A DNA stretch of 64,000 nucleotides from Bacteroidota bacterium. Lineage in GTDB: Bacteria; Bacteroidota; Bacteroidia; Cytophagales; Cyclobacteriaceae. This document shows positions 1-64,000 of the stretch, piece after piece. How positions within the stretch are numbered: position 1 is the first letter of the stretch; every line of letters starts with the position of its first letter. The stretch is taken from positions 480,725 through 544,724 of the forward strand of contig JAFEAL010000005.1 in assembly GCA_018266435.1 (NCBI GenBank), written 5' to 3'. The notes under the pieces are model-generated. The model had not been told where the DNA came from. It did not search any database and worked only from the letters and a program-made list of their open reading frames with translations. Both the position numbers and the translations under genes were made by a program.

Positions 1-524
1 TTGATGTCATGCGTGTCGGCATCAGAAATTTCATCTACCGGTTCAAAAAACGAAAAGCCTATTTTTTTGCAGCCTGACCGGCATTCTTTTAAAAAACGAT
101 CGTAGTAACCCTTGCCATACCCTACACGGTTTCCTGTTTTATCAAAGGCCAGCAACGGAACGAGTACGACATCAATTTTTTCTGTCGGAGTTAGCTCTCC
201 TGATGTTGGTTCTTCAATTCCCCAAGCATTTATTGAGAGTTGTGCGCGGTTTTCAAAATAATAATTGATCAACCGGTTACCTTCCATTTTTGGTATTGAA
301 ATTTTTATAGAAGGGAAGCGGGAGCGAAGCCCATTAATGATCAACCACGTATTGGGCTCGTTTTTTAATGCAAGTGGTAGATAAGTATGGATAACACGGA
401 TTGCTGTCAGTTCAAACGAAGAGCAAAGTAAATCGAAAAATATTTTACTGGCCGTTTCAATTTCGTTTGCCGAAAGAGCCATTCTTTTTTTCAGGTAAAC
501 AGATCGCGCTTCGGGTTTTGTCAC
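1..524 (-). CDS. 5-formyltetrahydrofolate cyclo-ligase (C-terminus cut by window edge)
   Basis: This enzyme uses ATP to convert 5-formyl-THF into 5,10-methenyl-THF in cytoplasmic folate metabolism. The frame reads from a GTG at 522-524 and runs off the left edge after about 174 codons. Family members have roughly 185-195 residues, so only the end is missing. The N-terminus (TKPEARSVYLKKR) has the usual basic start of the family, and the glycine-rich signature GYGKGYYDRFL lies near the cut end. The next in-frame ATG (480-482) would remove the conserved basic segment, so GTG is preferred. The GTG overlaps the TGA of bshC (GTGA), which suggests one transcript and coupled translation. Confidence 0.85.
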   Translation of the reverse strand, partial: MTKPEARSVYLKKRMALSANEIETASKIFFDLLCSSFELTAIRVIHTYLPLALKNEPNTWLIINGLRSRFPSIKISIPKMEGNRLINYYFENRAQLSINAWGIEEPTSGELTPTEKIDVVLVPLLAFDKTGNRVGYGKGYYDRFLKECRSGCKKIGFSFFEPVDEISDADTHDI

Positions 525-2080
525 AACTCAAAAATTGAAAACCTGAAATCAAACGGATCAAAGTGCTGAATCAGTTTTTGAATGAACTGCGGGTTGGCCT
601 GATAGAAATTCAGGAAATTATCTGTGCGCTCTTGTGGATTGCCATTCGGAAACAAAAAATCTTTTACAACTTCAAGTTGACGGAGCTTGTCAGCCTGCTT
701 GCGCTTTTCGGCACGCATCATTTTTTGCTCAATGCCTTCCAAGGCTTTAGTTAATCGATGAATTTGAGCCTCAGCATGCTTTAGCAAAGTCGGGTCAATT
801 TGTGATGCCCTATGCTTTACAGTTTCAAAAATTTGCTTAGCGGATGTTACTTCTTTTTGTAGAGATAAATCCGCTGATGAGTTTTTTACAATCCAGTGGT
901 TGAACAAATAATTTTTTTCTTCAAATAGGTCTTTTAGGTCAAGTCCTGATTTTTGAAACTTTTTCCAGGTAGGCTCATCCATCACGGCAGCAAAATTGCG
1001 GGGCATTAAAATGGGAAATGGAACTTTGAAATGATCAAAAACTCCTTTCAGTTGAAGCCAATACACTACTTCGGCCGGCCCGCCCGCGTAAGCGAGGTTG
1101 GGTAAAATCGTTTCCTGATACAGCGGTCGTAAGATTACATTTGGGCTGAATTTTTCGGGAGAGTTGGTGATTAGTTTTTCTATTTCGCTTTTTGAAAACT
1201 TCAGATTGGTTTCGATTACTGAAAAATAGTCTTCTTTTTTTTCAACCCGTTGTCGAATGGTGTTATCCAAATAAAAAAAATTGATGTCGCGGGCAAAAAC
1301 CTGCGGATGATAGCCCAGGGCTTCGAGTTGTTTGTTTTTTTCTTCAACTAACCGTTTGGGTAAATGACTGAGCACATCTTCAGTCATTACTTGGCTAAAC
1401 TGTTTTTTTAATTCGTGGTCATCACCATCCACTACGATTAGTCCTTCGTGGCCGAACAACTCATTTACGAATTGGCGGGTAGCTTGTGCCAAGGTTTTGT
1501 TTTTGGCGTAAGCATTTTTAAAAACCGAAACATCTCCGGGCAGTTCCTGACAAAGCTGAGGTAGCCCATCCGGAGAAAATCTACCCACAGCTCCGGTCTG
1601 ATTAGTTTCCCACGAATATTTTTTTCCGTAAAGGCGAAAAGATTTTATTTCATCATAGTCGTGGTCTTCACTCGCCATCCAGTAAACGGGCACAAAATTG
1701 TATTCGGGATACTGCACTTTCAATTTCTGGCAAGCATTAACCACGGTTACAATTTTGTAAATAAAATACAGTGGGCCGGTAAAAACGCAAAGTTGGTGGC
1801 CCGTGGTGACGGTGAATGTTTTTGTATTTTTTAATGAGTTCAGGTTTGACTCTACGGCAGAGGAAATTTTCATTCCTTCATATTGCTTAGTTAACGAATG
1901 AAAAAGAGTGGTTCTGTTTTGCTGAGGGAAAGATTTTTTTTCTGCAATCTGGCCTCCAAAATTTTGGATAGCCGGAAACCGGTGGTAAAAATTTTTGAGA
2001 GTTTCTTTTTGAGCGATGTAGTCTAGAAAAAAAGTTGAGAACGAATGCGTATCGGCCAAGGTAATTTTGTGCAGGTGCAT
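521..2080 (-). CDS. bshC: Bacillithiol biosynthesis cysteine-adding enzyme BshC
   Basis: BshC performs the last step of bacillithiol synthesis by adding cysteine to glucosaminyl-malate. Bacillithiol is the main low-molecular-weight thiol of many Firmicutes and Bacteroidota. The 519-residue length fits the family. The nucleotide-binding-like segment TTGHQLCVFTGPLY (about 92-105), the SEDHDYDE segment and GGPAEVVYWLQLK in the middle are characteristic, and a charged helical stretch at about 410-490 matches the C-terminal coiled coil. The gene precedes the folate cyclo-ligase with a 4-base overlap. The other bsh genes are not in the window. Confidence 0.95.
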   Translation of the reverse strand: MHLHKITLADTHSFSTFFLDYIAQKETLKNFYHRFPAIQNFGGQIAEKKSFPQQNRTTLFHSLTKQYEGMKISSAVESNLNSLKNTKTFTVTTGHQLCVFTGPLYFIYKIVTVVNACQKLKVQYPEYNFVPVYWMASEDHDYDEIKSFRLYGKKYSWETNQTGAVGRFSPDGLPQLCQELPGDVSVFKNAYAKNKTLAQATRQFVNELFGHEGLIVVDGDDHELKKQFSQVMTEDVLSHLPKRLVEEKNKQLEALGYHPQVFARDINFFYLDNTIRQRVEKKEDYFSVIETNLKFSKSEIEKLITNSPEKFSPNVILRPLYQETILPNLAYAGGPAEVVYWLQLKGVFDHFKVPFPILMPRNFAAVMDEPTWKKFQKSGLDLKDLFEEKNYLFNHWIVKNSSADLSLQKEVTSAKQIFETVKHRASQIDPTLLKHAEAQIHRLTKALEGIEQKMMRAEKRKQADKLRQLEVVKDFLFPNGNPQERTDNFLNFYQANPQFIQKLIQHFDPFDFRFSIFEL

Positions 2081-2250
2081 ATCAACAACAGGAAAATGTG
2101 AAGTAAAGCATAAACTGGGTAAACGGATAGATGGACATCTTGGTTCTTAAAATTGAAAGATCGGTAATTTATGGAAACCGCTTTTCTTTTAAGAAATCTT
2201 TAACAAGATAGACTAAAATGAGTTGACAAAATAACCGACTAAGCCAGTTA

Positions 2251-2811
2251 TCATTTAAAACGCATGAGATACCCCAATTGCAGGGCAAAGAAATTCAACG
2301 AGTTCGATCCACTGCTGATAAATTGTTGTGACCATCGGGCATCCCATCGCTTGAGGGAGTATCCCAAGCCATATTGATAACAAAAATAGTAATCATTCGT
2401 AGTGGCTGTGTTGCCATTCCCGGTTATGTTGAAACGTGTTTCACTCACACCGAGTTCACTGCTTACGTATAAATTGCCTCTAATTCCTTTCACTAAGTTG
2501 AACCGGCCACCAAGCTGCAATGTTTCAATACCCACTTTGGTTTTCACTTCGATGGGAGTTGGGATAATATTTAGTGTAGTGGACTTTTGTGAAAAACTAA
2601 TGCCATCGATGGATGCAATGGCACTTAACCGTTCTGTTAAACGATAATCGAACTTGCCAAACACGCCTACACCTATACCGGCTGAGTACTTAAGATTGCC
2701 ATTGGGAAATGCAGTTTGCAGCCCTCCTAGAAAAGTTAGATTTTGGCAATTAACGGAAACCGAAATAGTTAAAAAAAATATAGAGACTTGTCCCCCCAAA
2801 AATATTTTCAT
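2251..2811 (-). CDS. Small outer-membrane beta-barrel protein of the peptide cassette
   Basis: A 186-residue secreted protein of unknown function. The first 22 residues form a signal peptide (KIFLGGQVSIFFLTISVSV, cleavage expected near VNC-Q). The rest alternates hydrophobic and polar residues, is rich in Gly and Tyr, and ends in an aromatic strand (LGYLMRFK), as in 8-stranded barrels of the OMP_b-brl type. Its ATG overlaps the TAA of the upstream peptide gene by one base (TAATG), so the two are probably translated together. Possible roles are an outer-membrane exit route or an immunity protein for that peptide. Both roles are inferred from gene order only. Confidence 0.6.
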   Translation of the reverse strand: MKIFLGGQVSIFFLTISVSVNCQNLTFLGGLQTAFPNGNLKYSAGIGVGVFGKFDYRLTERLSAIASIDGISFSQKSTTLNIIPTPIEVKTKVGIETLQLGGRFNLVKGIRGNLYVSSELGVSETRFNITGNGNTATTNDYYFCYQYGLGYSLKRWDARWSQQFISSGSNSLNFFALQLGYLMRFK

Positions 2812-3167
2812 TATTGTGCAATTGGTAGTGGTTTTCCATTAGGCCCTATGCTACCCCCACCACAACCACTAGTACATGTGTTTGGAGTTCCACTACCTGA
2901 TGATGAACCAAGTAACTGAGAGATACAGTCTGCTGAAGTACCAGCAGCAGCTAGGCAAGCCCAAGGATCAGGAGCAACTGCGCAACCTACATCAGCAGCT
3001 ATCGCTGCGAGCCATGCAAAAAAGCTACAGCCCTTCCCCTCGATCAGTGACAATTGATCATCAGTTAACTCTTTTCGTAAATTACTATCTATTGTTTTTT
3101 GAAAGGCTTGGGTAGTAAGAATACCAATTACTACCAAAATGATTAGATTAAATAATGTATTTTTCAT
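2811..3167 (-). CDS. Secreted Cys-rich peptide precursor with a double-glycine-like leader (putative bacteriocin/RiPP-like)
   Basis: A 118-residue protein in three parts. Residues 1-22 form a Sec-type signal or membrane segment ending in TTQA-FQ. Residues 33-46 (KELTDDQLSLIEGKG) resemble the leaders cut by C39 proteases, whose pattern is LxxxELxxIxGG, but GKG (44-46) stands in place of GG. Residues 47-118 form a Gly/Ala/Ser-rich core with six cysteines (47, 62, 71, 81, 98, 102). A C39 peptidase and a CxxC thioredoxin-like protein are encoded divergently nearby, which supports cleavage after G46 and disulfide formation. The family was not recognised. It could instead be a structural secreted protein. 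Confidence 0.6.
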   Translation of the reverse strand: MKNTLFNLIILVVIGILTTQAFQKTIDSNLRKELTDDQLSLIEGKGCSFFAWLAAIAADVGCAVAPDPWACLAAAGTSADCISQLLGSSSGSGTPNTCTSGCGGGSIGPNGKPLPIAQ

Positions 3168-3180
3168 ATAATATTTTTTA

Positions 3181-3218
3181 GGCTTAATAAAATTACTACA
3201 TCGACAAATAATTACAAA
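3181..3218 (-). promoter_or_regulatory. Candidate Bacteroidota promoter for the peptide/barrel genes
   Basis: On the minus strand a TTTG (3215-3218) lies 19 bases before TAATTTTA (3188-3195), close to the Bacteroidota -33/-7 arrangement TTTG-N17..23-TAnnTTTG. Transcription would start about 15 bases before the ATG at 3167. The region is AT-rich, so a chance match is possible. Confidence 0.4.
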
Positions 3219-3223
3219 TGTAT

Positions 3224-3712
3224 TCAGGTAATTTTTTTAGTAAATATTGGCCCAAAGATTAGGGTTAATATCAATGCCCTAAGCACTATCGAAATAAATA
3301 AAGATATTTCTTTAATGTGGTATCGTTTACCCACACCAATTACCCTAAGAGTTTTTCTGATTGTAGCTTCATCATAGCTCATTTTTCTCAACTTTTCGAC
3401 TTCTGAAATGGCGATATCTTGAAAATATAATGAATTGATAAAGTTTACATAAACAACGAAAAATACTACAACTATTAGCCCAGATAATATAGCTAATGAA
3501 AGACTTTGTTTAATAATCCCACAATATGAGACAGGATTCGTTGAATGTCGGAAATAAAGAAAAAGCGCTAACCCAATTACTCCAAAATTTATTACATTTA
3601 ATAATAAAATATTATTTTCAAAGGAGGGCCAAGAAACACTTATCAAAAAAATAAGAATAAGGATAAGACCAAGTGTGAATGAGTAGCGTAACAAGTTAAG
3701 GTTCATAACCAT
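3224..3712 (-). CDS. Four-helix membrane protein, DUF4199-like
   Basis: A 162-residue inner-membrane protein of unknown function. Four hydrophobic helices are visible at about 10-30, 34-54, 69-91 and 136-158. The arrangement resembles DUF4199 proteins of Bacteroidota: two N-terminal helices, a polar linker ending in ...YCGIIKQSLSLAILSG, a third helix followed by a charged loop (SEVEKLRKMSYDEATIRK), and a last helix. It lies upstream of the peptide gene on the same strand, separated by 56 bases, and may serve as an immunity or transport factor of the cassette, which is inference. An internal ATG at 3704-3706 would also give a complete first helix. Its start faces that of the thioredoxin-like gene with only six bases between them. 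Confidence 0.55.
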   Translation of the reverse strand: MVMNLNLLRYSFTLGLILILIFLISVSWPSFENNILLLNVINFGVIGLALFLYFRHSTNPVSYCGIIKQSLSLAILSGLIVVVFFVVYVNFINSLYFQDIAISEVEKLRKMSYDEATIRKTLRVIGVGKRYHIKEISLFISIVLRALILTLIFGPIFTKKIT

Positions 3713-3718
3713 ACAGTA

Positions 3719-4243
3719 ATGAAAATACTAGGTATATCGTTTGGCATAATTTTACTTTTAACTTTCCTTTTTATACAATTAAAAAAAAACGAACCAGACA
3801 AAGAAATAAGGGAAAGAGCAAATAAGTTGATAGGTTCGAAAATAGCTTTAGATAACTTAAAGCCTCTTAGTGAAAAATTTTGCTTTCCAGATTCATTTAA
3901 TTTTAAAGTTATTGTTTTTGGGAATGCGGACTGCTCACTATGTGAACACCTGATAAAGTTATTGAATAATATCGAAGAAGAAGACAATGTTCGAAAAAAC
4001 TTAGTAGTTATATTTCCTTCATTTCAAGAGCATATTGTTATGGGGAAATATAATAATATCAACTTTCCGATTTTTTTTATGCCTGCAAACGAAGTGACTA
4101 AGAAAATAAAATATGTACCTACCTTCCTTTTGTTAAATCAGGATAAAATAATTGTTGATGTTGTTCAAGCCGATATAATTGTAAAGGAAGATTTTGATTT
4201 AATGATAGCAGACTTTTCGAAGAAAATTAAAATAAGTGATTAA
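3719..4243 (+). CDS. Membrane-anchored thioredoxin-like protein of the peptide cassette
   Basis: A 174-residue protein with one N-terminal membrane helix (about 3-20) and a thioredoxin-fold domain predicted to face the periplasm. The segment KVIVFGNADCSLCEH carries a CxxC pair (C72, C75) after a beta strand. A cis-proline-type segment (YVPTFLLLN, P134) follows at the expected distance. Family knowledge suggests a TlpA-like or disulfide-forming role. Its plausible substrate is the six-cysteine peptide encoded nearby. The reading frame overlaps the C39 peptidase gene by 8 bases. Codon use is clearly AT-richer than in the flanking rimO and bshC genes, consistent with acquisition by transfer. Confidence 0.65.
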   Translation: MKILGISFGIILLLTFLFIQLKKNEPDKEIRERANKLIGSKIALDNLKPLSEKFCFPDSFNFKVIVFGNADCSLCEHLIKLLNNIEEEDNVRKNLVVIFPSFQEHIVMGKYNNINFPIFFMPANEVTKKIKYVPTFLLLNQDKIIVDVVQADIIVKEDFDLMIADFSKKIKISD

Positions 4244-4724
4244 TAAAAAGCATTTGCGTTTTCAATTGATGGGGCTTGTGTTTGGTATTCTATTTATTTT
4301 TTATTTTCAATATGATAGAGGCTCAAAACAAGCAAAACAAAACTGGAATGATGTAGTTGAACAAACAAACTCATATTCTTGCGGGGCATCATCTCTATCA
4401 ATGATTTTTAAAGATAAGGGCATTAACATACCCCTTAGTACAATAGAAAAGTCAGTACTAAAATCAAATAGTAGCACATTTCTTGACTTGAAAAAATTTT
4501 CAAAAACTTGTGGACTTTCCTCAATAGGTTGGGAGCTATCAGTAAGAGAATTAGCAACAATAAATATGCCGGCCATCATTAGTATGAATGACTCTCATTT
4601 TGTTGTAGTCGATAGTGTTAAAATTGATTCAGTTTACATCCGAGATCCACTTCGAGGAAGGAAAATTATGAGTCAGAGCAAATTTTTAAAAGAATGGAGT
4701 GGATATGCTTTGGAATTTCAGTAG
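4236..4724 (+). CDS. Membrane-anchored stand-alone C39-family cysteine peptidase
   Basis: A 162-residue protein with a positively charged N-terminus, one membrane helix (about 12-25) and a papain-like C39 domain. The catalytic set is visible: Q43 and C49 in EQTNSYSCGASSLSMI, H121 in NDSHFVVVDS, and D137 in YIRDPLRG. C39 domains cut double-glycine leaders and are normally the N-terminal part of ABC exporters. Here there is no ABC domain, and the positive-inside rule places the catalytic domain in the periplasm. The start is a GTG overlapping the previous gene by 8 bases; ATG 4269 would leave only a short segment before the helix. The likely substrate is the peptide encoded at 2811-3167. Confidence 0.75.
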   Translation: MINKKHLRFQLMGLVFGILFIFYFQYDRGSKQAKQNWNDVVEQTNSYSCGASSLSMIFKDKGINIPLSTIEKSVLKSNSSTFLDLKKFSKTCGLSSIGWELSVRELATINMPAIISMNDSHFVVVDSVKIDSVYIRDPLRGRKIMSQSKFLKEWSGYALEFQ

Positions 4725-4732
4725 GTCAAGCA

Positions 4733-6040
4733 CTACACGATTTCTGCAATTAAATCAAATTCGCTGGCACCCGTCACCTTGGCTTCAACAAAATCACCTA
4801 ACCGCAGGTGGTCGTTGGTAACTAAAATCACTTCGTTATCTACTTCGGGTGAATCAAACTCAGTACGGCCGATGTATGAGCCTCCTTCTTTGCGGTCAAC
4901 CAAAACGGTAAACGTCTTTCCGATTTTTGCCTGATTAAGTTGAAGCGAGATGCCCTGCTGCAACTCCATCAGTTGATCTACTCTTTTTTGTTTTGTTTTC
5001 TCAGGTACGTCATCTTTGAGGGAGAATGAATGGGTTTGCTCTTCGTGCGAGTAAGCAAATACACCCAGCCGATCGAACCGCGATCGCTCAACAAATTCCA
5101 TCATCTCATCAAAATATTTTTGTGTTTCGCCCGGATGACCGGCTATGAGCGTAGTGCGTATGGCAATGCCGGGCACTTTTTCGCGAATGGTTTGCAGCAA
5201 GGCTTCGGTTTTTTCGCGCGTGGTGCCGCGCCTCATTAACTGAAGCATTTCGGTGGAGCCGTGCTGCAGCGGTATATCGAGGTACTTGCAGATTTTTTTT
5301 TCTCCGGCCATCACGTCCAGCACATCCATCGGAAACCCGGTAGGAAAAGCATAGTGCAAGCGGATCCATTCAATGCCCTCTACATCCGAAAGCTTTTTGA
5401 GCAACTCGGCCAGGTTTCTTTTTTTATAAAGGTCAAGGCCGTAGTACGTAGAGTCTTGGGCAATGAGCAACAATTCTTTGGTTCCGTTTTTGGCCAGGTT
5501 TTTAGCTTCCCGCACTAACTCTTCCATCGGCCGCGAAAGATGGTTTCCGCGCATGAGCGGAATGGCACAAAAAGAACATGGGCGGTCGCAGCCTTCAGAA
5601 ATTTTCAGATAGGCAAAATGACCCGGGTTAGTGAGTATCCGCTCGCCCACTAACTCTTGTTTATAATTAGCATTGAGTTGTTTTAACAAGCGTGAAAGAT
5701 CACGTGTGCCAAACCACGCATCTACTTTTGGAATCTCCTTTTCGAGGTCGTCTTTGTAGCGTTGCGAGAGACACCCGGTAACATATACTTTTTCAACCAA
5801 TCCTTCTTCTTTGGCATCGACATAGCGAAGGATGGTGTCTATGGATTCTTGCTTGGCGTTGTCGATGAACCCACACGTGTTGATGACCACAATGTTGGCA
5901 TCATCATTGCGTGCCTCATGCGAGGCTTCAATCTGGTTGCCGCGCAGTTGGGTCAGCAGCACCTCGCTGTCAACCTGGTTTTTGGAGCAGCCCAGGGTGA
6001 TAATGTTCACCTTGTTGTTGCGTAAGCCTTTGGTTTTCAA
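4733..6040 (-). CDS. rimO: Ribosomal protein S12 methylthiotransferase RimO
   Basis: RimO is a radical-SAM enzyme that adds a methylthio group to the conserved aspartate of ribosomal protein S12. All three domains are present. The N-terminal MTTase domain has cluster cysteines C18 (TLGCSKN), C56 (INTCGF) and C90 (TGCLSQR). The radical-SAM domain has C151/C155/C158 (SEGCDRPCSFC). The C-terminal TRAM domain starts near 375. The 435-residue length is normal. It converges on the C39 peptidase gene, with eight bases between the two stop codons, which marks the right edge of the AT-rich cassette. Confidence 0.96.
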   Translation of the reverse strand: MKTKGLRNNKVNIITLGCSKNQVDSEVLLTQLRGNQIEASHEARNDDANIVVINTCGFIDNAKQESIDTILRYVDAKEEGLVEKVYVTGCLSQRYKDDLEKEIPKVDAWFGTRDLSRLLKQLNANYKQELVGERILTNPGHFAYLKISEGCDRPCSFCAIPLMRGNHLSRPMEELVREAKNLAKNGTKELLLIAQDSTYYGLDLYKKRNLAELLKKLSDVEGIEWIRLHYAFPTGFPMDVLDVMAGEKKICKYLDIPLQHGSTEMLQLMRRGTTREKTEALLQTIREKVPGIAIRTTLIAGHPGETQKYFDEMMEFVERSRFDRLGVFAYSHEEQTHSFSLKDDVPEKTKQKRVDQLMELQQGISLQLNQAKIGKTFTVLVDRKEGGSYIGRTEFDSPEVDNEVILVTNDHLRLGDFVEAKVTGASEFDLIAEIV

Positions 6041-6096
6041 ATAAAAAAATTAAGGCCGTAAAGGTACAAAAAATGAATGGAGCGATAGACTACCCT

Positions 6097-6104
6097 TATA
6101 TTTG
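6097..6104 (+). promoter_or_regulatory. Candidate -7 element for the DUF6452/DUF6048 genes
   Basis: TATATTTG fits TAnnTTTG exactly and ends six bases before the ATG at 6111, so the transcript would have almost no leader. No TTG was found at the usual -33 spacing. Confidence 0.4.
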
Positions 6105-6110
6105 CAAACC

Positions 6111-6593
6111 ATGAAGTACCTGTTTCCTGTTTTTATTCTTGTTCTCTTTTCAAGCTGCTTTAGCGAAGGGGATTGTTTGGTTACGGCTACCAACCAGATG
6201 TATATTCAACTCAAGAAAAAATCGGCCACCACCACCGATACGCTTATCAATTTTAAATTTATACGGGTTAGCGGTACCGATTCCATTTTTAAATTCGCTT
6301 CATCTACAGCAAGCCTGCTCTTGCCGCTGGATGTAAAGCGCGATACCACTTCTTATGTTTTTTACCGCAGAAATCCGTTGGATACCTCGCAGCTTCTTCC
6401 GCCCGATACATTTAATGTGTCTTACAAGCGGGCAACTAAAGTGCTTGGTAAGGATTGCGGAGCGTATCTTTTTTATCAGAACCTCAATGCAGTTAAAATC
6501 AGCAAGTCATTTTCCGTTAAGTTGTACAACAATTTTTTGATCAAGAATCCCAGCAATCAACAATATGCGCTTAATTACCAGTTGTTTTTTTAG
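6111..6593 (+). CDS. Lipoprotein, DUF6452-like
   Basis: A 160-residue exported protein of unknown function. The first 17 residues form a lipoprotein signal (FILVLFSSC), so the mature protein should be lipid-anchored at Cys. Three other cysteines and a beta-rich body follow. The ATG at 6111 is preferred over an in-frame TTG at 6102 because the TTG falls inside the -7 promoter element. It overlaps the next gene by 29 bases. The pairing with a DUF6048-like gene is typical of Bacteroidota and supports the family call, which was made by recognition and not by search. Confidence 0.7.
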   Translation: MKYLFPVFILVLFSSCFSEGDCLVTATNQMYIQLKKKSATTTDTLINFKFIRVSGTDSIFKFASSTASLLLPLDVKRDTTSYVFYRRNPLDTSQLLPPDTFNVSYKRATKVLGKDCGAYLFYQNLNAVKISKSFSVKLYNNFLIKNPSNQQYALNYQLFF

Positions 6594-7269
6594 TGCGCTG
6601 TTGAGCATAGGGTTGGCAACGGCTCAGGAAAAACCTTTGCCACTGGCAAAACAAAGTTTTAAGCCTACGGGCATACGCATCGGCACGGATTTGATTGATG
6701 TAGTAAAGACATTTTCGGGCCCCACGTTTAAAGGATGGGAAGTAAACGGAGATGTTGATTTTCGAAATTATTATTTTACAATGGATGTAGGCTCATGGGC
6801 AAAAAATGTAACGCTAACCAATGGAGTTGCAACCAACGGGGCATATAATAATTCGGGAGAATATTTACGGCTGGGTGTTGATATCAACCTGCTGGGCAAA
6901 GACCCGGATAAAAATATGTTCTTCTTTGGCTTCCGATATGGGCGGTCGTTATTCCACGAAAACCTGACCTATACGGCTACTTCTCCTAATTTATTTTTGC
7001 CGGTTACAATCAGTCAATCCAATGACCGGGTATCGGGCGGATGGGCAGAGTTGACCACGGGTTTGCGTGTAAAAGTCTGGAGAGAATTGTGGATGGGCTA
7101 TACGGCACGTCTGAAATTTGCCCCCACTACTGCAGGCAATTTACCTACATTGGCTCCTTACGATATGCCGGGCTATGGTATTATTGGGCGGGCTCCCTGG
7201 TGGGGATTTAACTATCAGGTATTTTGGAGGTTTGTCTGGAAAAAAGACAAATCGCAGCTAAAAAAATAA
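6565..7269 (+). CDS. Outer-membrane protein, DUF6048-like
   Basis: A 234-residue secreted beta-rich protein. A signal peptide of about 20 residues (SALLSIGLATAQ) is followed by segments typical of DUF6048: GIRIGTDLIDVVKTF, an EVNGDVDFRNYY strand and a final strand ending in YQVFWRFVWKK. This family is found with DUF6452 and probably forms a small barrel in the outer membrane; its role is unknown. The start lies inside the end of the lipoprotein gene, indicating translational coupling. An AT-rich inverted repeat (7274-7283 with 7306-7315) lies in the 62-base gap before the convergent kinase gene. Confidence 0.7.
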   Translation: MRLITSCFFSALLSIGLATAQEKPLPLAKQSFKPTGIRIGTDLIDVVKTFSGPTFKGWEVNGDVDFRNYYFTMDVGSWAKNVTLTNGVATNGAYNNSGEYLRLGVDINLLGKDPDKNMFFFGFRYGRSLFHENLTYTATSPNLFLPVTISQSNDRVSGGWAELTTGLRVKVWRELWMGYTARLKFAPTTAGNLPTLAPYDMPGYGIIGRAPWWGFNYQVFWRFVWKKDKSQLKK

Positions 7270-7331
7270 AATCCTTTTTTTGTGGCTTATAAAAGGCAAC
7301 TGCTTACAAAAAAAGTAAGGAGGGTTATTGA

Positions 7332-9413
7332 CTATACCGATACCGGCTCAACTACTTTTACCGGGATGCGAACAATGAATTCGCTCCCTTTGCCGGGTTC
7401 GCTGATTAGTGCGATTTCTCCGTGTAGCCTGTCTACCAGCGTTTTGACGATAGCCAGGCCCAAACCATTAGATGATTCGCCTGCCGTAGGGCGTGCACTT
7501 AATTTTTTAAACCGCTGGTAGAGCATACGTTTATCTTCATCTGAAAAACCTGGGCCGTTGTCCTTTACGGATAGGGAAAAAATATCATCGGTTAATGTGC
7601 CACTTACCGTAACACTCGATCCGGGTTTTGAAAACTTGATTGAATTGGAAACTAAATTATCGATAATGCGCACAAAGTAGCCGGGGTTAGAGCGGATTTG
7701 ATTTTCTAAATTATGCGTATAGCTGAGGTCTATTTTTTTATGAGTACTGGAATATTGAAAATAAACGATTCGCTCGCCCAGCAATGAGCCTAAATCAAAT
7801 TCAACCGGGTGTGGAATTTTGCTTTCTTCATGAAGAGCGTTGACATCCAGCAAATCAGTGATCAGATCTAAATTAGATTGGGTAACATCGGTCATCAACT
7901 GCAAATACTCTTGTTGAGAAGTGGAAAGGTTTTTTTCCATTTTGATCAAATTAGCCAGGCCCAGAATGCGCGCCAGCGGTGACTTCAAATCATGCGCCAC
8001 AATGTTCATGAGCATGTCTTTCTCGTGGTTGAGTTCTTCCAGCCGGTGGTTTTGATGGGTCAGGTCAGTATTTCTTTTTTCGATTTGCTTGCGCTGCAGT
8101 TCAATGAACTGATTTTGGGCAGCCAATTTTTGGTTGGTAATATTTCGTTTTCTGAAATAATACCAAAGTAAGAAGGCTATGGCTGCGGTTCCTCCTAAAC
8201 TAATAAGTAGGGCAATGTTTTCGCTACGTTGCCGGGCAATAACTGTTTCTTGCAGAGCCTGACTTAGTTTAAGTGATTCATTTTCCCTGTCTTTTTTTTC
8301 AATATCAAACTGAAATTTCAGCCGCTCAATCTGGCGCGTAAGTTCAAGATCTTTGATTGAATCGTTCAGTAAAAGGTATTTATTCATGAAAAGGACTACC
8401 TTTTGCTGGTTGTTTTGCTGCTCAGCCAGTTTCCACAACTTATGGTAAGCATTCATCTGGTCATGCAGGTTGTTGGTTTCTTTTGCTGTTTCCAGCGACT
8501 GCTTGAAATACATTTCAGCTTGAGCTAAATTTCCCTGCTGTAGCTTTATTTCACCTAAAATGAGTATGGTTTCGGGCAAGATACGCTTGTATTTAAGATG
8601 CGTAATCACAGTTGCCCCGGCTTGTGCTATTTGACTGGCGGCATCAAGTTTGCCTTGTGCCAGGTAACTTTTAGCCAACAATATTTTGGTTTCGGCCAAG
8701 GACACTTCATCACCGATCAGTTTGCCTACGGAGTCAGCTTTGTGCAGCAGGCTGATGCACCGGTCATACTTATTTTGTTCATAGTACAAGCGGCTCAAAA
8801 TCATCAGGGCCGACATGATGTCGCGCGAGTTGCCCTGATTCAACCGAATGGCGTAAGCTTCCTGGTAATTTTTTTCTGCCTGTGCAAAGTCTTTCTGGGT
8901 ACGCTGCAGGTTGCCCATACTTTGCAGGGTATAAGCTAATCCGTAGGAATCGTTTTTCTTTTTAAATAAATCGTGCGCCTTAATAAAATAATCGTATGCT
9001 TTAGCTAAGATACCTTGTTCAAAAAACAATCGGCCCAGGTTGTTATTGGAGTGAGCAATTTGCAGGGTGTCATGTTGTTGACCACTGATTTCAAGTGCTT
9101 GCACAAACAAGTCATATGCCTTCAGTTTTTCGCCTTTGTAAATATAGGCTACGCCCAAAAAGTTGAGCGGGTGGGCGAGGTCTGTGGGTAGGTTCAATTT
9201 TTTTCCCAATGAATAAGCACGTTCGCCATAGGCAATGGTGCTATCGGGGTAAGCAAAGCGATATTCCCAGGCAATGCTGCAAAGGGCACTAAAGCGGTCC
9301 TTCGTTTCGGCTGGGCTCAGGTTTCTTTTTAAACTGTCGATTTTATGTAAGTTCTGAGAACTTGCGCTTATTGTTGTTATCAAACAAACCCACAAAAAAA
9401 GTGCTCGTGTCAT
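7332..9413 (-). CDS. Tetratricopeptide-repeat sensor histidine kinase
   Basis: A 693-residue kinase of a type common in Bacteroidota. A signal peptide (1-20) precedes a periplasmic tetratricopeptide array (about 40-350, recurring NNLGRLFFEQG / AKAYDYFIKA units). A coiled coil, one membrane helix (about 398-420) and a second coiled coil lead to the cytoplasmic kinase. HisKA carries the phospho-acceptor H474 in VAHDLKSPL. The ATPase domain shows the N box (DNLVSNSIKF), G1 (DNGPGF) and G2 (GLGLAIVK). No receiver domain is present and no response regulator gene is adjacent, so its partner is unknown. Confidence 0.9.
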   Translation of the reverse strand: MTRALFLWVCLITTISASSQNLHKIDSLKRNLSPAETKDRFSALCSIAWEYRFAYPDSTIAYGERAYSLGKKLNLPTDLAHPLNFLGVAYIYKGEKLKAYDLFVQALEISGQQHDTLQIAHSNNNLGRLFFEQGILAKAYDYFIKAHDLFKKKNDSYGLAYTLQSMGNLQRTQKDFAQAEKNYQEAYAIRLNQGNSRDIMSALMILSRLYYEQNKYDRCISLLHKADSVGKLIGDEVSLAETKILLAKSYLAQGKLDAASQIAQAGATVITHLKYKRILPETILILGEIKLQQGNLAQAEMYFKQSLETAKETNNLHDQMNAYHKLWKLAEQQNNQQKVVLFMNKYLLLNDSIKDLELTRQIERLKFQFDIEKKDRENESLKLSQALQETVIARQRSENIALLISLGGTAAIAFLLWYYFRKRNITNQKLAAQNQFIELQRKQIEKRNTDLTHQNHRLEELNHEKDMLMNIVAHDLKSPLARILGLANLIKMEKNLSTSQQEYLQLMTDVTQSNLDLITDLLDVNALHEESKIPHPVEFDLGSLLGERIVYFQYSSTHKKIDLSYTHNLENQIRSNPGYFVRIIDNLVSNSIKFSKPGSSVTVSGTLTDDIFSLSVKDNGPGFSDEDKRMLYQRFKKLSARPTAGESSNGLGLAIVKTLVDRLHGEIALISEPGKGSEFIVRIPVKVVEPVSV

Positions 9414-9492
9414 ACGATGAATAAAGCAATCCTAAAGATAACGGATGCAGGCTTACCTTATGCCAACAGAAATTAAAAAAAACTTACATCCC

Positions 9493-10719
9493 TTAATCCT
9501 TTTCAACAAAGTTCATGTCGCTTGAGAAAGTCTCATCAATGGCCCGAAGGGAAAGTAACCCGATAATAATGGTAAGAATGCCGACAATCAGCGCTCCGTA
9601 AATGACGGTAGTGTGGTTGCGCAAAAGCTGGAAGAGAGCCGTGATTGGCACCACCGTTCCGCGAATGAAATTAGGAACACTGGTGGCTACTGTACTGCGC
9701 AGGTTGGTGCCGAACTGTTCGGCTGCAATGGTTACAAACAGTGCCCAGTAGCCCGCACCTATGCCCAGCAGGAAACAGTGAAAGTAAAAATGGGCAGGCG
9801 ATATTCCGGTTGTGAAAAGATAGAGTAACACAAAGATAAGCGTGAGGAGGATGAACAGAAGTACTACTTTTTTCCGGCTTTTTAAATACTGGCTCAGTAA
9901 GCCGCTGGAGAGGTCGCCTACAGCAAGCCCGATGTAACTCCACATTACCGAATCACCTGATTTTATCTCGCCTGACACATTCAGTACTTTGGCAATTTCT
10001 GGCGAGGCAAAAATTAAAATACCAATCACGTACCAGATTGGAGTACCTATAAAAATACAACCCAGAAATTTTTTTAGGCGCTCCTGCTTTTTAAATAACA
10101 TAAAAATATTTCCACGCTCTACGTGCTGCTCTTTGATTTTTAAAAATATACCCGACTCAAAAACACTGATCCGGGCAATGAGTAGCAGCAGACCCAGCCC
10201 GCCACCAATAAAAAAGGAAGTACGCCAATCAGAAAGCTTGACAACGAAGTTAGCTACCACGGCACCAAACAAACCCACAGTGGCCACCAAGGTGGTGCCA
10301 TAACCTCTCAGGTGCGTAGGCAATGACTCTGAAACCAAAGTAATGCCGGCCCCCAATTCACCGGCCAGCCCAATGCCCCCAATAAACCGGAGTATGGCAT
10401 ACTGCGTGGTGTTGGTCACAAAACCATTGGCAATATTTGAAAGGGAGTACAATAAGATTGAACCGAACAATACCGACAGCCTTCCTTTTTTATCGCCCAT
10501 GATGCCCCAAATAATACCACCCACCAGCAGGCCTGTCATCTGGGTTTGAATCAAAAACTCACCTTCGCGCAGCAAGTCAGCATCGGCAATGCCGAGTGTT
10601 GTCAGGCTGGGTTTGCGTACAATTGTGAATAAAAGGAGGTCGTAAATATCTACAAAGTAACCCAATGCAGCTACAATTACAGGAATGCTGAAAAGGGTTC
10701 GGAGGGGTCTTTCTTGCAT
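9493..10719 (-). CDS. MFS transporter, metabolite:proton symporter type
   Basis: A 408-residue inner-membrane carrier with about 12 hydrophobic segments. The loop between helices 2 and 3 holds the MFS signature MGDKKGRLSVLFGS, and the segment after helix 4 (GELGAGITLVSESLPTHLRG) matches the sugar_tr/metabolite symporter branch, in which an acidic residue and an R-G pair are conserved. An aspartate pair lies early in helix 1 (VDIYDLL), as in proton-coupled organic acid carriers. The substrate cannot be read from the sequence, and no catabolic genes adjoin it. Confidence 0.85.
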   Translation of the reverse strand: MQERPLRTLFSIPVIVAALGYFVDIYDLLLFTIVRKPSLTTLGIADADLLREGEFLIQTQMTGLLVGGIIWGIMGDKKGRLSVLFGSILLYSLSNIANGFVTNTTQYAILRFIGGIGLAGELGAGITLVSESLPTHLRGYGTTLVATVGLFGAVVANFVVKLSDWRTSFFIGGGLGLLLLIARISVFESGIFLKIKEQHVERGNIFMLFKKQERLKKFLGCIFIGTPIWYVIGILIFASPEIAKVLNVSGEIKSGDSVMWSYIGLAVGDLSSGLLSQYLKSRKKVVLLFILLTLIFVLLYLFTTGISPAHFYFHCFLLGIGAGYWALFVTIAAEQFGTNLRSTVATSVPNFIRGTVVPITALFQLLRNHTTVIYGALIVGILTIIIGLLSLRAIDETFSSDMNFVEKD

Positions 10720-10845
10720 AAAATATTTTTCGAAAATAATCCTTGTTAACCATATTTCAATACATACAGCATTGTTAACCAGTCATAAAAAACTTCTTGG
10801 CAGGTACTGCATTTTTTGTAATATCGTTCTGCTAATCCATACCTT

Positions 10846-13800
10846 ATGAAAAAAATAATCTTACTCCTGTTGACCTTTGTTTTTGTGCAAGCAGTGGCGC
10901 AAAAAAAAAACACAACATCCAATAAAAATACACTTAGCTACGATGAAAAACTGTACAGTGCGCTGGAGTGGCGCAGCATTGGGCCATATCGAGGTGGTCG
11001 TGCTGATGCGGTAACGGGAGTTTCAGGCAAGCCCAACTTATTTTATTTCGGCTCAACTGGTGGAGGGGTGTGGCGAACCACCGATGCCGGCAACAGTTGG
11101 TCAAATATTTCAGATGGTTTTTTTGGCGGCTCCATCGGCTCTGTGGCTGTCAGCGATTGGGACAACAACGTGATTTATGTGGGCCAAGGCGAGAGCACGG
11201 TACGCGGCAATGTTTCGTTTGGACATGGAATGTATAAATCAACTGATGCGGGTAAGACCTGGGTTTTTGTAGGATTAAAAAACTCAAGCATCATTTCGCG
11301 CATCCGCATCCACCCCAAAAATCCTGATCTGGTTTATGCGGCTGTACTCGGTGATTTATTCAAGTCATCAGACGAACGTGGCGTTTACCGCTCAGAAGAT
11401 GGAGGAAAGAACTGGAAACGTATTTTGTTTGCCAATGCCGATGCCGGTGCGGTTGACCTGTGTATGGACCCCAATAACCCGCGCATTCTTTTTGCTTCTA
11501 CCTGGCGTATACGAAGAACACCCTACAGCTTAGAAAGCGGTGGTGAAGGCTCAGCACTTTGGAAAAGCACCGATGGAGGTGATACCTGGAAAAATATTTC
11601 TTTCAACGATGGAATGCCCAAGGGCATTTGGGGAATAGTTGGAGTTTCTGTTTCCCCCGTTAACTCCAATCGTGTGTATGCCATTATTGAAAATGATCAC
11701 GGTGGCGTTTATCGCTCAGACGATGGTGGTGAAAAATGGATAAAGACGAACGATGATCGCAACCTTCGCCAAAGGGCTTGGTACTATTCAAAAATTTATG
11801 CCGATACCAAAGACGAAGACATAGTGTATGTAATGAACGTGTCGTACCACAAATCGAAAGACGGAGGAAAAACATTTAAAACCATGAATGCCAACCATGG
11901 CGATCATCACGATTTATGGATTGCCCCTGAAGACAACCAGCGCATGATCATTGCTGATGACGGGGGTGCCCAAGTTTCATTTGATGCAGGTGAAAACTGG
12001 AGTACTTACTTTAACCAACCCACGGCCCAACATTATCGGGTAGTTACCGACAATCATTTTCCCTACCGCATCTACGGAGCTCAGCAAGACAATACCACGC
12101 AGCGCATCTTTCACCGAACCGATGGGTTTTCCATTGGCGACCACGATTGGGAAGTAACAGCTGGCAGCGAGAGTGGTCACATTGCAGTTGACCCGACCGA
12201 TGACGATGTGGTTTACGGAGGCAATTACGGAGGCATGTTAGAACGGAAAAACCACCGCACGGGCGAATCGCGTAATGTCAATGCCTGGCCCGACAATCCG
12301 ATGGGATGGGGTGCCGAAGGAGCGAAGTATCGCTTCCAGTGGAACTTCCCGATTTTTTTCTCGCCTCATAATCCCAAAAAATTATATGCCGCCTCACAAC
12401 ACCTTCATGTCAGCTACAACGGAGGAGAAAGTTGGGAGTTGGTTAGTCCCGATTTGACCCGAAACGATCCCACCAAACTTGGTGCTTCGGGAGGGCCCAT
12501 CACCAAAGACAATACTGCCGTGGAGTACTATTGCACCATTTTCGCAGTAGCTGAGTCGCCCTATGAAAAAGATGTGATCATGACCGGTTCGGATGACGGG
12601 CTGCTACACATCACTAAAGACGGTGGCAAGAATTGGGAAAACATAACTCCCAAAGGTATGCCCGAGTGGATGATGTTCAACAGCGTAGAGTTTGACCCGT
12701 TTGTTAAAGGTGGAGCGTATGTGGCCGGCACACGTTACAAATTGGGCGACTATCAGCCGTATTTGTACCGCACAAAAGATTATGGCAAAACCTGGACTAA
12801 AATTACCGATGGCATAGACCCTTCGCATTTTACCCGCGTGGTTCGGGCCGACCCTAAGCGGGCCGGATTGCTTTATGCCGGAACAGAATTTGGGATGTAT
12901 ATTTCATTTGATGATGGAGCCAGTTGGAAACCATTTCAATTGAATCTGCCAATCGTTCCCATTACAGACTTAACGATCAAAAACGATAACCTCATTGCCG
13001 CAACACAAGGGCGCAGTTTCTGGCTGATTGACGACCTCACCCCGTTGCACCAATTGAATGCCGCAGTTTCAAACAGCAACGCATACCTGTACAAACCCAT
13101 GCCGAGTTACCGCATGAACGGGGGCCAGGGCGGGTGGCGCGGTGAGCCAAAGAACGAAGGCAAAAACCATCCGAACGGAGTGATGATTTATTATTACCTG
13201 AAAGACACCACCCAAACCAAAGCCATGCTTGAGATTTTAGAAACAAGTGGAAAATTGATTAAAAAATTTTCTACCAAACCCGATAAAAAATTAAAAGAAG
13301 GGGAAATGAAAATAAAGCCCGGCATGAACCGTATGATTTGGAACATGCGCTATGCCGATGCCGAAGGTTTTGACGGACTGATCATGTGGGGAGCATCTCT
13401 CATGGGCCCAAAAGCAATACCCGGAATTTACAAAGCCAAACTCACAGTCAATGACCACAGCGAAGAAACAGAATTTGAAATTTTGAAAGACCCACGCACC
13501 ACCGGCACCCTGCAAGACATAAAAGCCCAGTTCGATTTTTCAATTGCAGTGCGTGACAAACTGACCGAAACCAACAAAGCCGTAAAAAACATCCGAACTG
13601 TCCGCGACCAGATCAATCGGGTGATTGATCCCATGAAAGACAAGCCAGACATGAAAGACGTAGTAGACATGGGCAAATCAATTAACAGCGACATGAAAAA
13701 AATTGAAGAAGAATTGTACCAAACCAAAAACCGCAGCGGTCAGGACCCACTCAATTACCCCATCCGGCTTAATAATAAAATTGGAGCATTGGGGAGCGAA

Positions 13801-13980
13801 GTAGATGGTGGTGATTACAGACCTTCTGAGCAGGTAAAGGCAGTGTACAAAGAGCTGAATGACAAAATTGATTTGCAGTTGAACAGCCTCAGGCAGATCC
13901 TGCGCGACAAACTGCCTAAGTTTAATGATTTGGTGAAGCAAAAACAGATCAGTGCCGTAATAGTAGATGATGTGATGTAA
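10846..13980 (+). CDS. Secreted sortilin-like Asp-box beta-propeller protein
   Basis: A 1044-residue secreted protein. The signal peptide (1-18, LLLLTFVFVQAVAQ) is followed by a propeller region to about residue 750 that contains about eleven Asp boxes of the form S-x-D-x-G-x-T-W (TDAGNSW, TDAGKTW, EDGGKNW, TDGGDTW, DDGGEKW, KDGGKTF, DAGENW, NGGESW, KDGGKNW, KDYGKTW, DDGASW). This is the VPS10/sortilin or BNR-type propeller often annotated as a glycosyl hydrolase in Bacteroidota. The catalytic signature of sialidases is not evident. The last about 250 residues form a beta domain and a charged helical region. The role is unknown, perhaps in protein or peptide degradation. Confidence 0.8.
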   Translation: MKKIILLLLTFVFVQAVAQKKNTTSNKNTLSYDEKLYSALEWRSIGPYRGGRADAVTGVSGKPNLFYFGSTGGGVWRTTDAGNSWSNISDGFFGGSIGSVAVSDWDNNVIYVGQGESTVRGNVSFGHGMYKSTDAGKTWVFVGLKNSSIISRIRIHPKNPDLVYAAVLGDLFKSSDERGVYRSEDGGKNWKRILFANADAGAVDLCMDPNNPRILFASTWRIRRTPYSLESGGEGSALWKSTDGGDTWKNISFNDGMPKGIWGIVGVSVSPVNSNRVYAIIENDHGGVYRSDDGGEKWIKTNDDRNLRQRAWYYSKIYADTKDEDIVYVMNVSYHKSKDGGKTFKTMNANHGDHHDLWIAPEDNQRMIIADDGGAQVSFDAGENWSTYFNQPTAQHYRVVTDNHFPYRIYGAQQDNTTQRIFHRTDGFSIGDHDWEVTAGSESGHIAVDPTDDDVVYGGNYGGMLERKNHRTGESRNVNAWPDNPMGWGAEGAKYRFQWNFPIFFSPHNPKKLYAASQHLHVSYNGGESWELVSPDLTRNDPTKLGASGGPITKDNTAVEYYCTIFAVAESPYEKDVIMTGSDDGLLHITKDGGKNWENITPKGMPEWMMFNSVEFDPFVKGGAYVAGTRYKLGDYQPYLYRTKDYGKTWTKITDGIDPSHFTRVVRADPKRAGLLYAGTEFGMYISFDDGASWKPFQLNLPIVPITDLTIKNDNLIAATQGRSFWLIDDLTPLHQLNAAVSNSNAYLYKPMPSYRMNGGQGGWRGEPKNEGKNHPNGVMIYYYLKDTTQTKAMLEILETSGKLIKKFSTKPDKKLKEGEMKIKPGMNRMIWNMRYADAEGFDGLIMWGASLMGPKAIPGIYKAKLTVNDHSEETEFEILKDPRTTGTLQDIKAQFDFSIAVRDKLTETNKAVKNIRTVRDQINRVIDPMKDKPDMKDVVDMGKSINSDMKKIEEELYQTKNRSGQDPLNYPIRLNNKIGALGSEVDGGDYRPSEQVKAVYKELNDKIDLQLNSLRQILRDKLPKFNDLVKQKQISAVIVDDVM

Positions 13981-14042
13981 AACTTGAGTGAAGCAACGGC
14001 TTTACAGTTTTGTGTCTCCAAAATTTCTACAACATTGGCAAT

Positions 14043-14050
14043 TACCTTTG
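14043..14050 (+). promoter_or_regulatory. Candidate -7 element just before the response regulator gene
   Basis: TACCTTTG matches TAnnTTTG and ends four bases before the ATG at 14055, which would give a leaderless mRNA. The nearest upstream TTTTG is about 30 bases away, too far for a standard -33 element, so support is limited. Confidence 0.3.
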
Positions 14051-14054
14051 ATCA

Positions 14055-14729
14055 ATGAAGATTTTATTGGTAGAGGATGAAAAATCGCTGGCCGAGAGTA
14101 TCATGGAATACCTTACCGGGGCCGATTACCGGTGCGAGGTAGCGTATGATTTTGATTCAGCTTGTGAAAAAATTTTACTCTACGAGTACGATTGCATTTT
14201 GCTCGATCTTACCCTCCCCGGAGGCAACGGGTTGCACCTGTTGAAAGAGCTGAAGCAACGAAAAAAGCAAAGCGGGGTCATTATCATCTCGGCAAAAAAT
14301 TCGCTTGACGATAAAATTAAAGGGCTGGATATCGGTGCCGATGATTACCTGCCCAAGCCGTTTCATTTAGCTGAACTGGGCGCGCGTGTGAATGCCCTTA
14401 TTCGTAGAAATAAATTTGAAGGAGAAACTGAATTGGTTTTTGGTCCGCTCCGGCTTGATGTGGCCGGCAAGGTTGCTTTTGTGAACCAGAATAAAATGGA
14501 ATTGACCAAAAGCGAATTTGACCTGCTGCTCTTTTTGGTGTCAAACAAAAATAAGGTGGTTTCAAAAAATGCGATTGGCGAGCACCTTTCTGGCGATGAG
14601 GCTGACCGGTTTGATAACTTTGATTTTGTGTACTCGCACATTAAAAATATAAAACGCAAGTTGAGCGAATCTGGAGGAGGTGACTACATCAAAACCATCT
14701 ATGGTTTAGGGTATAAATTTGAATTATGA
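14055..14729 (+). CDS. OmpR/PhoB-family response regulator
   Basis: A 224-residue two-component regulator. The receiver domain (1-115) has the acidic pair in LLVEDEKS, phospho-acceptor D51 in CILLDLTLPGG, Ser/Thr-type switch S79 and K101 in YLPKPF. The C-terminal winged helix (about 128-224) has the usual ending YIKTIYGLGYKFEL. It overlaps the kinase gene by four bases (ATGA), so the two form one unit. The arrangement with a PepSY-like gene downstream resembles QseBC/PmrAB-like systems of Bacteroidota that monitor envelope state, which is inference. Confidence 0.93.
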   Translation: MKILLVEDEKSLAESIMEYLTGADYRCEVAYDFDSACEKILLYEYDCILLDLTLPGGNGLHLLKELKQRKKQSGVIIISAKNSLDDKIKGLDIGADDYLPKPFHLAELGARVNALIRRNKFEGETELVFGPLRLDVAGKVAFVNQNKMELTKSEFDLLLFLVSNKNKVVSKNAIGEHLSGDEADRFDNFDFVYSHIKNIKRKLSESGGGDYIKTIYGLGYKFEL

Positions 14730-16006
14730 AATTACTTAACCGCACCCTGCTCAGTTTTTTAATCTACTCGGTAATTGTGCTGGTCGTGGTTACACCTGTT
14801 TTTTATTGGGCTGTAAACCGCATGATTACTCAGGAAGTTGATGAGGCCTTGTTGCGGCAGAAACAAGAAATACAATCACGAATCAGCAAAATAAAATCAG
14901 AAGACGAACTGAAGCAATGGGAAGACCTCGATGGCGATGTGAAAATAGAACCGACTCAGACAATAATTAAAGATAGCCTGTACGTGAGTAACCAGCTTAA
15001 CTCAGTCAGCCGGGAACAAGAGCCTTACCGGGTGCTTCGGGCTCCTCTGGTATTTCAACAAAAAACCTACAGGCTTACGGCCCGCATGTCTTTACTGGAA
15101 AGTGAAGACCTTATTCAGGCGATTGTTGCCGCCCAGTTTTTTGTACTGATCACCTTGCTCACAGGCATGTTGATTATTCACTGGCGTACCTCACGTAAAA
15201 TATGGCAACCTTTTTACCGTACGCTTGAAGGATTGAAAAAATTTGAATTAGAAAAAAATTCACCCGTTCACTTTGATCCTTCGTTTGTGCAAGAATTCAA
15301 TGACCTGAACCGGGCCATTTACCAGTTGATTTCGCGCGACCAGGCGGTGTACTTGCAACAAAAAGAGTTTACTGAAAACGCAGCTCATGAAATGCAAACT
15401 CCTTTGGCTATTTTTCAATCTAAGCTGGAGATGTTGCTTCAAACCACACCCACGCCAGAGCAAGCTGCCTTGTTGGAGTCCATGCTCAATGCCACTTACC
15501 GATTAACCAAGTTAAACAAAACATTGTTGCTCTTGGCTAAAATTGAGGGCCGGCAATTTGTAGAAAGTGAACCGGTTGTACTGCACGAGGTTGTTACCAA
15601 ATGTATTTTAATGTACCGGGCCGAAGCCGAAGAAAAAGAGATCACCGTAGTAGCTGATTATAAAAATAAACTGAGCGTGTTTTTTAATCCAACCCTGCTC
15701 GACATTGTAGTTTCAAATCTCTTGGCTAACGCCATTCGTCACAGCACGCGAGGAAGCCGGGTAAATGTAACCATCGAGCGCGACCGGCTGGAAGTGGCTA
15801 ATCCGGGTGAGGCCTTGAGTTTTCCAAAAGAAAAAATTTTTAATCGTTTTCAAAAAGGCAATAATCACCCGCACAGCACCGGGCTTGGTTTAGCCCTGGT
15901 AAATAAAATTGCCGAAGTGAATGGCCTGAAGGTTACTTATCATTTTGAAAATAATCTTCATATTTTTTGTTTTGATTTTAGCCGATCCAAAATCTCTACA
16001 AAATGA
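14726..16006 (+). CDS. Sensor histidine kinase, partner of the preceding regulator
   Basis: A 426-residue kinase with membrane helices at about 9-30 and 132-152 enclosing a periplasmic domain of about 100 residues. The cytoplasmic part has HisKA with H221 in NAAHEMQTPLAIF, an N box (SNLLANAIRH), a compact G1-like region (VANPGEALSFP) and G2 (GLGLALVNK). The G1 motif lacks the usual DxGxG, a known variation among QseC-like kinases. The C-terminal residues run to 16006, just before the PepSY-like gene at 16035. Confidence 0.9.
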   Translation: MKLLNRTLLSFLIYSVIVLVVVTPVFYWAVNRMITQEVDEALLRQKQEIQSRISKIKSEDELKQWEDLDGDVKIEPTQTIIKDSLYVSNQLNSVSREQEPYRVLRAPLVFQQKTYRLTARMSLLESEDLIQAIVAAQFFVLITLLTGMLIIHWRTSRKIWQPFYRTLEGLKKFELEKNSPVHFDPSFVQEFNDLNRAIYQLISRDQAVYLQQKEFTENAAHEMQTPLAIFQSKLEMLLQTTPTPEQAALLESMLNATYRLTKLNKTLLLLAKIEGRQFVESEPVVLHEVVTKCILMYRAEAEEKEITVVADYKNKLSVFFNPTLLDIVVSNLLANAIRHSTRGSRVNVTIERDRLEVANPGEALSFPKEKIFNRFQKGNNHPHSTGLGLALVNKIAEVNGLKVTYHFENNLHIFCFDFSRSKISTK

Positions 16007-16034
16007 TTTTTTTGTTTTGTGTAAAATAAATTAT

Positions 16035-16460
16035 ATGCGAAACATTCTAATGGTAGTTACTCTTGCACTAGGTGCAACGTGTACACACGCTCAAAAACTG
16101 AATGAACAACAAGTACCCGCAGTCGTAAAAGCTGCCTTGACAAAAGCTTATCCGGCAGCCAAAGACATAAAGTGGGACAAAGAAGAAGGCAAGTACGAAG
16201 CCAGTTTTGACCTGAATAAAACAGACCATTCGGTTTTATTTGAAGCTGACGGAAAAATTGCCCAAACTGAAGTTGAAATTGAATTGAATCAACTGCCCAA
16301 AGGAGTGGTTGAATACATTCAGTCACACTACAAAGAAAAAGCGAAAGAAGCCGCAAAAATTACCGATGCCAATGGTACCGTAACTTTTGAAGCCGAAATC
16401 AAAGGCAAGGATTTGATCTTTGATACAAATGGGAAGTTTGTGAAAGAAATGAAAGATTAA
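16035..16460 (+). CDS. Periplasmic PepSY-like (BLIP-type) protein
   Basis: A 141-residue secreted protein. A signal peptide (NILMVVTLALGATCTHAQ) is followed by two PepSY-like units; the first contains VPAVVKAALTKAYPAAKDIKWD and KYEASFDLNKTDHSVLFE. Such domains resemble the beta-lactamase-inhibitor-protein fold. A longer frame opens at 15945 inside the kinase gene, but only the ATG at 16035 gives a normal signal peptide. It is probably co-transcribed with the two-component genes and may be a target or modulator of the sensor. The biochemical role is unknown. Confidence 0.75.
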   Translation: MRNILMVVTLALGATCTHAQKLNEQQVPAVVKAALTKAYPAAKDIKWDKEEGKYEASFDLNKTDHSVLFEADGKIAQTEVEIELNQLPKGVVEYIQSHYKEKAKEAAKITDANGTVTFEAEIKGKDLIFDTNGKFVKEMKD

Positions 16461-16505
16461 AATGATTTAAAAATAAAATTAATAATAAATAAAAAACAGA
16501 AATAC

Positions 16506-16578
16506 GTTGTCGTAGAATGTGAAAAGGTTAAGTAATTCATTCCAATTTAAAGACTTGATTTTCATTTTTTACGACAAC
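16506..16578. repeat. Imperfect 20-bp inverted repeat upstream of the Omp85 barrel gene
   Basis: The arms are 16506-16525 and 16559-16578. They share GTTGTCGTA exactly and match at 17 of 20 positions, with a 33-base loop. The spacer between the PepSY-like gene and the next CDS is 216 bases long and AT-rich. A second, shorter inverted pair (core ATTCCAATT, at 16539-16547 and 16621-16629) interleaves with it. It may be an operator or an mRNA leader structure. Confidence 0.6.
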
Positions 16579-16676
16579 TTGTTTTTTATATCACCCGCTA
16601 TTCAAAAAATAATTTTATTTAATTGGAATAAGAAGGAATACAAGATTGTCTAAACGCCAAATTCTAAAACCTACGC

Positions 16677-18008
16677 ATGAACTATACTTTTATTTTTCTC
16701 ACTGCTTTTGTTTTGTGTTTCAGTATAACCGCAAACGCCCAACAAAAAACCGATACTACAAAACTCCCCTTCGCCATTGCCGATGAAAAAAAATTGTCGG
16801 ACGAAGACTTAAAAGATAAAAAAGAAGGTGTCTATATAACAGGAGAACCTGACTTCAGCTCTGATCCGGTGAACGGCTTCGGCTATGGAGCCGAAGGATC
16901 TCTGTTCTTCAATGGAAAAAGAAGTGATCCATTTTTTAAATACACGGCTTACCGTGCGCGTCTGGATTTTGTGTTGTTCAACACTTCCAGAAACCAACGC
17001 GAATTTGGTTTTAACCTTGATGTGCCTTATATCTTAAACACCAAATGGCGCCTGCGCGTAGCCGGAGCCATTGAGCAAAACCCCAACTTGCTTTATTTTG
17101 GCCAGACCGCCAGCGAGTCCTTACGGGGGCTTTCGTATGTGCGCGCCCCAGGCGATACGGTAAAGAATGCAACGTATAGCGATTATGAAAAAAATTACCT
17201 TACTGGCTCAACTCAATTTTACAATAACTACTTTAAAAAAGAAGAAATATTGAACATAAGCATGGAGCATAATTTTATGGAAGGAAAACTGCGTGCTTTG
17301 GTTGGAGCTGAGATTGCCCACTTGAATATGTCAGCCTTTCAAAACAATGCCCTGATCCAACAAGATTTTAATCTTGGAAAAATCCGCGGACTGGGTGATT
17401 CCTGGGTTAGCATTTATCAGGTGGGGTTGGTGTACGATACGCGCGATTTAGAACCCGATCCAAGCCGAGGAATTGTGGCTGAGGTAACCAATGAGTTATC
17501 GCTCAAATCGCTCGGCTCATCTTACGACTTTGATAAAATATATGCCCACGTAAATTTTTATCAACAAATATTTCCTTCCGTTTTTAAACGATTGATTTTT
17601 GCCGGCCGTGTAGCCATGGGGCACACCGCGCTGGATGCACCGTTTTTTGAATACCAGGATCAGTGGAGCCCCGAAGGTGACATTGAAGGGTTAGGCGGGC
17701 CGCGTACTTTGCGCGGGTATAAGCAGAGCCGCTTTCTTGGGCGCACCATGCACTTTTCTAATTTTGAGCTGCGCTGGCGTTTTGCCCAGAGCCGGTGGTT
17801 CAAACAACACCTTGAATTCAGTGCCGTGCCGTTTTACGACATCGGTGGTGTGTGGGATAGCATGAGCAACCTTACCGCCAATAATCTTCGCTACTCGCAT
17901 GGCGGTGGGTTGCGTATTGTGTGGAATGAAAGTACTGTGCTGAGGTTTGATTATGCATTGTCAAAAGAAGACCGTCAATTTTTTTTCAACCTGGCTCACA
18001 CATTCTAA
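16677..18008 (+). CDS. Omp85/BamA-like outer-membrane barrel without POTRA domains
   Basis: A 443-residue outer-membrane protein. The signal peptide (1-21) is followed by a short acidic/charged segment resembling the DUF5982-type N-terminus (LSDEDLKDKKEGVYITGEPDF), then a 16-strand type barrel of the bacterial surface antigen family. The substrate-lid motif occurs as GPRTLRGYKQSRF (about 340-352) and the last strand ends in Phe (FFNLAHTF), as recognised by BAM. There is no room for POTRA repeats, unlike BamA or TamA. Such short Omp85 proteins of Bacteroidota are of unknown function. It lies downstream of the two-component/PepSY genes. Confidence 0.8.
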   Translation: MNYTFIFLTAFVLCFSITANAQQKTDTTKLPFAIADEKKLSDEDLKDKKEGVYITGEPDFSSDPVNGFGYGAEGSLFFNGKRSDPFFKYTAYRARLDFVLFNTSRNQREFGFNLDVPYILNTKWRLRVAGAIEQNPNLLYFGQTASESLRGLSYVRAPGDTVKNATYSDYEKNYLTGSTQFYNNYFKKEEILNISMEHNFMEGKLRALVGAEIAHLNMSAFQNNALIQQDFNLGKIRGLGDSWVSIYQVGLVYDTRDLEPDPSRGIVAEVTNELSLKSLGSSYDFDKIYAHVNFYQQIFPSVFKRLIFAGRVAMGHTALDAPFFEYQDQWSPEGDIEGLGGPRTLRGYKQSRFLGRTMHFSNFELRWRFAQSRWFKQHLEFSAVPFYDIGGVWDSMSNLTANNLRYSHGGGLRIVWNESTVLRFDYALSKEDRQFFFNLAHTF

Positions 18009-18049
18009 CTCAATAAGAAGTCAATAATTTTCAACCTTAAAAAAATATT

Positions 18050-19069
18050 ATGAAAAAAATAATTTATGCGATGGCAGTTGTTATGACGATCATTCAACTG
18101 GCTCAGGCTCAGTCCCGCTATCACCTCATCAAAAAAACAGTGATCGGTGGCGAAGGCGGGTGGGATTACCTTAGTGTGGATTCTGAAAACAGAAGGCTCT
18201 ACATTTCTCACAGCACACAAGTAGAAGTACTCAATGCCGATACCCATGAAAAAATAGGCGTGATTACTGGTTTGAAAGGAGTGCATGGAGTAATAGCTGT
18301 ACCCGGAACTGACCGTGGAATTATAACCAGCGGCAGGAGCAGCACAGTCACCATTTTTGATTTAAAAACACTGAAACCCATAGTTGAGCTGCCTACCGGA
18401 AAAAACCCGGATGCATTGATCTACGATTCGTTTTCAAAACATGTTTTTGTTTTTAACCACAGCGATGTGACGGCCACAGCCATTGATGCAACTGCCGGAA
18501 AAGTGGTAGGCACGGTGAATGTTGATGGAAAAGGCTTGGAAGCCGGTGCCAGCGATGGCAAAGGAAATATTTACCTGAATCTGGAAGAGTCGTCAGAGAT
18601 TGCTGTGTTTGATGCCCGCACACTGAAGATGAAAAGCCGATGGAAAACCGCTCCCGGAGAAGAGCCTACGGGCTTGGCCATAGATACTCACACCAAACGG
18701 TTATTCAGTGTTTGTGGCAATGAACTATTGATGATGCTTGATGCAGAAAACGGTAAAGTAATTGCACAGGCGGCCATTGGCAAACATTCAGATGGCGTAG
18801 TCTTTGATCCGGAAACAAAACTTGCATTTAGCTCCAATGGCGAAGGCTCAATCACCGTGGTGAAAGAAACCTCTGCTGATAAAATAGAAATAGTAGAGAC
18901 CATTAAGACCGAGCGGGGCGCGCGCACCATTGCCCTTGACTCAAAAACACACCATGTGTTTGTAATTACAGCACAATATGGCCCAGCGCCAGCACCAACC
19001 GCAGAAAACCCCGAACCCCGCCCCAAAGTTGTGCCGGGTACATTTATGGTGTTGGAGTACGGAAAATAA
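18050..19069 (+). CDS. YncE-like seven-bladed beta-propeller protein
   Basis: A 339-residue periplasmic protein. After a signal peptide (about 1-20, AQLAQAQS) come seven repeats of the YVTN/40-residue propeller type, for example GGWDYLSVDSENRRLYISH, GKNPDALIYDSFSKHVFVF and RGARTIALDSKTHHVFVIT. The C-terminus has a Pro-rich loop (PAPAPTAENPEPRP) before the closing strand. YncE-like proteins bind ligands or nucleic acid, but the role here is not known. It starts 42 bases after the barrel gene and could share its transcript. Confidence 0.8.
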   Translation: MKKIIYAMAVVMTIIQLAQAQSRYHLIKKTVIGGEGGWDYLSVDSENRRLYISHSTQVEVLNADTHEKIGVITGLKGVHGVIAVPGTDRGIITSGRSSTVTIFDLKTLKPIVELPTGKNPDALIYDSFSKHVFVFNHSDVTATAIDATAGKVVGTVNVDGKGLEAGASDGKGNIYLNLEESSEIAVFDARTLKMKSRWKTAPGEEPTGLAIDTHTKRLFSVCGNELLMMLDAENGKVIAQAAIGKHSDGVVFDPETKLAFSSNGEGSITVVKETSADKIEIVETIKTERGARTIALDSKTHHVFVITAQYGPAPAPTAENPEPRPKVVPGTFMVLEYGK

Positions 19070-19079
19070 TTTATTCAGA

Positions 19080-19111
19080 TGTCTGATGGCTGATTTTTAG
19101 GCCGTCAGACA
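19080..19111. terminator. Hairpin between two convergent genes
   Basis: An 11-bp stem (TGTCTGATGGC with GCCGTCAGACA, one G-U pair) and a 10-base loop lie between the ends of the propeller and kinase genes. There is no strong T run on either side, so it may be a weak bidirectional terminator. Confidence 0.5.
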
Positions 19112-19165
19112 CCTGTTATCTAACTACCTGCTTTATTTATTTTCTGGTGGACTTGGGCAAGAATG

Positions 19166-20353
19166 TTAAGCACTCTTCAGTTCTATACGAAAAGTGGTGC
19201 CAGCGTTCTCTTCTGATGACTTGACGAAGATTCGTCCATCGTGATACATTTCAATGATTCGCTTGGCTAGCGTCAAGCCTAAACCCCAGCCGCGCTTTTT
19301 GGTAGTGAAGCCTGGCTTGAAAACGTTGGGAAGCAATGTTTTAGAAATTCCCTTTCCGGTGTCCGATACATCAATAAATACTTTGTAGTCATTGCCACGC
19401 AAAATTTTAATGGCAATGGTGCCGGTACTGCCCATGGCATCTACGGCATTTTTGCAAAGATTTTCGAGCACCCATTCAAAAAGCGGTGGATGCACCATGG
19501 CTTGAATAGTTTCTGAAAGAGCATAAACTTCAAATTTTATTTTTGATGATACGCGTGGTTGCAGGTAGCCCACCACGCGGTTTACCACCTGAAGGATATT
19601 CTCATTCTTCAGCGCAGGTGTAGAGCCAATGCTCGAAAAACGCTCGGTTACAACCTGCAACTTGCGAATGTCTTTTTCCAGTTCTTCTACAATACCTTTA
19701 TTCCGGATTTGCGGGTCATCTCGCAGCACTTCTATCCAGGCCATTAGCGAAGAGAGCGGAGTGCCCAGTTGGTGTGCGGTTTCTTTGGTGAGTCCTACCC
19801 AAACCTGGTTCTGCTCAGCTGTGCGCGAATAATTAAAAGCGAGGTAAGAGATGAAACCAAAAATGGAAATCACAAATAGCTGGATGTAGGGGTAAGCCGT
19901 GAGCTGAGTAAGGAGAAAAGAATTTTTATAATAAACATATTGTTTGCCAAATTCTTCGTGCGTAGAAGGATCGCGCAAAATAATGGCAATGGGCGGATAC
20001 GTTTCTTTCATTTCAGAAAGCTCAGATTGAAGAAATGATTTTAGTTTGGCTGCAGGCCAGGTTTTATCTACCTCAATGTTTTTGTAAAATAAAATATTTC
20101 CCTTTTGGTCGGTATGCAGAATGGGAATGGAGATGTTTTTATTTATTATTTCTTCTTGAATGAACAGAATATCATTATGAGTAGAGTTGCCGGTGTACTC
20201 CAGGGCACGGGCAAAAAGGTTTACCTGATCTTTTTCGCGTTGCTTTAATTCATCAACTAAAATTTCAGTAAAATAAATCGAACCAATGCTGATCAGCACA
20301 GATACCGCCAGGATGACCCACTTGAGGTTGGCATTGTTTCGGTAAAAATCCAT
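19166..20353 (-). CDS. Sensor histidine kinase with short periplasmic sensor
   Basis: A 395-residue kinase. Helices at about 12-30 and 152-174 flank a periplasmic domain of about 120 residues. HisKA begins with H194 in TKETAHQLGTPLSSL; the QLGTP variant of the H box is common in Bacteroidota orphan kinases. The ATPase part has an N box (ENLCKNAVDAM), G1 (DTGKGI), an F box and G2 (GWGLGLTLAKR). No response regulator is adjacent, and the gene lies downstream of the NatAB-type exporter genes on the same strand. The signal is unknown. Confidence 0.88.
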   Translation of the reverse strand: MDFYRNNANLKWVILAVSVLISIGSIYFTEILVDELKQREKDQVNLFARALEYTGNSTHNDILFIQEEIINKNISIPILHTDQKGNILFYKNIEVDKTWPAAKLKSFLQSELSEMKETYPPIAIILRDPSTHEEFGKQYVYYKNSFLLTQLTAYPYIQLFVISIFGFISYLAFNYSRTAEQNQVWVGLTKETAHQLGTPLSSLMAWIEVLRDDPQIRNKGIVEELEKDIRKLQVVTERFSSIGSTPALKNENILQVVNRVVGYLQPRVSSKIKFEVYALSETIQAMVHPPLFEWVLENLCKNAVDAMGSTGTIAIKILRGNDYKVFIDVSDTGKGISKTLLPNVFKPGFTTKKRGWGLGLTLAKRIIEMYHDGRIFVKSSEENAGTTFRIELKSA

Positions 20354-20422
20354 TCGGTAAGTTACAGATTACTGTCTGCAAGTTACAAATTGGCCAGGCG
20401 GATAGTCAATCTGTACCCAGGG

Positions 20423-21772
20423 CTATTCACGCATCATAAACCATTTGGCCATTACTTTCCAATTGACCTTGGTGCCGGTCATCAAAATACCCACACGGTA
20501 AATGCGGCCGGCTACCCAGGTGGTAAAAATGAACCCACCAATGAGCATGAGCATAGACAAAATCAATTGCCAGGTAGGAACATCAAACGCAATTCTACCC
20601 ACCATGGCCACAGGAGAAGTAAACGGAATGACGGAAAGCCAAAAGCTGACCGGCCCGTGCGGATCTCGTAAAATGAACATGAATAACCCAAAATAGCCAA
20701 TAAGTAAAGGCAGCGTAATGGGAAACTGAAACTGTTGTGATTCCTGTATCGATTCTACGGCTGAGCCCACTGCGGCAAACAATGCACCGTACAACAAGTA
20801 TCCGCCAAGAAAATAGAAGACAAACACAAAGGCAATTTTGGCGAAAGGTATCTCGTTTACATTTTGCAGCACTTCATTTATTTTATCATTAGATTGAGTT
20901 TGCTGTTGCTGCACAGCTTGTTTAATTTCATCGTCTTTTATTTTTTTACTCACTTCTTCCATCATTTGCTTTTGCGGCATTTTTAACCCAAAGTAGCCGA
21001 GTACTCCGGTTGAAAGAAAAGTAATCAGTATAATCCAAATCAAAAACTGCACTACGCCAACTGCGGCAATGCCTACTATTTTGCCAAGCATCAATTGAAA
21101 CGGTTTAACCGAAGAGACAATGATTTCTACAACCCGTGATGTTTTTTCATCAATGACTCCCTGCATGATTTGGATGCCATACACCAACACGAAAATGTAA
21201 ATCAGAATACCCAGTGCAAAACCCATTCCATATAAGATGCCTGCGTTGCTTGTTTTTTCTTCGCCTGTTTTCGATAAGTTGATTTGCTTGAGGTTGATTT
21301 TAGTTTTTAAGTTTTTTAAAACTTCTTTGTCAATCTTAAACTCCTGAAGTTTTAAATCGCGCACGCGCTCTTCTAAAATAGATTCCAAGTCGCCTACTTT
21401 TTCAATGCTGGGGTTTTCTTGGGTGTAAATTACCAGGCCTTCGGGGTTGCTAATATCAAAGGGCGGCACGTAAAGCAAGGCAAAGTCTTTAGTTTCGTTG
21501 TATGCTTTTTTAGCCTGCTCCAGTTTCATATCCAGCGATACAAAATGAAAACGTTTGGTATTTTTGGTGCTGTCTAAGGTAAACTGATGGCTTTCATCCA
21601 CTACCATTACGGTGTCAGGTTTAGCTGACTCGGACTCTTTCACCATAACATAGATTAATCCGCCAATGACAACTGGAATAATTAATGGCACTAAAATAGT
21701 GGTGATGAGAAAAGATTTTTTGGTTACGCGAATCAAAAACTCACGTTGGATGATCAGCCAAACTTTATTCAT
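20423..21772 (-). CDS. ABC-2 type exporter permease, NatB-like
   Basis: A 449-residue membrane protein. One helix (about 20-42) is followed by a periplasmic domain of about 150 residues, then five or six helices from about 185 to the end. This is the layout of the NatB/ABC2_membrane_3 family. The segment VVEIIVSSVKPFQLMLGKIVG is the coupling motif typical of this family. The partner ATPase gene lies 23 bases upstream. NatAB of Bacillus exports sodium; homologues export varied substrates, so the substrate is uncertain. Confidence 0.85.
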   Translation of the reverse strand: MNKVWLIIQREFLIRVTKKSFLITTILVPLIIPVVIGGLIYVMVKESESAKPDTVMVVDESHQFTLDSTKNTKRFHFVSLDMKLEQAKKAYNETKDFALLYVPPFDISNPEGLVIYTQENPSIEKVGDLESILEERVRDLKLQEFKIDKEVLKNLKTKINLKQINLSKTGEEKTSNAGILYGMGFALGILIYIFVLVYGIQIMQGVIDEKTSRVVEIIVSSVKPFQLMLGKIVGIAAVGVVQFLIWIILITFLSTGVLGYFGLKMPQKQMMEEVSKKIKDDEIKQAVQQQQTQSNDKINEVLQNVNEIPFAKIAFVFVFYFLGGYLLYGALFAAVGSAVESIQESQQFQFPITLPLLIGYFGLFMFILRDPHGPVSFWLSVIPFTSPVAMVGRIAFDVPTWQLILSMLMLIGGFIFTTWVAGRIYRVGILMTGTKVNWKVMAKWFMMRE

Positions 21773-21795
21773 AACAGTAAAAAATAAGTGAATTT

Positions 21796-22740
21796 TTAGT
21801 TTTCGTGTAAATGTTTTTTTAAGGCCTCATCGCCTTCACCTCTCACCAGGCTGATGAAGATATCGGCCATGCTGGGTAGTTGTTCCTGAAAACTAAATAC
21901 CTCAGTTACATCAACCAATTCGCGGATCAATTGGTTGCCCTTGATGCCCGACTTGGCCTGAATGGTTGACTCGTACAGGTCATCTTCCAAAACAGATTGC
22001 TTCTTTAGTTCATATTTATCTGTTGGTAATGAAAAGTGGTTTCCCCGGTGCTCAACCAAAAATGTGTTAGACCGGTATTGCTCTTTTACTTGCTTTTTGG
22101 CACCCTCTAGTATTTTCTTGGATTTGTTGATGAGGGCAATATGATCGCACAGCGATTCTACGGTCTCCATCCGGTGGGTGGAGAAAACGATGGTGCTGCC
22201 ATTGTCTCTCAACTCTAAAATTTTTTCGGTAATCAGTTGTGCATTGACCGGGTCAAATCCCGAGAAGGGCTCATCCAGAATAATCAGTTTGGGTTCGTGC
22301 AGTACTGTGCTGATGAACTGAATTTTTTGAGCCATGCCTTTGCTAAGGTCTTCTACTTTTTTGTTCCACCAGTCTTTTATTTCAAATTTCTCCAGCCATA
22401 TTTTTATCCGGATGAGCGCTTCTTTGCGGCTGAGTCCTTTCAATTGAGCCAGGTAGAGGAGTTGATCGCCTACTTTCATTTTTTTATAAAGGCCTCGTTC
22501 TTCGGGCAGGTACCCGATTTGTTCAATATGGGCAGGCTTTAGTTTTTCTCCGAAGATTAAAACTTCACCTTCATCGCGGTTGATGATTTGATTGACGATG
22601 CGGATCAGTGTGGTTTTTCCGGCTCCATTAGGACCGAGCAAACCAAAAATGGTTTTTTCAGGAATGCTGAGGCTGACTTTGTCAAGGGCGGTGTGGTCGG
22701 CATATCGCTTGGATACGTCAGTGACTAATAAAGCTTCCAA
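21796..22740 (-). CDS. ABC transporter ATP-binding protein, NatA-like
   Basis: A 314-residue cytoplasmic ATPase for the adjacent permease. Motifs in order are Walker A GPNGAGKTT (about 35-43), Q loop (GYLPEERGLYKK), signature LSKGMAQKI, Walker B LIILDEP and the H loop STHRM. The YLPEERGLY form of the Q loop is typical of NatA. The C-terminal about 90 residues form the accessory domain common to exporter ATPases (DUF4162-like). The two genes are a tight unit on the minus strand. Confidence 0.9.
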   Translation of the reverse strand: MEALLVTDVSKRYADHTALDKVSLSIPEKTIFGLLGPNGAGKTTLIRIVNQIINRDEGEVLIFGEKLKPAHIEQIGYLPEERGLYKKMKVGDQLLYLAQLKGLSRKEALIRIKIWLEKFEIKDWWNKKVEDLSKGMAQKIQFISTVLHEPKLIILDEPFSGFDPVNAQLITEKILELRDNGSTIVFSTHRMETVESLCDHIALINKSKKILEGAKKQVKEQYRSNTFLVEHRGNHFSLPTDKYELKKQSVLEDDLYESTIQAKSGIKGNQLIRELVDVTEVFSFQEQLPSMADIFISLVRGEGDEALKKHLHEN

Positions 22741-22825
22741 AATGCTGTTGTTTGTGTGAACAGCAAAAATAATAATTCACTCACTATGTAGCGAACAGTT
22801 TTTTTAGCCGAACGAAAGGAATGAA

Positions 22826-23719
22826 TCAGCGACCTTCTTTGAAGACTATTTTACCCATTGATACATCCAGGTCAAAAGTCAGAATGGCTTTTGCATTTTT
22901 TGAATAGGAAGAATTGGCAAAAGTATTGGGGGCAATTTTTTTCAGGTTGCGTGATAAATTAACACTGCACAACCACGAATCAGAAACATATACGATTACG
23001 GGAACGTCCTGTGGGGGCAAATGAATAATAAGGTTGCCCGCACCCACGGTTCCCTTTACCCGGTGCGGCATGATGGGCTTATCACTGAAATCCAAAAGCA
23101 TATTACCAAACCCCACATCGGCCAAAACATATTTAGACCGGGTGAGGTTAAGTTGATGGGCGGCCACGCTGCCCATATTCACCTTGATGGAAAAAGTATC
23201 CATCTCAATTTTATTTTCCTGATCAGAGCTGTAAGATACATTGACATCGGCACTTCCGGTATTGATTTTAAGTTTGTTTATCGTCAGCCCGGCCAGGTCG
23301 ATATTGGCATTGCCCAATCCATAATCCAGGTCAAGGGCATAAGACACCCCTTCTGCCAAATAGACTTTCCAAAATTTGTCATTGGATCGTTCGTCCATTC
23401 CAAACACTTGGCGAGAAATTTTTCTACCCACTCCGCGTTGGTTTTCCTGCTCCAAAGAGAGTTTGATTACACAAGTCTTTCCTTTTACTTCCTTACTGAA
23501 GGAATGGGAATATTCTTCTAAATTCTGGCTGCTGTAGATGTCAAGTAAATCTTGGTTTTGGCTGGGGCGTATGAAGCAGTTGCCGGTTTTTGTTTTGAGG
23601 CTGAGCTCAATCTTATCGCACTTTTCATTCTTTTCAACCATGAATTGTTTTTTCACTTGAGCAAAAGAATGCAGCCCTAACAGTTTTACACACAAAGTAA
23701 TTGCCAACACTTTATACAT
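22826..23719 (-). CDS. Secreted beta-rich protein, toast-rack/LiaF-like region
   Basis: A 297-residue exported protein without a confident family. A signal peptide (about 1-20, LGLHSFAQ) is followed by an N-terminal domain with three cysteines. From about 120 to the end there are short repeated beta units with Gly at turns (DLDYGLGNANIDLAGLTI, INTGSADVNVSYSS, VNMGSVAAHQLNL, DVGFGNMLLDFS, TVGAGNLIIHLP, DVSMGKIVFKE). This resembles the single-stranded beta-helix of LiaF/DUF4097-type toast-rack domains. It sits just upstream of the ABC genes and may form part of an envelope stress function, which is inference. Confidence 0.6.
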   Translation of the reverse strand: MYKVLAITLCVKLLGLHSFAQVKKQFMVEKNEKCDKIELSLKTKTGNCFIRPSQNQDLLDIYSSQNLEEYSHSFSKEVKGKTCVIKLSLEQENQRGVGRKISRQVFGMDERSNDKFWKVYLAEGVSYALDLDYGLGNANIDLAGLTINKLKINTGSADVNVSYSSDQENKIEMDTFSIKVNMGSVAAHQLNLTRSKYVLADVGFGNMLLDFSDKPIMPHRVKGTVGAGNLIIHLPPQDVPVIVYVSDSWLCSVNLSRNLKKIAPNTFANSSYSKNAKAILTFDLDVSMGKIVFKEGR

Positions 23720-23842
23720 ACACCAATCAAACGGTGGGCAAGAGTCATGGTTGCCCGGATGTAAGGAAAGCTTATTATTTGTAAAAAAAAATGACCCGTA
23801 AAGTGAGTTAAACGGGCAAGAAACTGATAAGTTTCAATATAA

Positions 23843-24952
23843 TTAGCCGAAATATTCTCTCATTCGCTCGAAAAAGCCTTTTTCGTTGGCATCGGGATGG
23901 GGTTTGAAGTTAGGCGAGGCTTTGAGCGATTCTAATTTTGCCTTTTCTTCCGCTGTCAGTTTTTTGGGGGTCCACACATTAATATAAATGAGTTGGTCTC
24001 CGTGGCCATACCCGTTAATGTCTTTGATGCCCTTTCCGCGCAAGCGTAAAATTTTTCCACTTTGCGTTCCGGGTTCAATTTTCAGACGCACTTTACCAGT
24101 GATGGATGGAACTTCCACCGAAGTTCCTAAAGCTGCATCAATGAAGCTGATGTGCAGATCATAGACCACATTGTTTCCATCACGTTTGAGTTCTGCGTTC
24201 TCAATTTCTTCGATCAAAATCAACAGATCACCGGCTATACCGCCCCCCGGTGCATCGTTTCCTTTGCCCGACATAGAAAGTTGCATCCCATCCGCCACAC
24301 CGGCAGGAATTTTTACCGATAGAGTGTCTTCCTTAGAAATCAGCCCCGAGCTGTCTACTCCGGGCGGTCGTTTGTCAATAGTTTGACCGGCTCCGTTACA
24401 AGCAGGGCAGGTAGTAGTGGATACCATTTGGCCGAGCATGGTGTTTACTACTTTGCGCACCTGGCCCTGCCCCTGGCAGGTAGTGCAGTTTTTGTAGGTT
24501 ACGCCATCGGCTTGCACCAGCCGGTTTACTTTTATTTTTTTTTCAACTCCGTTGGAGATTTCTTCCAGGGTTAGTTTTAGTTTGATGCGCAGGTTAGAGC
24601 CTTTGCGCTGACGCGAGCGGCCACTTCCGCCAAAAAAACTTTCAAACCCGCCTCCACCAAAAATATCTCCAAAGTTGCTGAAGATGTCTTCCATGTTCAT
24701 TTCATGCGATTGGAAGCCACCACTGCCCGGTTTAGAGTGACCAAAGCGATCGTACTGGCTGCGCTTGTTAGCATCGCTTAGTACTTCATACGCTTCGGCT
24801 GCTTCTTTGAATTTTTCTTCGGCTTCTTTGTTGCCTGGGTTTTTATCAGGGTGGTATTGAATGGCCAGTTTGCGATAGGCTTTTTTAAGTTCTTCCGCTG
24901 TGGCTGTCTTGCTCACACCAAGTATTTCGTAGTAATCTCTTTTGGTTGACAT
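23843..24952 (-). CDS. dnaJ: Chaperone DnaJ with a reduced zinc domain
   Basis: DnaJ is the Hsp40 partner that loads substrates on DnaK and stimulates its ATPase. The 369-residue protein has a J domain (1-70) with HPD at 34-36, a Gly/Phe-rich linker (about 72-118) and two C-terminal substrate-binding domains. The central zinc region has only two CxxCxGxG motifs (C156/C159 and C182/C185) instead of four. The first and fourth motifs are replaced by [12 protein letters not shown] and [11 protein letters not shown]. Zinc site II should therefore form and site I should not. It follows grpE with a 40-base gap and is probably co-transcribed with it. Confidence 0.93.
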
Positions 24953-24992
24953 TCTAATTGGTTAATTGATACATTTGATAATTGAGCATCGA

Positions 24993-25556
24993 TCAACTTC
25001 CCACCACTACTTTTGCAAACCGGATTACTTTCTCGCCCAATAAGTATCCTTTTTCTACCACCTCCACTATTTTTCCTTTCAGTTTTTCTTCAGGTGAAGG
25101 AATTTGGGTAATGGCCTCGTGTAAGTCAAGGTTGAAGTCTGAACCCCGACCTGCCTCCATTACTTTTATATTGAATGTCTCCAGTGTTTTTTTAAACTTA
25201 TTCTGAATCAGAAAAAATCCTTCTGCTTCTTTGTCGTTTTTTTCTTTGAATGATTTTTCGGCTCGTTCAAAATCATCCATTACCGGCAAAAGTGCGATCA
25301 ATAATTGCTCGTTGGCCGATGAAATCAGTTCTAAGCGTTCTTTGGCGTTACGTCTACGAAAATTGTCGAATTCGGCATAGAGGCGCACATACTTGTCTTT
25401 GGCTTCTGCCAATTCGTCCTGCAATTTCTTGATTGGGTCGGCAGACGGCTCCGTTACCGGTGATGGAGAGGGCTCGGGTGTTTGCGGAAGGCCTTCTTCC
25501 TTCATAGATTCCTCATGTTTTTCAAGTTCTGGCTCGGGGTGCACACTATTTTCCAT
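24993..25556 (-). CDS. grpE: Nucleotide exchange factor GrpE
   Basis: GrpE releases ADP from DnaK. The 187-residue protein has an acidic, Pro-rich disordered N-terminus (1-45), a long helix from about 45 to 95 for dimerisation (DPIKKLQDELAEAKDKYVRL, AEFDNFRRRNAKE) and a C-terminal beta domain with the family ending (LHEAITQIPSPE, IVEVVEKGYLLGEKVIRFAKVVV). It is the first gene of a grpE-dnaJ unit. The upstream region carries a motif pair shared with dnaK. Confidence 0.95.
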   Translation of the reverse strand: MENSVHPEPELEKHEESMKEEGLPQTPEPSPSPVTEPSADPIKKLQDELAEAKDKYVRLYAEFDNFRRRNAKERLELISSANEQLLIALLPVMDDFERAEKSFKEKNDKEAEGFFLIQNKFKKTLETFNIKVMEAGRGSDFNLDLHEAITQIPSPEEKLKGKIVEVVEKGYLLGEKVIRFAKVVVGS

Positions 25557-25586
25557 TGGTTAATACTTATTTCAAGCGCAAATAGA

Positions 25587-25618
25587 CAAGAATTTTGCCA
25601 AGAAGAGAAATGTGACAG
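25587..25618 (-). promoter_or_regulatory. Candidate promoter and operator of grpE-dnaJ, shared with dnaK
   Basis: On the minus strand CTGTCAC (25612-25618) lies 11 bases before TGGCA (25596-25600), which is followed after six bases by TTG (25587-25589). TGGCA-N6-TTG has the spacing of sigma-54 promoters (GG at -24), but the -12 half reads TTGTC and not TTGC. The same three elements occur before dnaK. A different sigma factor or a repressor site is also possible. Confidence 0.45.
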
Positions 25619-25635
25619 GATGACCATTTAATTAG

Positions 25636-26625
25636 CTAATGCAGCTCCTTCCAAATCAAATCTTTCAGTTCGGCAATGCCTTGATTGGTTATGGATGAAA
25701 TAAAAATTGTTGGAATATTTTTAGGAAGATCTTTTTTGATCTCGGCTTTTAACTCGTCATCGAGCATGTCACTTTTAGAAATGGCGAGTAATCTTTTTTT
25801 GTCAAGCAACTCAGGGTTGTATTTTTTCAATTCATTCAAGAGGATTTCAAATTCAGTTTTGATGTCCTTCGCATCAGCCGGCACGAGAAAGAGCAGCAAT
25901 GAGTTTCGCTCGATGTGTTTTAAAAACCGGATGCCCAATCCTTTGCCCTCGGCCGCTCCCTCAATTATTCCGGGAATATCGGCCATCACAAAACTTTTCT
26001 CATCGCGGTAAGGAACCACACCCAGATTGGGTGTGAGCGTAGTGAAGGCATAGTCTGCAATTTTTGGCTTGGCTGCCGAGACCACTGAGAGCAGGGTAGA
26101 TTTGCCCGCATTAGGAAATCCGACTAAGCCCACATCGGCCAGCAAGCGCAGTTCAAGCACAACCCAATCGTCAGTTCCGGGTTCACCGGGCTGGGCATGT
26201 TGAGGTGCCTGATTGGTGGGGGTAGCAAAAAATGCATTTCCTTTTCCTCCCCGGCCTCCCCGGCCGAGAATAAATTCCTGACCATCTTCAGTGATCTCGC
26301 CCAACACTTCTTCGGTCTCAAATCGTTTGGCTATGGTGCCGAGGGGCACCTCCACAATTTCATCTCGGCCGGCTGCGCCTGTCATGTTTTGGCCTTCACC
26401 GCTTTTGCCTGATTGGGCAATGATGTGTTTGCGGTATTTTAGGTGGAGCAATGTCCACAGTTGGGCATTGCCTTTTAAGATTACGTGACCACCCCGTCCG
26501 CCATCGCCCCCGTCAGGGCCGCCCTTTTCAATAAATTTTTCACGGTGAAAATGCATGCACCCCGCACCCCCGTTTCCGGAACGCGAATTAAATTTTACGT
26601 AGTCTATGAAGTTGGGAGAAGACAC
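25636..26625 (-). CDS. obg: GTPase Obg/CgtA
   Basis: Obg is an essential GTPase acting in 50S ribosome assembly and stress control. The 329-residue protein has the glycine-rich Obg fold at 1-158 ([30 protein letters not shown]) and a G domain with G1 GFPNAGKST (about 167-175), G3 DIPGI, G4-like SKSD and G5 SSI. The C-terminal OCT domain found in some Obg proteins is absent, as is usual in Bacteroidota. It lies downstream of adk on the same strand. Confidence 0.95.
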
Positions 26626-26630
26626 TATTA

Positions 26631-26668
26631 GTTTAAGATTTCTGGATTTTCAGGTTTAAGATTTCTGG
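26631..26668. repeat. 15-bp direct repeat between obg and adk
   Basis: GTTTAAGATTTCTGG occurs at 26631-26645 and again at 26654-26668, a perfect copy with a 23-base period. The function is unknown. Confidence 0.7.
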
Positions 26669-26705
26669 TTTGATCTATTCATAATACGAAATCTGTAAGC
26701 TGCAA

Positions 26706-27275
26706 TTATTGTTGGTCGATCACTTTGCAAATATTTTCAAATATCTCTTCGATGTCACCAATGCCGTGCACTGTATTTAACCGTTTTTGTTTTTCGTAAT
26801 AGGGCAGTACGTGAATGGTCTTGGTAAAATATTCGGTGATGCGTTTGTTAAGTTTCTCTTCTTCATCATCGGCCCGGTTTTCCACCGTCCTGCGTTTGGC
26901 GATGCGTGCACGCACTTCGGCCTCAGTTACTTCCAGCGCAATGACATAGTGAATGGCTGAGTTATTGTCTTTCATGAATTTATCCAATGCTTCGGCCTGC
27001 GGAACGGTGCGGGGAAATCCATCAAATAAAAAACCTTTGGCTTTCGGATTTTTATCCAACTCCTCTTTCAGCATGGCAATGGTAATTTCATCGGGCACAA
27101 GCGCACCACTGTTCATAATTTCTTTCACACGCTTGCCGAGCGGAGTGTCATTCTTGGTGTGCCAGCGGAATAAGTCGCCCGTGGAAATATGGACAAAACC
27201 ATATTTTTTTATGAGTTTCTCGCTTTGCGTGCCTTTGCCAGCACCGGGAGGGCCGAAGAGTACCAGATTGATCAT
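26706..27275 (-). CDS. adk: Adenylate kinase
   Basis: Adenylate kinase balances ATP, ADP and AMP. The 189-residue protein begins with the P-loop GPPGAGKGTQSE (about 8-19), has the AMP-binding segment (STGDLFRWH), DGFPRT at the core and the LID region with RIAKRRTVENRADD. The LID is of the short form without zinc cysteines, as is typical of Bacteroidota. It is followed on the same strand by obg, separated by 80 bases containing a 15-bp direct repeat. Confidence 0.96.
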   Translation of the reverse strand: MINLVLFGPPGAGKGTQSEKLIKKYGFVHISTGDLFRWHTKNDTPLGKRVKEIMNSGALVPDEITIAMLKEELDKNPKAKGFLFDGFPRTVPQAEALDKFMKDNNSAIHYVIALEVTEAEVRARIAKRRTVENRADDEEEKLNKRITEYFTKTIHVLPYYEKQKRLNTVHGIGDIEEIFENICKVIDQQ

Positions 27276-27397
27276 TTGCTGGTGATTATTTTTTCAAAAA
27301 GAGCGGCAAGATAAATTTAATTTGAGAATTGGTCAATTTGCGTATTTGAAAATTAACCAATTCATTTTCGAGTATTCAAGTCAACTCATCTTATAAA

Positions 27398-28750
27398 TCA
27401 GTACGAATCATCCTGTGCAAAAGTATTCTTTCGCGTTTTCCATTGACCGTTGGTAAAATCGGGGAAGTCAACGCTTGCTCCGTTTTGCGCAATCGATTTT
27501 TCGGAAAGCGGTGTAATGGCGCTCCACGTAACTGCATCGTATACATCTTGCGGAGGAGTGGTTTTTCTTTTTACTGATTCGATGAATGCATTGAACACAA
27601 ACCAGTCCATGCCTCCGTGACCGGCACCGGCAGCATCGCTGCCGTATTTTTTCCAAAGCGGATGGTCATATTTTTCGAACCAGGTTTTGGTATCTTCCCA
27701 CTGATGAGGTTTGGCGCTTTGTCCTTCAATGTAAAGGGATCGGTTTACATCCATCCAAATTCCCTTGGTGCCCTGCACACGGAAGCCGAGCGAGTAAGGG
27801 CGAGGTAGATCGGTGTCATGTTGTAGCAAAATAGTTTCATCATTGGACGTGCGGATCATGGTTGTGACCACATCGCCTAATTTAAAATTGACTTTGGCAT
27901 TGGGATGGTTTTCTCCACCGCCTTTTACAATATACTCATGCAGGCCACGTGCTTTTGTGGAATAAGAAACAAGTTGAGTAAACCGATTGCCCCGGTTGAT
28001 GTTCGTCATCATAGCAATAGGGCCAATGCCGTGAGTAGGGTAGAGGTCGCCATTACGTGTAACCGAGTGTTGGGTGCGCCACTGTGCTTCTGAAAAACCT
28101 TTTTCGCCAAACTCCACACCATGACCGTAAATGTGTTTGCCATCGTTGAATTTTACTTCGCGCAAGTCGTGCTGATAACCACCTTGCAAATGGATCAGTT
28201 CGCCAAATATATTTTGACGTACCATGTTCATCACGGCCATTACGTCTCTGCGGTAGCAAACATTTTCAAGCATCATCAGCGGCATGCCGGTTTTTTCTGA
28301 GGTGCGAACAATTTCCCAACATTCGTCTATGGTCATCCCAACGATCACTTCACAGGCCACAAATTTTTTGGCGTTCATGGCATCGATGCACATGCGGGTA
28401 TGCCACTCCCATGGGGTAGCGATGATCACCGCATCAATGTCTTTTTTCTCCAGTAATTTTTTATAGCCTTGGGGGCCGTCCATAATTACCTGGGGTCTGG
28501 GTTTGCCGGAGTTGCCGACCAGCCCCAGGCTCATGTCAATCATGCGTTGCTGAATATCGCAGATGGCCACTACTTCCACGTCATCGCGGTCGAGTGCTAA
28601 TTCTAAATGACTTTGCCCGCGTGCGCCCACACCAATAAACCCCAGGCGAATTTTATCAGAGGGTGCGGCAAAAATTGTATTAGATGGTAAAATGGTGAAG
28701 GCTGCACCAGCCAGCGCGCTTGCTTTAATAAAGTCTCTTCTTGTTTTCAT
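27398..28750 (-). CDS. GH109-family NAD-dependent glycosidase (putative alpha-N-acetylgalactosaminidase)
   Basis: The 450-residue protein starts with a twin-arginine signal (MKTRRDFIKASALAGAAF), so it is exported folded with its cofactor. The Rossmann part carries GFIGVGARGQ (37-46). The GH109 landmarks follow: ATPWEWHTRM, MMLENVCYRRDV, GGYQHDLREVKFNDG, and TRNGDLYPTHGIGP with Y237 and H240, which match the Tyr/His pair of the characterised Elizabethkingia enzyme, plus YDHPLWKK and GAGHGGMD near the end. GH109 enzymes use NAD to remove GalNAc by an oxidation-elimination route; other substrates are known in the wider family. No polysaccharide utilisation locus adjoins it. Confidence 0.88.
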   Translation of the reverse strand: MKTRRDFIKASALAGAAFTILPSNTIFAAPSDKIRLGFIGVGARGQSHLELALDRDDVEVVAICDIQQRMIDMSLGLVGNSGKPRPQVIMDGPQGYKKLLEKKDIDAVIIATPWEWHTRMCIDAMNAKKFVACEVIVGMTIDECWEIVRTSEKTGMPLMMLENVCYRRDVMAVMNMVRQNIFGELIHLQGGYQHDLREVKFNDGKHIYGHGVEFGEKGFSEAQWRTQHSVTRNGDLYPTHGIGPIAMMTNINRGNRFTQLVSYSTKARGLHEYIVKGGGENHPNAKVNFKLGDVVTTMIRTSNDETILLQHDTDLPRPYSLGFRVQGTKGIWMDVNRSLYIEGQSAKPHQWEDTKTWFEKYDHPLWKKYGSDAAGAGHGGMDWFVFNAFIESVKRKTTPPQDVYDAVTWSAITPLSEKSIAQNGASVDFPDFTNGQWKTRKNTFAQDDSY

Positions 28751-28801
28751 GTTTTTATCATTTATTTTTTTGATCGCACCCGTGTTTAGCTAAAGGATAG
28801 T

Positions 28802-29113
28802 TCAGGCGTTTATTTTCTTTTTGAAGTAGGTGATAATCCGGCTAAAAAATCGTTTTTCAAATTGAAAGAAGAAAGTGAATTGACCAAACAAAAATCCATA
28901 ACCCAACAAAAAAAGATTGTAGATGGGCAGGATCAAAACGTAATACAGCACTTTAGCCCACAGGGGTATTTCATTTCCAAACAAGAAAAATAAAATGGGC
29001 TTCTTCACAAGAAGTACGGTAAAACCGGTGCAAATGAAAGTGAGCAAGATGGCGATGACCTGCCAGCTGTTTTTTGCATTCCATCGTTGTTGAAGTCGCG
29101 CGAGCCAAGACAT
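28802..29113 (-). CDS. Small membrane protein, DUF6787-like
   Basis: A 103-residue protein with a basic N-terminus (LARLQQRWNAKNSWQ) and two or three membrane helices (about 18-45 and 52-85). The order of features (RW-N at the start, a Pro-rich loop between helices, then GQFTFFFQFEKRFFSRI) matches DUF6787, a family restricted to Bacteroidota. Function is unknown. It starts seven bases after the pseudouridine synthase gene and is probably co-transcribed with it. Confidence 0.6.
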   Translation of the reverse strand: MSWLARLQQRWNAKNSWQVIAILLTFICTGFTVLLVKKPILFFLFGNEIPLWAKVLYYVLILPIYNLFLLGYGFLFGQFTFFFQFEKRFFSRIITYFKKKINA

Positions 29114-29120
29114 GGCTCAA

Positions 29121-29789
29121 TTAACTAAAAAGTTTCCAATATTCATTTGTTGGCAGCAGAGCCTCAATTAAAATTTTTTCTTTTTTTACAGGATGTACGA
29201 ACTGAAGCTGCCGGGCATGAAGGCAAATAGACTTATCCTGATTGGGTTGAGGATACCCGTATTTTAAATCGCCCACAATAGGGCAACCCAAGGAGGCTAG
29301 CTGAACCCTGATTTGATGTGGCCGGCCGGTTACTGGATTTATTTCGAGCAGGAAGAATCCGTCTTTTTCTTTAAGGAGTTGGTAACTTAATTCAGACCGT
29401 TGGCCTTCTTTGTTTTCTTTTGTGTAAGCTGTAACCTTGTTGGTCTTTTCGTTTTTAATGATCCAATGAATTAATGTGCCGCATTCTTTAGCAGGTTTGT
29501 GTCGAACTATTGCCCAGTATGTTTTTTTGGTTTCGCGCTCGCGAAAGAGTGTGTTCATCCGTTCTAATGCTTTTGTGGTTCGCGCGAAAATGACAACACC
29601 GCTCACGGGGCGGTCGAGGCGATGCACGACACCCAAAAACACATCTCCGGGTTTATGGTATTTTTTTTTGAGGTAATGTTTGCAACGTTCAACCAGTGGC
29701 ACATCACCGGTTTCATCACCTTGTACCAATTCGCCAGCCTGTTTATTGATAGCCAGCAAGTGATTGTCTTCGTAGAGGACAGTCAACAT
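29121..29789 (-). CDS. RluA-family RNA pseudouridine synthase
   Basis: A 222-residue enzyme that isomerises specific uridines in rRNA or tRNA. The catalytic motif GVVHRLDRPVSGVV has the conserved Asp (D59). Family motifs YWAIVRHK, TGRPHQIRVQLASLG and GDLKYG follow. There is no N-terminal S4 domain, so it belongs to the short RluA/TruC-like group. The ATG at 29787-29789 is used because the TTG two codons upstream lies against the end of the GIY-YIG pseudogene. The exact target uridine cannot be deduced. Confidence 0.9.
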   Translation of the reverse strand: MLTVLYEDNHLLAINKQAGELVQGDETGDVPLVERCKHYLKKKYHKPGDVFLGVVHRLDRPVSGVVIFARTTKALERMNTLFRERETKKTYWAIVRHKPAKECGTLIHWIIKNEKTNKVTAYTKENKEGQRSELSYQLLKEKDGFFLLEINPVTGRPHQIRVQLASLGCPIVGDLKYGYPQPNQDKSICLHARQLQFVHPVKKEKILIEALLPTNEYWKLFS

Positions 29790-29791
29790 AG

Positions 29792-30121
29792 TCAATCCTG
29801 GTTAAGTCTTTTTTCGAATTCAATACTTTTGAGATCGTGCCAGTCATTGCTTAAGTTTTCCATTCAGGATTCATTAGTCAGATCAAGTTTATTTTTCATT
29901 CTCGTTTACACCTCTTCAATTGTTTTTTACACCTGATTGCTCTTCGTACTAAACAATCCTATCACCTTGGCACTTTGCTGTGAAGCTGTTAGGATAAAAT
30001 TTTGTCTTGTAGTTAAAGACTCTCTGTTCAATATTGCTCGTTACGCCTGTATATAAAAAAGTAAATTGCTTGTTGGTAAGGTGCAACCTAAGCAGGTTTT
30101 CGCTACATAAATATACACCAT
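29792..30121 (-). pseudogene. Eroded GIY-YIG endonuclease (YhbQ-like) pseudogene
   Basis: Translated fragments on the minus strand reconstruct a GIY-YIG protein of the short UvrC-like type. In order they are MVYIYV (start ATG 30119-30121), then in another frame LTNKQFTFLYTGVTSNIEQR, VFNYKTKF, SFTAKCQGDRIV, stop, YEE, then KKQLKRCKRE, stop, KINLI, stop, LMNPEW, and in a further frame NLSNDWHDLKS. A 23-base stretch between the first two pieces breaks the frame. Three tryptophan positions are now stop codons and one is Cys. The gene is clearly dead. It lies two bases upstream of the pseudouridine synthase gene. Confidence 0.85.
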
Positions 30122-30403
30122 ACTATTATTTTATTGGCGATGCCTCAATTACAGTACTCTTCAATTTGTCATGCCACACTGCGCTGATGGGTGTTCAGGC
30201 TTTATGCTCAGAATTTGTAGCTACACCTAACTATACCTGCAAAGGTGATGAGCTGTACACGTTGATTGGCCTCAGTCTTTGATCTGGGAAAAATGAAGGA
30301 TTCAGTTGAGGCTCAGGCACTCGTTCCTCAACCGGATTGCCCATACACTGAATGGTTTCGGGCATTCATTTCTCGAGATGGAATGACGTGATAAGCGGAG
30401 TTG
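30122..30403. other. Non-coding stretch between the GIY-YIG pseudogene and prfC
   Basis: About 280 bases without a supported gene, RNA or clear repeat. A short frame here on the plus strand runs antisense into the pseudogene and looks random. The material is probably decayed sequence related to the pseudogene. No terminator with a T run was found for prfC. Confidence 0.5.
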
Positions 30404-31987
30404 CTAATCTTTAAACTCGCTGGTAAAATGAAATTTGATTTCCGGAAAATTATCTTGTACCATTTGCAGCCACGCCTTTGATTCGGCCATGAATACCAGC
30501 TTATCTTCTTTGTCACGGGCGATGTGCCGTTGTTTAGAGGCAATGAACTCGTGCAATTTTTTTTCATCGGTGCTGCTGATCCAGCAAGCCTTAAAAATAT
30601 TTTGTGGAAGAAACTCCACCGTTGCCCCATATTCGTTCTTCAACCGAAATTGAATCACTTCAAACTGAAGTGCACCCACGGTGCCCACTACTTTTCTTTT
30701 TCCCAGCTCGTAGGTAAACAACTGGGCCACTCCTTCTTCCATCAGTTGCTGCAATCCTTTTTCGAGTTGCTTGGTTTTCATGGCATCTTTGTTCACTACT
30801 TCTTTAAAAATTTCAGGCGAAAAACTGGGAATGCCCGTGTAAATCATTTTTTCTCCTTCGGTGAGTGTATCACCAATTTTTAAATTGCCGGTATCGTACA
30901 ACCCCACAATATCGCCAGGCCAGGCCTCGTCAACGGTTTCACGGTCTTGAGCCATGAACGCGGTGGCGTTAGAAAAACGTAAACTTTTTTGTTGGCGTAC
31001 GTGATAGTAGTTGTTGCCGCGCTCAAATTCACCTGAGCATACGCGGATAAAAGCGATCCGGTTGCGGTGCTTGGGATCCATGTTGGCATGTATTTTAAAA
31101 ACAAACCCTGAAAATTTTTCTTCGGAGGGTTTCACTTCGCGAACGGTAGTAGCACGCGGAATGGGTGGCGGAGCAATGCGAATGAATGTATCCAATAATT
31201 CTTTTACGCCAAAATTATTCACAGCACTTCCGAAAAATACAGGGGCCACTTTTCCGGCCAGGTAATCAGTCACTTCAAACTCAGGATAAACTCCTTCAAT
31301 TAGTTCTACATCGGCACGTAGTTGTTGCGCATAGTTTTCGCCCACCAACTGATCCAGTTCCGGGCTGTGAATGTCGGCAATTTCAATTCCTTCTTCCACC
31401 GTAGTTTTACTCGGTGTAAAAAGTTGTAATTTTTTTTCGTACAAACTATATACACCCTTAAATGTTTTGCCCATGCTGATGGGCCAGCTCAGTGGCCGCA
31501 CATTGATGGTTAGTTTTTCTTCAATTTCATCGAGTAAATCAAACGGGTCGCGGCCTTCGCGGTCGAGTTTGTTGATGAAGCACAGCACGGGGGTACTGCG
31601 CATGCGGCACACCTCCATTAGTTTTTCGGTTTGCGTCTCTACGCCCTTCACACAGTCAATGACCATGATCACGCTATCCACGGCTGTGAGGGTGCGGTAG
31701 GTGTCTTCGGCAAAATCCTGGTGACCGGGTGTGTCGAGTAAATTTACTTTTACGTCTTTGTAATGAAAGCCCATGACCGAAGTGGCCACCGAAATGCCAC
31801 GCTGCTTTTCAATCTCCATCCAGTCGCTGCGCGCATGGTCTTTGATTTTTGATGATTTGACTGCGCCAGCTTTTTGAATGGCGCCACCAAAGAGCAGTAA
31901 TTTTTCAGTTAATGTGGTTTTGCCCGCATCGGGGTGGCTGATGATGCCAAACGTTCTGCGCTTGCTGATTTCTTGTTCTAAAGACAT
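30404..31987 (-). CDS. prfC: Peptide chain release factor 3
   Basis: RF3 is a GTPase that recycles RF1 and RF2 after peptide release. From the ATG at 31985-31987 ([13 protein letters not shown]) the protein has 527 residues, the normal length. G motifs are visible: G1 [12 protein letters not shown] (about 17-28), the switch region with [12 protein letters not shown]3 DTPGHQDF and G4 [10 protein letters not shown]. Domain II and the C-terminal domain ([20 protein letters not shown]) follow. A TTG seven codons upstream is also open but lacks family similarity. Confidence 0.95.
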
Positions 31988-32078
31988 GTCATTTTTTTCG
32001 AGGCGCAAAAATAAGAAAAGGTATTGATTGTGCCGGATGCAGGGGTTTATGAAATGAATGAAAGCCTGAACGGCAGGC

Positions 32079-33314
32079 TTAATTCTTTAGAATCACAAAC
32101 TCCACCCTTCGGTTCAGTTTTCTTCCTTCTTCGGTTTCGTTAGTGGCAAGGGGCTTTGTGCTGCCAAAACCTACACCCTTTATTCGTTTAGAGTTGATTC
32201 CTTTTACAACCAGGTAATTTTTGATTTTGTTTACACGCTGCTGCGAAAGTTCCTGATCGCGCGCGGCATTGCCCCGGTTGTCGGTATGGCCCTGCAGTTC
32301 AATCTGCACTTTTGGATTAGTCTTTAAAAAAATGTAAACAGAATCTAACTCCGGGTATGATTCAGAAAGTAGATTGGTGGTACTGACCTGGAATAAAATA
32401 TTTTTCAGTTTTATACTTACGCCTTTTTCAATAGGCTGAAGTTTAAATTCTGCCTCAATCATTTTCAGATCAGAAGTTGTAGGATTGAACAGCTCGGCAT
32501 AATTGATAAAATTGATTGAACTGATACGAACTTCTTGCCTAATGCGCGGAATAATTTTCGCAAAACTTCCATCAGCCACAGTAGTGATAGCCGAAGCGGA
32601 GTCAGATTGAAAAACAATGCTGGCGGCCACACCTTCTCTTGTTTTTGAATCGATTACCTTCCCTGAAAGAATAACCTGATCGGGAGGCAAGGTCAGTACC
32701 CGGTTCAGGTCTGCATAAAACTGATCGAGGGTTTTGCGCAGGGCCATTCCCACCGTAATATTTTCACCTTGCTCCATGGTCATGTTCAGGTTGCCTTCAA
32801 ACTCCTTGTCGGTGCCGTCTGTTATATAAAGTGTTTCATATTTTTTTATGAGGTACAAACTATTGTTAACCGTGGCACTCAGTTCTATCCTCACTTTGGC
32901 AAATGATTGCCCGCGAATAAACCCGCGCACTTGTGGGTAAAATATTTCTACGGAAGAATTAATGACCAGTTTTTTTGATGGCGATGTGTGTTTTTTGTTC
33001 GGTCTGAATTTTTTAAGGTCAGCAGTTATTTTGTTTTGAATCTCTGCCATAGTGGATGATTCAAAGAATTCATTGAGAGCATGAACCTTTTTGTTTTTAT
33101 AAACTTCTTCCCCATAAAACTGGCTGCGCTTATCTTCGGGAAGCGAAATACTCACTTCGTAATTTGAAAGGTTAAGGTTCTTAATTTTTGATGCACTGTT
33201 GTGCAATTTGGGTCTGGAATAGAACAACCGGGCGTTGAGTTTGTTTTGGCCGAAGCTAAAAAAACAGCCTAACAACCCTGCTGACACAAAAGCAACGGTT
33301 CTGATTATTAACAC
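32079..33314 (-). CDS. OmpA-family protein with a carboxypeptidase-regulatory-like domain
   Basis: A 411-residue envelope protein. From the GTG at 33312-33314 it has a normal signal peptide ([22 protein letters not shown]). The frame stays open up to 33476, but that part overlaps the divergent gene and has no signal-peptide character. A beta-rich N-terminal half is followed by a CarboxypepD_reg-like segment ([20 protein letters not shown], about 207-226) and an OmpA domain with the peptidoglycan motif [23 protein letters not shown] (two stretches). It probably tethers the outer membrane to peptidoglycan. Confidence 0.8.
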
Positions 33315-33328
33315 AGGAATTTTATTTG

Positions 33329-33356
33329 CGAAGATAACCGAAGAAGCAGGAGGCAA
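33329..33356 (-). promoter_or_regulatory. Candidate promoter of the OmpA-family gene
   Basis: On the minus strand TTG (33354-33356) lies 17 bases before TATCTTCG (33329-33336), close to TTG-N17..23-TAnnTTTG. It sits 15 bases before the GTG at 33314 and supports that start. Confidence 0.35.
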
Positions 33357-33474
33357 CAAGTAAACCGCACCACACCAAATTCTGAAAATTCTATTTACTT
33401 TTAATAACCGATCAACATAAGCGAATAAAACCGACTGAATAATCAGCACTGCAATAATTCCTAAAATTACAGCC

Positions 33475-35145
33475 ATGAAAAATCTGATACTCCTCTTTTT
33501 TGTTTTCAGTTGCAGTAATGTGTTTTCGCAGGCCGACCTTATTTTTTACAACGGCCGCGTGTGGACGGGTGAAAATGAAAAATCATTTGCTGAGGCAGTA
33601 GCCATCAAAGGAAATAAAATCTGGTCAGTAGGTACATCTACAGAAATTATAAAATTAGGTAATGATAACACCGAGAAAATTGATCTGAATGGAAAATTGC
33701 TCATGGCCGGATTCAACGATGCACATATTCATTTTCTCAGCGGCTCTCTTCTGCTGTCAGAAGTGATGGCGTTTGATGCAAAGTCACTTCAGCAAGTTCA
33801 GCAGCTTGTGGTTGACTATGCGGCCCGCAACCCCTCACGGCCATGGATTACCGGGCGAGGATGGCTTTATGATCTGCCGGGTTTTGGGGGTAGCATGCCT
33901 ACTAAGCAGATGCTTGATGTGGTAGAACCTGATCGTCCGGTGTTTCTGAAGGCATACGATGGCCACACGGCATGGGCCAACAGCAAAGCCTTGATGTTGG
34001 CAGGAATCGATAAAAATTTTACGTACAATGGCTATGGCGAAGTGCTTCGCGATGCCTCAGGCGAACCTACTGGTATATTGACAGAAAACGCTATGGACTT
34101 GATCGCCCGGGTAGTGCCCAAGCCCACCCAACATGAAAAACTAAGCGCCATGCGAATGGGGTTTAACCTGATTTCATCATTAGGGATTACCAGTTTACAA
34201 AACGCCAGCGGTTCACCCGAAGAAGTAGCCTTGTATGAAGAACTGCTTAGAAATAATGATTTGACATCGCGCGTATCAGCTGCCTTTTCAATAACAGCAC
34301 AAACCAGCGAAGCAGACATTGTCAATTATAGTAAAATAAAAAAAGCAGTAGGTAAAAACCCGATGCTGTCGGCCGGTGCAGTGAAATTTGTATCAGATGG
34401 GGTGATTGAGTCGCACACAGCGGCCATGCTGGAGCCGTACTCAAATACGCCCGCCACCTTGGGCAATTTGAGCATACCCCAAGAGGTGTATGAAAAATTG
34501 GTAATCCGGTTTGATAAAGAAGGATTTCAGATTTACACTCACGCCATTGGTGATCGCGCGGTACGCACGGCATTGGATGCTTACGAAAAAGCAAAAAAGG
34601 TAAACCGAACTACAGACAGGCGCCATCGCGTGGAGCACATTGAAACGATAAACCCTGCAGACTTGCCCCGCTTTGCGCAACTGGGTGTTATGGCTTCGAT
34701 GGAACCAATACATGCTGACCCGGGCACGATTGAAGTGTGGGAAAAAGCAATCGGAGAGAAGAGGTTGCCCAACTCATTTGCATGGGCCGCGTTGCTCAAA
34801 GCCGGAGCGCACTTGGTATACAGCAGCGATTGGCCGGCAGCCATCAGTCTAGACCCCATCCGCGGCATACACGTGGCGGTAAACAGAAGTACCCCCGAAG
34901 GCAAACCCGTGGGAGGCTGGATACCCGAACAAAAAATTTCAATGGTGGAAGCACTGAAAGCTTACACCCAGGGAGGCGCGTATTCTTCATTTGAAGAAAA
35001 AACCAAAGGCAAAGTGTTGCCCGGTTACTTAGCGGATGTGATTGTGTTGTCTGAAAATCTATTCACACTCAACCCAATGGATGTTTACAAAACCAAAGTA
35101 GTGCAGACCGTGATGGACGGAAAAGTGGTATACCGGGCAAAATGA
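33475..35145 (+). CDS. YtcJ-type amidohydrolase, exported
   Basis: A 556-residue metal-dependent hydrolase of the amidohydrolase_3 group. The first 19 residues form a signal peptide (LLFFVFSCSNVFSQ), possibly a lipoprotein with Cys13. The metal site is visible: H84 and H86 in FNDAHIHFLSG, the conserved K in GAVKFVSDGVIESH, His in IYTHAIGDRA, His in RRHRVEHIE and Asp in VYSSDWP. The family hydrolyses amide, N-formyl or similar bonds. The substrate is unknown. It is divergent from the OmpA gene, and the starts nearly touch in the longest frame of that gene. Confidence 0.88.
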   Translation: MKNLILLFFVFSCSNVFSQADLIFYNGRVWTGENEKSFAEAVAIKGNKIWSVGTSTEIIKLGNDNTEKIDLNGKLLMAGFNDAHIHFLSGSLLLSEVMAFDAKSLQQVQQLVVDYAARNPSRPWITGRGWLYDLPGFGGSMPTKQMLDVVEPDRPVFLKAYDGHTAWANSKALMLAGIDKNFTYNGYGEVLRDASGEPTGILTENAMDLIARVVPKPTQHEKLSAMRMGFNLISSLGITSLQNASGSPEEVALYEELLRNNDLTSRVSAAFSITAQTSEADIVNYSKIKKAVGKNPMLSAGAVKFVSDGVIESHTAAMLEPYSNTPATLGNLSIPQEVYEKLVIRFDKEGFQIYTHAIGDRAVRTALDAYEKAKKVNRTTDRRHRVEHIETINPADLPRFAQLGVMASMEPIHADPGTIEVWEKAIGEKRLPNSFAWAALLKAGAHLVYSSDWPAAISLDPIRGIHVAVNRSTPEGKPVGGWIPEQKISMVEALKAYTQGGAYSSFEEKTKGKVLPGYLADVIVLSENLFTLNPMDVYKTKVVQTVMDGKVVYRAK

Positions 35146-35310
35146 TTTTATTGATTGGCAGTTACTTACTTGTAATTTCTATCTCCTCCAGATCGACTTT
35201 CGTTGGAGGACGATCGTGTATTTAAGTTCATAGCATCGCTCCCTGCCGGTACTCACAAGAGATGAGACAAGAAAAAAGAGAAAATCGCTCTATTAATACT
35301 TGAGGTAAGA

Positions 35311-35345
35311 AAAATAAAAAAGGGCAGTTGCCCGCCCTTAGTCAA
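35311..35345 (-). terminator. Rho-independent terminator of the DUF2795 gene
   Basis: On the minus strand the stem AAGGGC (35334-35339) and GCCCTT (35320-35325) is followed by TTTTATTTTT. The hairpin lies 26 bases past the stop codon. Confidence 0.75.
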
Positions 35346-35365
35346 TTTTTTACAATTTCAGAATT

Positions 35366-35587
35366 CTAATACTCGTCTTCGTTGAAGAAGAAATCTTCCT
35401 TGGTAGGATAATCGGGCCATATTTCTTCAATGCTTTCATACGGCTGGCCGTCATCTTCCAGTTCTTGTAAATTCTCCACCACTTCCAGTGGTGCGCCCGA
35501 GCGAATGGAGAAGTCAATCAATTCGTCCTTGGTAGCCGGCCAAGGTGCATCCTCTAAATACGAAGCCAATTCCAATGTCCAATACAT
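35366..35587 (-). CDS. DUF2795-family small protein
   Basis: A 73-residue, very acidic protein. The N-terminal half (ELASYLEDAPWPATKDELID, then SIRSGAPLEVVENLQEL) matches DUF2795, a small helical family thought to form a three-helix fold. The C-terminal half (DDGQPYESIEEIWPDYPTKE, then DFFFNEDEY) is acidic and aromatic, as in Bacteroidota homologues. It stands alone with its own terminator. Function is unknown. Confidence 0.85.
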   Translation of the reverse strand: MYWTLELASYLEDAPWPATKDELIDFSIRSGAPLEVVENLQELEDDGQPYESIEEIWPDYPTKEDFFFNEDEY

Positions 35588-35779
35588 AATTCCCCTTTAA
35601 ATTTTTCGCAAAAGTAAAATTAATTGGAACAAAAGCAAGCTATTTCAAAACGGGCTGCAGGTTGTTAGTTTCAAGTTTCTGGCAGAGCAGCATCTTCTGT
35701 CTCTCTTTCTCATCTGTACAACCCTAATTTCTGTGCTGCGTTCTCAATTCTTCGGTGCATAATTCCCAATTTCCGATGT

Positions 35780-35787
35780 TATATTTG
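35780..35787 (+). promoter_or_regulatory. Candidate -7 element of ettA
   Basis: TATATTTG fits TAnnTTTG exactly and lies 26 bases before the ATG at 35814. The -33 region has only TTC-type matches, so the call rests on the -7 part. Confidence 0.45.
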
Positions 35788-35813
35788 CCGCCTCAAACCG
35801 AATCCTAAATTTC

Positions 35814-37496
35814 ATGGCAGACGAAAAAATAATTTTCTCGATGACGGGCGTAAACAAGATTTACCCCCCGAGCAAACAAGTACTCAAAAATATTTATCTC
35901 TCATTTTTTTATGGTGCAAAAATTGGAGTATTGGGCTTGAATGGCTCAGGAAAATCATCCTTACTTAGAATTATTGCCGGCATAGACAAAGAATTTCAGG
36001 GAGAAGTGGTTTCTGATCTGGGCTACTCAGTTGGCTTGCTGGAGCAAGAGCCGCAACTCGATAAAACCAAAACGGTAAAAGAAATTGTGGAAGAAGGCGT
36101 GAAGGAAACCGTTGCCCTGCTGAAAGAGTTTGAAGCCATCAACGAAAAATTTGCCGATCCGGAAGTATTGGAAGACCCGGATAAAATGGAAAAACTGATT
36201 GCCAAACAGGCACAGGTTCAAGAAAAATTAGATGCCGTTGGAGCGTGGGAACTTGACCACAAACTGGATCGTGCCATGGATGCCTTACGCTGCCCTCCGC
36301 CCGATGCTAAAGTAGAACATCTTTCAGGTGGTGAGAAACGAAGAATTGCCTTGTGCCGCCTGTTGTTGCAAGAACCCGATGTGTTGCTGCTGGATGAGCC
36401 AACCAACCACTTGGATGCAGAATCTGTCTTGTGGCTGGAAGAACATTTGCGACAATACAAAGGCACAATCATAGCCGTAACCCACGACCGTTATTTTCTA
36501 GACAACGTAGCCGGATGGATATTGGAATTAGATCGCGGAGAAGGAATCCCGTGGAAAGGAAATTACTCCAGTTGGCTCGAACAAAAACAAAAACGATTGG
36601 CACAAGAAGAAAAAACCGAAAGCAAACGCCAGAAAGCATTGGAGCGTGAGTTGGAATGGGTGCGCATGAACCCCAAAGGCCGCCATGCCAAAGGAAAAGC
36701 ACGTTTGAGCGCGTATGATAAATTATTGTCGCAGGAAGTGAAAGAGCGTGAAGAGAAACTGGAACTTTTTATTCCTCCGGGACCGCGTTTGGGAAATAAA
36801 GTAATCGAAGCCAACGGGGTATCAAAAGCGTATGGAGAAAAGCTGTTGTATGAAAACCTCACGTTTATGCTGCCTCCAGCCGGTATCGTGGGGATCATCG
36901 GTCCTAATGGGGCCGGAAAAACCACACTCTTTAAAATGATCATCGGAAAAGAAAAGCCAGACTCCGGAACTTTCTCCGTTGGTGAAACCGTGCAGATCGC
37001 CTATGTGGATCAAGAGCACGATGACCTGAAGCCTGACGATACGGTATTTCAGGCCATTACCGGAGGAAATGATTTGATCCTGCTGGGCGGAAAAGAAATG
37101 AACGCCCGTGCCTATGTCGGGAAATTCAATTTTAATGGCACCGATCAGCAAAAGAAGATTAAGGAACTTTCAGGTGGAATGCGCAATCGCGTTCACTTGG
37201 CCATCGCGCTAAAGCAGGGCGGAAATTTACTGCTGCTCGATGAGCCGACCAATGACCTGGATGTAAATACACTTCGTGCACTGGAAGAAGCACTTGAAAA
37301 TTTTGGTGGCTGCGCGGTGATTATTTCGCACGACCGTTGGTTTTTAGATCGTGTGTGTACACACATCCTCGCGTTTGAGGGCGACTCGCAAGTATTTTGG
37401 TTTGAAGGTTCGTTCAGCGAATACGAAGAAAACAAAAAGAAACGCCTGGGTGATGAACAACCGCACAGGATTAAATACAAGAAACTCGTTAAGTAA
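35814..37496 (+). CDS. ettA: Energy-dependent translational throttle protein EttA (ABC-F)
   Basis: EttA is an ABC-F ATPase that binds the ribosomal E site and gates the first steps of elongation according to energy state. The 560-residue protein matches the family throughout. Walker A1 GLNGSGKSS is at 41-49, signature LSGGEKRR, Walker B1 LLLDEPTNHLDAES, the linker arm (DRGEGIPWKGNYSSWLEQK), and in the second half GPNGAGKTT, LSGGMRNR and LLLDEPTNDLD. The second signature has Met where E. coli has Glu. The ending RIKYKKLVK is the conserved EttA tail. It lacks membrane segments. Confidence 0.95.
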   Translation: MADEKIIFSMTGVNKIYPPSKQVLKNIYLSFFYGAKIGVLGLNGSGKSSLLRIIAGIDKEFQGEVVSDLGYSVGLLEQEPQLDKTKTVKEIVEEGVKETVALLKEFEAINEKFADPEVLEDPDKMEKLIAKQAQVQEKLDAVGAWELDHKLDRAMDALRCPPPDAKVEHLSGGEKRRIALCRLLLQEPDVLLLDEPTNHLDAESVLWLEEHLRQYKGTIIAVTHDRYFLDNVAGWILELDRGEGIPWKGNYSSWLEQKQKRLAQEEKTESKRQKALERELEWVRMNPKGRHAKGKARLSAYDKLLSQEVKEREEKLELFIPPGPRLGNKVIEANGVSKAYGEKLLYENLTFMLPPAGIVGIIGPNGAGKTTLFKMIIGKEKPDSGTFSVGETVQIAYVDQEHDDLKPDDTVFQAITGGNDLILLGGKEMNARAYVGKFNFNGTDQQKKIKELSGGMRNRVHLAIALKQGGNLLLLDEPTNDLDVNTLRALEEALENFGGCAVIISHDRWFLDRVCTHILAFEGDSQVFWFEGSFSEYEENKKKRLGDEQPHRIKYKKLVK

Positions 37497-37547
37497 TTTG
37501 AGAGTTTGAAAATGAGCTTTTGTATCTCGTACTCAAATTCTCAAATT
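37495..37547. repeat. AT-rich inverted repeat after ettA
   Basis: AATTTGAGAGTTTGA (37495-37509) and TCAAATTCTCAAATT (37533-37547) pair at 14 of 15 positions across a 23-base loop. It overlaps the ettA stop codon and may be a terminator of unusual form. The motif AATTTGAGA recurs near 27320. Confidence 0.55.
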
Positions 37548-37566
37548 AATTAATTCTCGAATTGCT

Positions 37567-37935
37567 ATGCGACCTCTCTACACTATTCTTCTCCTGATTG
37601 CCTCTAATACGTTTATGACTTTTGCCTGGTATGGCCACTTGAAGTTTAAGGAGATGAAGTGGAGCGAAAACCTGTCGCTGGCGTGGGTAATCTTCATCAG
37701 TTGGGGGATTGCCTTGTTTGAATACATGTTGCAGGTGCCGGCTAACCGCATTGGGTTTAAAGAATATGGCGGCCCTTTCTCGCTCGTAGAATTGAAAGTA
37801 ATTCAAGAAGTAATTACGCTCTCGGTGTTTGTTATTTTCTCAATAGTATTTTTTAAAAACGAAACACTGAAGCTTAATCATTTCATTGGGTTTGGCTTTC
37901 TTATTCTGGCTGTGTACTTCATTTTTAAAAAATAG
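37567..37935 (+). CDS. DUF486 (DMT superfamily) small membrane protein
   Basis: A 122-residue protein with four membrane helices (about 5-22, 37-54, 73-95 and 102-119). Conserved features of DUF486 are visible: SNTFMTFAWYGHLK, WGIALFEYMLQVPANRIG and LKVIQEVITLSVF. The family belongs to the drug/metabolite transporter superfamily and has no assigned substrate. It lies 15 bases before the aminotransferase gene and probably shares its transcript. Confidence 0.88.
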   Translation: MRPLYTILLLIASNTFMTFAWYGHLKFKEMKWSENLSLAWVIFISWGIALFEYMLQVPANRIGFKEYGGPFSLVELKVIQEVITLSVFVIFSIVFFKNETLKLNHFIGFGFLILAVYFIFKK

Positions 37936-37949
37936 TTGACAAAATTGTT

Positions 37950-39248
37950 ATGCGTCAAAAGTTGTTGAGTGACGGAGCCAAAGAGTTGAGTTATGAAATA
38001 CGCGAGATCGTAAAAAAAGCAGACCAACTCAAAGCATTAGGCAGGCCTATTTCTTGGGAAAACATAGGCGACCCGATTACCAAGCACCATCAACTTCCAT
38101 TGTGGATTAAACAAATTGTTTCTGATTTAGCCCTGGAAAATGATACATATAGTTACTGCCCGTCTAAAGGAGTATTGGAAACACGTGAATTTCTGGCATC
38201 TCAAACTAATTCTCTCCGCGGAGCACGCATTACAGCTGATGACATTACTTTTTTTAACGGATTGGGCGATGCCATTGCCAAAGTTTATCAGTTTCTTGAT
38301 CCGGCTTCGCGCATCATCGGGCCTTCACCTGCGTACTCCACACATTCCAGTGCCGAGGCAGCTCATGCTAATCATCAGCCACTGACGTATCAACTCAACC
38401 CCAACAATCATTGGTATCCTGATGTGGACGACTTGTATAAAAAAGTAAAATACAACCCCAGCATAGTGGGTATTTTGATCATCAATCCCGATAACCCAAC
38501 GGGTATGGTGTATCCGCTTGAAACGTTGAAGTGGATTGTTGACATAGCACGTGAGTTTAATTTGTTTTTGATTGCCGATGAGATTTATATCAACATTACT
38601 TACAACGGGGCTAAAGCCCACGCGCTGGCCGAAGTGATTGGTGAAGTGCCCGGTATTTCTATGAAAGGAATTTCAAAAGAATTACCCTGGCCGGGAGCGC
38701 GCTGCGGATGGGTGGAATACTACAACCGCCAACACGATGATGACTTCAACAAACTTTGCCAGGCAATAGACAATGCGAAGATGATTGAAGTTTGCTCAAC
38801 CAAACTTCCGCAGTTGGCATTGACAAAAATCATTCGCGACCCGCGCTTTAAAAGCTATCGAAATGAGACCAATCAATGCATTGGCCGGAGAAGCCAATTA
38901 ATTTCTTCTATTTTTAGCGGAGTGAAAGAAGTGATGTTTAACGAAACCTACGGAGCCTTTTACAACACCATCATCTTTCGCGAAGGCATATTGAAGCCAC
39001 ACCAGACAATGAAAATTGAAAATGACGAAGTGCGAAAACTGGTTGAGACATGGACAAGCCAGGACATTCCACTGGATAAACGGTTTGTCTACTATTTATT
39101 AGGAGCTAAAGGAATTTGTGTAGTTCCAATTTCATCGTTTAGCAGCGAATTGCAGGGGTTTCGTGTAACGTTGCTCGAAGAAAACGAAGACGAACTGGTT
39201 AAAATATTTACAGCTATAGCCGAGGGTATTCGCGAGTTTACACAATAG
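37950..39248 (+). CDS. PLP-dependent class I/II aminotransferase
   Basis: A 432-residue fold-type I aminotransferase. Motifs include the PLP phosphate and ring contacts (NPDNPTGMVY, IADEIYINITY) and the Schiff-base lysine in SMKGISKELPWPGARCGW (about 245). The Trp-Pro pair after the lysine and the length of 432 are shared with a Bacteroidota/Firmicutes subgroup annotated as aspartate or alanine aminotransferase-like. The substrate is not certain. The gene ends two bases before the convergent SMP-30-like gene. Confidence 0.85.
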   Translation: MRQKLLSDGAKELSYEIREIVKKADQLKALGRPISWENIGDPITKHHQLPLWIKQIVSDLALENDTYSYCPSKGVLETREFLASQTNSLRGARITADDITFFNGLGDAIAKVYQFLDPASRIIGPSPAYSTHSSAEAAHANHQPLTYQLNPNNHWYPDVDDLYKKVKYNPSIVGILIINPDNPTGMVYPLETLKWIVDIAREFNLFLIADEIYINITYNGAKAHALAEVIGEVPGISMKGISKELPWPGARCGWVEYYNRQHDDDFNKLCQAIDNAKMIEVCSTKLPQLALTKIIRDPRFKSYRNETNQCIGRRSQLISSIFSGVKEVMFNETYGAFYNTIIFREGILKPHQTMKIENDEVRKLVETWTSQDIPLDKRFVYYLLGAKGICVVPISSFSSELQGFRVTLLEENEDELVKIFTAIAEGIREFTQ

Positions 39249-39250
39249 GT

Positions 39251-40075
39251 TTATTTTATTTCATACGCCATTATAGAGTTGGCATAGAATGTGGGCACAA
39301 ACAGCGTTTTGGTTTTGGCATCGTAATCAATATCGGCTGAGTTTATTTTTTTGTTCTTGGTATCCAGCAATTGGGTGGTAACACCTTTGTTACTCACATG
39401 ATCGATCTCTCCATTCCAACTTGAAACCAAATATCCTTGTCTAAAAGGCACGACACCATCTGCGCCCGGTGCGGTGGTGGCAAACAACGATAGTTTCTTA
39501 TCCTGGCTCAGTTTGTAGTTTTTTCCGTTGGTAAAATTAACTACGTACAAATCATTGCCTTCGCTGAGCAGCCCGTTGACTCCGTTCAGTTCAGCACTTT
39601 CGTAATAGGTGGCTATTTTTCCGGATATGAGTGAGTGGATTTTTCCGGTTTGAGTATCAGAAATGTAAACTACGCCTTTACTGGTTACGGTAATGTCATT
39701 CAAAAACTTTGCTCCTTCCACATCAAAATGGTTTACGATTTTTCCTGTAGCAATATCAATTTCAGTCACCTTTGAAATATCAGCTACATATAACTTCCCG
39801 TTGTGTAAGCCCATGCCTTTGGGGGCATCCAATCCTTCCACCCATTTGAGAGAAATAATTTTTCCATCCATGCCTACCTTAGAAATGAACCCATTTCCGT
39901 CTTTGGCACCGGGGTTGCCGTTGATGTTGGCTACATACAAAATGTTTTTTTCATGATCCACTAATACTGATTCGGGCACACGGAGCAGCGTATCGGTTTT
40001 CCATTTCAGTGTTAGATTTTGTGAATAGGCAAAACCTGAAACAAGGATGAGTAAAAATACGATGCAGTTTTTCAT
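39251..40075 (-). CDS. SMP-30/NHL-like secreted beta-propeller protein
   Basis: A 274-residue exported protein with a signal peptide (VFLLILVSGFAYSQ) and six propeller blades (LLRVPESVLVDHEKNILYVA, VEGLDAPKGMGLHNGKLYVA, NDITVTSKGVVYISD, LNGVNGLLSEGNDLYVV, NSADIDYDAKTKTLFV). It resembles the SMP-30/gluconolactonase group, but the four metal ligands of true lactonases cannot be identified with confidence. A binding or scaffold role is as likely as an enzymatic one. Confidence 0.7.
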   Translation of the reverse strand: MKNCIVFLLILVSGFAYSQNLTLKWKTDTLLRVPESVLVDHEKNILYVANINGNPGAKDGNGFISKVGMDGKIISLKWVEGLDAPKGMGLHNGKLYVADISKVTEIDIATGKIVNHFDVEGAKFLNDITVTSKGVVYISDTQTGKIHSLISGKIATYYESAELNGVNGLLSEGNDLYVVNFTNGKNYKLSQDKKLSLFATTAPGADGVVPFRQGYLVSSWNGEIDHVSNKGVTTQLLDTKNKKINSADIDYDAKTKTLFVPTFYANSIMAYEIK

Positions 40076-40107
40076 GGCTTAAAAGTTTACCTAAAAGTAA
40101 CAGATTA

Positions 40108-41058
40108 TCAGTTATTTTTCTTGCCAATCAGAAAACCTTTCTTCCTTTCCAATACGCTCTCTAATCCTTTTGAGCTAAAATAAATTCCGGGTTGATGCGA
40201 AGTGCTTACGGCCCAGTTACCGGCTTGTTTCCAGGCTTGCACAGTAGCCATCGTTACTCCGTTACCTGTGAATTGAATAGAGGCCTGTGGCGGGGTATTG
40301 GCTGTAAATTCATCGGCAAAGGTGGTGGCATTTTTATTTTCAATTTGCGATAAGAAATTGTTCACTTTCACGGAGTCAGCTTCCAGCATATTTACCCACC
40401 ACTTCTTATCTTTTTTCTCTAACACAAATCCTGAATCAGCCGGATAGTTAAATACTACTTTGGTAATGCTGGTTTGTTTTAATCGCAGAAATGATTTATT
40501 GCGCCAATCGTTATAGGGTTTATTAAAAATGGGTTCCAGAAATCCTTCTACCGAGTACACTTCGGCTTCTTGGCTTAACCGCAGGTAGGTAAAAATTCCG
40601 TTAGCTGAAAATTGTTGTTGCCCCGGCTGCTGGTTGAATCCGATTTTTCCTATGTGGACATCAGCCAGTACTTCGCTTCCGTTCATTACTTTCACTCGTG
40701 TGCTGGTGTCGCTCACTTGAAATTCATTCCATTTTCTTTTGTTTTTGGTAATTAGCCGCAAGGGTTTTATATGAACTAAATAATTCATGGCGCTGGCAAC
40801 ACTTCCGGCCTCGGCCGTGGCCGAGTGATTGCCCATTTTCACTACCCAGTTTTTGCCCTCGCGTATGAGTTTGATTTCTTTGTTTTTTTCAACATTAGGA
40901 TATAGTAAGATTTCAGAAACTGAGGCAGTATCTATTTTGATCAATTCTTTGCGCAAGTTACTCTCGCGTGAAGAGGAGCGAAAAATACGCGATAGCACAA
41001 ACACTCCGGCCAAGACTGCCAGTACGATAATCAGAATTTTATTGTTGATTTTCTTCAT
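40108..41058 (-). CDS. DUF4340 protein linked to the GldAFG-type ABC system
   Basis: A 316-residue protein with one N-terminal membrane helix (about 8-25) and a large periplasmic beta-rich domain. The DUF4340 features are a start followed by SEILLYPN, IKLIREGKNWVV, SATAEAGSVASAMNYLVHIK and a repeated segment ending in TYLRLSQEAEVYSVEGF, with NDWRNKSFLRL in the middle. DUF4340 proteins are encoded next to GldG-like auxiliary proteins in many phyla, as here, and probably act in the same complex. The exact role is unknown. Confidence 0.85.
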   Translation of the reverse strand: MKKINNKILIIVLAVLAGVFVLSRIFRSSSRESNLRKELIKIDTASVSEILLYPNVEKNKEIKLIREGKNWVVKMGNHSATAEAGSVASAMNYLVHIKPLRLITKNKRKWNEFQVSDTSTRVKVMNGSEVLADVHIGKIGFNQQPGQQQFSANGIFTYLRLSQEAEVYSVEGFLEPIFNKPYNDWRNKSFLRLKQTSITKVVFNYPADSGFVLEKKDKKWWVNMLEADSVKVNNFLSQIENKNATTFADEFTANTPPQASIQFTGNGVTMATVQAWKQAGNWAVSTSHQPGIYFSSKGLESVLERKKGFLIGKKNN

Positions 41059-41127
41059 TTCAATTTTGGGTTAACCATGATGGTTGGTACAACAACACTC
41101 AATCATAAAATTTTTTAAGTTTTGAAA

Positions 41128-42636
41128 TCAATACGTTTCACTCATCCACTTGAGTCGTTTCATTTTGTTGCGCTGCGACCGGTATAGACCATAACCCACA
41201 GCCAGTAAAACCGGCAACAAGAAATTGGTGTATTTTAAAATTGTTTTAGTTGAATCGTCCAGTTGTTTGATGGGGCGAGCGGTCACACCTTTGGTGCGTA
41301 AGGCAATCAGCCCGGTGTCGTCCGAGAGCCAGTCGATGGCGTTCACCATCAGGCTGACGTTATCGGGTTGCACCCGCTGGGCTTGTTCACCCTTACCGTT
41401 GATGGGAAAATCTCCGTCTGTTACTACCACTATTTTTGATCTGGTAGTTCCGGAAAGTTTCCCTTCAACCAGAGCAGCTACGATTAGTTTTTGTTGTGGA
41501 AAATCTGCTTCAGTCCATTGCTTCTGAATATTGAAACTGAGAGGTGTTTTTAACGAGCCTGATTTTTCAGAGGTAAAGGCCAGTGCTGTGAAACGAGTTG
41601 AGGTGTCGCCTACAAATTTTATTGGGCTGGCAAATTTCATTACTACGGCTTCTAAACCTTTGGTAATGGGATGACTTGAAAAATTGGCTATGATGGGCAA
41701 AAAAGGAAACTGGATTTGCTGTTGCAACAAACCAAAGCCGGTTTGTTGTTGAACGGTTACCGATCCGCACTTGGCATCGACTACAAAATCATCTGACACC
41801 TCAAGGCCTTTATTTTTGAGCCAGGCTTCGAGGCCGGTGTTCACGGCAGTACCGGTGGCATTTTGAAAATTTCCTTCCACCCGGTTCATTGCCACAAAGA
41901 TGCGCCCGCCACGCTGAATGAAGTCTTCTATTTTTTGAAAATCCTTTGCAGGAATGCTGTCGGTCGGACGAACGATGGCCAGCGTTTTGATGTTTTGCGG
42001 AATGTTGGTGGTGTCTGATAGTTTTACTTCATGCACGGTGTAGAGCACATCCAGTTCTTCACCGGCTTGCGGCATTTCAGTAACTGATGGTTCACCGTGT
42101 CCGGTTAGAAAACCGATGGTGGGCTTATCTTTTACTGAAAGTTTTTTAATGGCAGTAGAGAGCGCATACTCCATAGCTGCACCCGGCCTGATCACCGGTA
42201 TGACTTCATGTTTATCGCCCAAGCTCAACTGAGCACCCAAAAATGCTTTCTGCTGCTTTACCTGATCTTTTTCCCTCATATTGATCATCACCGGTTGTAT
42301 GCCGTTGCGTGTGGCCTCTTCTTCGCTGGCTTCTTTTTCGTTGGGATTGATAAACTCGTAAATCACTTTTCCATCTGATCGGGTTGAGTACTCAATCAAC
42401 ATCTCTTGAAAATCTTGCCGGGTCTTGGCAATTTCGGGCGGAAGGTTTTTGGAAAAATAAGCCTTTACCGTAATGGGGTCTTCCAGTTCATTTAAAATAT
42501 CTTGTGTGGCTTTGCTCAGGGTATATTCATGATCTTCGGTCAGATCCAGCCGCAGGTGAAACTCATGGCTTACCAAATTAACGGCCACGATGATGAGAAT
42601 GACGAGGCCTGTGCTGATGTATAGTTTGTTGTTCAT
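41128..42636 (-). CDS. gldG: GldG-like ABC transporter auxiliary protein
   Basis: A 502-residue protein with an N-terminal helix (about 7-25), the motif RLDLTEDHEYTLSKAT typical of GldG, a periplasmic domain with GFLTGHGEPSV and RIFVAMNRVEG, and a C-terminal helix (about 470-490). In Flavobacterium GldG joins GldA and GldF in an ABC complex needed for gliding and indirectly for type IX secretion. Homologues occur in non-gliders too, so motility is not proven. It is co-directional with gldF, separated by 3 bases. Confidence 0.82.
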   Translation of the reverse strand: MNNKLYISTGLVILIIVAVNLVSHEFHLRLDLTEDHEYTLSKATQDILNELEDPITVKAYFSKNLPPEIAKTRQDFQEMLIEYSTRSDGKVIYEFINPNEKEASEEEATRNGIQPVMINMREKDQVKQQKAFLGAQLSLGDKHEVIPVIRPGAAMEYALSTAIKKLSVKDKPTIGFLTGHGEPSVTEMPQAGEELDVLYTVHEVKLSDTTNIPQNIKTLAIVRPTDSIPAKDFQKIEDFIQRGGRIFVAMNRVEGNFQNATGTAVNTGLEAWLKNKGLEVSDDFVVDAKCGSVTVQQQTGFGLLQQQIQFPFLPIIANFSSHPITKGLEAVVMKFASPIKFVGDTSTRFTALAFTSEKSGSLKTPLSFNIQKQWTEADFPQQKLIVAALVEGKLSGTTRSKIVVVTDGDFPINGKGEQAQRVQPDNVSLMVNAIDWLSDDTGLIALRTKGVTARPIKQLDDSTKTILKYTNFLLPVLLAVGYGLYRSQRNKMKRLKWMSETY

Positions 42637-42639
42637 GGA

Positions 42640-43362
42640 TCAGTTAAGGCTTCGTTTGGTGAGAGAAAGTTCAGAGAGAATCAGTCCGATGCAGATGACG
42701 GAGAGAAAATACAAAATGTCGCGTGAGTCAATCACTCCCCTGGAGATGCTCTCGAAGTGGTCAGATAAACTTAGCATAGTAAATACTTGGGCTATGAATC
42801 CGCTGGTATTGTCGGCTATAACTCCGAAGATGATGTGAAAAAATAACCCAATGAATAAGGCCAGCAAAAACGCTACAATTTGGTTATTAGTGGTGCTGCT
42901 GGCATATAAGCCAATGCTGATGTAAGAGGCGCTGATCAGTAGTAAACCCAGGTAGCCGCATACTACGCTGCCCAAGTCAAGATTGCCTATGTTGGCGAGG
43001 GTAATCACGTAAGGCAGCGTGAAGAGCAGGGCAATGGCAACGAGCCCCACGGCAGCCAAAAATTTTCCCAGCACCACTTGGCGATCGGTTACGGGTTTAG
43101 TCAGCAGCCATTCAATCGTGCCGGTTTTTCGTTCTTCTGCCAACAGGCGCATGGTGATGGCCGGGGCAAAGAAGAATAATGTCCAGTAAGCAATACCAAA
43201 AAAGCCTCTAAGTGATACCTGTCCGGTTAGAAAAATATCGCTGCCAAACATCCAGGTAAAAAATCCGCTGAAGCCTAAAAACAAGGCTAATAAAATGTAT
43301 GCGATGAGCGAATCGAAAAATGATTGCAGTTCACGCTTTGTAAGTATCCAAACAGCGTACAT
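42640..43362 (-). CDS. gldF: GldF-like ABC-2 permease
   Basis: A 240-residue inner-membrane protein with six helices. The start (ILTKRELQSFFDSLIAYILL), the GTIEWLLTKPVTDRQVVLGK coupling segment and the last helix match GldF and related ABC-2 permeases. It lies between the ATPase gene (3 bases upstream) and gldG, the same order as in other Bacteroidota. Its role is to form the membrane channel of the complex. The exported substrate has not been defined for this family. Confidence 0.85.
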   Translation of the reverse strand: MYAVWILTKRELQSFFDSLIAYILLALFLGFSGFFTWMFGSDIFLTGQVSLRGFFGIAYWTLFFFAPAITMRLLAEERKTGTIEWLLTKPVTDRQVVLGKFLAAVGLVAIALLFTLPYVITLANIGNLDLGSVVCGYLGLLLISASYISIGLYASSTTNNQIVAFLLALFIGLFFHIIFGVIADNTSGFIAQVFTMLSLSDHFESISRGVIDSRDILYFLSVICIGLILSELSLTKRSLN

Positions 43363-43365
43363 AAA

Positions 43366-44295
43366 TTAATTCATCGTTAAGTTTCTGAAAATATCTTCAA
43401 GACGTGTTTCTAACGGGGTTAGCTCTGTCATCATCCAGTTTTTCTCTACACAGAGTTTAAAAATTTCTCGCTTGCTGGTATGGCCTGTTTTACTTTGCAC
43501 TTCAAAACGGTTCATGGCCACATCGCTCACCTCTACCTTAGCAACCGATGGAAGTGTACGCAGGGCTTGTTCTATTTCATTCATGGTACCATCTTCAATA
43601 CGAATTTTTAACAGTTCACTGCCACTGGCCTGCTTGCGCAGGGTGTGAGAGGTGCCATCGGCCACAATTCTTCCCTTATTAATGATGAGTATGCGGTCAC
43701 AGGTAGCTTCCACCTCAGGCAAAATGTGTGTGCTGAGTATAACGGTTTTTTCTTTGCCTATCTCGCGAATGAGCTTCCTGATTTCCACAATCTGGTTGGG
43801 GTCTAGGCCGGTGGTGGGTTCGTCCAAGACTAAAATTTCAGGGTTGTGAATCATGGCTTGCGCCAACCCCACTCGCTGGCGAAACCCTTTTGACAGTTCA
43901 CCTATTTTTTTATGTTTTTCTGAATTCAGCCCACACTGGCTGACCATCAGGCGGGTTCGCTCCTCAACCTTATCAGCCCGAACTCCTTGCAAGGCTGCAC
44001 AGAAATGCAGGTACTCCATCACCGGCATTTCCAGATACAGTGGGTTGTTCTCCTGCAGGTAGCCGATGTGACGTTTAATTTCGTCACCGGTTTTTCTTAA
44101 TGACTGACCACCAATTTGTATGTCACCCTCGGTTATGGAAAGATAACCTGTGATCATTTTCATGGTGGTAGTTTTCCCGGCACCGTTGGGTCCTAGAAAC
44201 CCCAGGATTTCTCCGGTCTTTACTTCAAACGAGATGTTGTCAACCGCACGTTGCGGCCCGTACCGTTTGGAAAGGTTTTCGATTTTTATATCCAT
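43366..44295 (-). CDS. gldA: GldA-like ABC transporter ATP-binding protein
   Basis: A 309-residue ATPase read from the ATG at 44293-44295 (MDIKIENLSKRYGP). The frame is open upstream to 44529, but that part has no ABC similarity. Motifs in order are GPNGAGKTTTMK (about 37-48), Q loop YLQENNPLYLEMPV, signature LSKGFRQRVGLAQ, Walker B ILVLDEPTTGLDPNQ and STHILPE. The C-terminal part resembles the GldA tail. A TTATTTTG sequence (44382-44389, minus strand) about 90 bases upstream may be the promoter. Confidence 0.87.
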   Translation of the reverse strand: MDIKIENLSKRYGPQRAVDNISFEVKTGEILGFLGPNGAGKTTTMKMITGYLSITEGDIQIGGQSLRKTGDEIKRHIGYLQENNPLYLEMPVMEYLHFCAALQGVRADKVEERTRLMVSQCGLNSEKHKKIGELSKGFRQRVGLAQAMIHNPEILVLDEPTTGLDPNQIVEIRKLIREIGKEKTVILSTHILPEVEATCDRILIINKGRIVADGTSHTLRKQASGSELLKIRIEDGTMNEIEQALRTLPSVAKVEVSDVAMNRFEVQSKTGHTSKREIFKLCVEKNWMMTELTPLETRLEDIFRNLTMN

Positions 44296-44680
44296 AATAA
44301 TTTGGGCAAAAGCCGATGCCCGTAGTCGATGGCATTGTAACAAAACACAATCGACTATCAACCATCGGTTTTTAGGCGCGGCAAAATAAATTTTTTTGAA
44401 AATGAAATGCAAGCCAGTATTCAATAATCCTTCTTTGCATAGCGAAGACAAGTTATGGTGAGTACGACAAAGGCAAAATGTACCACAAACATGATGTGAG
44501 GCCAGCGGTAGTTGCTTCGGTATCATCATTCACAGTTACACGGAGTTTTTGAGGCGGCTGGCTCTGCAGTAAAAAGAGGGAAGATTCAATTACAGTAAAG
44601 AAAAAAACTATAGAATATTTTACGCATACTTCCAATACAGAAGTAGATAAAACTAAATCAAATTTTTATTTGAGATTTTT
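44296..44680. other. Non-coding stretch between gldA and the nuo promoter
   Basis: About 385 bases lacking a supported gene. A minus-strand frame (44453-44635) of 60 codons has no start context or recognisable domain. The stretch contains the divergent promoters of gldA and, at its right end, of nuo. No RNA gene or repeat was recognised in it. Confidence 0.5.
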
Positions 44681-44709
44681 TTGTTTTCTATCTAAAAATC
44701 ATACCTTGA
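44681..44709 (+). promoter_or_regulatory. Candidate promoter of the nuo operon
   Basis: TTG (44681-44683) lies 18 bases before TACCTTGA (44702-44709), near the form TTG-N17..23-TAnnTTTG. Transcription would start near 44715, giving a leader of about 100 bases before the TTG start of nuoA. Confidence 0.4.
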
Positions 44710-44729
44710 AATCGTTATCAAAAAGACAC

Positions 44730-44808
44730 CCGCAGACGACTGCGGATGTAAGCGTTACTTTTTTATTGGGATTTGAGTTGTACTAAAAATTAGTTGCTGG
44801 AGGCAACT
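44730..44808 (+). promoter_or_regulatory. Two hairpins in the nuo leader, the second holding the ribosome binding site
   Basis: The first hairpin is CCGCAG-ACGA-CTGCGG (44730-44745). The second is AGTTGC-TGGAG-GCAACT (44792-44808), whose loop and first 3' stem base spell GGAGG, an unusually strong Shine-Dalgarno match for this phylum, ten bases before the TTG start. Both stems are perfect 6-bp pairs. Their position suggests control of nuo translation. Confidence 0.55.
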
Positions 44809-44813
44809 CGGTT

Positions 44814-45254
44814 TTGGGAAGTTCAGAGGACAATATTGTTTTGTGGCCGCTTGTAGTATATGGTGTCATCACGTTCTTTTTGATTGGCGCCATGTTAGGG
44901 CTGTCTTATATATTAGGCGGCAGGCATAAAGACCGTGCTACCGAAGAGCCGTACGAAGGAGGTATTGTCAGTACCGGCTCAGCTCGCCTTCGTTTTTCTA
45001 ATCAATTTTATATGATCGCCATGCTCTTCGTCATTTTTGACGTAGAGACTATTTTCATCTTCACTTGGGCTATTGCTTTCCGCGAACTTGGTTGGCTGGG
45101 CTATTTGGGTGTAGCTAGTTTTATGATACTCCTTATTATAGTGTTGATCTATGAGTTGGCCAACGGTGCACTCGACTTTGGCCCTAACGGAAAGAAGATA
45201 TTAAAAGCCTATAAAAAAATAACCAGCAGATCAAATGAAGTGGTGGCTAAGTAA
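44814..45254 (+). CDS. nuoA: NADH-quinone oxidoreductase subunit A
   Basis: NuoA is a small membrane subunit at the joint between the arms of complex I. The 146-residue protein has three helices (about 10-32, 66-90 and 95-118) and the conserved loop [18 protein letters not shown], with [14 protein letters not shown] after it. An in-frame stop at 44784 excludes a longer form. TTG 44814 is the only start that keeps helix 1 and it follows a GGAGG ribosome site, so a TTG start is assigned. It is the first gene of the nuo operon and overlaps nuoB by 20 bases. Confidence 0.93.
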
Positions 45255-45873
45255 CTCACAAGAGCCGGTTGGTGCAATGAAAGGAAACGGCTCGATGGAA
45301 GAAGCTGTGCGCCAAAGCCTTGTACTTAGCACTGTTCAGGATTTGCTGCGGTGGGGACGCAAAAATTCCATGTGGCCTTTTCATTTTGGCCTCTCTTGTT
45401 GCTTTGTGGAAATGGCCACCAGCATGACTCCTAAATATGATCTGGCTCGTTTTGGTGCTGAGGTAATTCGCGGTACCCCCCGCGAAGCAGATGTAATGAT
45501 CATTGCCGGAACAGTTTTTATAAAAATGGCCCCCATCATCAAACGCTTGCATGAGCAAATGATGGAACCGAGGTGGGTCATCTCTATGGGCTCGTGTGCC
45601 AACTCAGGCGGAATGTATGATATATATAGTGTGGTACAGGGTGTAGATAAGTTTTTGCCGGTGGATGTTTACGTTCCCGGCTGTCCGCCACGCCCCGATG
45701 CCTTTATGCACGGACTTACCCTTTTGGCCGACCGAGTGGGGCAAGAAACAAGACCACTAAGCTGGACAATTGGAGAACAAGGAATTATCAGGCCTGAAAA
45801 AATATCAGTTAAAGAACAATTACGCGAAAAACGTATGCAGATGACTGACTTTAAATCACCTGACGAAATTTGA
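45235..45873 (+). CDS. nuoB: NADH-quinone oxidoreductase subunit B
   Basis: NuoB binds the terminal iron-sulfur cluster N2 that reduces quinone. The 212-residue protein has all four ligands: the tandem pair C55/C56 ([11 protein letters not shown]), C121 (GSCANSGG) and C150 (VPGCPPRP). The ATG at 45235 overlaps nuoA; a second ATG at 45277 would remove a non-conserved N-terminus. The C-terminal 40 residues are longer than in E. coli and charged. A 96-base gap separates it from nuoCD. Confidence 0.95.
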
Positions 45874-45969
45874 ATTTGTTTGTTTAATTTTTTTGAGAGA
45901 TGCAAGATTGACTAAGTGAGTAAACGTTTTTGAGGTTGAAAGTGTACTGAACCGTTTTAGGTAGTTAAC

Positions 45970-47718
45970 ATGACGAAAGATCTCGATCTGCCCGAATTAC
46001 TTCAACTGAAGTTTGGAGAAGATACAGTCTCCAAACAAGCATCAATCGATGGCATCACTACTGTGTGGGTTCCTTCCGGGGAAATCGTAGAGATACTTCA
46101 CTACCTCAAATCAGAAATTGCTAAGCCATTTCATTTATTGTATGACATCACGGCCATTGATGAGCGCCCGCGCAAAAGAGAAAACGGTTACCCCTCCGAT
46201 CAGTTTACGGTAGTTTACCTCATCTACTCTTTTGATCGAAACAGTTTTCTGCGAATTAAAATTGCATTGAAAGAAAATGGGCTCTCGGTTCCCAGTATTT
46301 CTAAACTCTGGATGAACGCCAGTTGGTATGAGCGCGAAGTGTACGATATGTTTGGCATCCGCTTCGATGGCCATCCTAACCTGCGCAGAATTTTAATGCC
46401 GATGACTTGGCAAGGTCACCCACTTCGAAAAGAACACCCGGCACGCGCAACCGAGATGGGACCATTTCGGTTGTTTGATGAAAAAGTAGATGCAGAGCAA
46501 TCTGCGTTACAGTTTAAACCCGAAGAATGGGGGCTTCAATCGCAAAGCGAAGATTCAGATTTTATGTTTCTCAACATCGGGCCACAACACCCGGGAACTC
46601 ACGGTGTACTGCGTATCATTCTTCAACTCGATGGTGAAGACATTATAGATGCCGTGCCTGATATAGGATTTCACCATCGCGGTGCTGAGAAAATGGCCGA
46701 GCGTCAATCCTGGCATACGTACATTCCTTATACTGATCGCGTAGATTACCTGGGAGGTGTTAACAATAACCTGGCCTATCTGTTAGCTGTAGAAAAATTG
46801 GCCGGCATACAAGTGCCACCCCGGGCACAAGTCATCCGTGTAATGATGTGCGAATTTTTTCGCATCGCCAGCCACTTGGTGTGGTACGGAACATTTGCTC
46901 AGGATGTAGGGCAACTCTCGCCTGTATTTTATATGTTCACTGACCGTGAGAAAATTTTTGATGTAGTAGAAGCGGTAACCGGTGGGCGTATGCATCCCAA
47001 CTGGTTTCGCATTGGCGGGGTAGCGCAAGATCTTCCCAATGGTTGGGAGAACTTAGTAAAATTTTTCCTCGATTACTTTCCCAAAAAACTGAGAGAGTAC
47101 GATAAGATGGTGATGCATAACAGTTTGTTTAAAGCGCGCACACAAGGCATTGGTATCTTCACGCAAAAAGAAGCCGTAGAGTGGGGGGCAACCGGAGCAA
47201 ACCTGAGAGCCACCGGGTTGAATTGGGATGTGCGCAAGAAGATACCGTATTCGGGCTACGATAACTTTCATTTTGAAGTACCGGTTGGTAAAAACGGAGA
47301 TTGCTATGACCGTGCAGCCGTTCGGGTGGAAGAGATGCGCCAAAGCCTTCATATCATTGAGCAATGCCTGAGAAACATGCCGGCTGGTCCGTATAAATCT
47401 GATCATCCGCAGGCTACTCCCCCAATCAAAAAAAATACGATGAAAGACATCGAAACACTGATTACACATTTCCTGAATGTAAGTTGGGGGCCGGTAATAC
47501 CTCCGGGAGAAGCCATGAGCATTACCGAGGCAACTAAAGGAGCTAACAGTTATTACGCAATCAGTGATGGAAACACTTCTCCTTACCGGATGCGAATCAG
47601 AACTCCATCATTTGCACACATGCAGATGATTTCTTACATCAGCAAAGGTTATACAGTGGCCGATTTGCTGAGTATTTTAGGAGCGATGGATTATGTTTTG
47701 GCAGACATTGACAGATAG
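45970..47718 (+). CDS. nuoCD: NADH-quinone oxidoreductase fused subunit C/D
   Basis: This 582-residue protein joins NuoC (about 1-165; [17 protein letters not shown] is the signature) to NuoD (about 190-582; [35 protein letters not shown]). NuoC and NuoD form the peripheral arm near the quinone site, which contains the conserved His of GTHG and Tyr residues. Fusion of nuoC and nuoD is known in E. coli and in some other bacteria. The spacer behind it carries a 14-bp tandem repeat. Confidence 0.95.
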
Positions 47719-47730
47719 ACGAAAGACTTT

Positions 47731-47758
47731 AGACATAAGAAGTAAGACATAAGAAATA
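47731..47758. repeat. 14-bp tandem repeat in the nuoCD-nuoE spacer
   Basis: AGACATAAGAAGTA (47731-47744) is followed by AGACATAAGAAATA (47745-47758), with 13 of 14 positions equal, and by a further partial unit. A related repeat lies in the nuoI-nuoJ spacer at 53824-53851. Confidence 0.75.
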
Positions 47759-47774
47759 AGAGAGGGCTAGATAA

Positions 47775-48239
47775 ATGCTTAGTAAAGAAGAAATAAAAGA
47801 AATTGACGAAGCCATCAGTATGGTGCCATACAAAAAGGCAGCCTCCATTGAGGCATTGAAAATAGTGCAGCACCACCGCAAATGGGTTTCTGATGAAAGC
47901 CTGAAAGAAGTAGCCGGCTATTTAGAGATATCAGCTGATGAGTTAGATTCAGTGGCCACATTTTATAATCTTATTTTCCGGCAGCCGGTAGGCAAACACA
48001 TCATCCTTGTCTGTGACAGCATCAGTTGCTGGGTAATGGGTCATGAAAAAATTAAAGAAAAACTAAGTGAATTGTTGAACATTGATTATGGACAAACCAC
48101 CGCAGACGGACGCTTCACCTTGTTGCCTAATCCTTGCCTGGGTACATGTGATTGTGCCCCGGCTATTATGGTGGGAAATGATTTGTACCGGAATTTGAAA
48201 ACGGATGAATTGGAAAAAATTTTGAGTAAATACAATTAA
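47775..48239 (+). CDS. nuoE: NADH-quinone oxidoreductase subunit E
   Basis: NuoE carries the [2Fe-2S] cluster N1a next to the NADH site. The 154-residue protein has the four ligands C80 and C85 (LVCDSISCW) and C121 and C125 (NPCLGTCDCAPA), with a helical N-terminal half (LKEVAGYLEISADELDSVATFY). The length is typical for the thioredoxin-like NuoE domain. The gene is followed by a 12-bp-arm palindrome before nuoF. Confidence 0.95.
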   Translation: MLSKEEIKEIDEAISMVPYKKAASIEALKIVQHHRKWVSDESLKEVAGYLEISADELDSVATFYNLIFRQPVGKHIILVCDSISCWVMGHEKIKEKLSELLNIDYGQTTADGRFTLLPNPCLGTCDCAPAIMVGNDLYRNLKTDELEKILSKYN

Positions 48240-48240
48240 G

Positions 48241-48271
48241 TTCATGAGCCACGGCTACAGTGGCTCATGAA
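48241..48271. repeat. REP-like palindrome between nuoE and nuoF
   Basis: The arms TTCATGAGCCAC (48241-48252) and GTGGCTCATGAA (48260-48271) are perfect reverse complements of 12 bases with a 7-base loop, GGCTACA. No T run follows, so it is not a standard terminator. An ATG in the right arm (48267) is in frame with nuoF, but the family N-terminus begins at 48282. Confidence 0.85.
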
Positions 48272-48281
48272 CGGAAGTACT

Positions 48282-49574
48282 ATGGAAAAACCTTTGACAC
48301 AACACTTACGCGAAGATGGCAAACCACTCAGCCTGAAAGAGTATGAGCAGATTGGGGGCTACCAGGCGCTGAAGAAAGTGATGAAGATGACTCCGCAAGA
48401 AGTGCAGAAACTGGTAAAAGATTCTAACCTTAAGGGGAGAGGTGGCGCAGGATTCAGCACAGGGTTAAAATGGAGTTTTGTGCCTATGAATGTGCCCTCA
48501 CCAAAATACCTTATTGCTAATGCCGATGAGATGGAACCGGGCACATTCAAAGACCGTATTTTTTTAGAGCAGACCCCGCATCAACTCATTGAAGGAATGA
48601 TCATCGCCTCGTTTGCTATTCAGGCCAGTGAGTCATTTGTATTTTTGCGTTGGGCATACAAAACCGCAGCGGCAGAAATTCTGAAAGCCATCCACGAAGC
48701 ACACCAGGCCGGTTACCTGGGAAAAAATATTTTAAGTTCAGGATATAATTTGGAAATGCACCTGCACACCGGAGTGGGGCGCTATATGTGCGGTGAAGAA
48801 ACTGCTTTGTTAAATTCACTAGAAGGTAAGCGAGCCAATCCCCGTGCCAAGCCACCGTTTCCGCAGGTTAGCGGTTTGTTCGGAAGACCAACTATTGTTA
48901 ACAATGTTGAAACGTTATGCTGCCTTCCGCACATTGTCAATAACGGTGCTGATTGGTTTAAAAAACTGAGTCTTACACAAGATGCCGGAACCAAAATTTA
49001 TGGGGTAAGCGGAAAGGTAAAAAAGCCGGGCGCATGGGAGTTGCCCATGGGAGTTACGCTGCGCGAATTAATTGAAGAACACGCAGGAGGTATGCAAGAT
49101 GGATTAAAATTTCGGGGAGCGCTGCCCGGTGGTGCATCAACTGATTTTTTGGTGGAAGAACACTTGGACGTAAAAATGGATTTCACTTCAGTAGCTGCCG
49201 TGGGCAGCCGATTAGGAACTGGAACTGTAGTTATTCTTGATGACAAAACCTGCCCGGTTGGTTTTGTAAAAAATCTGGAACATTTTTTTGCACAAGAGTC
49301 GTGCGGGTATTGTACCCCGTGTCGCGAAGGCCTCCCTTGGGTTGAAAAAATACTGCAGTCAATTGAGAGTGGAGACGGGCGGGCAGAAGATATCAAGTTA
49401 CTGGATTCACATACTCATTTGCTTGGTCCTGGTAATACGTTTTGCGCGTTGGCGCCCGGAGCCATGGAGCCGCTGCAAAGTGCACTAAAATATTTCAGAG
49501 ATGATTTTGAACAACACGTGAGAGAGAAGGGATGTAACTACTCATCGAAGCGTAAACTTCAAACAACTCGTTAA
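48282..49574 (+). CDS. nuoF: NADH-quinone oxidoreductase subunit F
   Basis: NuoF binds FMN and NADH and holds cluster N3, the electron entry point of complex I. From the ATG at 48282 it has 430 residues. Motifs are LKGRGGAGFSTGLKW and ANADEMEPGTFKDR for FMN/NADH, GVGRYMCGEETALLNSLEG, and the cluster ligands SCGYCTPCREG with a fourth Cys in TFCALAPGA. A longer form from the ATG at 48267 would start inside the palindrome and is less likely. GGAA about seven bases before ATG 48282 may serve as ribosome site. Confidence 0.94.
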   Translation: MEKPLTQHLREDGKPLSLKEYEQIGGYQALKKVMKMTPQEVQKLVKDSNLKGRGGAGFSTGLKWSFVPMNVPSPKYLIANADEMEPGTFKDRIFLEQTPHQLIEGMIIASFAIQASESFVFLRWAYKTAAAEILKAIHEAHQAGYLGKNILSSGYNLEMHLHTGVGRYMCGEETALLNSLEGKRANPRAKPPFPQVSGLFGRPTIVNNVETLCCLPHIVNNGADWFKKLSLTQDAGTKIYGVSGKVKKPGAWELPMGVTLRELIEEHAGGMQDGLKFRGALPGGASTDFLVEEHLDVKMDFTSVAAVGSRLGTGTVVILDDKTCPVGFVKNLEHFFAQESCGYCTPCREGLPWVEKILQSIESGDGRAEDIKLLDSHTHLLGPGNTFCALAPGAMEPLQSALKYFRDDFEQHVREKGCNYSSKRKLQTTR

Positions 49575-49589
49575 CTATAACTGACATAA

Positions 49590-52289
49590 ATGGCAACACT
49601 ATATATTGATAACCAACCTTACGAAGTGACTTCGGGCAACAACCTGCTTGAAACTTGCCTCACGTTGGGCTTCGATCTGCCTTACTTCTGCTGGCATCCG
49701 GCCATGGGCTCCGTAGGTGCTTGTCGCCAGTGTGCCATAAAAGTTTACAAAGATGAAAACGATAAGAAGGGAAAACTGGTCATGTCATGCATGGAACCGG
49801 TTACTAACAACCAGCGCATTTCAATTACCGATGCAGAAGCAAAAGAATTTCGCGAAGAAATTATCGGCTGGCTGATGACTAACCATCCGCACGATTGTGC
49901 CGTGTGCGATGAGGGTGGATCATGCCACCTGCAAGACATGACGGTGATGACAGGTCACTCATACAGAAAATTTCGCTATAAAAAGAGAACGCATATAAAT
50001 CAAAACCTCGGCCCGTTCATCAATCATGAAATGAACCGATGCATCCAGTGTTACCGGTGTGTTCGCTTTTACAATGACTATGCCGGAGGAAAAGATTTTG
50101 ACGTTTTTGCCTCCCGGAACAATGTGTATTTCGGCCGTCATGAAGATGGAGTTTTAGAGAACGAGTTCAGTGGAAACCTATCAGAAGTTTGCCCTACTGG
50201 TGTATTTACCGATAAGACACTCAAACAACACTACACACGCAAGTGGGATTTAACCATGGCACCCTCGGTGTGCCAACATTGCAGCTTGGGCTGCAACACT
50301 ATTGCCGGAGAACGCTACGGATCATTGCGCATGATTGCCAACCGTTATCATGGTGAGGTGAACGGATATTTCATCTGCGATCGCGGAAGGTTTGGATATG
50401 AGTTTGTCAACGCCCCGGACCGGGTACGTCAACCCGTGTTGAATGGAAAGACTGTAGGGCGTGACGAAATTATGGAAGAAATTAAAAAACGCCTGAAGGA
50501 ATCAAAAGTGATCGGTATCGGATCGCCTCGTGCCTCCATCCAATCCAACTTCGCCTTGAAAGCCCTGGTTGGCAAAAATAATTTTTACCATGGTGTTTCA
50601 GAAAATGAACATGATATGGCAGAGTTGGCTATTCAAATACTGAAAGAAGGCCCCGCACGAACACCCTCATTAAAAGAAGTGGAAAGTGCCGATGCTATTT
50701 TTATCATGGGTGAAGACCTGACCAACAGTTCTCCTATGCTTGCATTGGCTGTTCGGCAGGCTGTTCGCGTTAAGCCAATGAAAGAAGTGATACAAGCCAA
50801 CATTCCTGATTGGCACGACTATGCAGCCCGCGAATTTGTACAAGAGAAAAAAGGACCATTATACAGCGCCACTATTCACGGTACCAAACTGGATGACATT
50901 GCCGCCCAAACCCACTATGCTGCGCCCGATGAAATTGCACGATTAGGTTTTGCTGTAGCCCATCGGATTGATTCGTCCGTTCCTGATGTAGAAAACTATC
51001 CGGATGAACTAAAAAAACTGGCCGACACTATAGCCGAAGGTTTGAAAAAAGCCGAGCGACCCGTAGTCATTTCAGGCCTTTCCAGCGAAAGCGAGTCGGT
51101 GATGAAAGCAGCCGCCAATGTGGCGTGGGCATTAAACAAATCAAATAAAAACACCGGTTTGGTGCTGACGATGCTCGAGTGCAATTCACTTGGCCTGGCT
51201 ATGATGGGCGGTGGAAAACTGGATGGTGCCTTCAATGCCATTTTACACAGTCATGCCGACACGGCCATTATTATGGAGAATGATTTGTACCGTCACGGAT
51301 CCACTGCTACCGTAGATAAGTTTTTGAAAATGTGCCGACAAATAATTGTGCTGGATCACACACCTAACCCTACCATGAGCAAAGCTCACGTGATCATCCC
51401 GGCCGGAACATTTGCCGAGTCAGATGGTACATTGGTTAACAACGAAGGCCGAGCCCAACGGTTCTTTCAGGTGTATGAAGCCACTGATGTCATTCAGGAA
51501 AGCTGGCGATGGCTTTTGAATATGGGTGTAAATGCCGGTAACGAACGGATGAGCCACTGGAAAAATTTTGAAGATATCACCAAAGCTATTTCAGATGAAG
51601 AACCAATGCTCAAGGGAGTAGAGACAATTACCCCCCCGGCAACTTACCGAGTAGCAGGTCAGCGTATTCCGCGGGAACCGCACCGATACAGTGGCCGCAC
51701 GGCCATGAATGCTCACCTCAATGTGAGTGAACCCAAGCCACCGGAAGATCCCGACTCATCCTTGTCATACACCATGGAGGGCTACCGTGGGTTGGCACCT
51801 TCGAGTATGATTCCGTACTTCTGGTCTCCAGGGTGGAACTCCGTTCAATCCGTAAACAAATACCAACAAGAAGTGGCCGGACACTTGCGCGGAGGAGACC
51901 CCGGCTTGCGCCTGATAGAAGCAAATAAAAATACTGAACCAAATTATTTCATGTCTGTTCCTGAGTTTTTTCAACCCATCGCAGGTCATTTTTGGGTAGT
52001 GTGGACTCATCACATATATGGATCGGATGAATTAAGTAACAAGTCGGCTTCAGTGTCGCAACGAGTGCCTAAGCCGTATGTCATGATTAATCCAAAAGAC
52101 GCTGAGGAGTTGAAGCTAACTGAAGGACAGTTGCTTTCTTTTGAAGTTTTGAAAGATGTGTATGAGTTGCCCGTGCGAATAAATAATACAATACCCGCAG
52201 GATTAGCCGCTATGCCGTATGCACTGGAAGGAATGCCGGCAACGGGATTGCCCGAGTGGGGAATTATTAAATCAGTAGACAGAAAATAA
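49590..52289 (+). CDS. nuoG: NADH-quinone oxidoreductase subunit G
   Basis: The largest peripheral-arm subunit, 899 residues. The N-terminal ferredoxin-like domain has C34, C45, C48 and C67. The next cluster has H99, C103, C106 and C112. A 4Fe-4S domain has C151, C154, C157 and C201. A further CxxCxxxC set with C228, C231, C235 and C263 is the N7-type cluster site. A molybdopterin-oxidoreductase-like domain follows, and a dinucleotide-binding-like domain closes the protein from about 815. About 100 residues before that domain (rich in Pro, Ser and Tyr) have no obvious counterpart in E. coli NuoG. Confidence 0.93.
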   Translation: MATLYIDNQPYEVTSGNNLLETCLTLGFDLPYFCWHPAMGSVGACRQCAIKVYKDENDKKGKLVMSCMEPVTNNQRISITDAEAKEFREEIIGWLMTNHPHDCAVCDEGGSCHLQDMTVMTGHSYRKFRYKKRTHINQNLGPFINHEMNRCIQCYRCVRFYNDYAGGKDFDVFASRNNVYFGRHEDGVLENEFSGNLSEVCPTGVFTDKTLKQHYTRKWDLTMAPSVCQHCSLGCNTIAGERYGSLRMIANRYHGEVNGYFICDRGRFGYEFVNAPDRVRQPVLNGKTVGRDEIMEEIKKRLKESKVIGIGSPRASIQSNFALKALVGKNNFYHGVSENEHDMAELAIQILKEGPARTPSLKEVESADAIFIMGEDLTNSSPMLALAVRQAVRVKPMKEVIQANIPDWHDYAAREFVQEKKGPLYSATIHGTKLDDIAAQTHYAAPDEIARLGFAVAHRIDSSVPDVENYPDELKKLADTIAEGLKKAERPVVISGLSSESESVMKAAANVAWALNKSNKNTGLVLTMLECNSLGLAMMGGGKLDGAFNAILHSHADTAIIMENDLYRHGSTATVDKFLKMCRQIIVLDHTPNPTMSKAHVIIPAGTFAESDGTLVNNEGRAQRFFQVYEATDVIQESWRWLLNMGVNAGNERMSHWKNFEDITKAISDEEPMLKGVETITPPATYRVAGQRIPREPHRYSGRTAMNAHLNVSEPKPPEDPDSSLSYTMEGYRGLAPSSMIPYFWSPGWNSVQSVNKYQQEVAGHLRGGDPGLRLIEANKNTEPNYFMSVPEFFQPIAGHFWVVWTHHIYGSDELSNKSASVSQRVPKPYVMINPKDAEELKLTEGQLLSFEVLKDVYELPVRINNTIPAGLAAMPYALEGMPATGLPEWGIIKSVDRK

Positions 52290-52319
52290 AACTGCTGCCG
52301 ACTTAAAAAAAATAAGAGT

Positions 52320-53303
52320 ATGAGTGAACCCGAAATAAACCCATGGCTGATCATAGCAGGAGTGCTGGGCGGTGCACTGGTGATTGCGCCCGGATTGATC
52401 TGGCTTGAGCGCAGGTTGCTGGCACTGTGGCAAGACCGCTACGGCCCTAACCGGGCGGGTCCTTTTGGCGTGCTGGTCGTGTTGGCCGATACCCTGAAAC
52501 TATTTTTTAAAGAAGACTGGATTCCGCCTTTTGCCGACAAACTCGTATTTGTTATTGCCCCGGCTATTGTAGCCATCACCGTGCTCATGAGTTTTGTAAT
52601 CATCCCAATTGCTCCCGGATTTATTGTGGCCAATTTCAATATCGGCATTTTGTTTTTTCTGGCCATGTCATCCATGGGTGCATACAGTATTATTTTGGGA
52701 GGATGGGCTTCTAATAATAAATATGCTTTGCTTGGTTCAATGCGCGGAGCGGCCCAACTGATTTCGTACGAGGTATTCATGGGCTTGTCCTTGATGGGTG
52801 TGGTGTTACTCACGGGCTCGTTCCGGGTAGAAGATATTGTTAATGCACAAAAAGACATGTGGTTTGTGGTGCCGCAGTTCATCGGGTTTGTTACATTTTT
52901 AATTGCCGGAATTGCAGAAACCCACCGCCTGCCGTTTGATATACCCGAAGCAGAGAGTGAGTTGATTGCAGGATTCCACTCTGAATATTCCGGAATGAAA
53001 TTCGGGTTGTTCTTTGTGGGAGAATACTTGGGCATTATGTTGATCTCCAGTTTAGTTACCTGTTTGTTTTTTGGAGGATGGCTCGGCCCGGGTTTTCTTC
53101 CCCCCATCGTTTGGTTCTTAATCAAAATGTTTGCCTTCATCTTCTTTTTTATATTGCTGCGGGCTTCGTTGCCCAGGCCGCGGTACGATCAATTGATGGA
53201 ATTTGGATGGAAGATTTTATTTCCGATAACCTTGTTGAACCTGATGATCACGGCCGGAATTATTTTGTATCGAAGTGGAGCAGAATTGAATATTAAATTT
53301 TGA
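52320..53303 (+). CDS. nuoH: NADH-quinone oxidoreductase subunit H
   Basis: NuoH is the membrane subunit forming the quinone chamber and the first part of the proton path. The 327-residue protein has eight helices. Conserved segments include [65 protein letters not shown] and [17 protein letters not shown]. It lies 30 bases after nuoG and 3 bases before nuoI. Confidence 0.96.
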
Positions 53304-53306
53304 ATT

Positions 53307-53822
53307 ATGTTTAGCATCATTCAAAGTATGTGGCTCACGTTTTTGCACATGTTTCATAAACGTGAAACCATACAGTACCCGGAAGAAAAAATAAAACTGC
53401 CAGCTCGCTGGCGAGGACGCATTGTACTCACCCGCGATCCGGACGGAGGTGAACGTTGTGTGGGTTGCTACTTGTGTGCAGCCGCTTGCCCGGTAGATTG
53501 CATTTCACTGCAGGCCACCGAAGATGAATACGGAAGAAGGTATCCCGAGTTTTTCAGGATTAATTTTTCGCGGTGTATTTTCTGTGGGTATTGTGAGGAA
53601 GCATGCCCCACGTATGCCATTCAGTTGATCCCTGATTTTGAAATGTGCGAGTACAACCGCCAAAATCTGGTCTATGAAAAAGCAGACTTATTGGTGAATG
53701 GACAAGGAAAATACCCGGGGTATAATTATTATAAGGTAGCCGGCCTGGCCATTAAAGGAAAAGGCAAAGGGCAAGGTGAAAATGAAGAACAACCCGTGGA
53801 TGTCAAGAGTTTAATACCTTAG
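53307..53822 (+). CDS. nuoI: NADH-quinone oxidoreductase subunit I
   Basis: NuoI carries clusters N6a and N6b. The 171-residue protein has two 4Fe-4S motifs: C51/C54/C57/C61 ([11 protein letters not shown]) and C90/C93/C96/C100 ([11 protein letters not shown]). The C-terminal tail (about 130-171) is rich in Lys and Gly and is not conserved. A 103-base spacer with an imperfect 14-bp tandem repeat separates it from nuoJ. Confidence 0.96.
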
Positions 53823-53823
53823 A

Positions 53824-53851
53824 AGACGTAAGATGAAAGCCGTAAGACACA
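53824..53851. repeat. Imperfect 14-bp tandem repeat in the nuoI-nuoJ spacer
   Basis: AGACGTAAGATGAA and AGCCGTAAGACACA agree at 10 of 14 positions and share the GTAAGA core and the period with the repeat at 47731. Confidence 0.55.
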
Positions 53852-53925
53852 AGATAGAATGCTTAACAAAATACTCTTTGCTACTTATGTTTTACTACTT
53901 ATGTCGTAATACGAATGTTTAAAAT

Positions 53926-54453
53926 ATGCAGGTAGCATTTTACATAGCAGCCTTGGTAGCCGTGATTTCCACCATAATGGTAATCACGCGCTTCAATATC
54001 ATTCATGCATTGTTGTATCTCGTGGTATCATTCATGGCTATGGCTGTTGTGTTTTTTATTTTAGGTGCACCTTTTGCTGCTGCGTTGGAAGTGATTGTTT
54101 ATGCGGGCGCCATTGTGGTGCTGATCATATTTGTGATCATGATGCTCAATCAAAAAGAAGAAGCGGTAACTCAAGAAAAAAAATGGCTTACACCTATGGT
54201 GTACGTTGGTCCGGCTATCCTTTCGGCTTTAATGATGGGCGAACTGGTTTATATCATTTACGTAGGTGAGTCTCACGCGGTAGGTCAGCACGTGGTGGAT
54301 GTGAAGGAGTTAGGCAAAACACTGTATGGCCCATACATTTTAGCCGTTGAGTTGGGAGGTATGTTATTGATGGCGGGCATTGTGGGGGCTTATCATTTGG
54401 GCAGACAGAAGAAAAAAGTAATTCATCGTTTTTTAAAAGAGAAAGAAGATTAA
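53926..54453 (+). CDS. nuoJ: NADH-quinone oxidoreductase subunit J
   Basis: A 175-residue membrane subunit with five helices. The conserved third helix EVIVYAGAIVVLIIFVIMML contains the pi-bulge region with YAGAI known for NuoJ. The first helices (VISTIMVITRFNIIHALLYL) also fit. The C-terminus is charged and cytoplasmic. Its start follows the repeat-containing spacer without a clear Shine-Dalgarno sequence. Confidence 0.94.
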   Translation: MQVAFYIAALVAVISTIMVITRFNIIHALLYLVVSFMAMAVVFFILGAPFAAALEVIVYAGAIVVLIIFVIMMLNQKEEAVTQEKKWLTPMVYVGPAILSALMMGELVYIIYVGESHAVGQHVVDVKELGKTLYGPYILAVELGGMLLMAGIVGAYHLGRQKKKVIHRFLKEKED

Positions 54454-54517
54454 TTGTTCTTATTCCCCGGCCCGGATGCAACGAAGGTGGGGCGAAGGAC
54501 ATAAATGAAGTAATAAT

Positions 54518-54823
54518 ATGGAAGTGAGTGCCGAATACGGATTATTATTGGCCAGTGTTCTTTTTATACTGGGCATGATCGGGGTGTTAATCAGGCGCAA
54601 CATCATCTTTATGCTGGTGTGTGTAGAGATTATGCTCAATGCGGCAGGTCTTGCATTTATTGTAGCGGGGTCAAAATGGGTTCAGGCTGACGGGCAGGTG
54701 ATGTTTATTTTTATTTTGACGATGGCAGCCGCTGAAGTATCGGTAGGGTTGGCTTTGATTCTGCAGATCTATCACCAGTTGAAAACACTGGATGAAGATG
54801 CAGCAAGCTCAATGAAAGGATGA
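54518..54823 (+). CDS. nuoK: NADH-quinone oxidoreductase subunit K
   Basis: NuoK is a small membrane subunit with three helices and two key glutamates. The 101-residue protein shows both: one in [16 protein letters not shown] (helix 2) and one in [14 protein letters not shown] (helix 3). The N-terminal helix ([20 protein letters not shown]) is typical. It is followed by nuoL after 61 bases. Confidence 0.96.
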
Positions 54824-54884
54824 ATTGGATTGCAAATCACATAGTGAAGAGTAAAAATTTGGAATCGTAAATCAGAACATTGAA

Positions 54885-56756
54885 ATGAATCTTTTGATTA
54901 TACCCGCTCTGCCTCTGCTCGGATCATTCATTTTGATAGTGGTTGGGTCGCGATTGCCCAAACGAATGATTCCTTTGGTTGGTGCCGGCAGTGTCGGTCT
55001 CTCGGCTTTAGCTACACTAATTTTAGGATACCGTTTTATTTCAGCTTCGCTCACTTCACTAAACGTAATTGCCTGGCAGTGGATGGATATCAATGGGCTT
55101 TCACCGGCTATTGCCTTTCATTTGGATGCACTCTCACTCGTTTTTATTTTCGTCATCACCTTTGTTGGGTTTTTGATTCATGTTTATTCGGCTGAGTTCA
55201 TGGTGCATGACGAAGGTTATGCGCGCTTCTTTGCCTACCTGAACTTGTTTGTTTGCTCGATGCTTACGTTGGTGTTAGCCGATAACCTGGTACTGATGTA
55301 TTTGGGATGGGAAGGAGTGGGGCTTTGCAGTTACCTGCTCATCGGGTTTTGGTACACGGAGGAAAAAAACGGATATGCCGCAAGAAAAGCATTCATTGTT
55401 ACCCGTGTAGGTGATATCTTGATGGCCTTCGGGTTGTTTCTGCTGTTCCAGACTTTCCATACGCTGAACATTCAGGAAATTGCCGGGCAAGCTACCCAAC
55501 AATGGACGGTTGGCTCACACACAGCATTTGTTATTTCATTGTTACTATTGGGCGGAGCAGTGGGTAAGTCGGCACAACTTCCGTTGCAGACCTGGCTACC
55601 CGATGCCATGGCCGGCCCTTCACCGGTTAGTGCATTGATTCATGCCGCTACTATGGTAACGGCCGGAGTTTATTTGATTGCCCGCATGCACGTTGTTTTT
55701 GAATTTGCTCCCGAAGTACTGATGATTGTGGGAATCATAGGTGCAGCTACATTAGTAATGGCAGGCTTTGCTGCATTGACACAATATGATTTAAAACGAG
55801 TGTTGGCTTACTCTACCATTAGCCAGATCGGATATATGTTTTTGGCCCTCGGAGTCAGTGCCTGGTCGGCAGCGATTTTTCATTTCATGATCCATGCATT
55901 TTTTAAGGCGCTACTCTTTCTCGCTGCCGGTGCAGTAATTGAAGCACTCCATCATGAACACGATATGTTTAAGATGGGTGGACTGAAAAATAAATTACCG
56001 GTGGTGTATTGGACTTTTTTGGTGGGAGCCGGGTCACTGGCAGCCTTTCCGCTGATCACCGGTGGATTCTATAGTAAAGATCAGATCTTGTGGCTTTCGC
56101 TTGCGAGTGAGCACGGCAATATTTGGTTTTTTCTCATGGCCTTGCTGGGTGCATTGATCACTTCTATTTATACTTTTCGCATGTTGTTCCTCACCTTCTT
56201 TGGCAAGGAGAATACGCCTGTCAGCCATGTGCCGGGCAGCAGCATGAACATTCCACTAATTGTACTGGCGGTACTCTCAACAGTTGGAGGGTTTATTGAA
56301 CTGCCGCACACGTTTGGTCATCTTACGGTATTCTCTGATTTTCTTAACCCAATACTTCCTTCAGTAACCGTGCAGGAAGATTTAGAAAATTTTGAATGGC
56401 TGATTCAATTGGTAGCTGCGTTGGTGGCCTTGTCGGGAGTTGGGCTGGCTTATTTCTTTTACATCTACAAGCCAGAATTGTCTGATGAACTGAAATCTTC
56501 CGCAGCTGACCTTCATAGTTTTTGGCTGAGTGGCTGGGGATTTGACAAATTGTATGATCGATTACTTGTACGTCCGTTTGTTTACTTGTCTAACATAAAC
56601 AAAAAAGATATTGTTGATAAATTTTATGATGGGCTGGTAATGATTGCTGAATGGGTTAACCGCATGTTGTCATATACCCAAAGCGGAATTTTACGATGGT
56701 ACCTTATGGGTATTGTAATCGGTGGAATAGTATTAATGGCTTTGGCATTATTATAA
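54885..56756 (+). CDS. nuoL: NADH-quinone oxidoreductase subunit L
   Basis: NuoL is the distal antiporter-like proton-pumping subunit. The 623-residue protein has about 16 helices, the glutamate of helix 5 in MYLGWEGVGLCSYLLIGFW, the lysine of helix 7 in GKSAQLPLQTWLPDAM, the His helix (SALIHAATMVTAGVYL) and a second lysine region. The C-terminal lateral helix typical of NuoL is represented by the segment from about 500 on. Confidence 0.95.
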   Translation: MNLLIIPALPLLGSFILIVVGSRLPKRMIPLVGAGSVGLSALATLILGYRFISASLTSLNVIAWQWMDINGLSPAIAFHLDALSLVFIFVITFVGFLIHVYSAEFMVHDEGYARFFAYLNLFVCSMLTLVLADNLVLMYLGWEGVGLCSYLLIGFWYTEEKNGYAARKAFIVTRVGDILMAFGLFLLFQTFHTLNIQEIAGQATQQWTVGSHTAFVISLLLLGGAVGKSAQLPLQTWLPDAMAGPSPVSALIHAATMVTAGVYLIARMHVVFEFAPEVLMIVGIIGAATLVMAGFAALTQYDLKRVLAYSTISQIGYMFLALGVSAWSAAIFHFMIHAFFKALLFLAAGAVIEALHHEHDMFKMGGLKNKLPVVYWTFLVGAGSLAAFPLITGGFYSKDQILWLSLASEHGNIWFFLMALLGALITSIYTFRMLFLTFFGKENTPVSHVPGSSMNIPLIVLAVLSTVGGFIELPHTFGHLTVFSDFLNPILPSVTVQEDLENFEWLIQLVAALVALSGVGLAYFFYIYKPELSDELKSSAADLHSFWLSGWGFDKLYDRLLVRPFVYLSNINKKDIVDKFYDGLVMIAEWVNRMLSYTQSGILRWYLMGIVIGGIVLMALALL

Positions 56757-56773
56757 ATGATGAATGAAGTAAA

Positions 56774-58264
56774 ATGATTTTAGTCACGTTCATATCGGTA
56801 TTAATGATTGGAGGAATAATGGCCTGGGTGGCTGCCTCCTGGAGCAACCTGGCTTCGCGATGGATTTCGCTCATTACTTTGTTGATAGATTTTATTCTGG
56901 CTATTTCCATTTGGATGAATAATGCGAGCACACCCTGGATAGAAAAATTTTATGCACCCTGGATCCCTAATTTTGGAATCAACTTCTCTCTTGCATTGGA
57001 TGGGCTTAGTTTGCTTATGCTGTTGCTCACGTTTTTTCTCGGCATTTTAGGTGTACTTATTTCGTGGAATGAAATTCAATACCGGGTTGGATTTTTCCAT
57101 TTTAATTTGCTTTGGGTGTTGGCCGGTATTTCGGGTGTCTTTCTTACCATGGATTTATTTCTGTTTTATTTTTTCTGGGAAGTGATGCTCATTCCCATGT
57201 ATTTTCTCATTGGTATCTGGGGCCATGAAAATAAGCGGTATGCAGCGTTTAAATTTTTCATCTTCACACAGGCCAGTGGCCTGCTGATGTTGCTTGCTAT
57301 TCTGGGTTTGTATTTTGTTCACAAGAATAATTCAGGTGTCGGCACATTTGACTATTTTCAATTGCTGGGCACCCAGATGTCTTTGAGTACTTCGCGGTGG
57401 CTGATGTTTGGGTTTCTGGCTGCATTTATTGTTAAGTTGCCTGTAGTTCCTTTTCACACATGGCTGCCTGATGCACACTCGCAGGCACCAACTGCAGGAA
57501 GTTTAATACTAGCCGGGTTATTGCTGAAGACCGGAGCTTATGGATTGATTCGTTTTGTACTGCCGTTGTTTCCCGAAGCATCGGCTGAGTTTGCTCCATG
57601 GGCCATGTTGCTGGGGGTGGTAGGCATTCTGTACGGAGCTTCCTTATCATTTGCCCAAACCGATTTGAAACGGCTCATTGCCTATACCAGTGTAAGTCAC
57701 ATGGGTTTTGTCATTCTCGGTGTGTTTGCGTTTAATTCACTAGCCATGCAAGGCGCGGTAATGCAGATGATTACACACGGCATCACTTCGGGTGCGCTCT
57801 TTGCCATAGCCGGTATATTGTATGAACGCATTCACACCCGCGACATCAATGCCATGGGTGGTTTTTGGGTGAAGGCTCCATTTATGGGTGTGACAACGTT
57901 GATTTTTGTATTGGCATCATTGGGGCTGCCGGTTCTTGGAAATTTTATAGCTGAGTTTTTGACATTGATAGGTTCATGGCAGGCTAACCAAACACTTACT
58001 ATACTGGCTACAACCGGCATTGTGGCGGCCACCGCCTACTCTCTGCGCATCATGCAAAAAGTTTTTCTTGGAAAGACACTAAATGAAAAGACCATGACCG
58101 ATTTATCACTGCGCGAAAAGTTAGTTTTTGTGCCGTTGATAGCGGCAATTATCTGGCTGGGGTTGTTTCCGCAGAAGGTGTTAAACACAACTAAGCCAAT
58201 GATTGATAAATCCTTTAAAACAGAGCAAACCACTTTGAATCAAAAAGACAATGGAATTCAGTAA
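56774..58264 (+). CDS. nuoM: NADH-quinone oxidoreductase subunit M
   Basis: NuoM is the middle antiporter-like proton pump. The 496-residue protein has about 14 helices with the key residues Glu in FFWEVMLIPMYFLIGIWG and Lys in FIVKLPVVPFHTWLPDAH. It begins 17 bases after nuoL and its end overlaps nuoN by 14 bases. Confidence 0.95.
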   Translation: MILVTFISVLMIGGIMAWVAASWSNLASRWISLITLLIDFILAISIWMNNASTPWIEKFYAPWIPNFGINFSLALDGLSLLMLLLTFFLGILGVLISWNEIQYRVGFFHFNLLWVLAGISGVFLTMDLFLFYFFWEVMLIPMYFLIGIWGHENKRYAAFKFFIFTQASGLLMLLAILGLYFVHKNNSGVGTFDYFQLLGTQMSLSTSRWLMFGFLAAFIVKLPVVPFHTWLPDAHSQAPTAGSLILAGLLLKTGAYGLIRFVLPLFPEASAEFAPWAMLLGVVGILYGASLSFAQTDLKRLIAYTSVSHMGFVILGVFAFNSLAMQGAVMQMITHGITSGALFAIAGILYERIHTRDINAMGGFWVKAPFMGVTTLIFVLASLGLPVLGNFIAEFLTLIGSWQANQTLTILATTGIVAATAYSLRIMQKVFLGKTLNEKTMTDLSLREKLVFVPLIAAIIWLGLFPQKVLNTTKPMIDKSFKTEQTTLNQKDNGIQ

Positions 58265-59687
58265 CATCAACATTATTGACGTTCTTCCCGGATTGTTCTT
58301 AGTTGTGGCTTCTGTATTGGCCATGATCTCCATTGCTATTAAACGCAACCACATATTCATTTTTGTGGTGACCTCCACTAGTTTGATGGGTGTCTTTTTG
58401 TTCTTAATACTTTATGCTTCTAACCACGAGTTTAATGTTGAGCCACTTTTTGTAATTGATGGATTTGGAACATTCGTTACAGGGTTAATTGTGATGAGTG
58501 CGTTGGCTGTTTCGCTGCTATCGTATGCGTACTTTGAGCAACGTGAAGAGCGGAAAGAAGAGTATTACATTTTGCTTTTGCTGGCCACACTGGGCTCTGA
58601 CATATTGGTAATCAGCAAGCACTTTGTTTCTCTTTTTCTCGGTTTGGAGATTCTCAGCATTTCACTTTACGCCATGGTGGCTTATTTGCGTAAACGCAAC
58701 AAGAGTGATGAAGCCGGGTTAAAGTATTTGATCCTGGCAGCATTCTCTTCTGCATTTCTTTTATTTGGAATGGCACTAGTGTATTCGGCATCGGGCTCAA
58801 TGGATTTTACTGGAATTGCCAAATACGTTTCGGCTAATCCCACATTGCCATTGCCGATGTTTGCGGGCATGTGCTTGATGGTAGTGGGTATCGGGTTTAA
58901 GTTAGGCGTTGTGCCGTTTCACATGTGGGCTCCGGATGTTTATGAAGGTGCGCCAGCACCTGTAGCTGCGTTCATTGCCTCTATATCCAAAGGCGGCATG
59001 GTGGTTTTACTCGTTCGTTTTTTTGACACGATCAACGGGTTTCAATACCCGGTTTTGGTTTTGGCGTTTGCCTGCATAGCAGTTGCTTCCATGATTGCCG
59101 GAAATGTTTTGGCTATACAACAGACCAATGTGAAACGAATTTTGGCCTACTCGTCTATTGCTCACATGGGGTATATTCTTGTTGCCTTTTTAGCGGGCGG
59201 AGAGTTAGGAGAAGAGGCCGTGAGTTTTTACCTGGTGGCTTATTTCCTTACAAACATTGGTGCATTTGGTGTGGTAGCCATTCTTTCAGACCAAGACCGC
59301 GATGCCGAACGATTGGAGGATTACCAAGGTTTGTTTTGGCGTCACCCTAAGATTGCTGCTGTGTTTACCGCGATGCTACTTTCACTGGCGGGCATTCCGC
59401 TCACGGCCGGATTTTTAGGTAAATTTTATTTGATTACATCGGGAGTACATGCTCAACTTTGGTGGTTAGTGATTGTGCTGGTAGCCAGCAGCGTGATTGG
59501 TTTGTATTATTACATACGGATCATCGCGATGATGTTTGAAAAAGCCGAAGGTTCTGATGAATTAGCCCTGCACCCGCGGCTGTACTTGATTAACCTGATC
59601 ACTCTGCTTGTCCTTTGCGCATTAATTATTTATTACGGAATATATCCGCAAGGGCTGATTGAGCAAATTCACAACTTCTTGCAGTAG
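58251..59687 (+). CDS. nuoN: NADH-quinone oxidoreductase subunit N
   Basis: NuoN is the third antiporter-like subunit, next to NuoK. The 478-residue protein has Glu in LFLGLEILSISLYAMVAYLR and Lys in GFKLGVVPFHMWAPDVYEG, the expected pair. It is the last gene of the operon and is followed by a strong hairpin 13 bases after its stop. All 13 nuo genes of a complete NADH-type complex I are therefore present in one run. Confidence 0.95.
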   Translation: MEFSNINIIDVLPGLFLVVASVLAMISIAIKRNHIFIFVVTSTSLMGVFLFLILYASNHEFNVEPLFVIDGFGTFVTGLIVMSALAVSLLSYAYFEQREERKEEYYILLLLATLGSDILVISKHFVSLFLGLEILSISLYAMVAYLRKRNKSDEAGLKYLILAAFSSAFLLFGMALVYSASGSMDFTGIAKYVSANPTLPLPMFAGMCLMVVGIGFKLGVVPFHMWAPDVYEGAPAPVAAFIASISKGGMVVLLVRFFDTINGFQYPVLVLAFACIAVASMIAGNVLAIQQTNVKRILAYSSIAHMGYILVAFLAGGELGEEAVSFYLVAYFLTNIGAFGVVAILSDQDRDAERLEDYQGLFWRHPKIAAVFTAMLLSLAGIPLTAGFLGKFYLITSGVHAQLWWLVIVLVASSVIGLYYYIRIIAMMFEKAEGSDELALHPRLYLINLITLLVLCALIIYYGIYPQGLIEQIHNFLQ

Positions 59688-59700
59688 CGCATAAATAAAA

Positions 59701-59722
59701 CTGCCGGGTGAAAACCCGGCAG
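59701..59722. terminator. Terminator between nuoN and dnaK, best on the minus strand
   Basis: A perfect 9-bp stem CTGCCGGGT (59701-59709) and ACCCGGCAG (59714-59722) with a GAAA loop lies between the convergent ends. On the minus strand it is followed by TTTTATTTAT, so it terminates dnaK well. The plus side lacks a T run, so nuo termination is less certain. Confidence 0.8.
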
Positions 59723-59751
59723 TGGTAGTCTACATATAAGGCTTGCTGCGC

Positions 59752-61674
59752 TTACTTCTTCACCTCTTCATACTCTACATCCTGCGCATCACCTCCTCCG
59801 CCATTGTTTTCATTAGTGGTGGAACCGGTACCTGCTCCCGCACCCGGTTGTTGTGCTCCGGCCTGACCTGAGGAAGCGTACATCTCTTGTGAGGCAGCTT
59901 GCCAGGCAGCATTAAGAGCTGTCATGGCTCCGTCAATTGCGGTGAGGTCTTTGCTTCCATGGGCGGCTTTCAATTTCTCCAGCGCACCATTGATTGCAGA
60001 TTTATTTCCATCAGAAAGTTTGTCGCCAAATTCTTTCAGTTGTTTTTCTGTTTGAAAGATGAGTGAGTCTGCCTGATTCACTTTTTCTACCTTTTCTTTT
60101 TCTTGTTTATCAGATTCAGCATTGGCTTGTGCTTCTTGTTTCATTTTTTGAATTTCGGCATCGGTCAAGCCACTGCTTGCCTCAATGCGTATCTTCTGTT
60201 CTTTGCCTGTGCCTTTATCTTTGGCCGACACATGCAAAATACCGTTGGCATCAATATCAAATGTTACTTCGATTTGAGGCACCCCGCGAGGTGCGGGCGG
60301 AATTCCATCCAAGTGGAATCTTCCAATTGTTCGGTTATCTTTTGCCATCGGACGTTCACCTTGCAGTACATGAATTTCTACCGAAGGCTGGCTGTCAGAT
60401 GCCGTTGAGAATACTTCTGATTTTTTTGAAGGAATCGTGGTGTTGGATTCGATCAACTTTGTCATTACACCGCCCATGGTTTCAATACCCAATGAAAGGG
60501 GAGTAACATCCAATAACAACACATCTTTGACCTCTCCGGTGAGTACACCGCCCTGAATCGCTGCACCTACGGCAACCACTTCATCAGGGTTTACGCCTTT
60601 TGATGGTTTCTTGCCAAAGAATTTTTCCACTTCTTCCACAATACGGGGAATGCGGGTAGAGCCTCCCACTAAAATCACCTCATCAATTTGCGAAACACTG
60701 ATGCCGGCATCAGCTACCGCTTTTTTGCATGGCTCTAATGTTCTGCGAATGAGGTCATCGCAGAGTTGTTCAAATTTTGAACGCGATAATTTTTTCACCA
60801 AGTGTTCGGGTACACCATCTACGGAGGTGATGTACGGCAGGTTGATTTCTGTTTCTGATCCGCTCGAGAGTTCAATCTTTGCTTTTTCAGCGGCTTCTTT
60901 CAAGCGTTGCAGGGCCATCGGGTCTTTGCGCAAGTCAATATTTTTATCGGCTTTAAATTCATCAGCCAGCCAGTTCATGATGCGCATGTCAAAGTCATCG
61001 CCACCCAGGTGCACATCACCGTTGGTTGACTTTACTTCAAATACACCATCGCCCAATTCCAAAATTGAAATATCGAATGTACCACCACCCAAGTCGTACA
61101 CCGCGATTTTCATGTCTTTGTTTTTCTTGTCGAGACCGTAGGCCAAAGCTGCGGCCGTAGGTTCGTTGATAATGCGTTTTACATCTAGGCCGGCAATCTG
61201 TCCGGCTTCTTTGGTGGCCTGGCGTTCGGCATCATTGAAGTAGGCAGGCACGGTAACCACTGCTTCGGTTACAGTTGTGCCCAGGTAGTCTTCCGCAGTT
61301 GACTTCATTTTTTGTAAAATCATGGCGGAGATTTCTTGAGGAGTGTACAGCCGGTCGCCAATGCGCACACGCACGGTGTCGTTATTGCCGCTTTCTACGC
61401 TGTAGCTTACCATTTTTTTCTCACCGTCTACCTCACCAAATTTTTTGCCCATGAAGCGTTTGATCGAAGAAACAGTATTTTTTGGGTTAGTAATGGCTTG
61501 ACGCTTGGCAGGATCGCCCACTTTGCGTTCGCCTTTTCCATTATCCAAAAATCCAACAATAGAAGGGGTTGTTCTGCGGCCTTCACTGTTGGCAATTACC
61601 ACCGGTTCGTTGCCTTCCATAACGGCCACGCAACTGTTGGTGGTTCCTAAGTCAATTCCAATAATTTTTCCCAT
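59752..61674 (-). CDS. dnaK: Molecular chaperone DnaK (Hsp70)
   Basis: The 640-residue Hsp70 has an ATPase domain with [19 protein letters not shown] at the start, a second phosphate motif ([12 protein letters not shown]), the adenosine motif [13 protein letters not shown], the linker [14 protein letters not shown], a substrate-binding domain (about 390-500) and a lid. The C-terminal tail is Gly/Gln-rich and ends in EYEEVKK, which ends in two lysines rather than the usual EEVD-type or DVDYEEV ending. It is separated from grpE-dnaJ by 34 kb but shares their upstream motif pair. Confidence 0.97.
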
Positions 61675-61714
61675 ATTTTTTAGTTTTTGAGTTGCTTTAT
61701 TTCAAAGCCTCTTT

Positions 61715-61765
61715 GTCAATGATTATGCCACCCGGGTAAAAACAGAAAAAGGTGACAGAGTGGCA
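61715..61765 (-). promoter_or_regulatory. Candidate promoter and operator of dnaK, shared with grpE
   Basis: On the minus strand CTGTCAC (61752-61758) lies 21 bases before TGGCA (61726-61730), which is followed after six bases by TTG (61717-61719). The spacing between the first two elements is ten bases (one helical turn) longer than before grpE. A second TGCCAC (61760-61765) sits just upstream of CTGTCAC and forms an inverted pair with the GTGGCA at 61726-61731. Confidence 0.45.
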
Positions 61766-61862
61766 GAAACAGGCGAATAATAATCAGATTAAAACGTACT
61801 TAAAGGAGCAGTATGATTTGAAGCAGAGCCAACCAATCTTCCTTTCAATTGACCGCTAACTA

Positions 61863-61892
61863 TTGCTGTTCGTAAATTATTTAATAGCTTTA
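61863..61892 (+). promoter_or_regulatory. Candidate promoter of the H-NOX gene
   Basis: TTG (61863-61865) lies 19 bases before TAGCTTTA (61885-61892), near TTG-N17..23-TAnnTTTG. Transcription would begin about 27 bases before the ATG at 61925. Confidence 0.45.
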
Positions 61893-61924
61893 TTTTTCAT
61901 TTTAATGAACTAAAACAAAAACTT

Positions 61925-62449
61925 ATGCACGGTATAGTTCATCAACAATTAAACAAGTTCTTAAAAACACTTGCCGACACAGACACTATCAATTCTATTT
62001 ACAAAGAAGCGGGTGTGTTTGGTAAATTTTATGATGCTACAAAACATTTTGCTGACGAAGAATTAGCGGCCATTCTGACGGCAACTTGTAAAAAATTGAA
62101 TATTGGAAGAGATGCCGCACTAGAAGAGTTTGGCAAGTTTATAACTCCAGCTTTATTGGTTACGTACAAATCTTTTATAAAACCCGAATGGAAGGCGCTT
62201 GATTTGCTTGAGCACATTGAGAATACAATTCACAAAGCAGTGCGTGCCTCCAATCCCGGTGCATTGCCACCTCAGTTAGAGATAATCCGCGAAAGCGCCA
62301 ACGAAGTTGTTATCAATTATACCTCGCCACGTAAAATGCAAGCCTTTGGCATTGGTATCATCAAAAAAATAGCCGAGCACTATAACGAGAAAATCCAAAT
62401 TGTGCAGTCTGCCATTCCGGGAGGCACACGCATACAGTTAAAAAAATAA
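61925..62449 (+). CDS. Stand-alone H-NOX (heme nitric-oxide/oxygen binding) sensor
   Basis: A 174-residue cytoplasmic heme protein. The H-NOX pattern is present throughout: MHGIVHQQLNKFLK at the start, DEELAAILTATCKKLNIGRD, EEFGKF, the proximal heme ligand H103 in ENTIHKAVRASNPGALPP, and the YxSxR propionate motif Y132-S134-R136 (NYTSPRKM). The distal position that is Tyr140 in oxygen-binding H-NOX proteins aligns with F141, so a nitric-oxide-selective heme is predicted. H-NOX genes usually sit beside a histidine kinase or cyclic-di-GMP enzyme gene; none is adjacent here. The partner is unknown. Confidence 0.82.
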   Translation: MHGIVHQQLNKFLKTLADTDTINSIYKEAGVFGKFYDATKHFADEELAAILTATCKKLNIGRDAALEEFGKFITPALLVTYKSFIKPEWKALDLLEHIENTIHKAVRASNPGALPPQLEIIRESANEVVINYTSPRKMQAFGIGIIKKIAEHYNEKIQIVQSAIPGGTRIQLKK

Positions 62450-62470
62450 TTTAATTCCTTCAGGGTGAGC

Positions 62471-62502
62471 GTAGCGCCATGACCGTGAGGTCATGGCGCT
62501 AC
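62471..62502. repeat. REP-like palindrome between convergent genes
   Basis: GTAGCGCCATGAC (62471-62483) and GTCATGGCGCTAC (62490-62502) are perfect 13-base reverse complements with a 6-base loop. It may terminate both flanking genes, but the T runs are weak. It shares the segments TCATG and GCTACA with the palindrome at 48241-48271. Confidence 0.75.
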
Positions 62503-62510
62503 ATATTTTA

Positions 62511-63713
62511 TCAGTCAACCACCACTAATTCTACGCGGGAGTTTTTGCGAGCCAGATTACTTTTCGAATCATAAATAGGTTTGTCACCTCCCCAGCCCAG
62601 GGTTTCAACCCGCGAGTTGGCAATACCTTGATCAACCAACCAAGATTTAATTATCTCTGCACGCGCTTGCGATAATTCTTTTGAAGAACCTTTTTCAGTT
62701 TGCTGATCTCTGGTCAAAGCAAAGTAATTTTTAGAGAGCCCCATTCTGATTATGGGTCCTCTTCCGCCTCCGTTAGTGTGGCCTTCTATACGAATACGCA
62801 TTTGAGGATTTTCATTGAGCATATCCAGTACATTATCAAGTTGTGTACGGCTGGCGGGCGTCATGATGGCGGCATCATTGAAAAATGAAACACCTGAGAG
62901 GGTAGCTTTGGTACCTGAATTCATCCGGGGCATTTCAAAGGCGAGCATGAAAAAATTTCCAAAGAGTGTAACGTCATCCTTTAAAGTGTCGCGTTCAGTT
63001 TCTTTGTAGTTCATGTGTTGGGTTACATCTTCAAAGCCAAAAACTGAGGCTACTAACGTGATATCACCTGATTTAGATCTGGGATCGGGGATGTTGAAAT
63101 AGGCGTTTGTCTTTACGGTGCCCAATACACGGTTCGATTCGGTATCCACTACTTTTACGGAACCCTCAAGAACTTTTTTCGAATTTTTTTGAATCACTGA
63201 AAAAAAGACGGGTGTATTGCCCAGGTGCTGCGGTTTGGTAACAGGCTTGGGTATTGGATTGGGTATGTATTCGGTTACGATTAAAGGTTCCTTGGGTTCT
63301 TCCTTTTTAGCAACTTCTACCGGAGGTTCATCCACCGGATCACCTTCTTTAATTTCCTTTCCGTCTTTGATTTTCAATACCCAGGCAGTGGGAAAGTTTT
63401 CTTTTGTGCGTACCGTTTGCATCCGCTCGAGTGACTGATGGAACTGGCCGTAATTGAATGAAGCAACATAGATGTATAAGAAGTGTTTACTCTCCTCAAG
63501 ACCATAACCTGATTGAAAACCTTTTTTGTTTAATTTTTCGCTATAGGCTTTTGCTTCTTTTACCTGCGAATCTTTATAAGTGGAAACCACGACATAATAG
63601 CCGTTTTCCAAGGGAAGTGCCTTTTGAGCCTGAGCATTAAAGCCAACAAAAGCCAATGCCGACAAGGTCAGAAATAGCATCTTATTAGTAATTATTATAG
63701 ACGGGTGATTCAT
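62511..63713 (-). CDS. SPOR- and OmpA-domain envelope protein
   Basis: A 400-residue secreted protein. The signal peptide is contained in the first 30 residues (MLFLTLSALAFVGFNAQAQ; the Met of this stretch, at 63680, is an alternative start). A SPOR-like domain follows at about 35-118 (LENGYYVVVSTYKDSQVKEA, KHFLYIYVASFNYGQFHQSL) for binding denuded glycan. A Pro-rich linker, a beta domain and a C-terminal OmpA domain (IRIEGHTNGGGRGP, LSQARAEIIKSWL) complete it. Similar proteins occur with type IX secretion or gliding proteins, but none adjoins here. It is likely to anchor the outer membrane to peptidoglycan. Confidence 0.8.
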   Translation of the reverse strand: MNHPSIIITNKMLFLTLSALAFVGFNAQAQKALPLENGYYVVVSTYKDSQVKEAKAYSEKLNKKGFQSGYGLEESKHFLYIYVASFNYGQFHQSLERMQTVRTKENFPTAWVLKIKDGKEIKEGDPVDEPPVEVAKKEEPKEPLIVTEYIPNPIPKPVTKPQHLGNTPVFFSVIQKNSKKVLEGSVKVVDTESNRVLGTVKTNAYFNIPDPRSKSGDITLVASVFGFEDVTQHMNYKETERDTLKDDVTLFGNFFMLAFEMPRMNSGTKATLSGVSFFNDAAIMTPASRTQLDNVLDMLNENPQMRIRIEGHTNGGGRGPIIRMGLSKNYFALTRDQQTEKGSSKELSQARAEIIKSWLVDQGIANSRVETLGWGGDKPIYDSKSNLARKNSRVELVVVD

Positions 63714-63800
63714 GATTAGTTGTCTGTTTAATATGTATGATATGGTTTAAAAATGTTAAAAAACTTGATCGGCACTTGTTTGTCAATTTACAGGCCATAA

Positions 63801-63808
63801 CAAAAATA
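63801..63808 (-). promoter_or_regulatory. Candidate -7 element of the SPOR/OmpA gene
   Basis: On the minus strand TATTTTTG fits TAnnTTTG exactly, 88 bases before the ATG at 63713. No TTG at the -33 spacing was found. Upstream of it, at 63851-63880, lie a palindrome (TCCAAAATTTGGA) and a 7-bp hairpin (AATTTGT/ACAAATT). Confidence 0.45.
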
Positions 63809-64000
63809 GCATTTAGAGAGTAAAATTTCGGGGGGTATGAGATTTTTTTGTCCAAAATTTGGAATTTGTTCCCACAAATTAATTGAATAATAAAGGGAGT
63901 TTAATAAGCCTAAGAAGTATGAAAATAGTGTGGTTTGTTCATTTTTAGAGTGAAATTCCCTTGCGATTCTGATGGAAACAAATAGTTACTTTTACCTATT

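Follow-up and report, generated by a model that had tools for sequence, protein, structure and literature searches.

The window analysed here, a 64,000-nucleotide stretch of a Bacteroidota genome, carries between bshC and rimO a cassette of four genes, encoding a Sec-exported precursor peptide, a DUF4199-like membrane protein, a thioredoxin-like protein and a stand-alone C39 peptidase, next to a small outer-membrane barrel gene (Table 1). An earlier sequence-only reading had described the precursor, the C39 enzyme, the tethered CxxC protein and the barrel, and each was found where it had been placed. In 22 of 24 congeneric genomes bshC and rimO are directly adjacent (approximately 70-200 bases apart), the GC content of the insert is 33.9% against 43.3% for the window, and GC3 in the cassette is 0.23-0.26 vs. 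0.47. Because of the gene order in the genus and the low GC3, it is strongly supported that the cassette is foreign and was gained by insertion, as had been suggested from its AT-richness.

Table 1 Features of the inserted region and its flanks (positions within the window)
Feature	Positions	Strand	Basis
bshC flank	521..2080	-	TIGR03998, 1.7e-126
Acquired insert between bshC and rimO	2081..4732	.	gene order in the genus and low GC
Small outer-membrane beta-barrel gene, probably outside the conserved unit	2251..2811	-	PF13505 (OMP_b-brl)
Precursor peptide, 118 aa: Sec-type signal, C39-type leader, six-Cys core	2811..3167	-	homologue in L082
Signal segment, residues 1-21	3105..3167	-	hydrophobic core; cleavage by signal peptidase after A21 is conjectural
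Leader recognition segment L34-K45 (L-12, L-7, I-4, G-2, K-1)	3033..3068	-	hand-placed spacing of 11 peptides; LahT/ComA rules
Predicted mature peptide, residues 46-118, 73 aa, 6 Cys	2814..3032	-	leader spacing
DUF4199-like multi-pass membrane protein; candidate immunity or accessory protein	3224..3712	-	PF13858, 33.3 bits (cut-off 32.3)
Membrane-anchored thioredoxin-like protein, CSLC (C72, C75 at 3932-3943)	3719..4243	+	family profile vs. structures
Stand-alone C39 peptidase, GTG start, N-terminal hydrophobic helix, Q43/C49/H121/D137	4236..4724	+	PF03412, 9.6e-27
rimO flank	4733..6040	-	TIGR01125, 2.4e-145

The C39 protein belongs to the peptidase C39 family (93.9 bits to PF03412, cut-off 22) and can be aligned with 6mpz, the solved structure of the double-glycine protease LahT. 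Its residues Q43, C49, H121 and D137 do not vary across eight aligned rows of exported relatives, and its frame of 162 aa holds no ABC domain, so that it is not a PCAT/AMS exporter; both features had been claimed and are borne out. The single helix by which it was said to be tethered corresponds to a hydrophobic segment ahead of the domain (2.14 over 15 residues), and the charges flanking this segment give, by eye, no clear orientation. The 3.48-Mb genome contains no second PF03412 match (E ≤ 0.001), and hence no C39 of the PCAT type. A search of plasmid sequences with the C39 protein matched 1132 records, and nine of the 10 listed carry the annotation of an ABC-type exporter, the tenth that of an adjoining adaptor.

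As a single sequence, the thioredoxin-like protein matches Pfam weakly and below the cut-off (E 0.017). A profile of nine family rows reaches thioredoxin-like structures (best 2m72 at 2.9e-12, with StoA and ResA entries next), and C72, C75 and P134 are invariant in all nine, which places the protein in the thioredoxin-like family and, at profile level, upholds the claim of a CxxC thioredoxin beside the C39 protease. The two genes probably share one transcript, because their frames overlap by 8 bases (4236-4243).

In the precursor, a hydrophobic core (residues 8-18, mean Kyte-Doolittle 3.34) is followed by the leader L34-T-D-D-Q-L39-S-L-I42-E-G44-K45-G46-C47 and then by a core with six cysteines. 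According to the excerpts available of two studies on LahT and ComA, C39 proteases read leader spacing, with hydrophobic residues at -12, -7 and -4 and glycine at -2 (PMC10885120, PMC6363468). Placed by hand, the precursor has this arrangement, although it lacks the canonical GG/GA/GS pair: the sequence at this point is G44-K45-G46, and position -1 is occupied by Lys (Gln in the peptide of L040) instead of G/A/S. If G46 is taken as -1 the leader hydrophobics fall out of register. The cut is thus predicted between K45 and G46, and the previously proposed start of the mature peptide at C47 is not supported by the leader spacing, which points to G46.

The precursor has a homologue in L082 (36% identity, pairwise E 1e-15), and the likeness runs from the leader into the core. 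By sequence alone (E ≤ 0.01), the class yields homologues in 4 of 395 genomes and the family in 2 of 196, the genome itself being counted in both. The weak matches L047-L051 were dropped as chance, since no C39 or thioredoxin profile match occurs in the stretches fetched around them, and no plasmid record matched the precursor at E 0.01. No peptide, of the window or of its relatives, exceeded a family-model cut-off; the relatives gave matches below cut-off to TigB, CTB, halo_sig_pep, JUQZ and bacteriocin_sig, which were disregarded.

The DUF4199-like gene (3224-3712) was absent from the sequence-only reading and is conserved with the cassette. Its product is 32% identical (pairwise E 1e-28) to that of the gene lying between the peptide and thioredoxin genes in L082, and on this comparison it belongs to the cassette.

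Exported C39 proteins accompanied by a thioredoxin or redoxin were found at no fewer than 11 loci in Bacteroidota among the matches listed. All four genes occur together in L082, from another family of the order (pairwise E values 1e-28, 1e-15, 6e-26 and 2e-11), and the thioredoxin, C39 and peptide genes in L040, from another genus. A Cys-containing peptide with Sec signal and double-glycine-type leader is present at 10 of these 11 loci (among the matches listed), compared to 0/7 loci with an exported C39 but no thioredoxin and 0/20 ABC-type C39 loci, the latter taken from 19 genomes as the first 20 in the list whose frames exceed 700 aa (L167 only 5.6 kb long); several are near-identical and the controls are therefore not independent. 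The co-conservation across the phylum that the sequence-only reading had put forward as a check is thus present. The scan rule used, hydrophobic-X-[DEQNSK]-hydrophobic-G.?G with loose spacing, was written after the first eight loci had been seen, and therefore only the exact spacing and a fresh set of loci count as tests. A Sec-GG peptide with at least two post-leader cysteines was found at 8/8 loci of the first set and, with the rule unchanged, at 2/3 fresh loci (Fisher, fresh 2/3 vs. 0/20, p 0.012; all 10/11 vs. 0/20, p 2.5e-7, a value that includes the loci used to write the rule). The exception is L221, where the scan found no intact peptide; L041, with an exported C39 and no thioredoxin, has a Sec-GG protein without two cysteines. 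Across the 64-kb window the rule has three matches, two within larger frames and the third being the precursor, which makes a chance match an insufficient explanation.

When the leaders of 11 peptides are aligned by hand with glycine at -2, all have L/M/I at -12 and L/M at -7, and 10/11 have I/L/V/A at -4. Position -1 is glycine in 8/11 and K or Q in three, and little is shared beyond the leader. These last two observations are what would be expected if the precursor were an ordinary Sec-exported small protein whose GG-like segment is incidental, the C39 acting on some other substrate. The constant -12/-7 spacing, the lack of such peptides at the ABC-type control loci, their recurrence in the fresh set and the similarity of the window and L082 peptides into the core make this quite improbable.

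At 8/11 loci the thioredoxin and C39 frames are less than 2 kb apart (touching or separated by 4 bases), three of these loci (L219-L221) not being among the rows of the thioredoxin profile, vs. 0/20 and 0/7 in the two comparison sets. The distance is 3.5-3.7 kb in L163 and L151, and in L150 the redoxin domain next to the C39 is represented by its C-terminal half alone. MauE exceeds its cut-off in L151, L152 and L153, and genes for an ATPase and a permease of the ABC type, as judged from the frames only, accompany L151 and L219-L221. The nine thioredoxin and eight C39 rows match their own profiles by construction, and L154 and L089, one locus on one contig, were counted once. C39 frames of 109-521 aa in G134, G1391, G1327, G1308, G1287, G1090 and others were left out of the survey. 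The stand-alone-looking frames L042-L046, L123-L128, L156, L158, L159 and L162 were rejected as belonging to ABC clusters or having no N-terminal segment. In the C39 tree, 9 of the 11 loci and one other row form a 99/96 branch; a single clade for all 11 is not rejected (p 0.205), while one for all 18 exported C39 proteins (L041 left out) is rejected (p 0.027).

A hydrophobic segment precedes the C39 domain at all 11 loci (1.87-2.77 over 15 residues), vs. only 6-11 residues at this place in three C39 proteins of the cytoplasmic type. The N-terminal segment in L040 closes with LITAC, a lipobox by eye, and this favours a location outside the cytoplasm. We infer that the C39 domain sits in the periplasm. 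The alternative, that it is cytoplasmic and a different transporter takes over the peptide after cleavage, draws on the related thioredoxin-linked C39 proteins of L038, L161 and L129, which adjoin or are fused to ABC parts, but it is very unlikely given the N-terminal segments, the lipoprotein-like L040 protein, the Sec-type signals on the precursors and a genome with no further PF03412 match.

The barrel appears to be a separate matter. It matches OMP_b-brl with E 5.3e-5 (23.9 bits, below the Pfam cut-off of 28.7), its GC3 of 0.401 is host-like vs. that of the cassette, and no relative was found at E 0.001 in G396, G888, G1143, G1163 and G1173, the five searched of ten other cassette genomes. 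It was therefore rejected as a member of the conserved unit, and its proposed coupling to the system, for exit or self-protection, is not supported. Its ATG nevertheless overlaps the peptide stop by one base (TAATG), which would suit a Fap-like route in which C39 cleavage of the peptide, as a structural, surface or fibre subunit, licenses its secretion through the adjoining barrel, and in L155 and L160 a lipoprotein-type C39 is followed by an outer-membrane barrel. As described in the excerpt available of PMC5557850, Pseudomonas FapD is a stand-alone C39 that is sent by Sec to the periplasm and, on experimental evidence, needed there to secrete a Sec-exported substrate; the window protein may be comparable and has 63.7 bits to the FapD model NF058616. 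This score is far below the cut-off of 330, however, and the neighbours are bshC, barrel, peptide, DUF4199, thioredoxin and rimO, with no fap genes among them. Unlike FapD, the cassette combines a thioredoxin-like partner with small Cys-containing precursors bearing C39-type leaders, and short peptides of this kind fit poorly with a fibre subunit. Together with the patchy, host-like barrel, this leaves the Fap-like route unlikely, if somewhat less so than an incidental leader. The stand-alone FilB C39 peptidase of a putative pilus system is a more distant match (NF050078, 40.3 bits, cut-off 475).

We therefore favour, with a probability of roughly 0.7, the reading of a mobile cassette of four genes whose product is a secreted peptide with disulfide bonds, likely bacteriocin-like, made by a Sec-then-C39 relay. 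Sec would export the unfolded precursor, whose signal may then be either removed by signal peptidase near A21 or retained as an anchor. The periplasmic, membrane-anchored C39 would then bind the leader through L34/L39/I42 and cut after G44-K45, releasing a peptide that starts with GCSFF. The tethered thioredoxin-fold protein would handle the six cysteines, most likely by forming or shuffling disulfides, and the DUF4199-like protein may shield the producer or assist. Co-conservation (10/11 vs. 0/20) and the hydrophobic segment at 11/11 loci support the earlier proposal of Sec export followed by leader removal and oxidation in the periplasm, of which we infer cleavage, topology and disulfides. 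Once secreted, the product would most likely act like a bacteriocin, with antibacterial activity outside the cell, a function suggested by resemblance. Double-glycine peptides also include pheromones, and the product of this relay may instead be a signal or some other effector that does not kill, an alternative that is compatible with the proposed route though less likely; the Cys-containing, partly hydrophobic bodies and the transporter-like genes in several clusters, judged by eye, suit bacteriocins better.

Double-glycine peptides are usually exported by a dedicated transporter that trims the leader inside the cell. The window C39 resembles PCAT/AMS proteins such as LahT and ComA in its domain, catalytic residues and the leader spacing of its candidate substrate, but has no ABC or transporter domain, and the cut is proposed to follow passage of the inner membrane instead of preceding it. 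Class II bacteriocins and microcins have double-glycine leaders with hydrophobic residues at -12, -7 and -4 and G-2, and small Gly- and Cys-containing products. The cassette peptide shares these traits, except that a Sec signal precedes its leader. MauD/MauE represent a periplasmic type of maturation, echoed by the thioredoxin-like and MauE genes beside a Cys-containing exported product in L151, L152 and L153; the window cassette, in contrast, has no MauE and its substrate is unrelated.

It is about an even proposition that these loci represent a phylum-wide production line, perhaps evolved more than once, for disulfide-bonded bacteriocin-like peptides, in which double-glycine peptides have shifted from ABC exporters to Sec, an exported C39 and an exported thioredoxin-fold oxidant finish the periplasmic maturation, the cassettes themselves move, and Lys or Gln at the cleavage site is tolerated by the C39 enzyme of the window lineage. 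In the excerpt available, the target of FapD is unclear and Fap proteins are without canonical C39 sequences (PMC5557850); here a candidate substrate is evident. If the reading is true, mining for double-glycine peptides near ABC exporters may overlook precursors that combine a Sec signal with a C39 leader, and periplasmic C39 proteases, known from Fap, would gain a visible substrate along with an easy assay. It would also suggest that a transporter-docking leader can act as a lock, keeping the peptide immature until it is outside the cytoplasm.

The interval between bshC and rimO holds five genes in the window (table below), and the parts described in the sequence-only reading were confirmed at their places, with the catalytic residues of the C39 peptidase (Q43, C49, H121 and D137) all present. 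The profile match of this peptidase is strong (93.9 bits against a cut-off of 22), and its family profile finds as best match the solved double-glycine protease of LahT (6mpz, 2.8e-28). Judged from sequence, the thioredoxin-like protein matches its family weakly when taken singly (E 0.017), but the assignment is firm at family level, where the profile matches a thioredoxin-like structure at 2.9e-12 and entries for StoA and ResA rank next. At 3706-3725 the divergent start codons of the DUF4199-like and thioredoxin-like (trx) genes are separated by only 6 bases, leaving scant space for ordinary promoters there.

Genes between bshC and rimO in the window
Feature	Position	Strand	Remark
Small barrel	2251-2811	-	ATG shares a base with the precursor stop
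Precursor, 118 aa	2811-3167	-	
DUF4199-like membrane protein	3224-3712	-	
Thioredoxin-like protein	3719-4243	+	
Stand-alone C39 peptidase	4236-4724	+	eight-base overlap with the trx gene

The cassette (precursor, DUF4199-like, trx and C39 genes) is inserted between bshC and rimO. In 22 of the 24 same-genus genomes examined (62 in the genus) bshC directly follows rimO at about 70-200 bases, and the spacing in the window is 2,652 bases. The remaining two (G483, G867) carry other genes at the bshC site beside rimO, by eye peroxiredoxin-like and Rrf2-like frames (loci L209, L210). GC3 is 0.23-0.26 for the four cassette genes and 0.466 for the 38 frames of 200 aa or more in the window (SD 0.033, minimum 0.408). 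Across the 62 genus genomes, profile A3 matched the window's own C39 at E 8.6e-77 and next a 736-aa frame at 2.9e-23; the cassette was absent from all seven stand-alone-looking C39 loci opened in the genus and order searches. Two genomes of the genus have a cytoplasmic-looking solo C39 of 177 aa adjoining a large exported protein (L124:5137-5670, L125:5051-5584).

In a different family of the same order, locus L082 has peptide, DUF4199-like, trx and C39 genes consecutively on a single strand, all four similar to their window counterparts, and in L040, from a different genus, the C39 carries the lipobox-like sequence LITAC and is accompanied by trx and by a Sec-type peptide whose leader ends GQGC. 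When 395 genomes of the phylum were searched for C39, the matches listed included exported stand-alone enzymes outside the class at L150, L151, L152, L153 and a Candidatus Thermochlorobacteriaceae locus (L091/L163), each with a Sec-type peptide whose leader is of the double-glycine kind. Domains that exceed the cut-off are redoxin or AhpC in L150, L152 and L153, MauE in L151, L152 and L153, and Yip1 in L153 only. Exported C39s at L154, L155, L157 and L160 in the same search had neither trx nor such a peptide. Lipoprotein-like solo C39s of Chryseobacterium, Flavobacterium and others (L154, L093, L094, L096, L155, L160) likewise lack both nearby, and an OMP_b-brl_2 barrel gene lies 3' of C39 in L155 and L160.

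The association was scanned with a rule for small frames having an N-terminal hydrophobic core, a double-glycine-type leader and at least two Cys after it. It marked all eight loci of the first set, none of 20 ABC-type C39 loci (203 kb) and none of seven exported C39 loci without trx (L154, L155, L157, L160, L093, L094, L096); in 5/20 ABC-type loci the leader rule gave hits, but these lay within larger frames and did not have the two Cys. Excluding all hits nested in a larger frame would also drop L150 and L163, where frames overlap. Because the rule was devised after the first eight loci were seen, a fresh set was taken from 119 genomes of another class by an 8-row profile search. It yielded three new exported C39 loci, each with an overlapping trx gene, and the unchanged rule found the peptide in two (L219, L220); the third, L221, has an apparent frame-broken copy. 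Both sets together have the peptide at 10 of 11 loci. Second or homologous copies, apparently frame-broken, were seen at L091:3434-3713 and L221:4603-4929. A trx frame is found no further than 2 kb from C39 at 8/11 of these exported loci and at 3/3 split C39/ABC loci, and at 0/20 ABC and 0/7 other exported loci. A hydrophobic segment precedes the C39 domain in all 11 proteins (1.87-2.77 over 15 residues); three cytoplasmic-type C39s have just 6-11 residues there.

Eleven peptides from 10 loci (two in L151) were aligned by hand with G at -2. Position -12 is L, M or I and -7 is L or M in all eleven, -4 is I, L, V or A in ten (N in one), and -1 is G in eight, K in two and Q in one, K or Q being common to the three Cytophagales members. 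Only the exact spacing is informative, since the scan demands a loosely spaced pattern of like kind. It is the pattern reported, in the passages covered (PMC6363468, PMC10885120), for ComA, with determinants Leu-12, Glu-8 and Leu-7, and for LahT, whose groove takes Val-4, Leu-7 and Leu-12; LahT150 fails when a leader lacks these three hydrophobics. The window precursor is thus predicted to be cleaved at the K45-G46 bond, and the mature peptide would start one residue ahead of the C47 proposed earlier; taking G46 as -1 puts its hydrophobics at -13, -8 and -5.

The tree of 44 C39 domains groups nine of the eleven trx-linked exported enzymes with one exported protein lacking trx (branch 99/96), and the two f114 proteins (L151, L163) fall outside. 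A single clade for all eleven was not rejected (p 0.205), and one for all 18 exported C39s was (p 0.027), a result suggesting two or more origins of export. The C39s of L038, L161 and L129, linked to trx and adjoining ABC parts, group on a separate branch (100/99); their trx-like gene lies directly 5' of a C39 separate from, or partly joined to, the ABC part.

The simplest account would be a relay in which Sec export comes first, the tethered C39 enzyme follows, and the tethered thioredoxin-fold protein may act on the peptide cysteines. CxHC motifs, present in 5/9 aligned trx rows (CPHC, CEHC, CSHC, CGHC, CAHC), suit oxidase or isomerase work, and the MauE partners point the same way, but the window motif is CSLC and MauE is absent from the window. 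The core of the pathway first proposed is well supported by comparison, but the barrel as a part of it is not (GC3 0.401 against 0.23-0.26). A bacteriocin function would be the likeliest use of the putative product, because of the small Gly- and Cys-containing bodies, the multi-pass membrane proteins and the ABC-type ATPase and permease genes, read from frames in L151, L219, L220 and L221.

The C39 passages of a leader-protease review that covers PCATs name no periplasmic C39 (PMC10885120), in a Bacteroidales RiPP survey the single passage on C39 deals with PCATs (PMC10352776), and the parts covered of PMC3482391, PMC8939145 and PMC11879956 describe no Sec-then-C39 route. Among the open-licence matches listed, no title or abstract start joins a Sec-routed double-glycine peptide with an exported C39 and thioredoxin, which does not imply absence from print. 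The protease and the leader are known; the proposed order of events and the partners would be new. The closest known case within the passages covered is Fap, where FapD works in the periplasm and C38A abolishes secretion, its target being unclear and canonical C39 sequences absent from Fap (PMC5557850). The window C39 was rejected as a FapD (63.7 bits against a cut-off of 330). L041, an exported FapD-like C39 locus without trx, has a protein with Sec signal and double-glycine leader that lacks the two Cys. There (L041:3515-5180, G494:C180) a Sec-signal solo C39 lies between two Sec-type proteins, which contain the segments DEELDGMRGG and DENLNEMRGT, on a contig that is proteobacterial-looking by eye and possibly contamination. 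The locus looks Fap/Fil-like, and it may reveal what FapD-type enzymes cleave.
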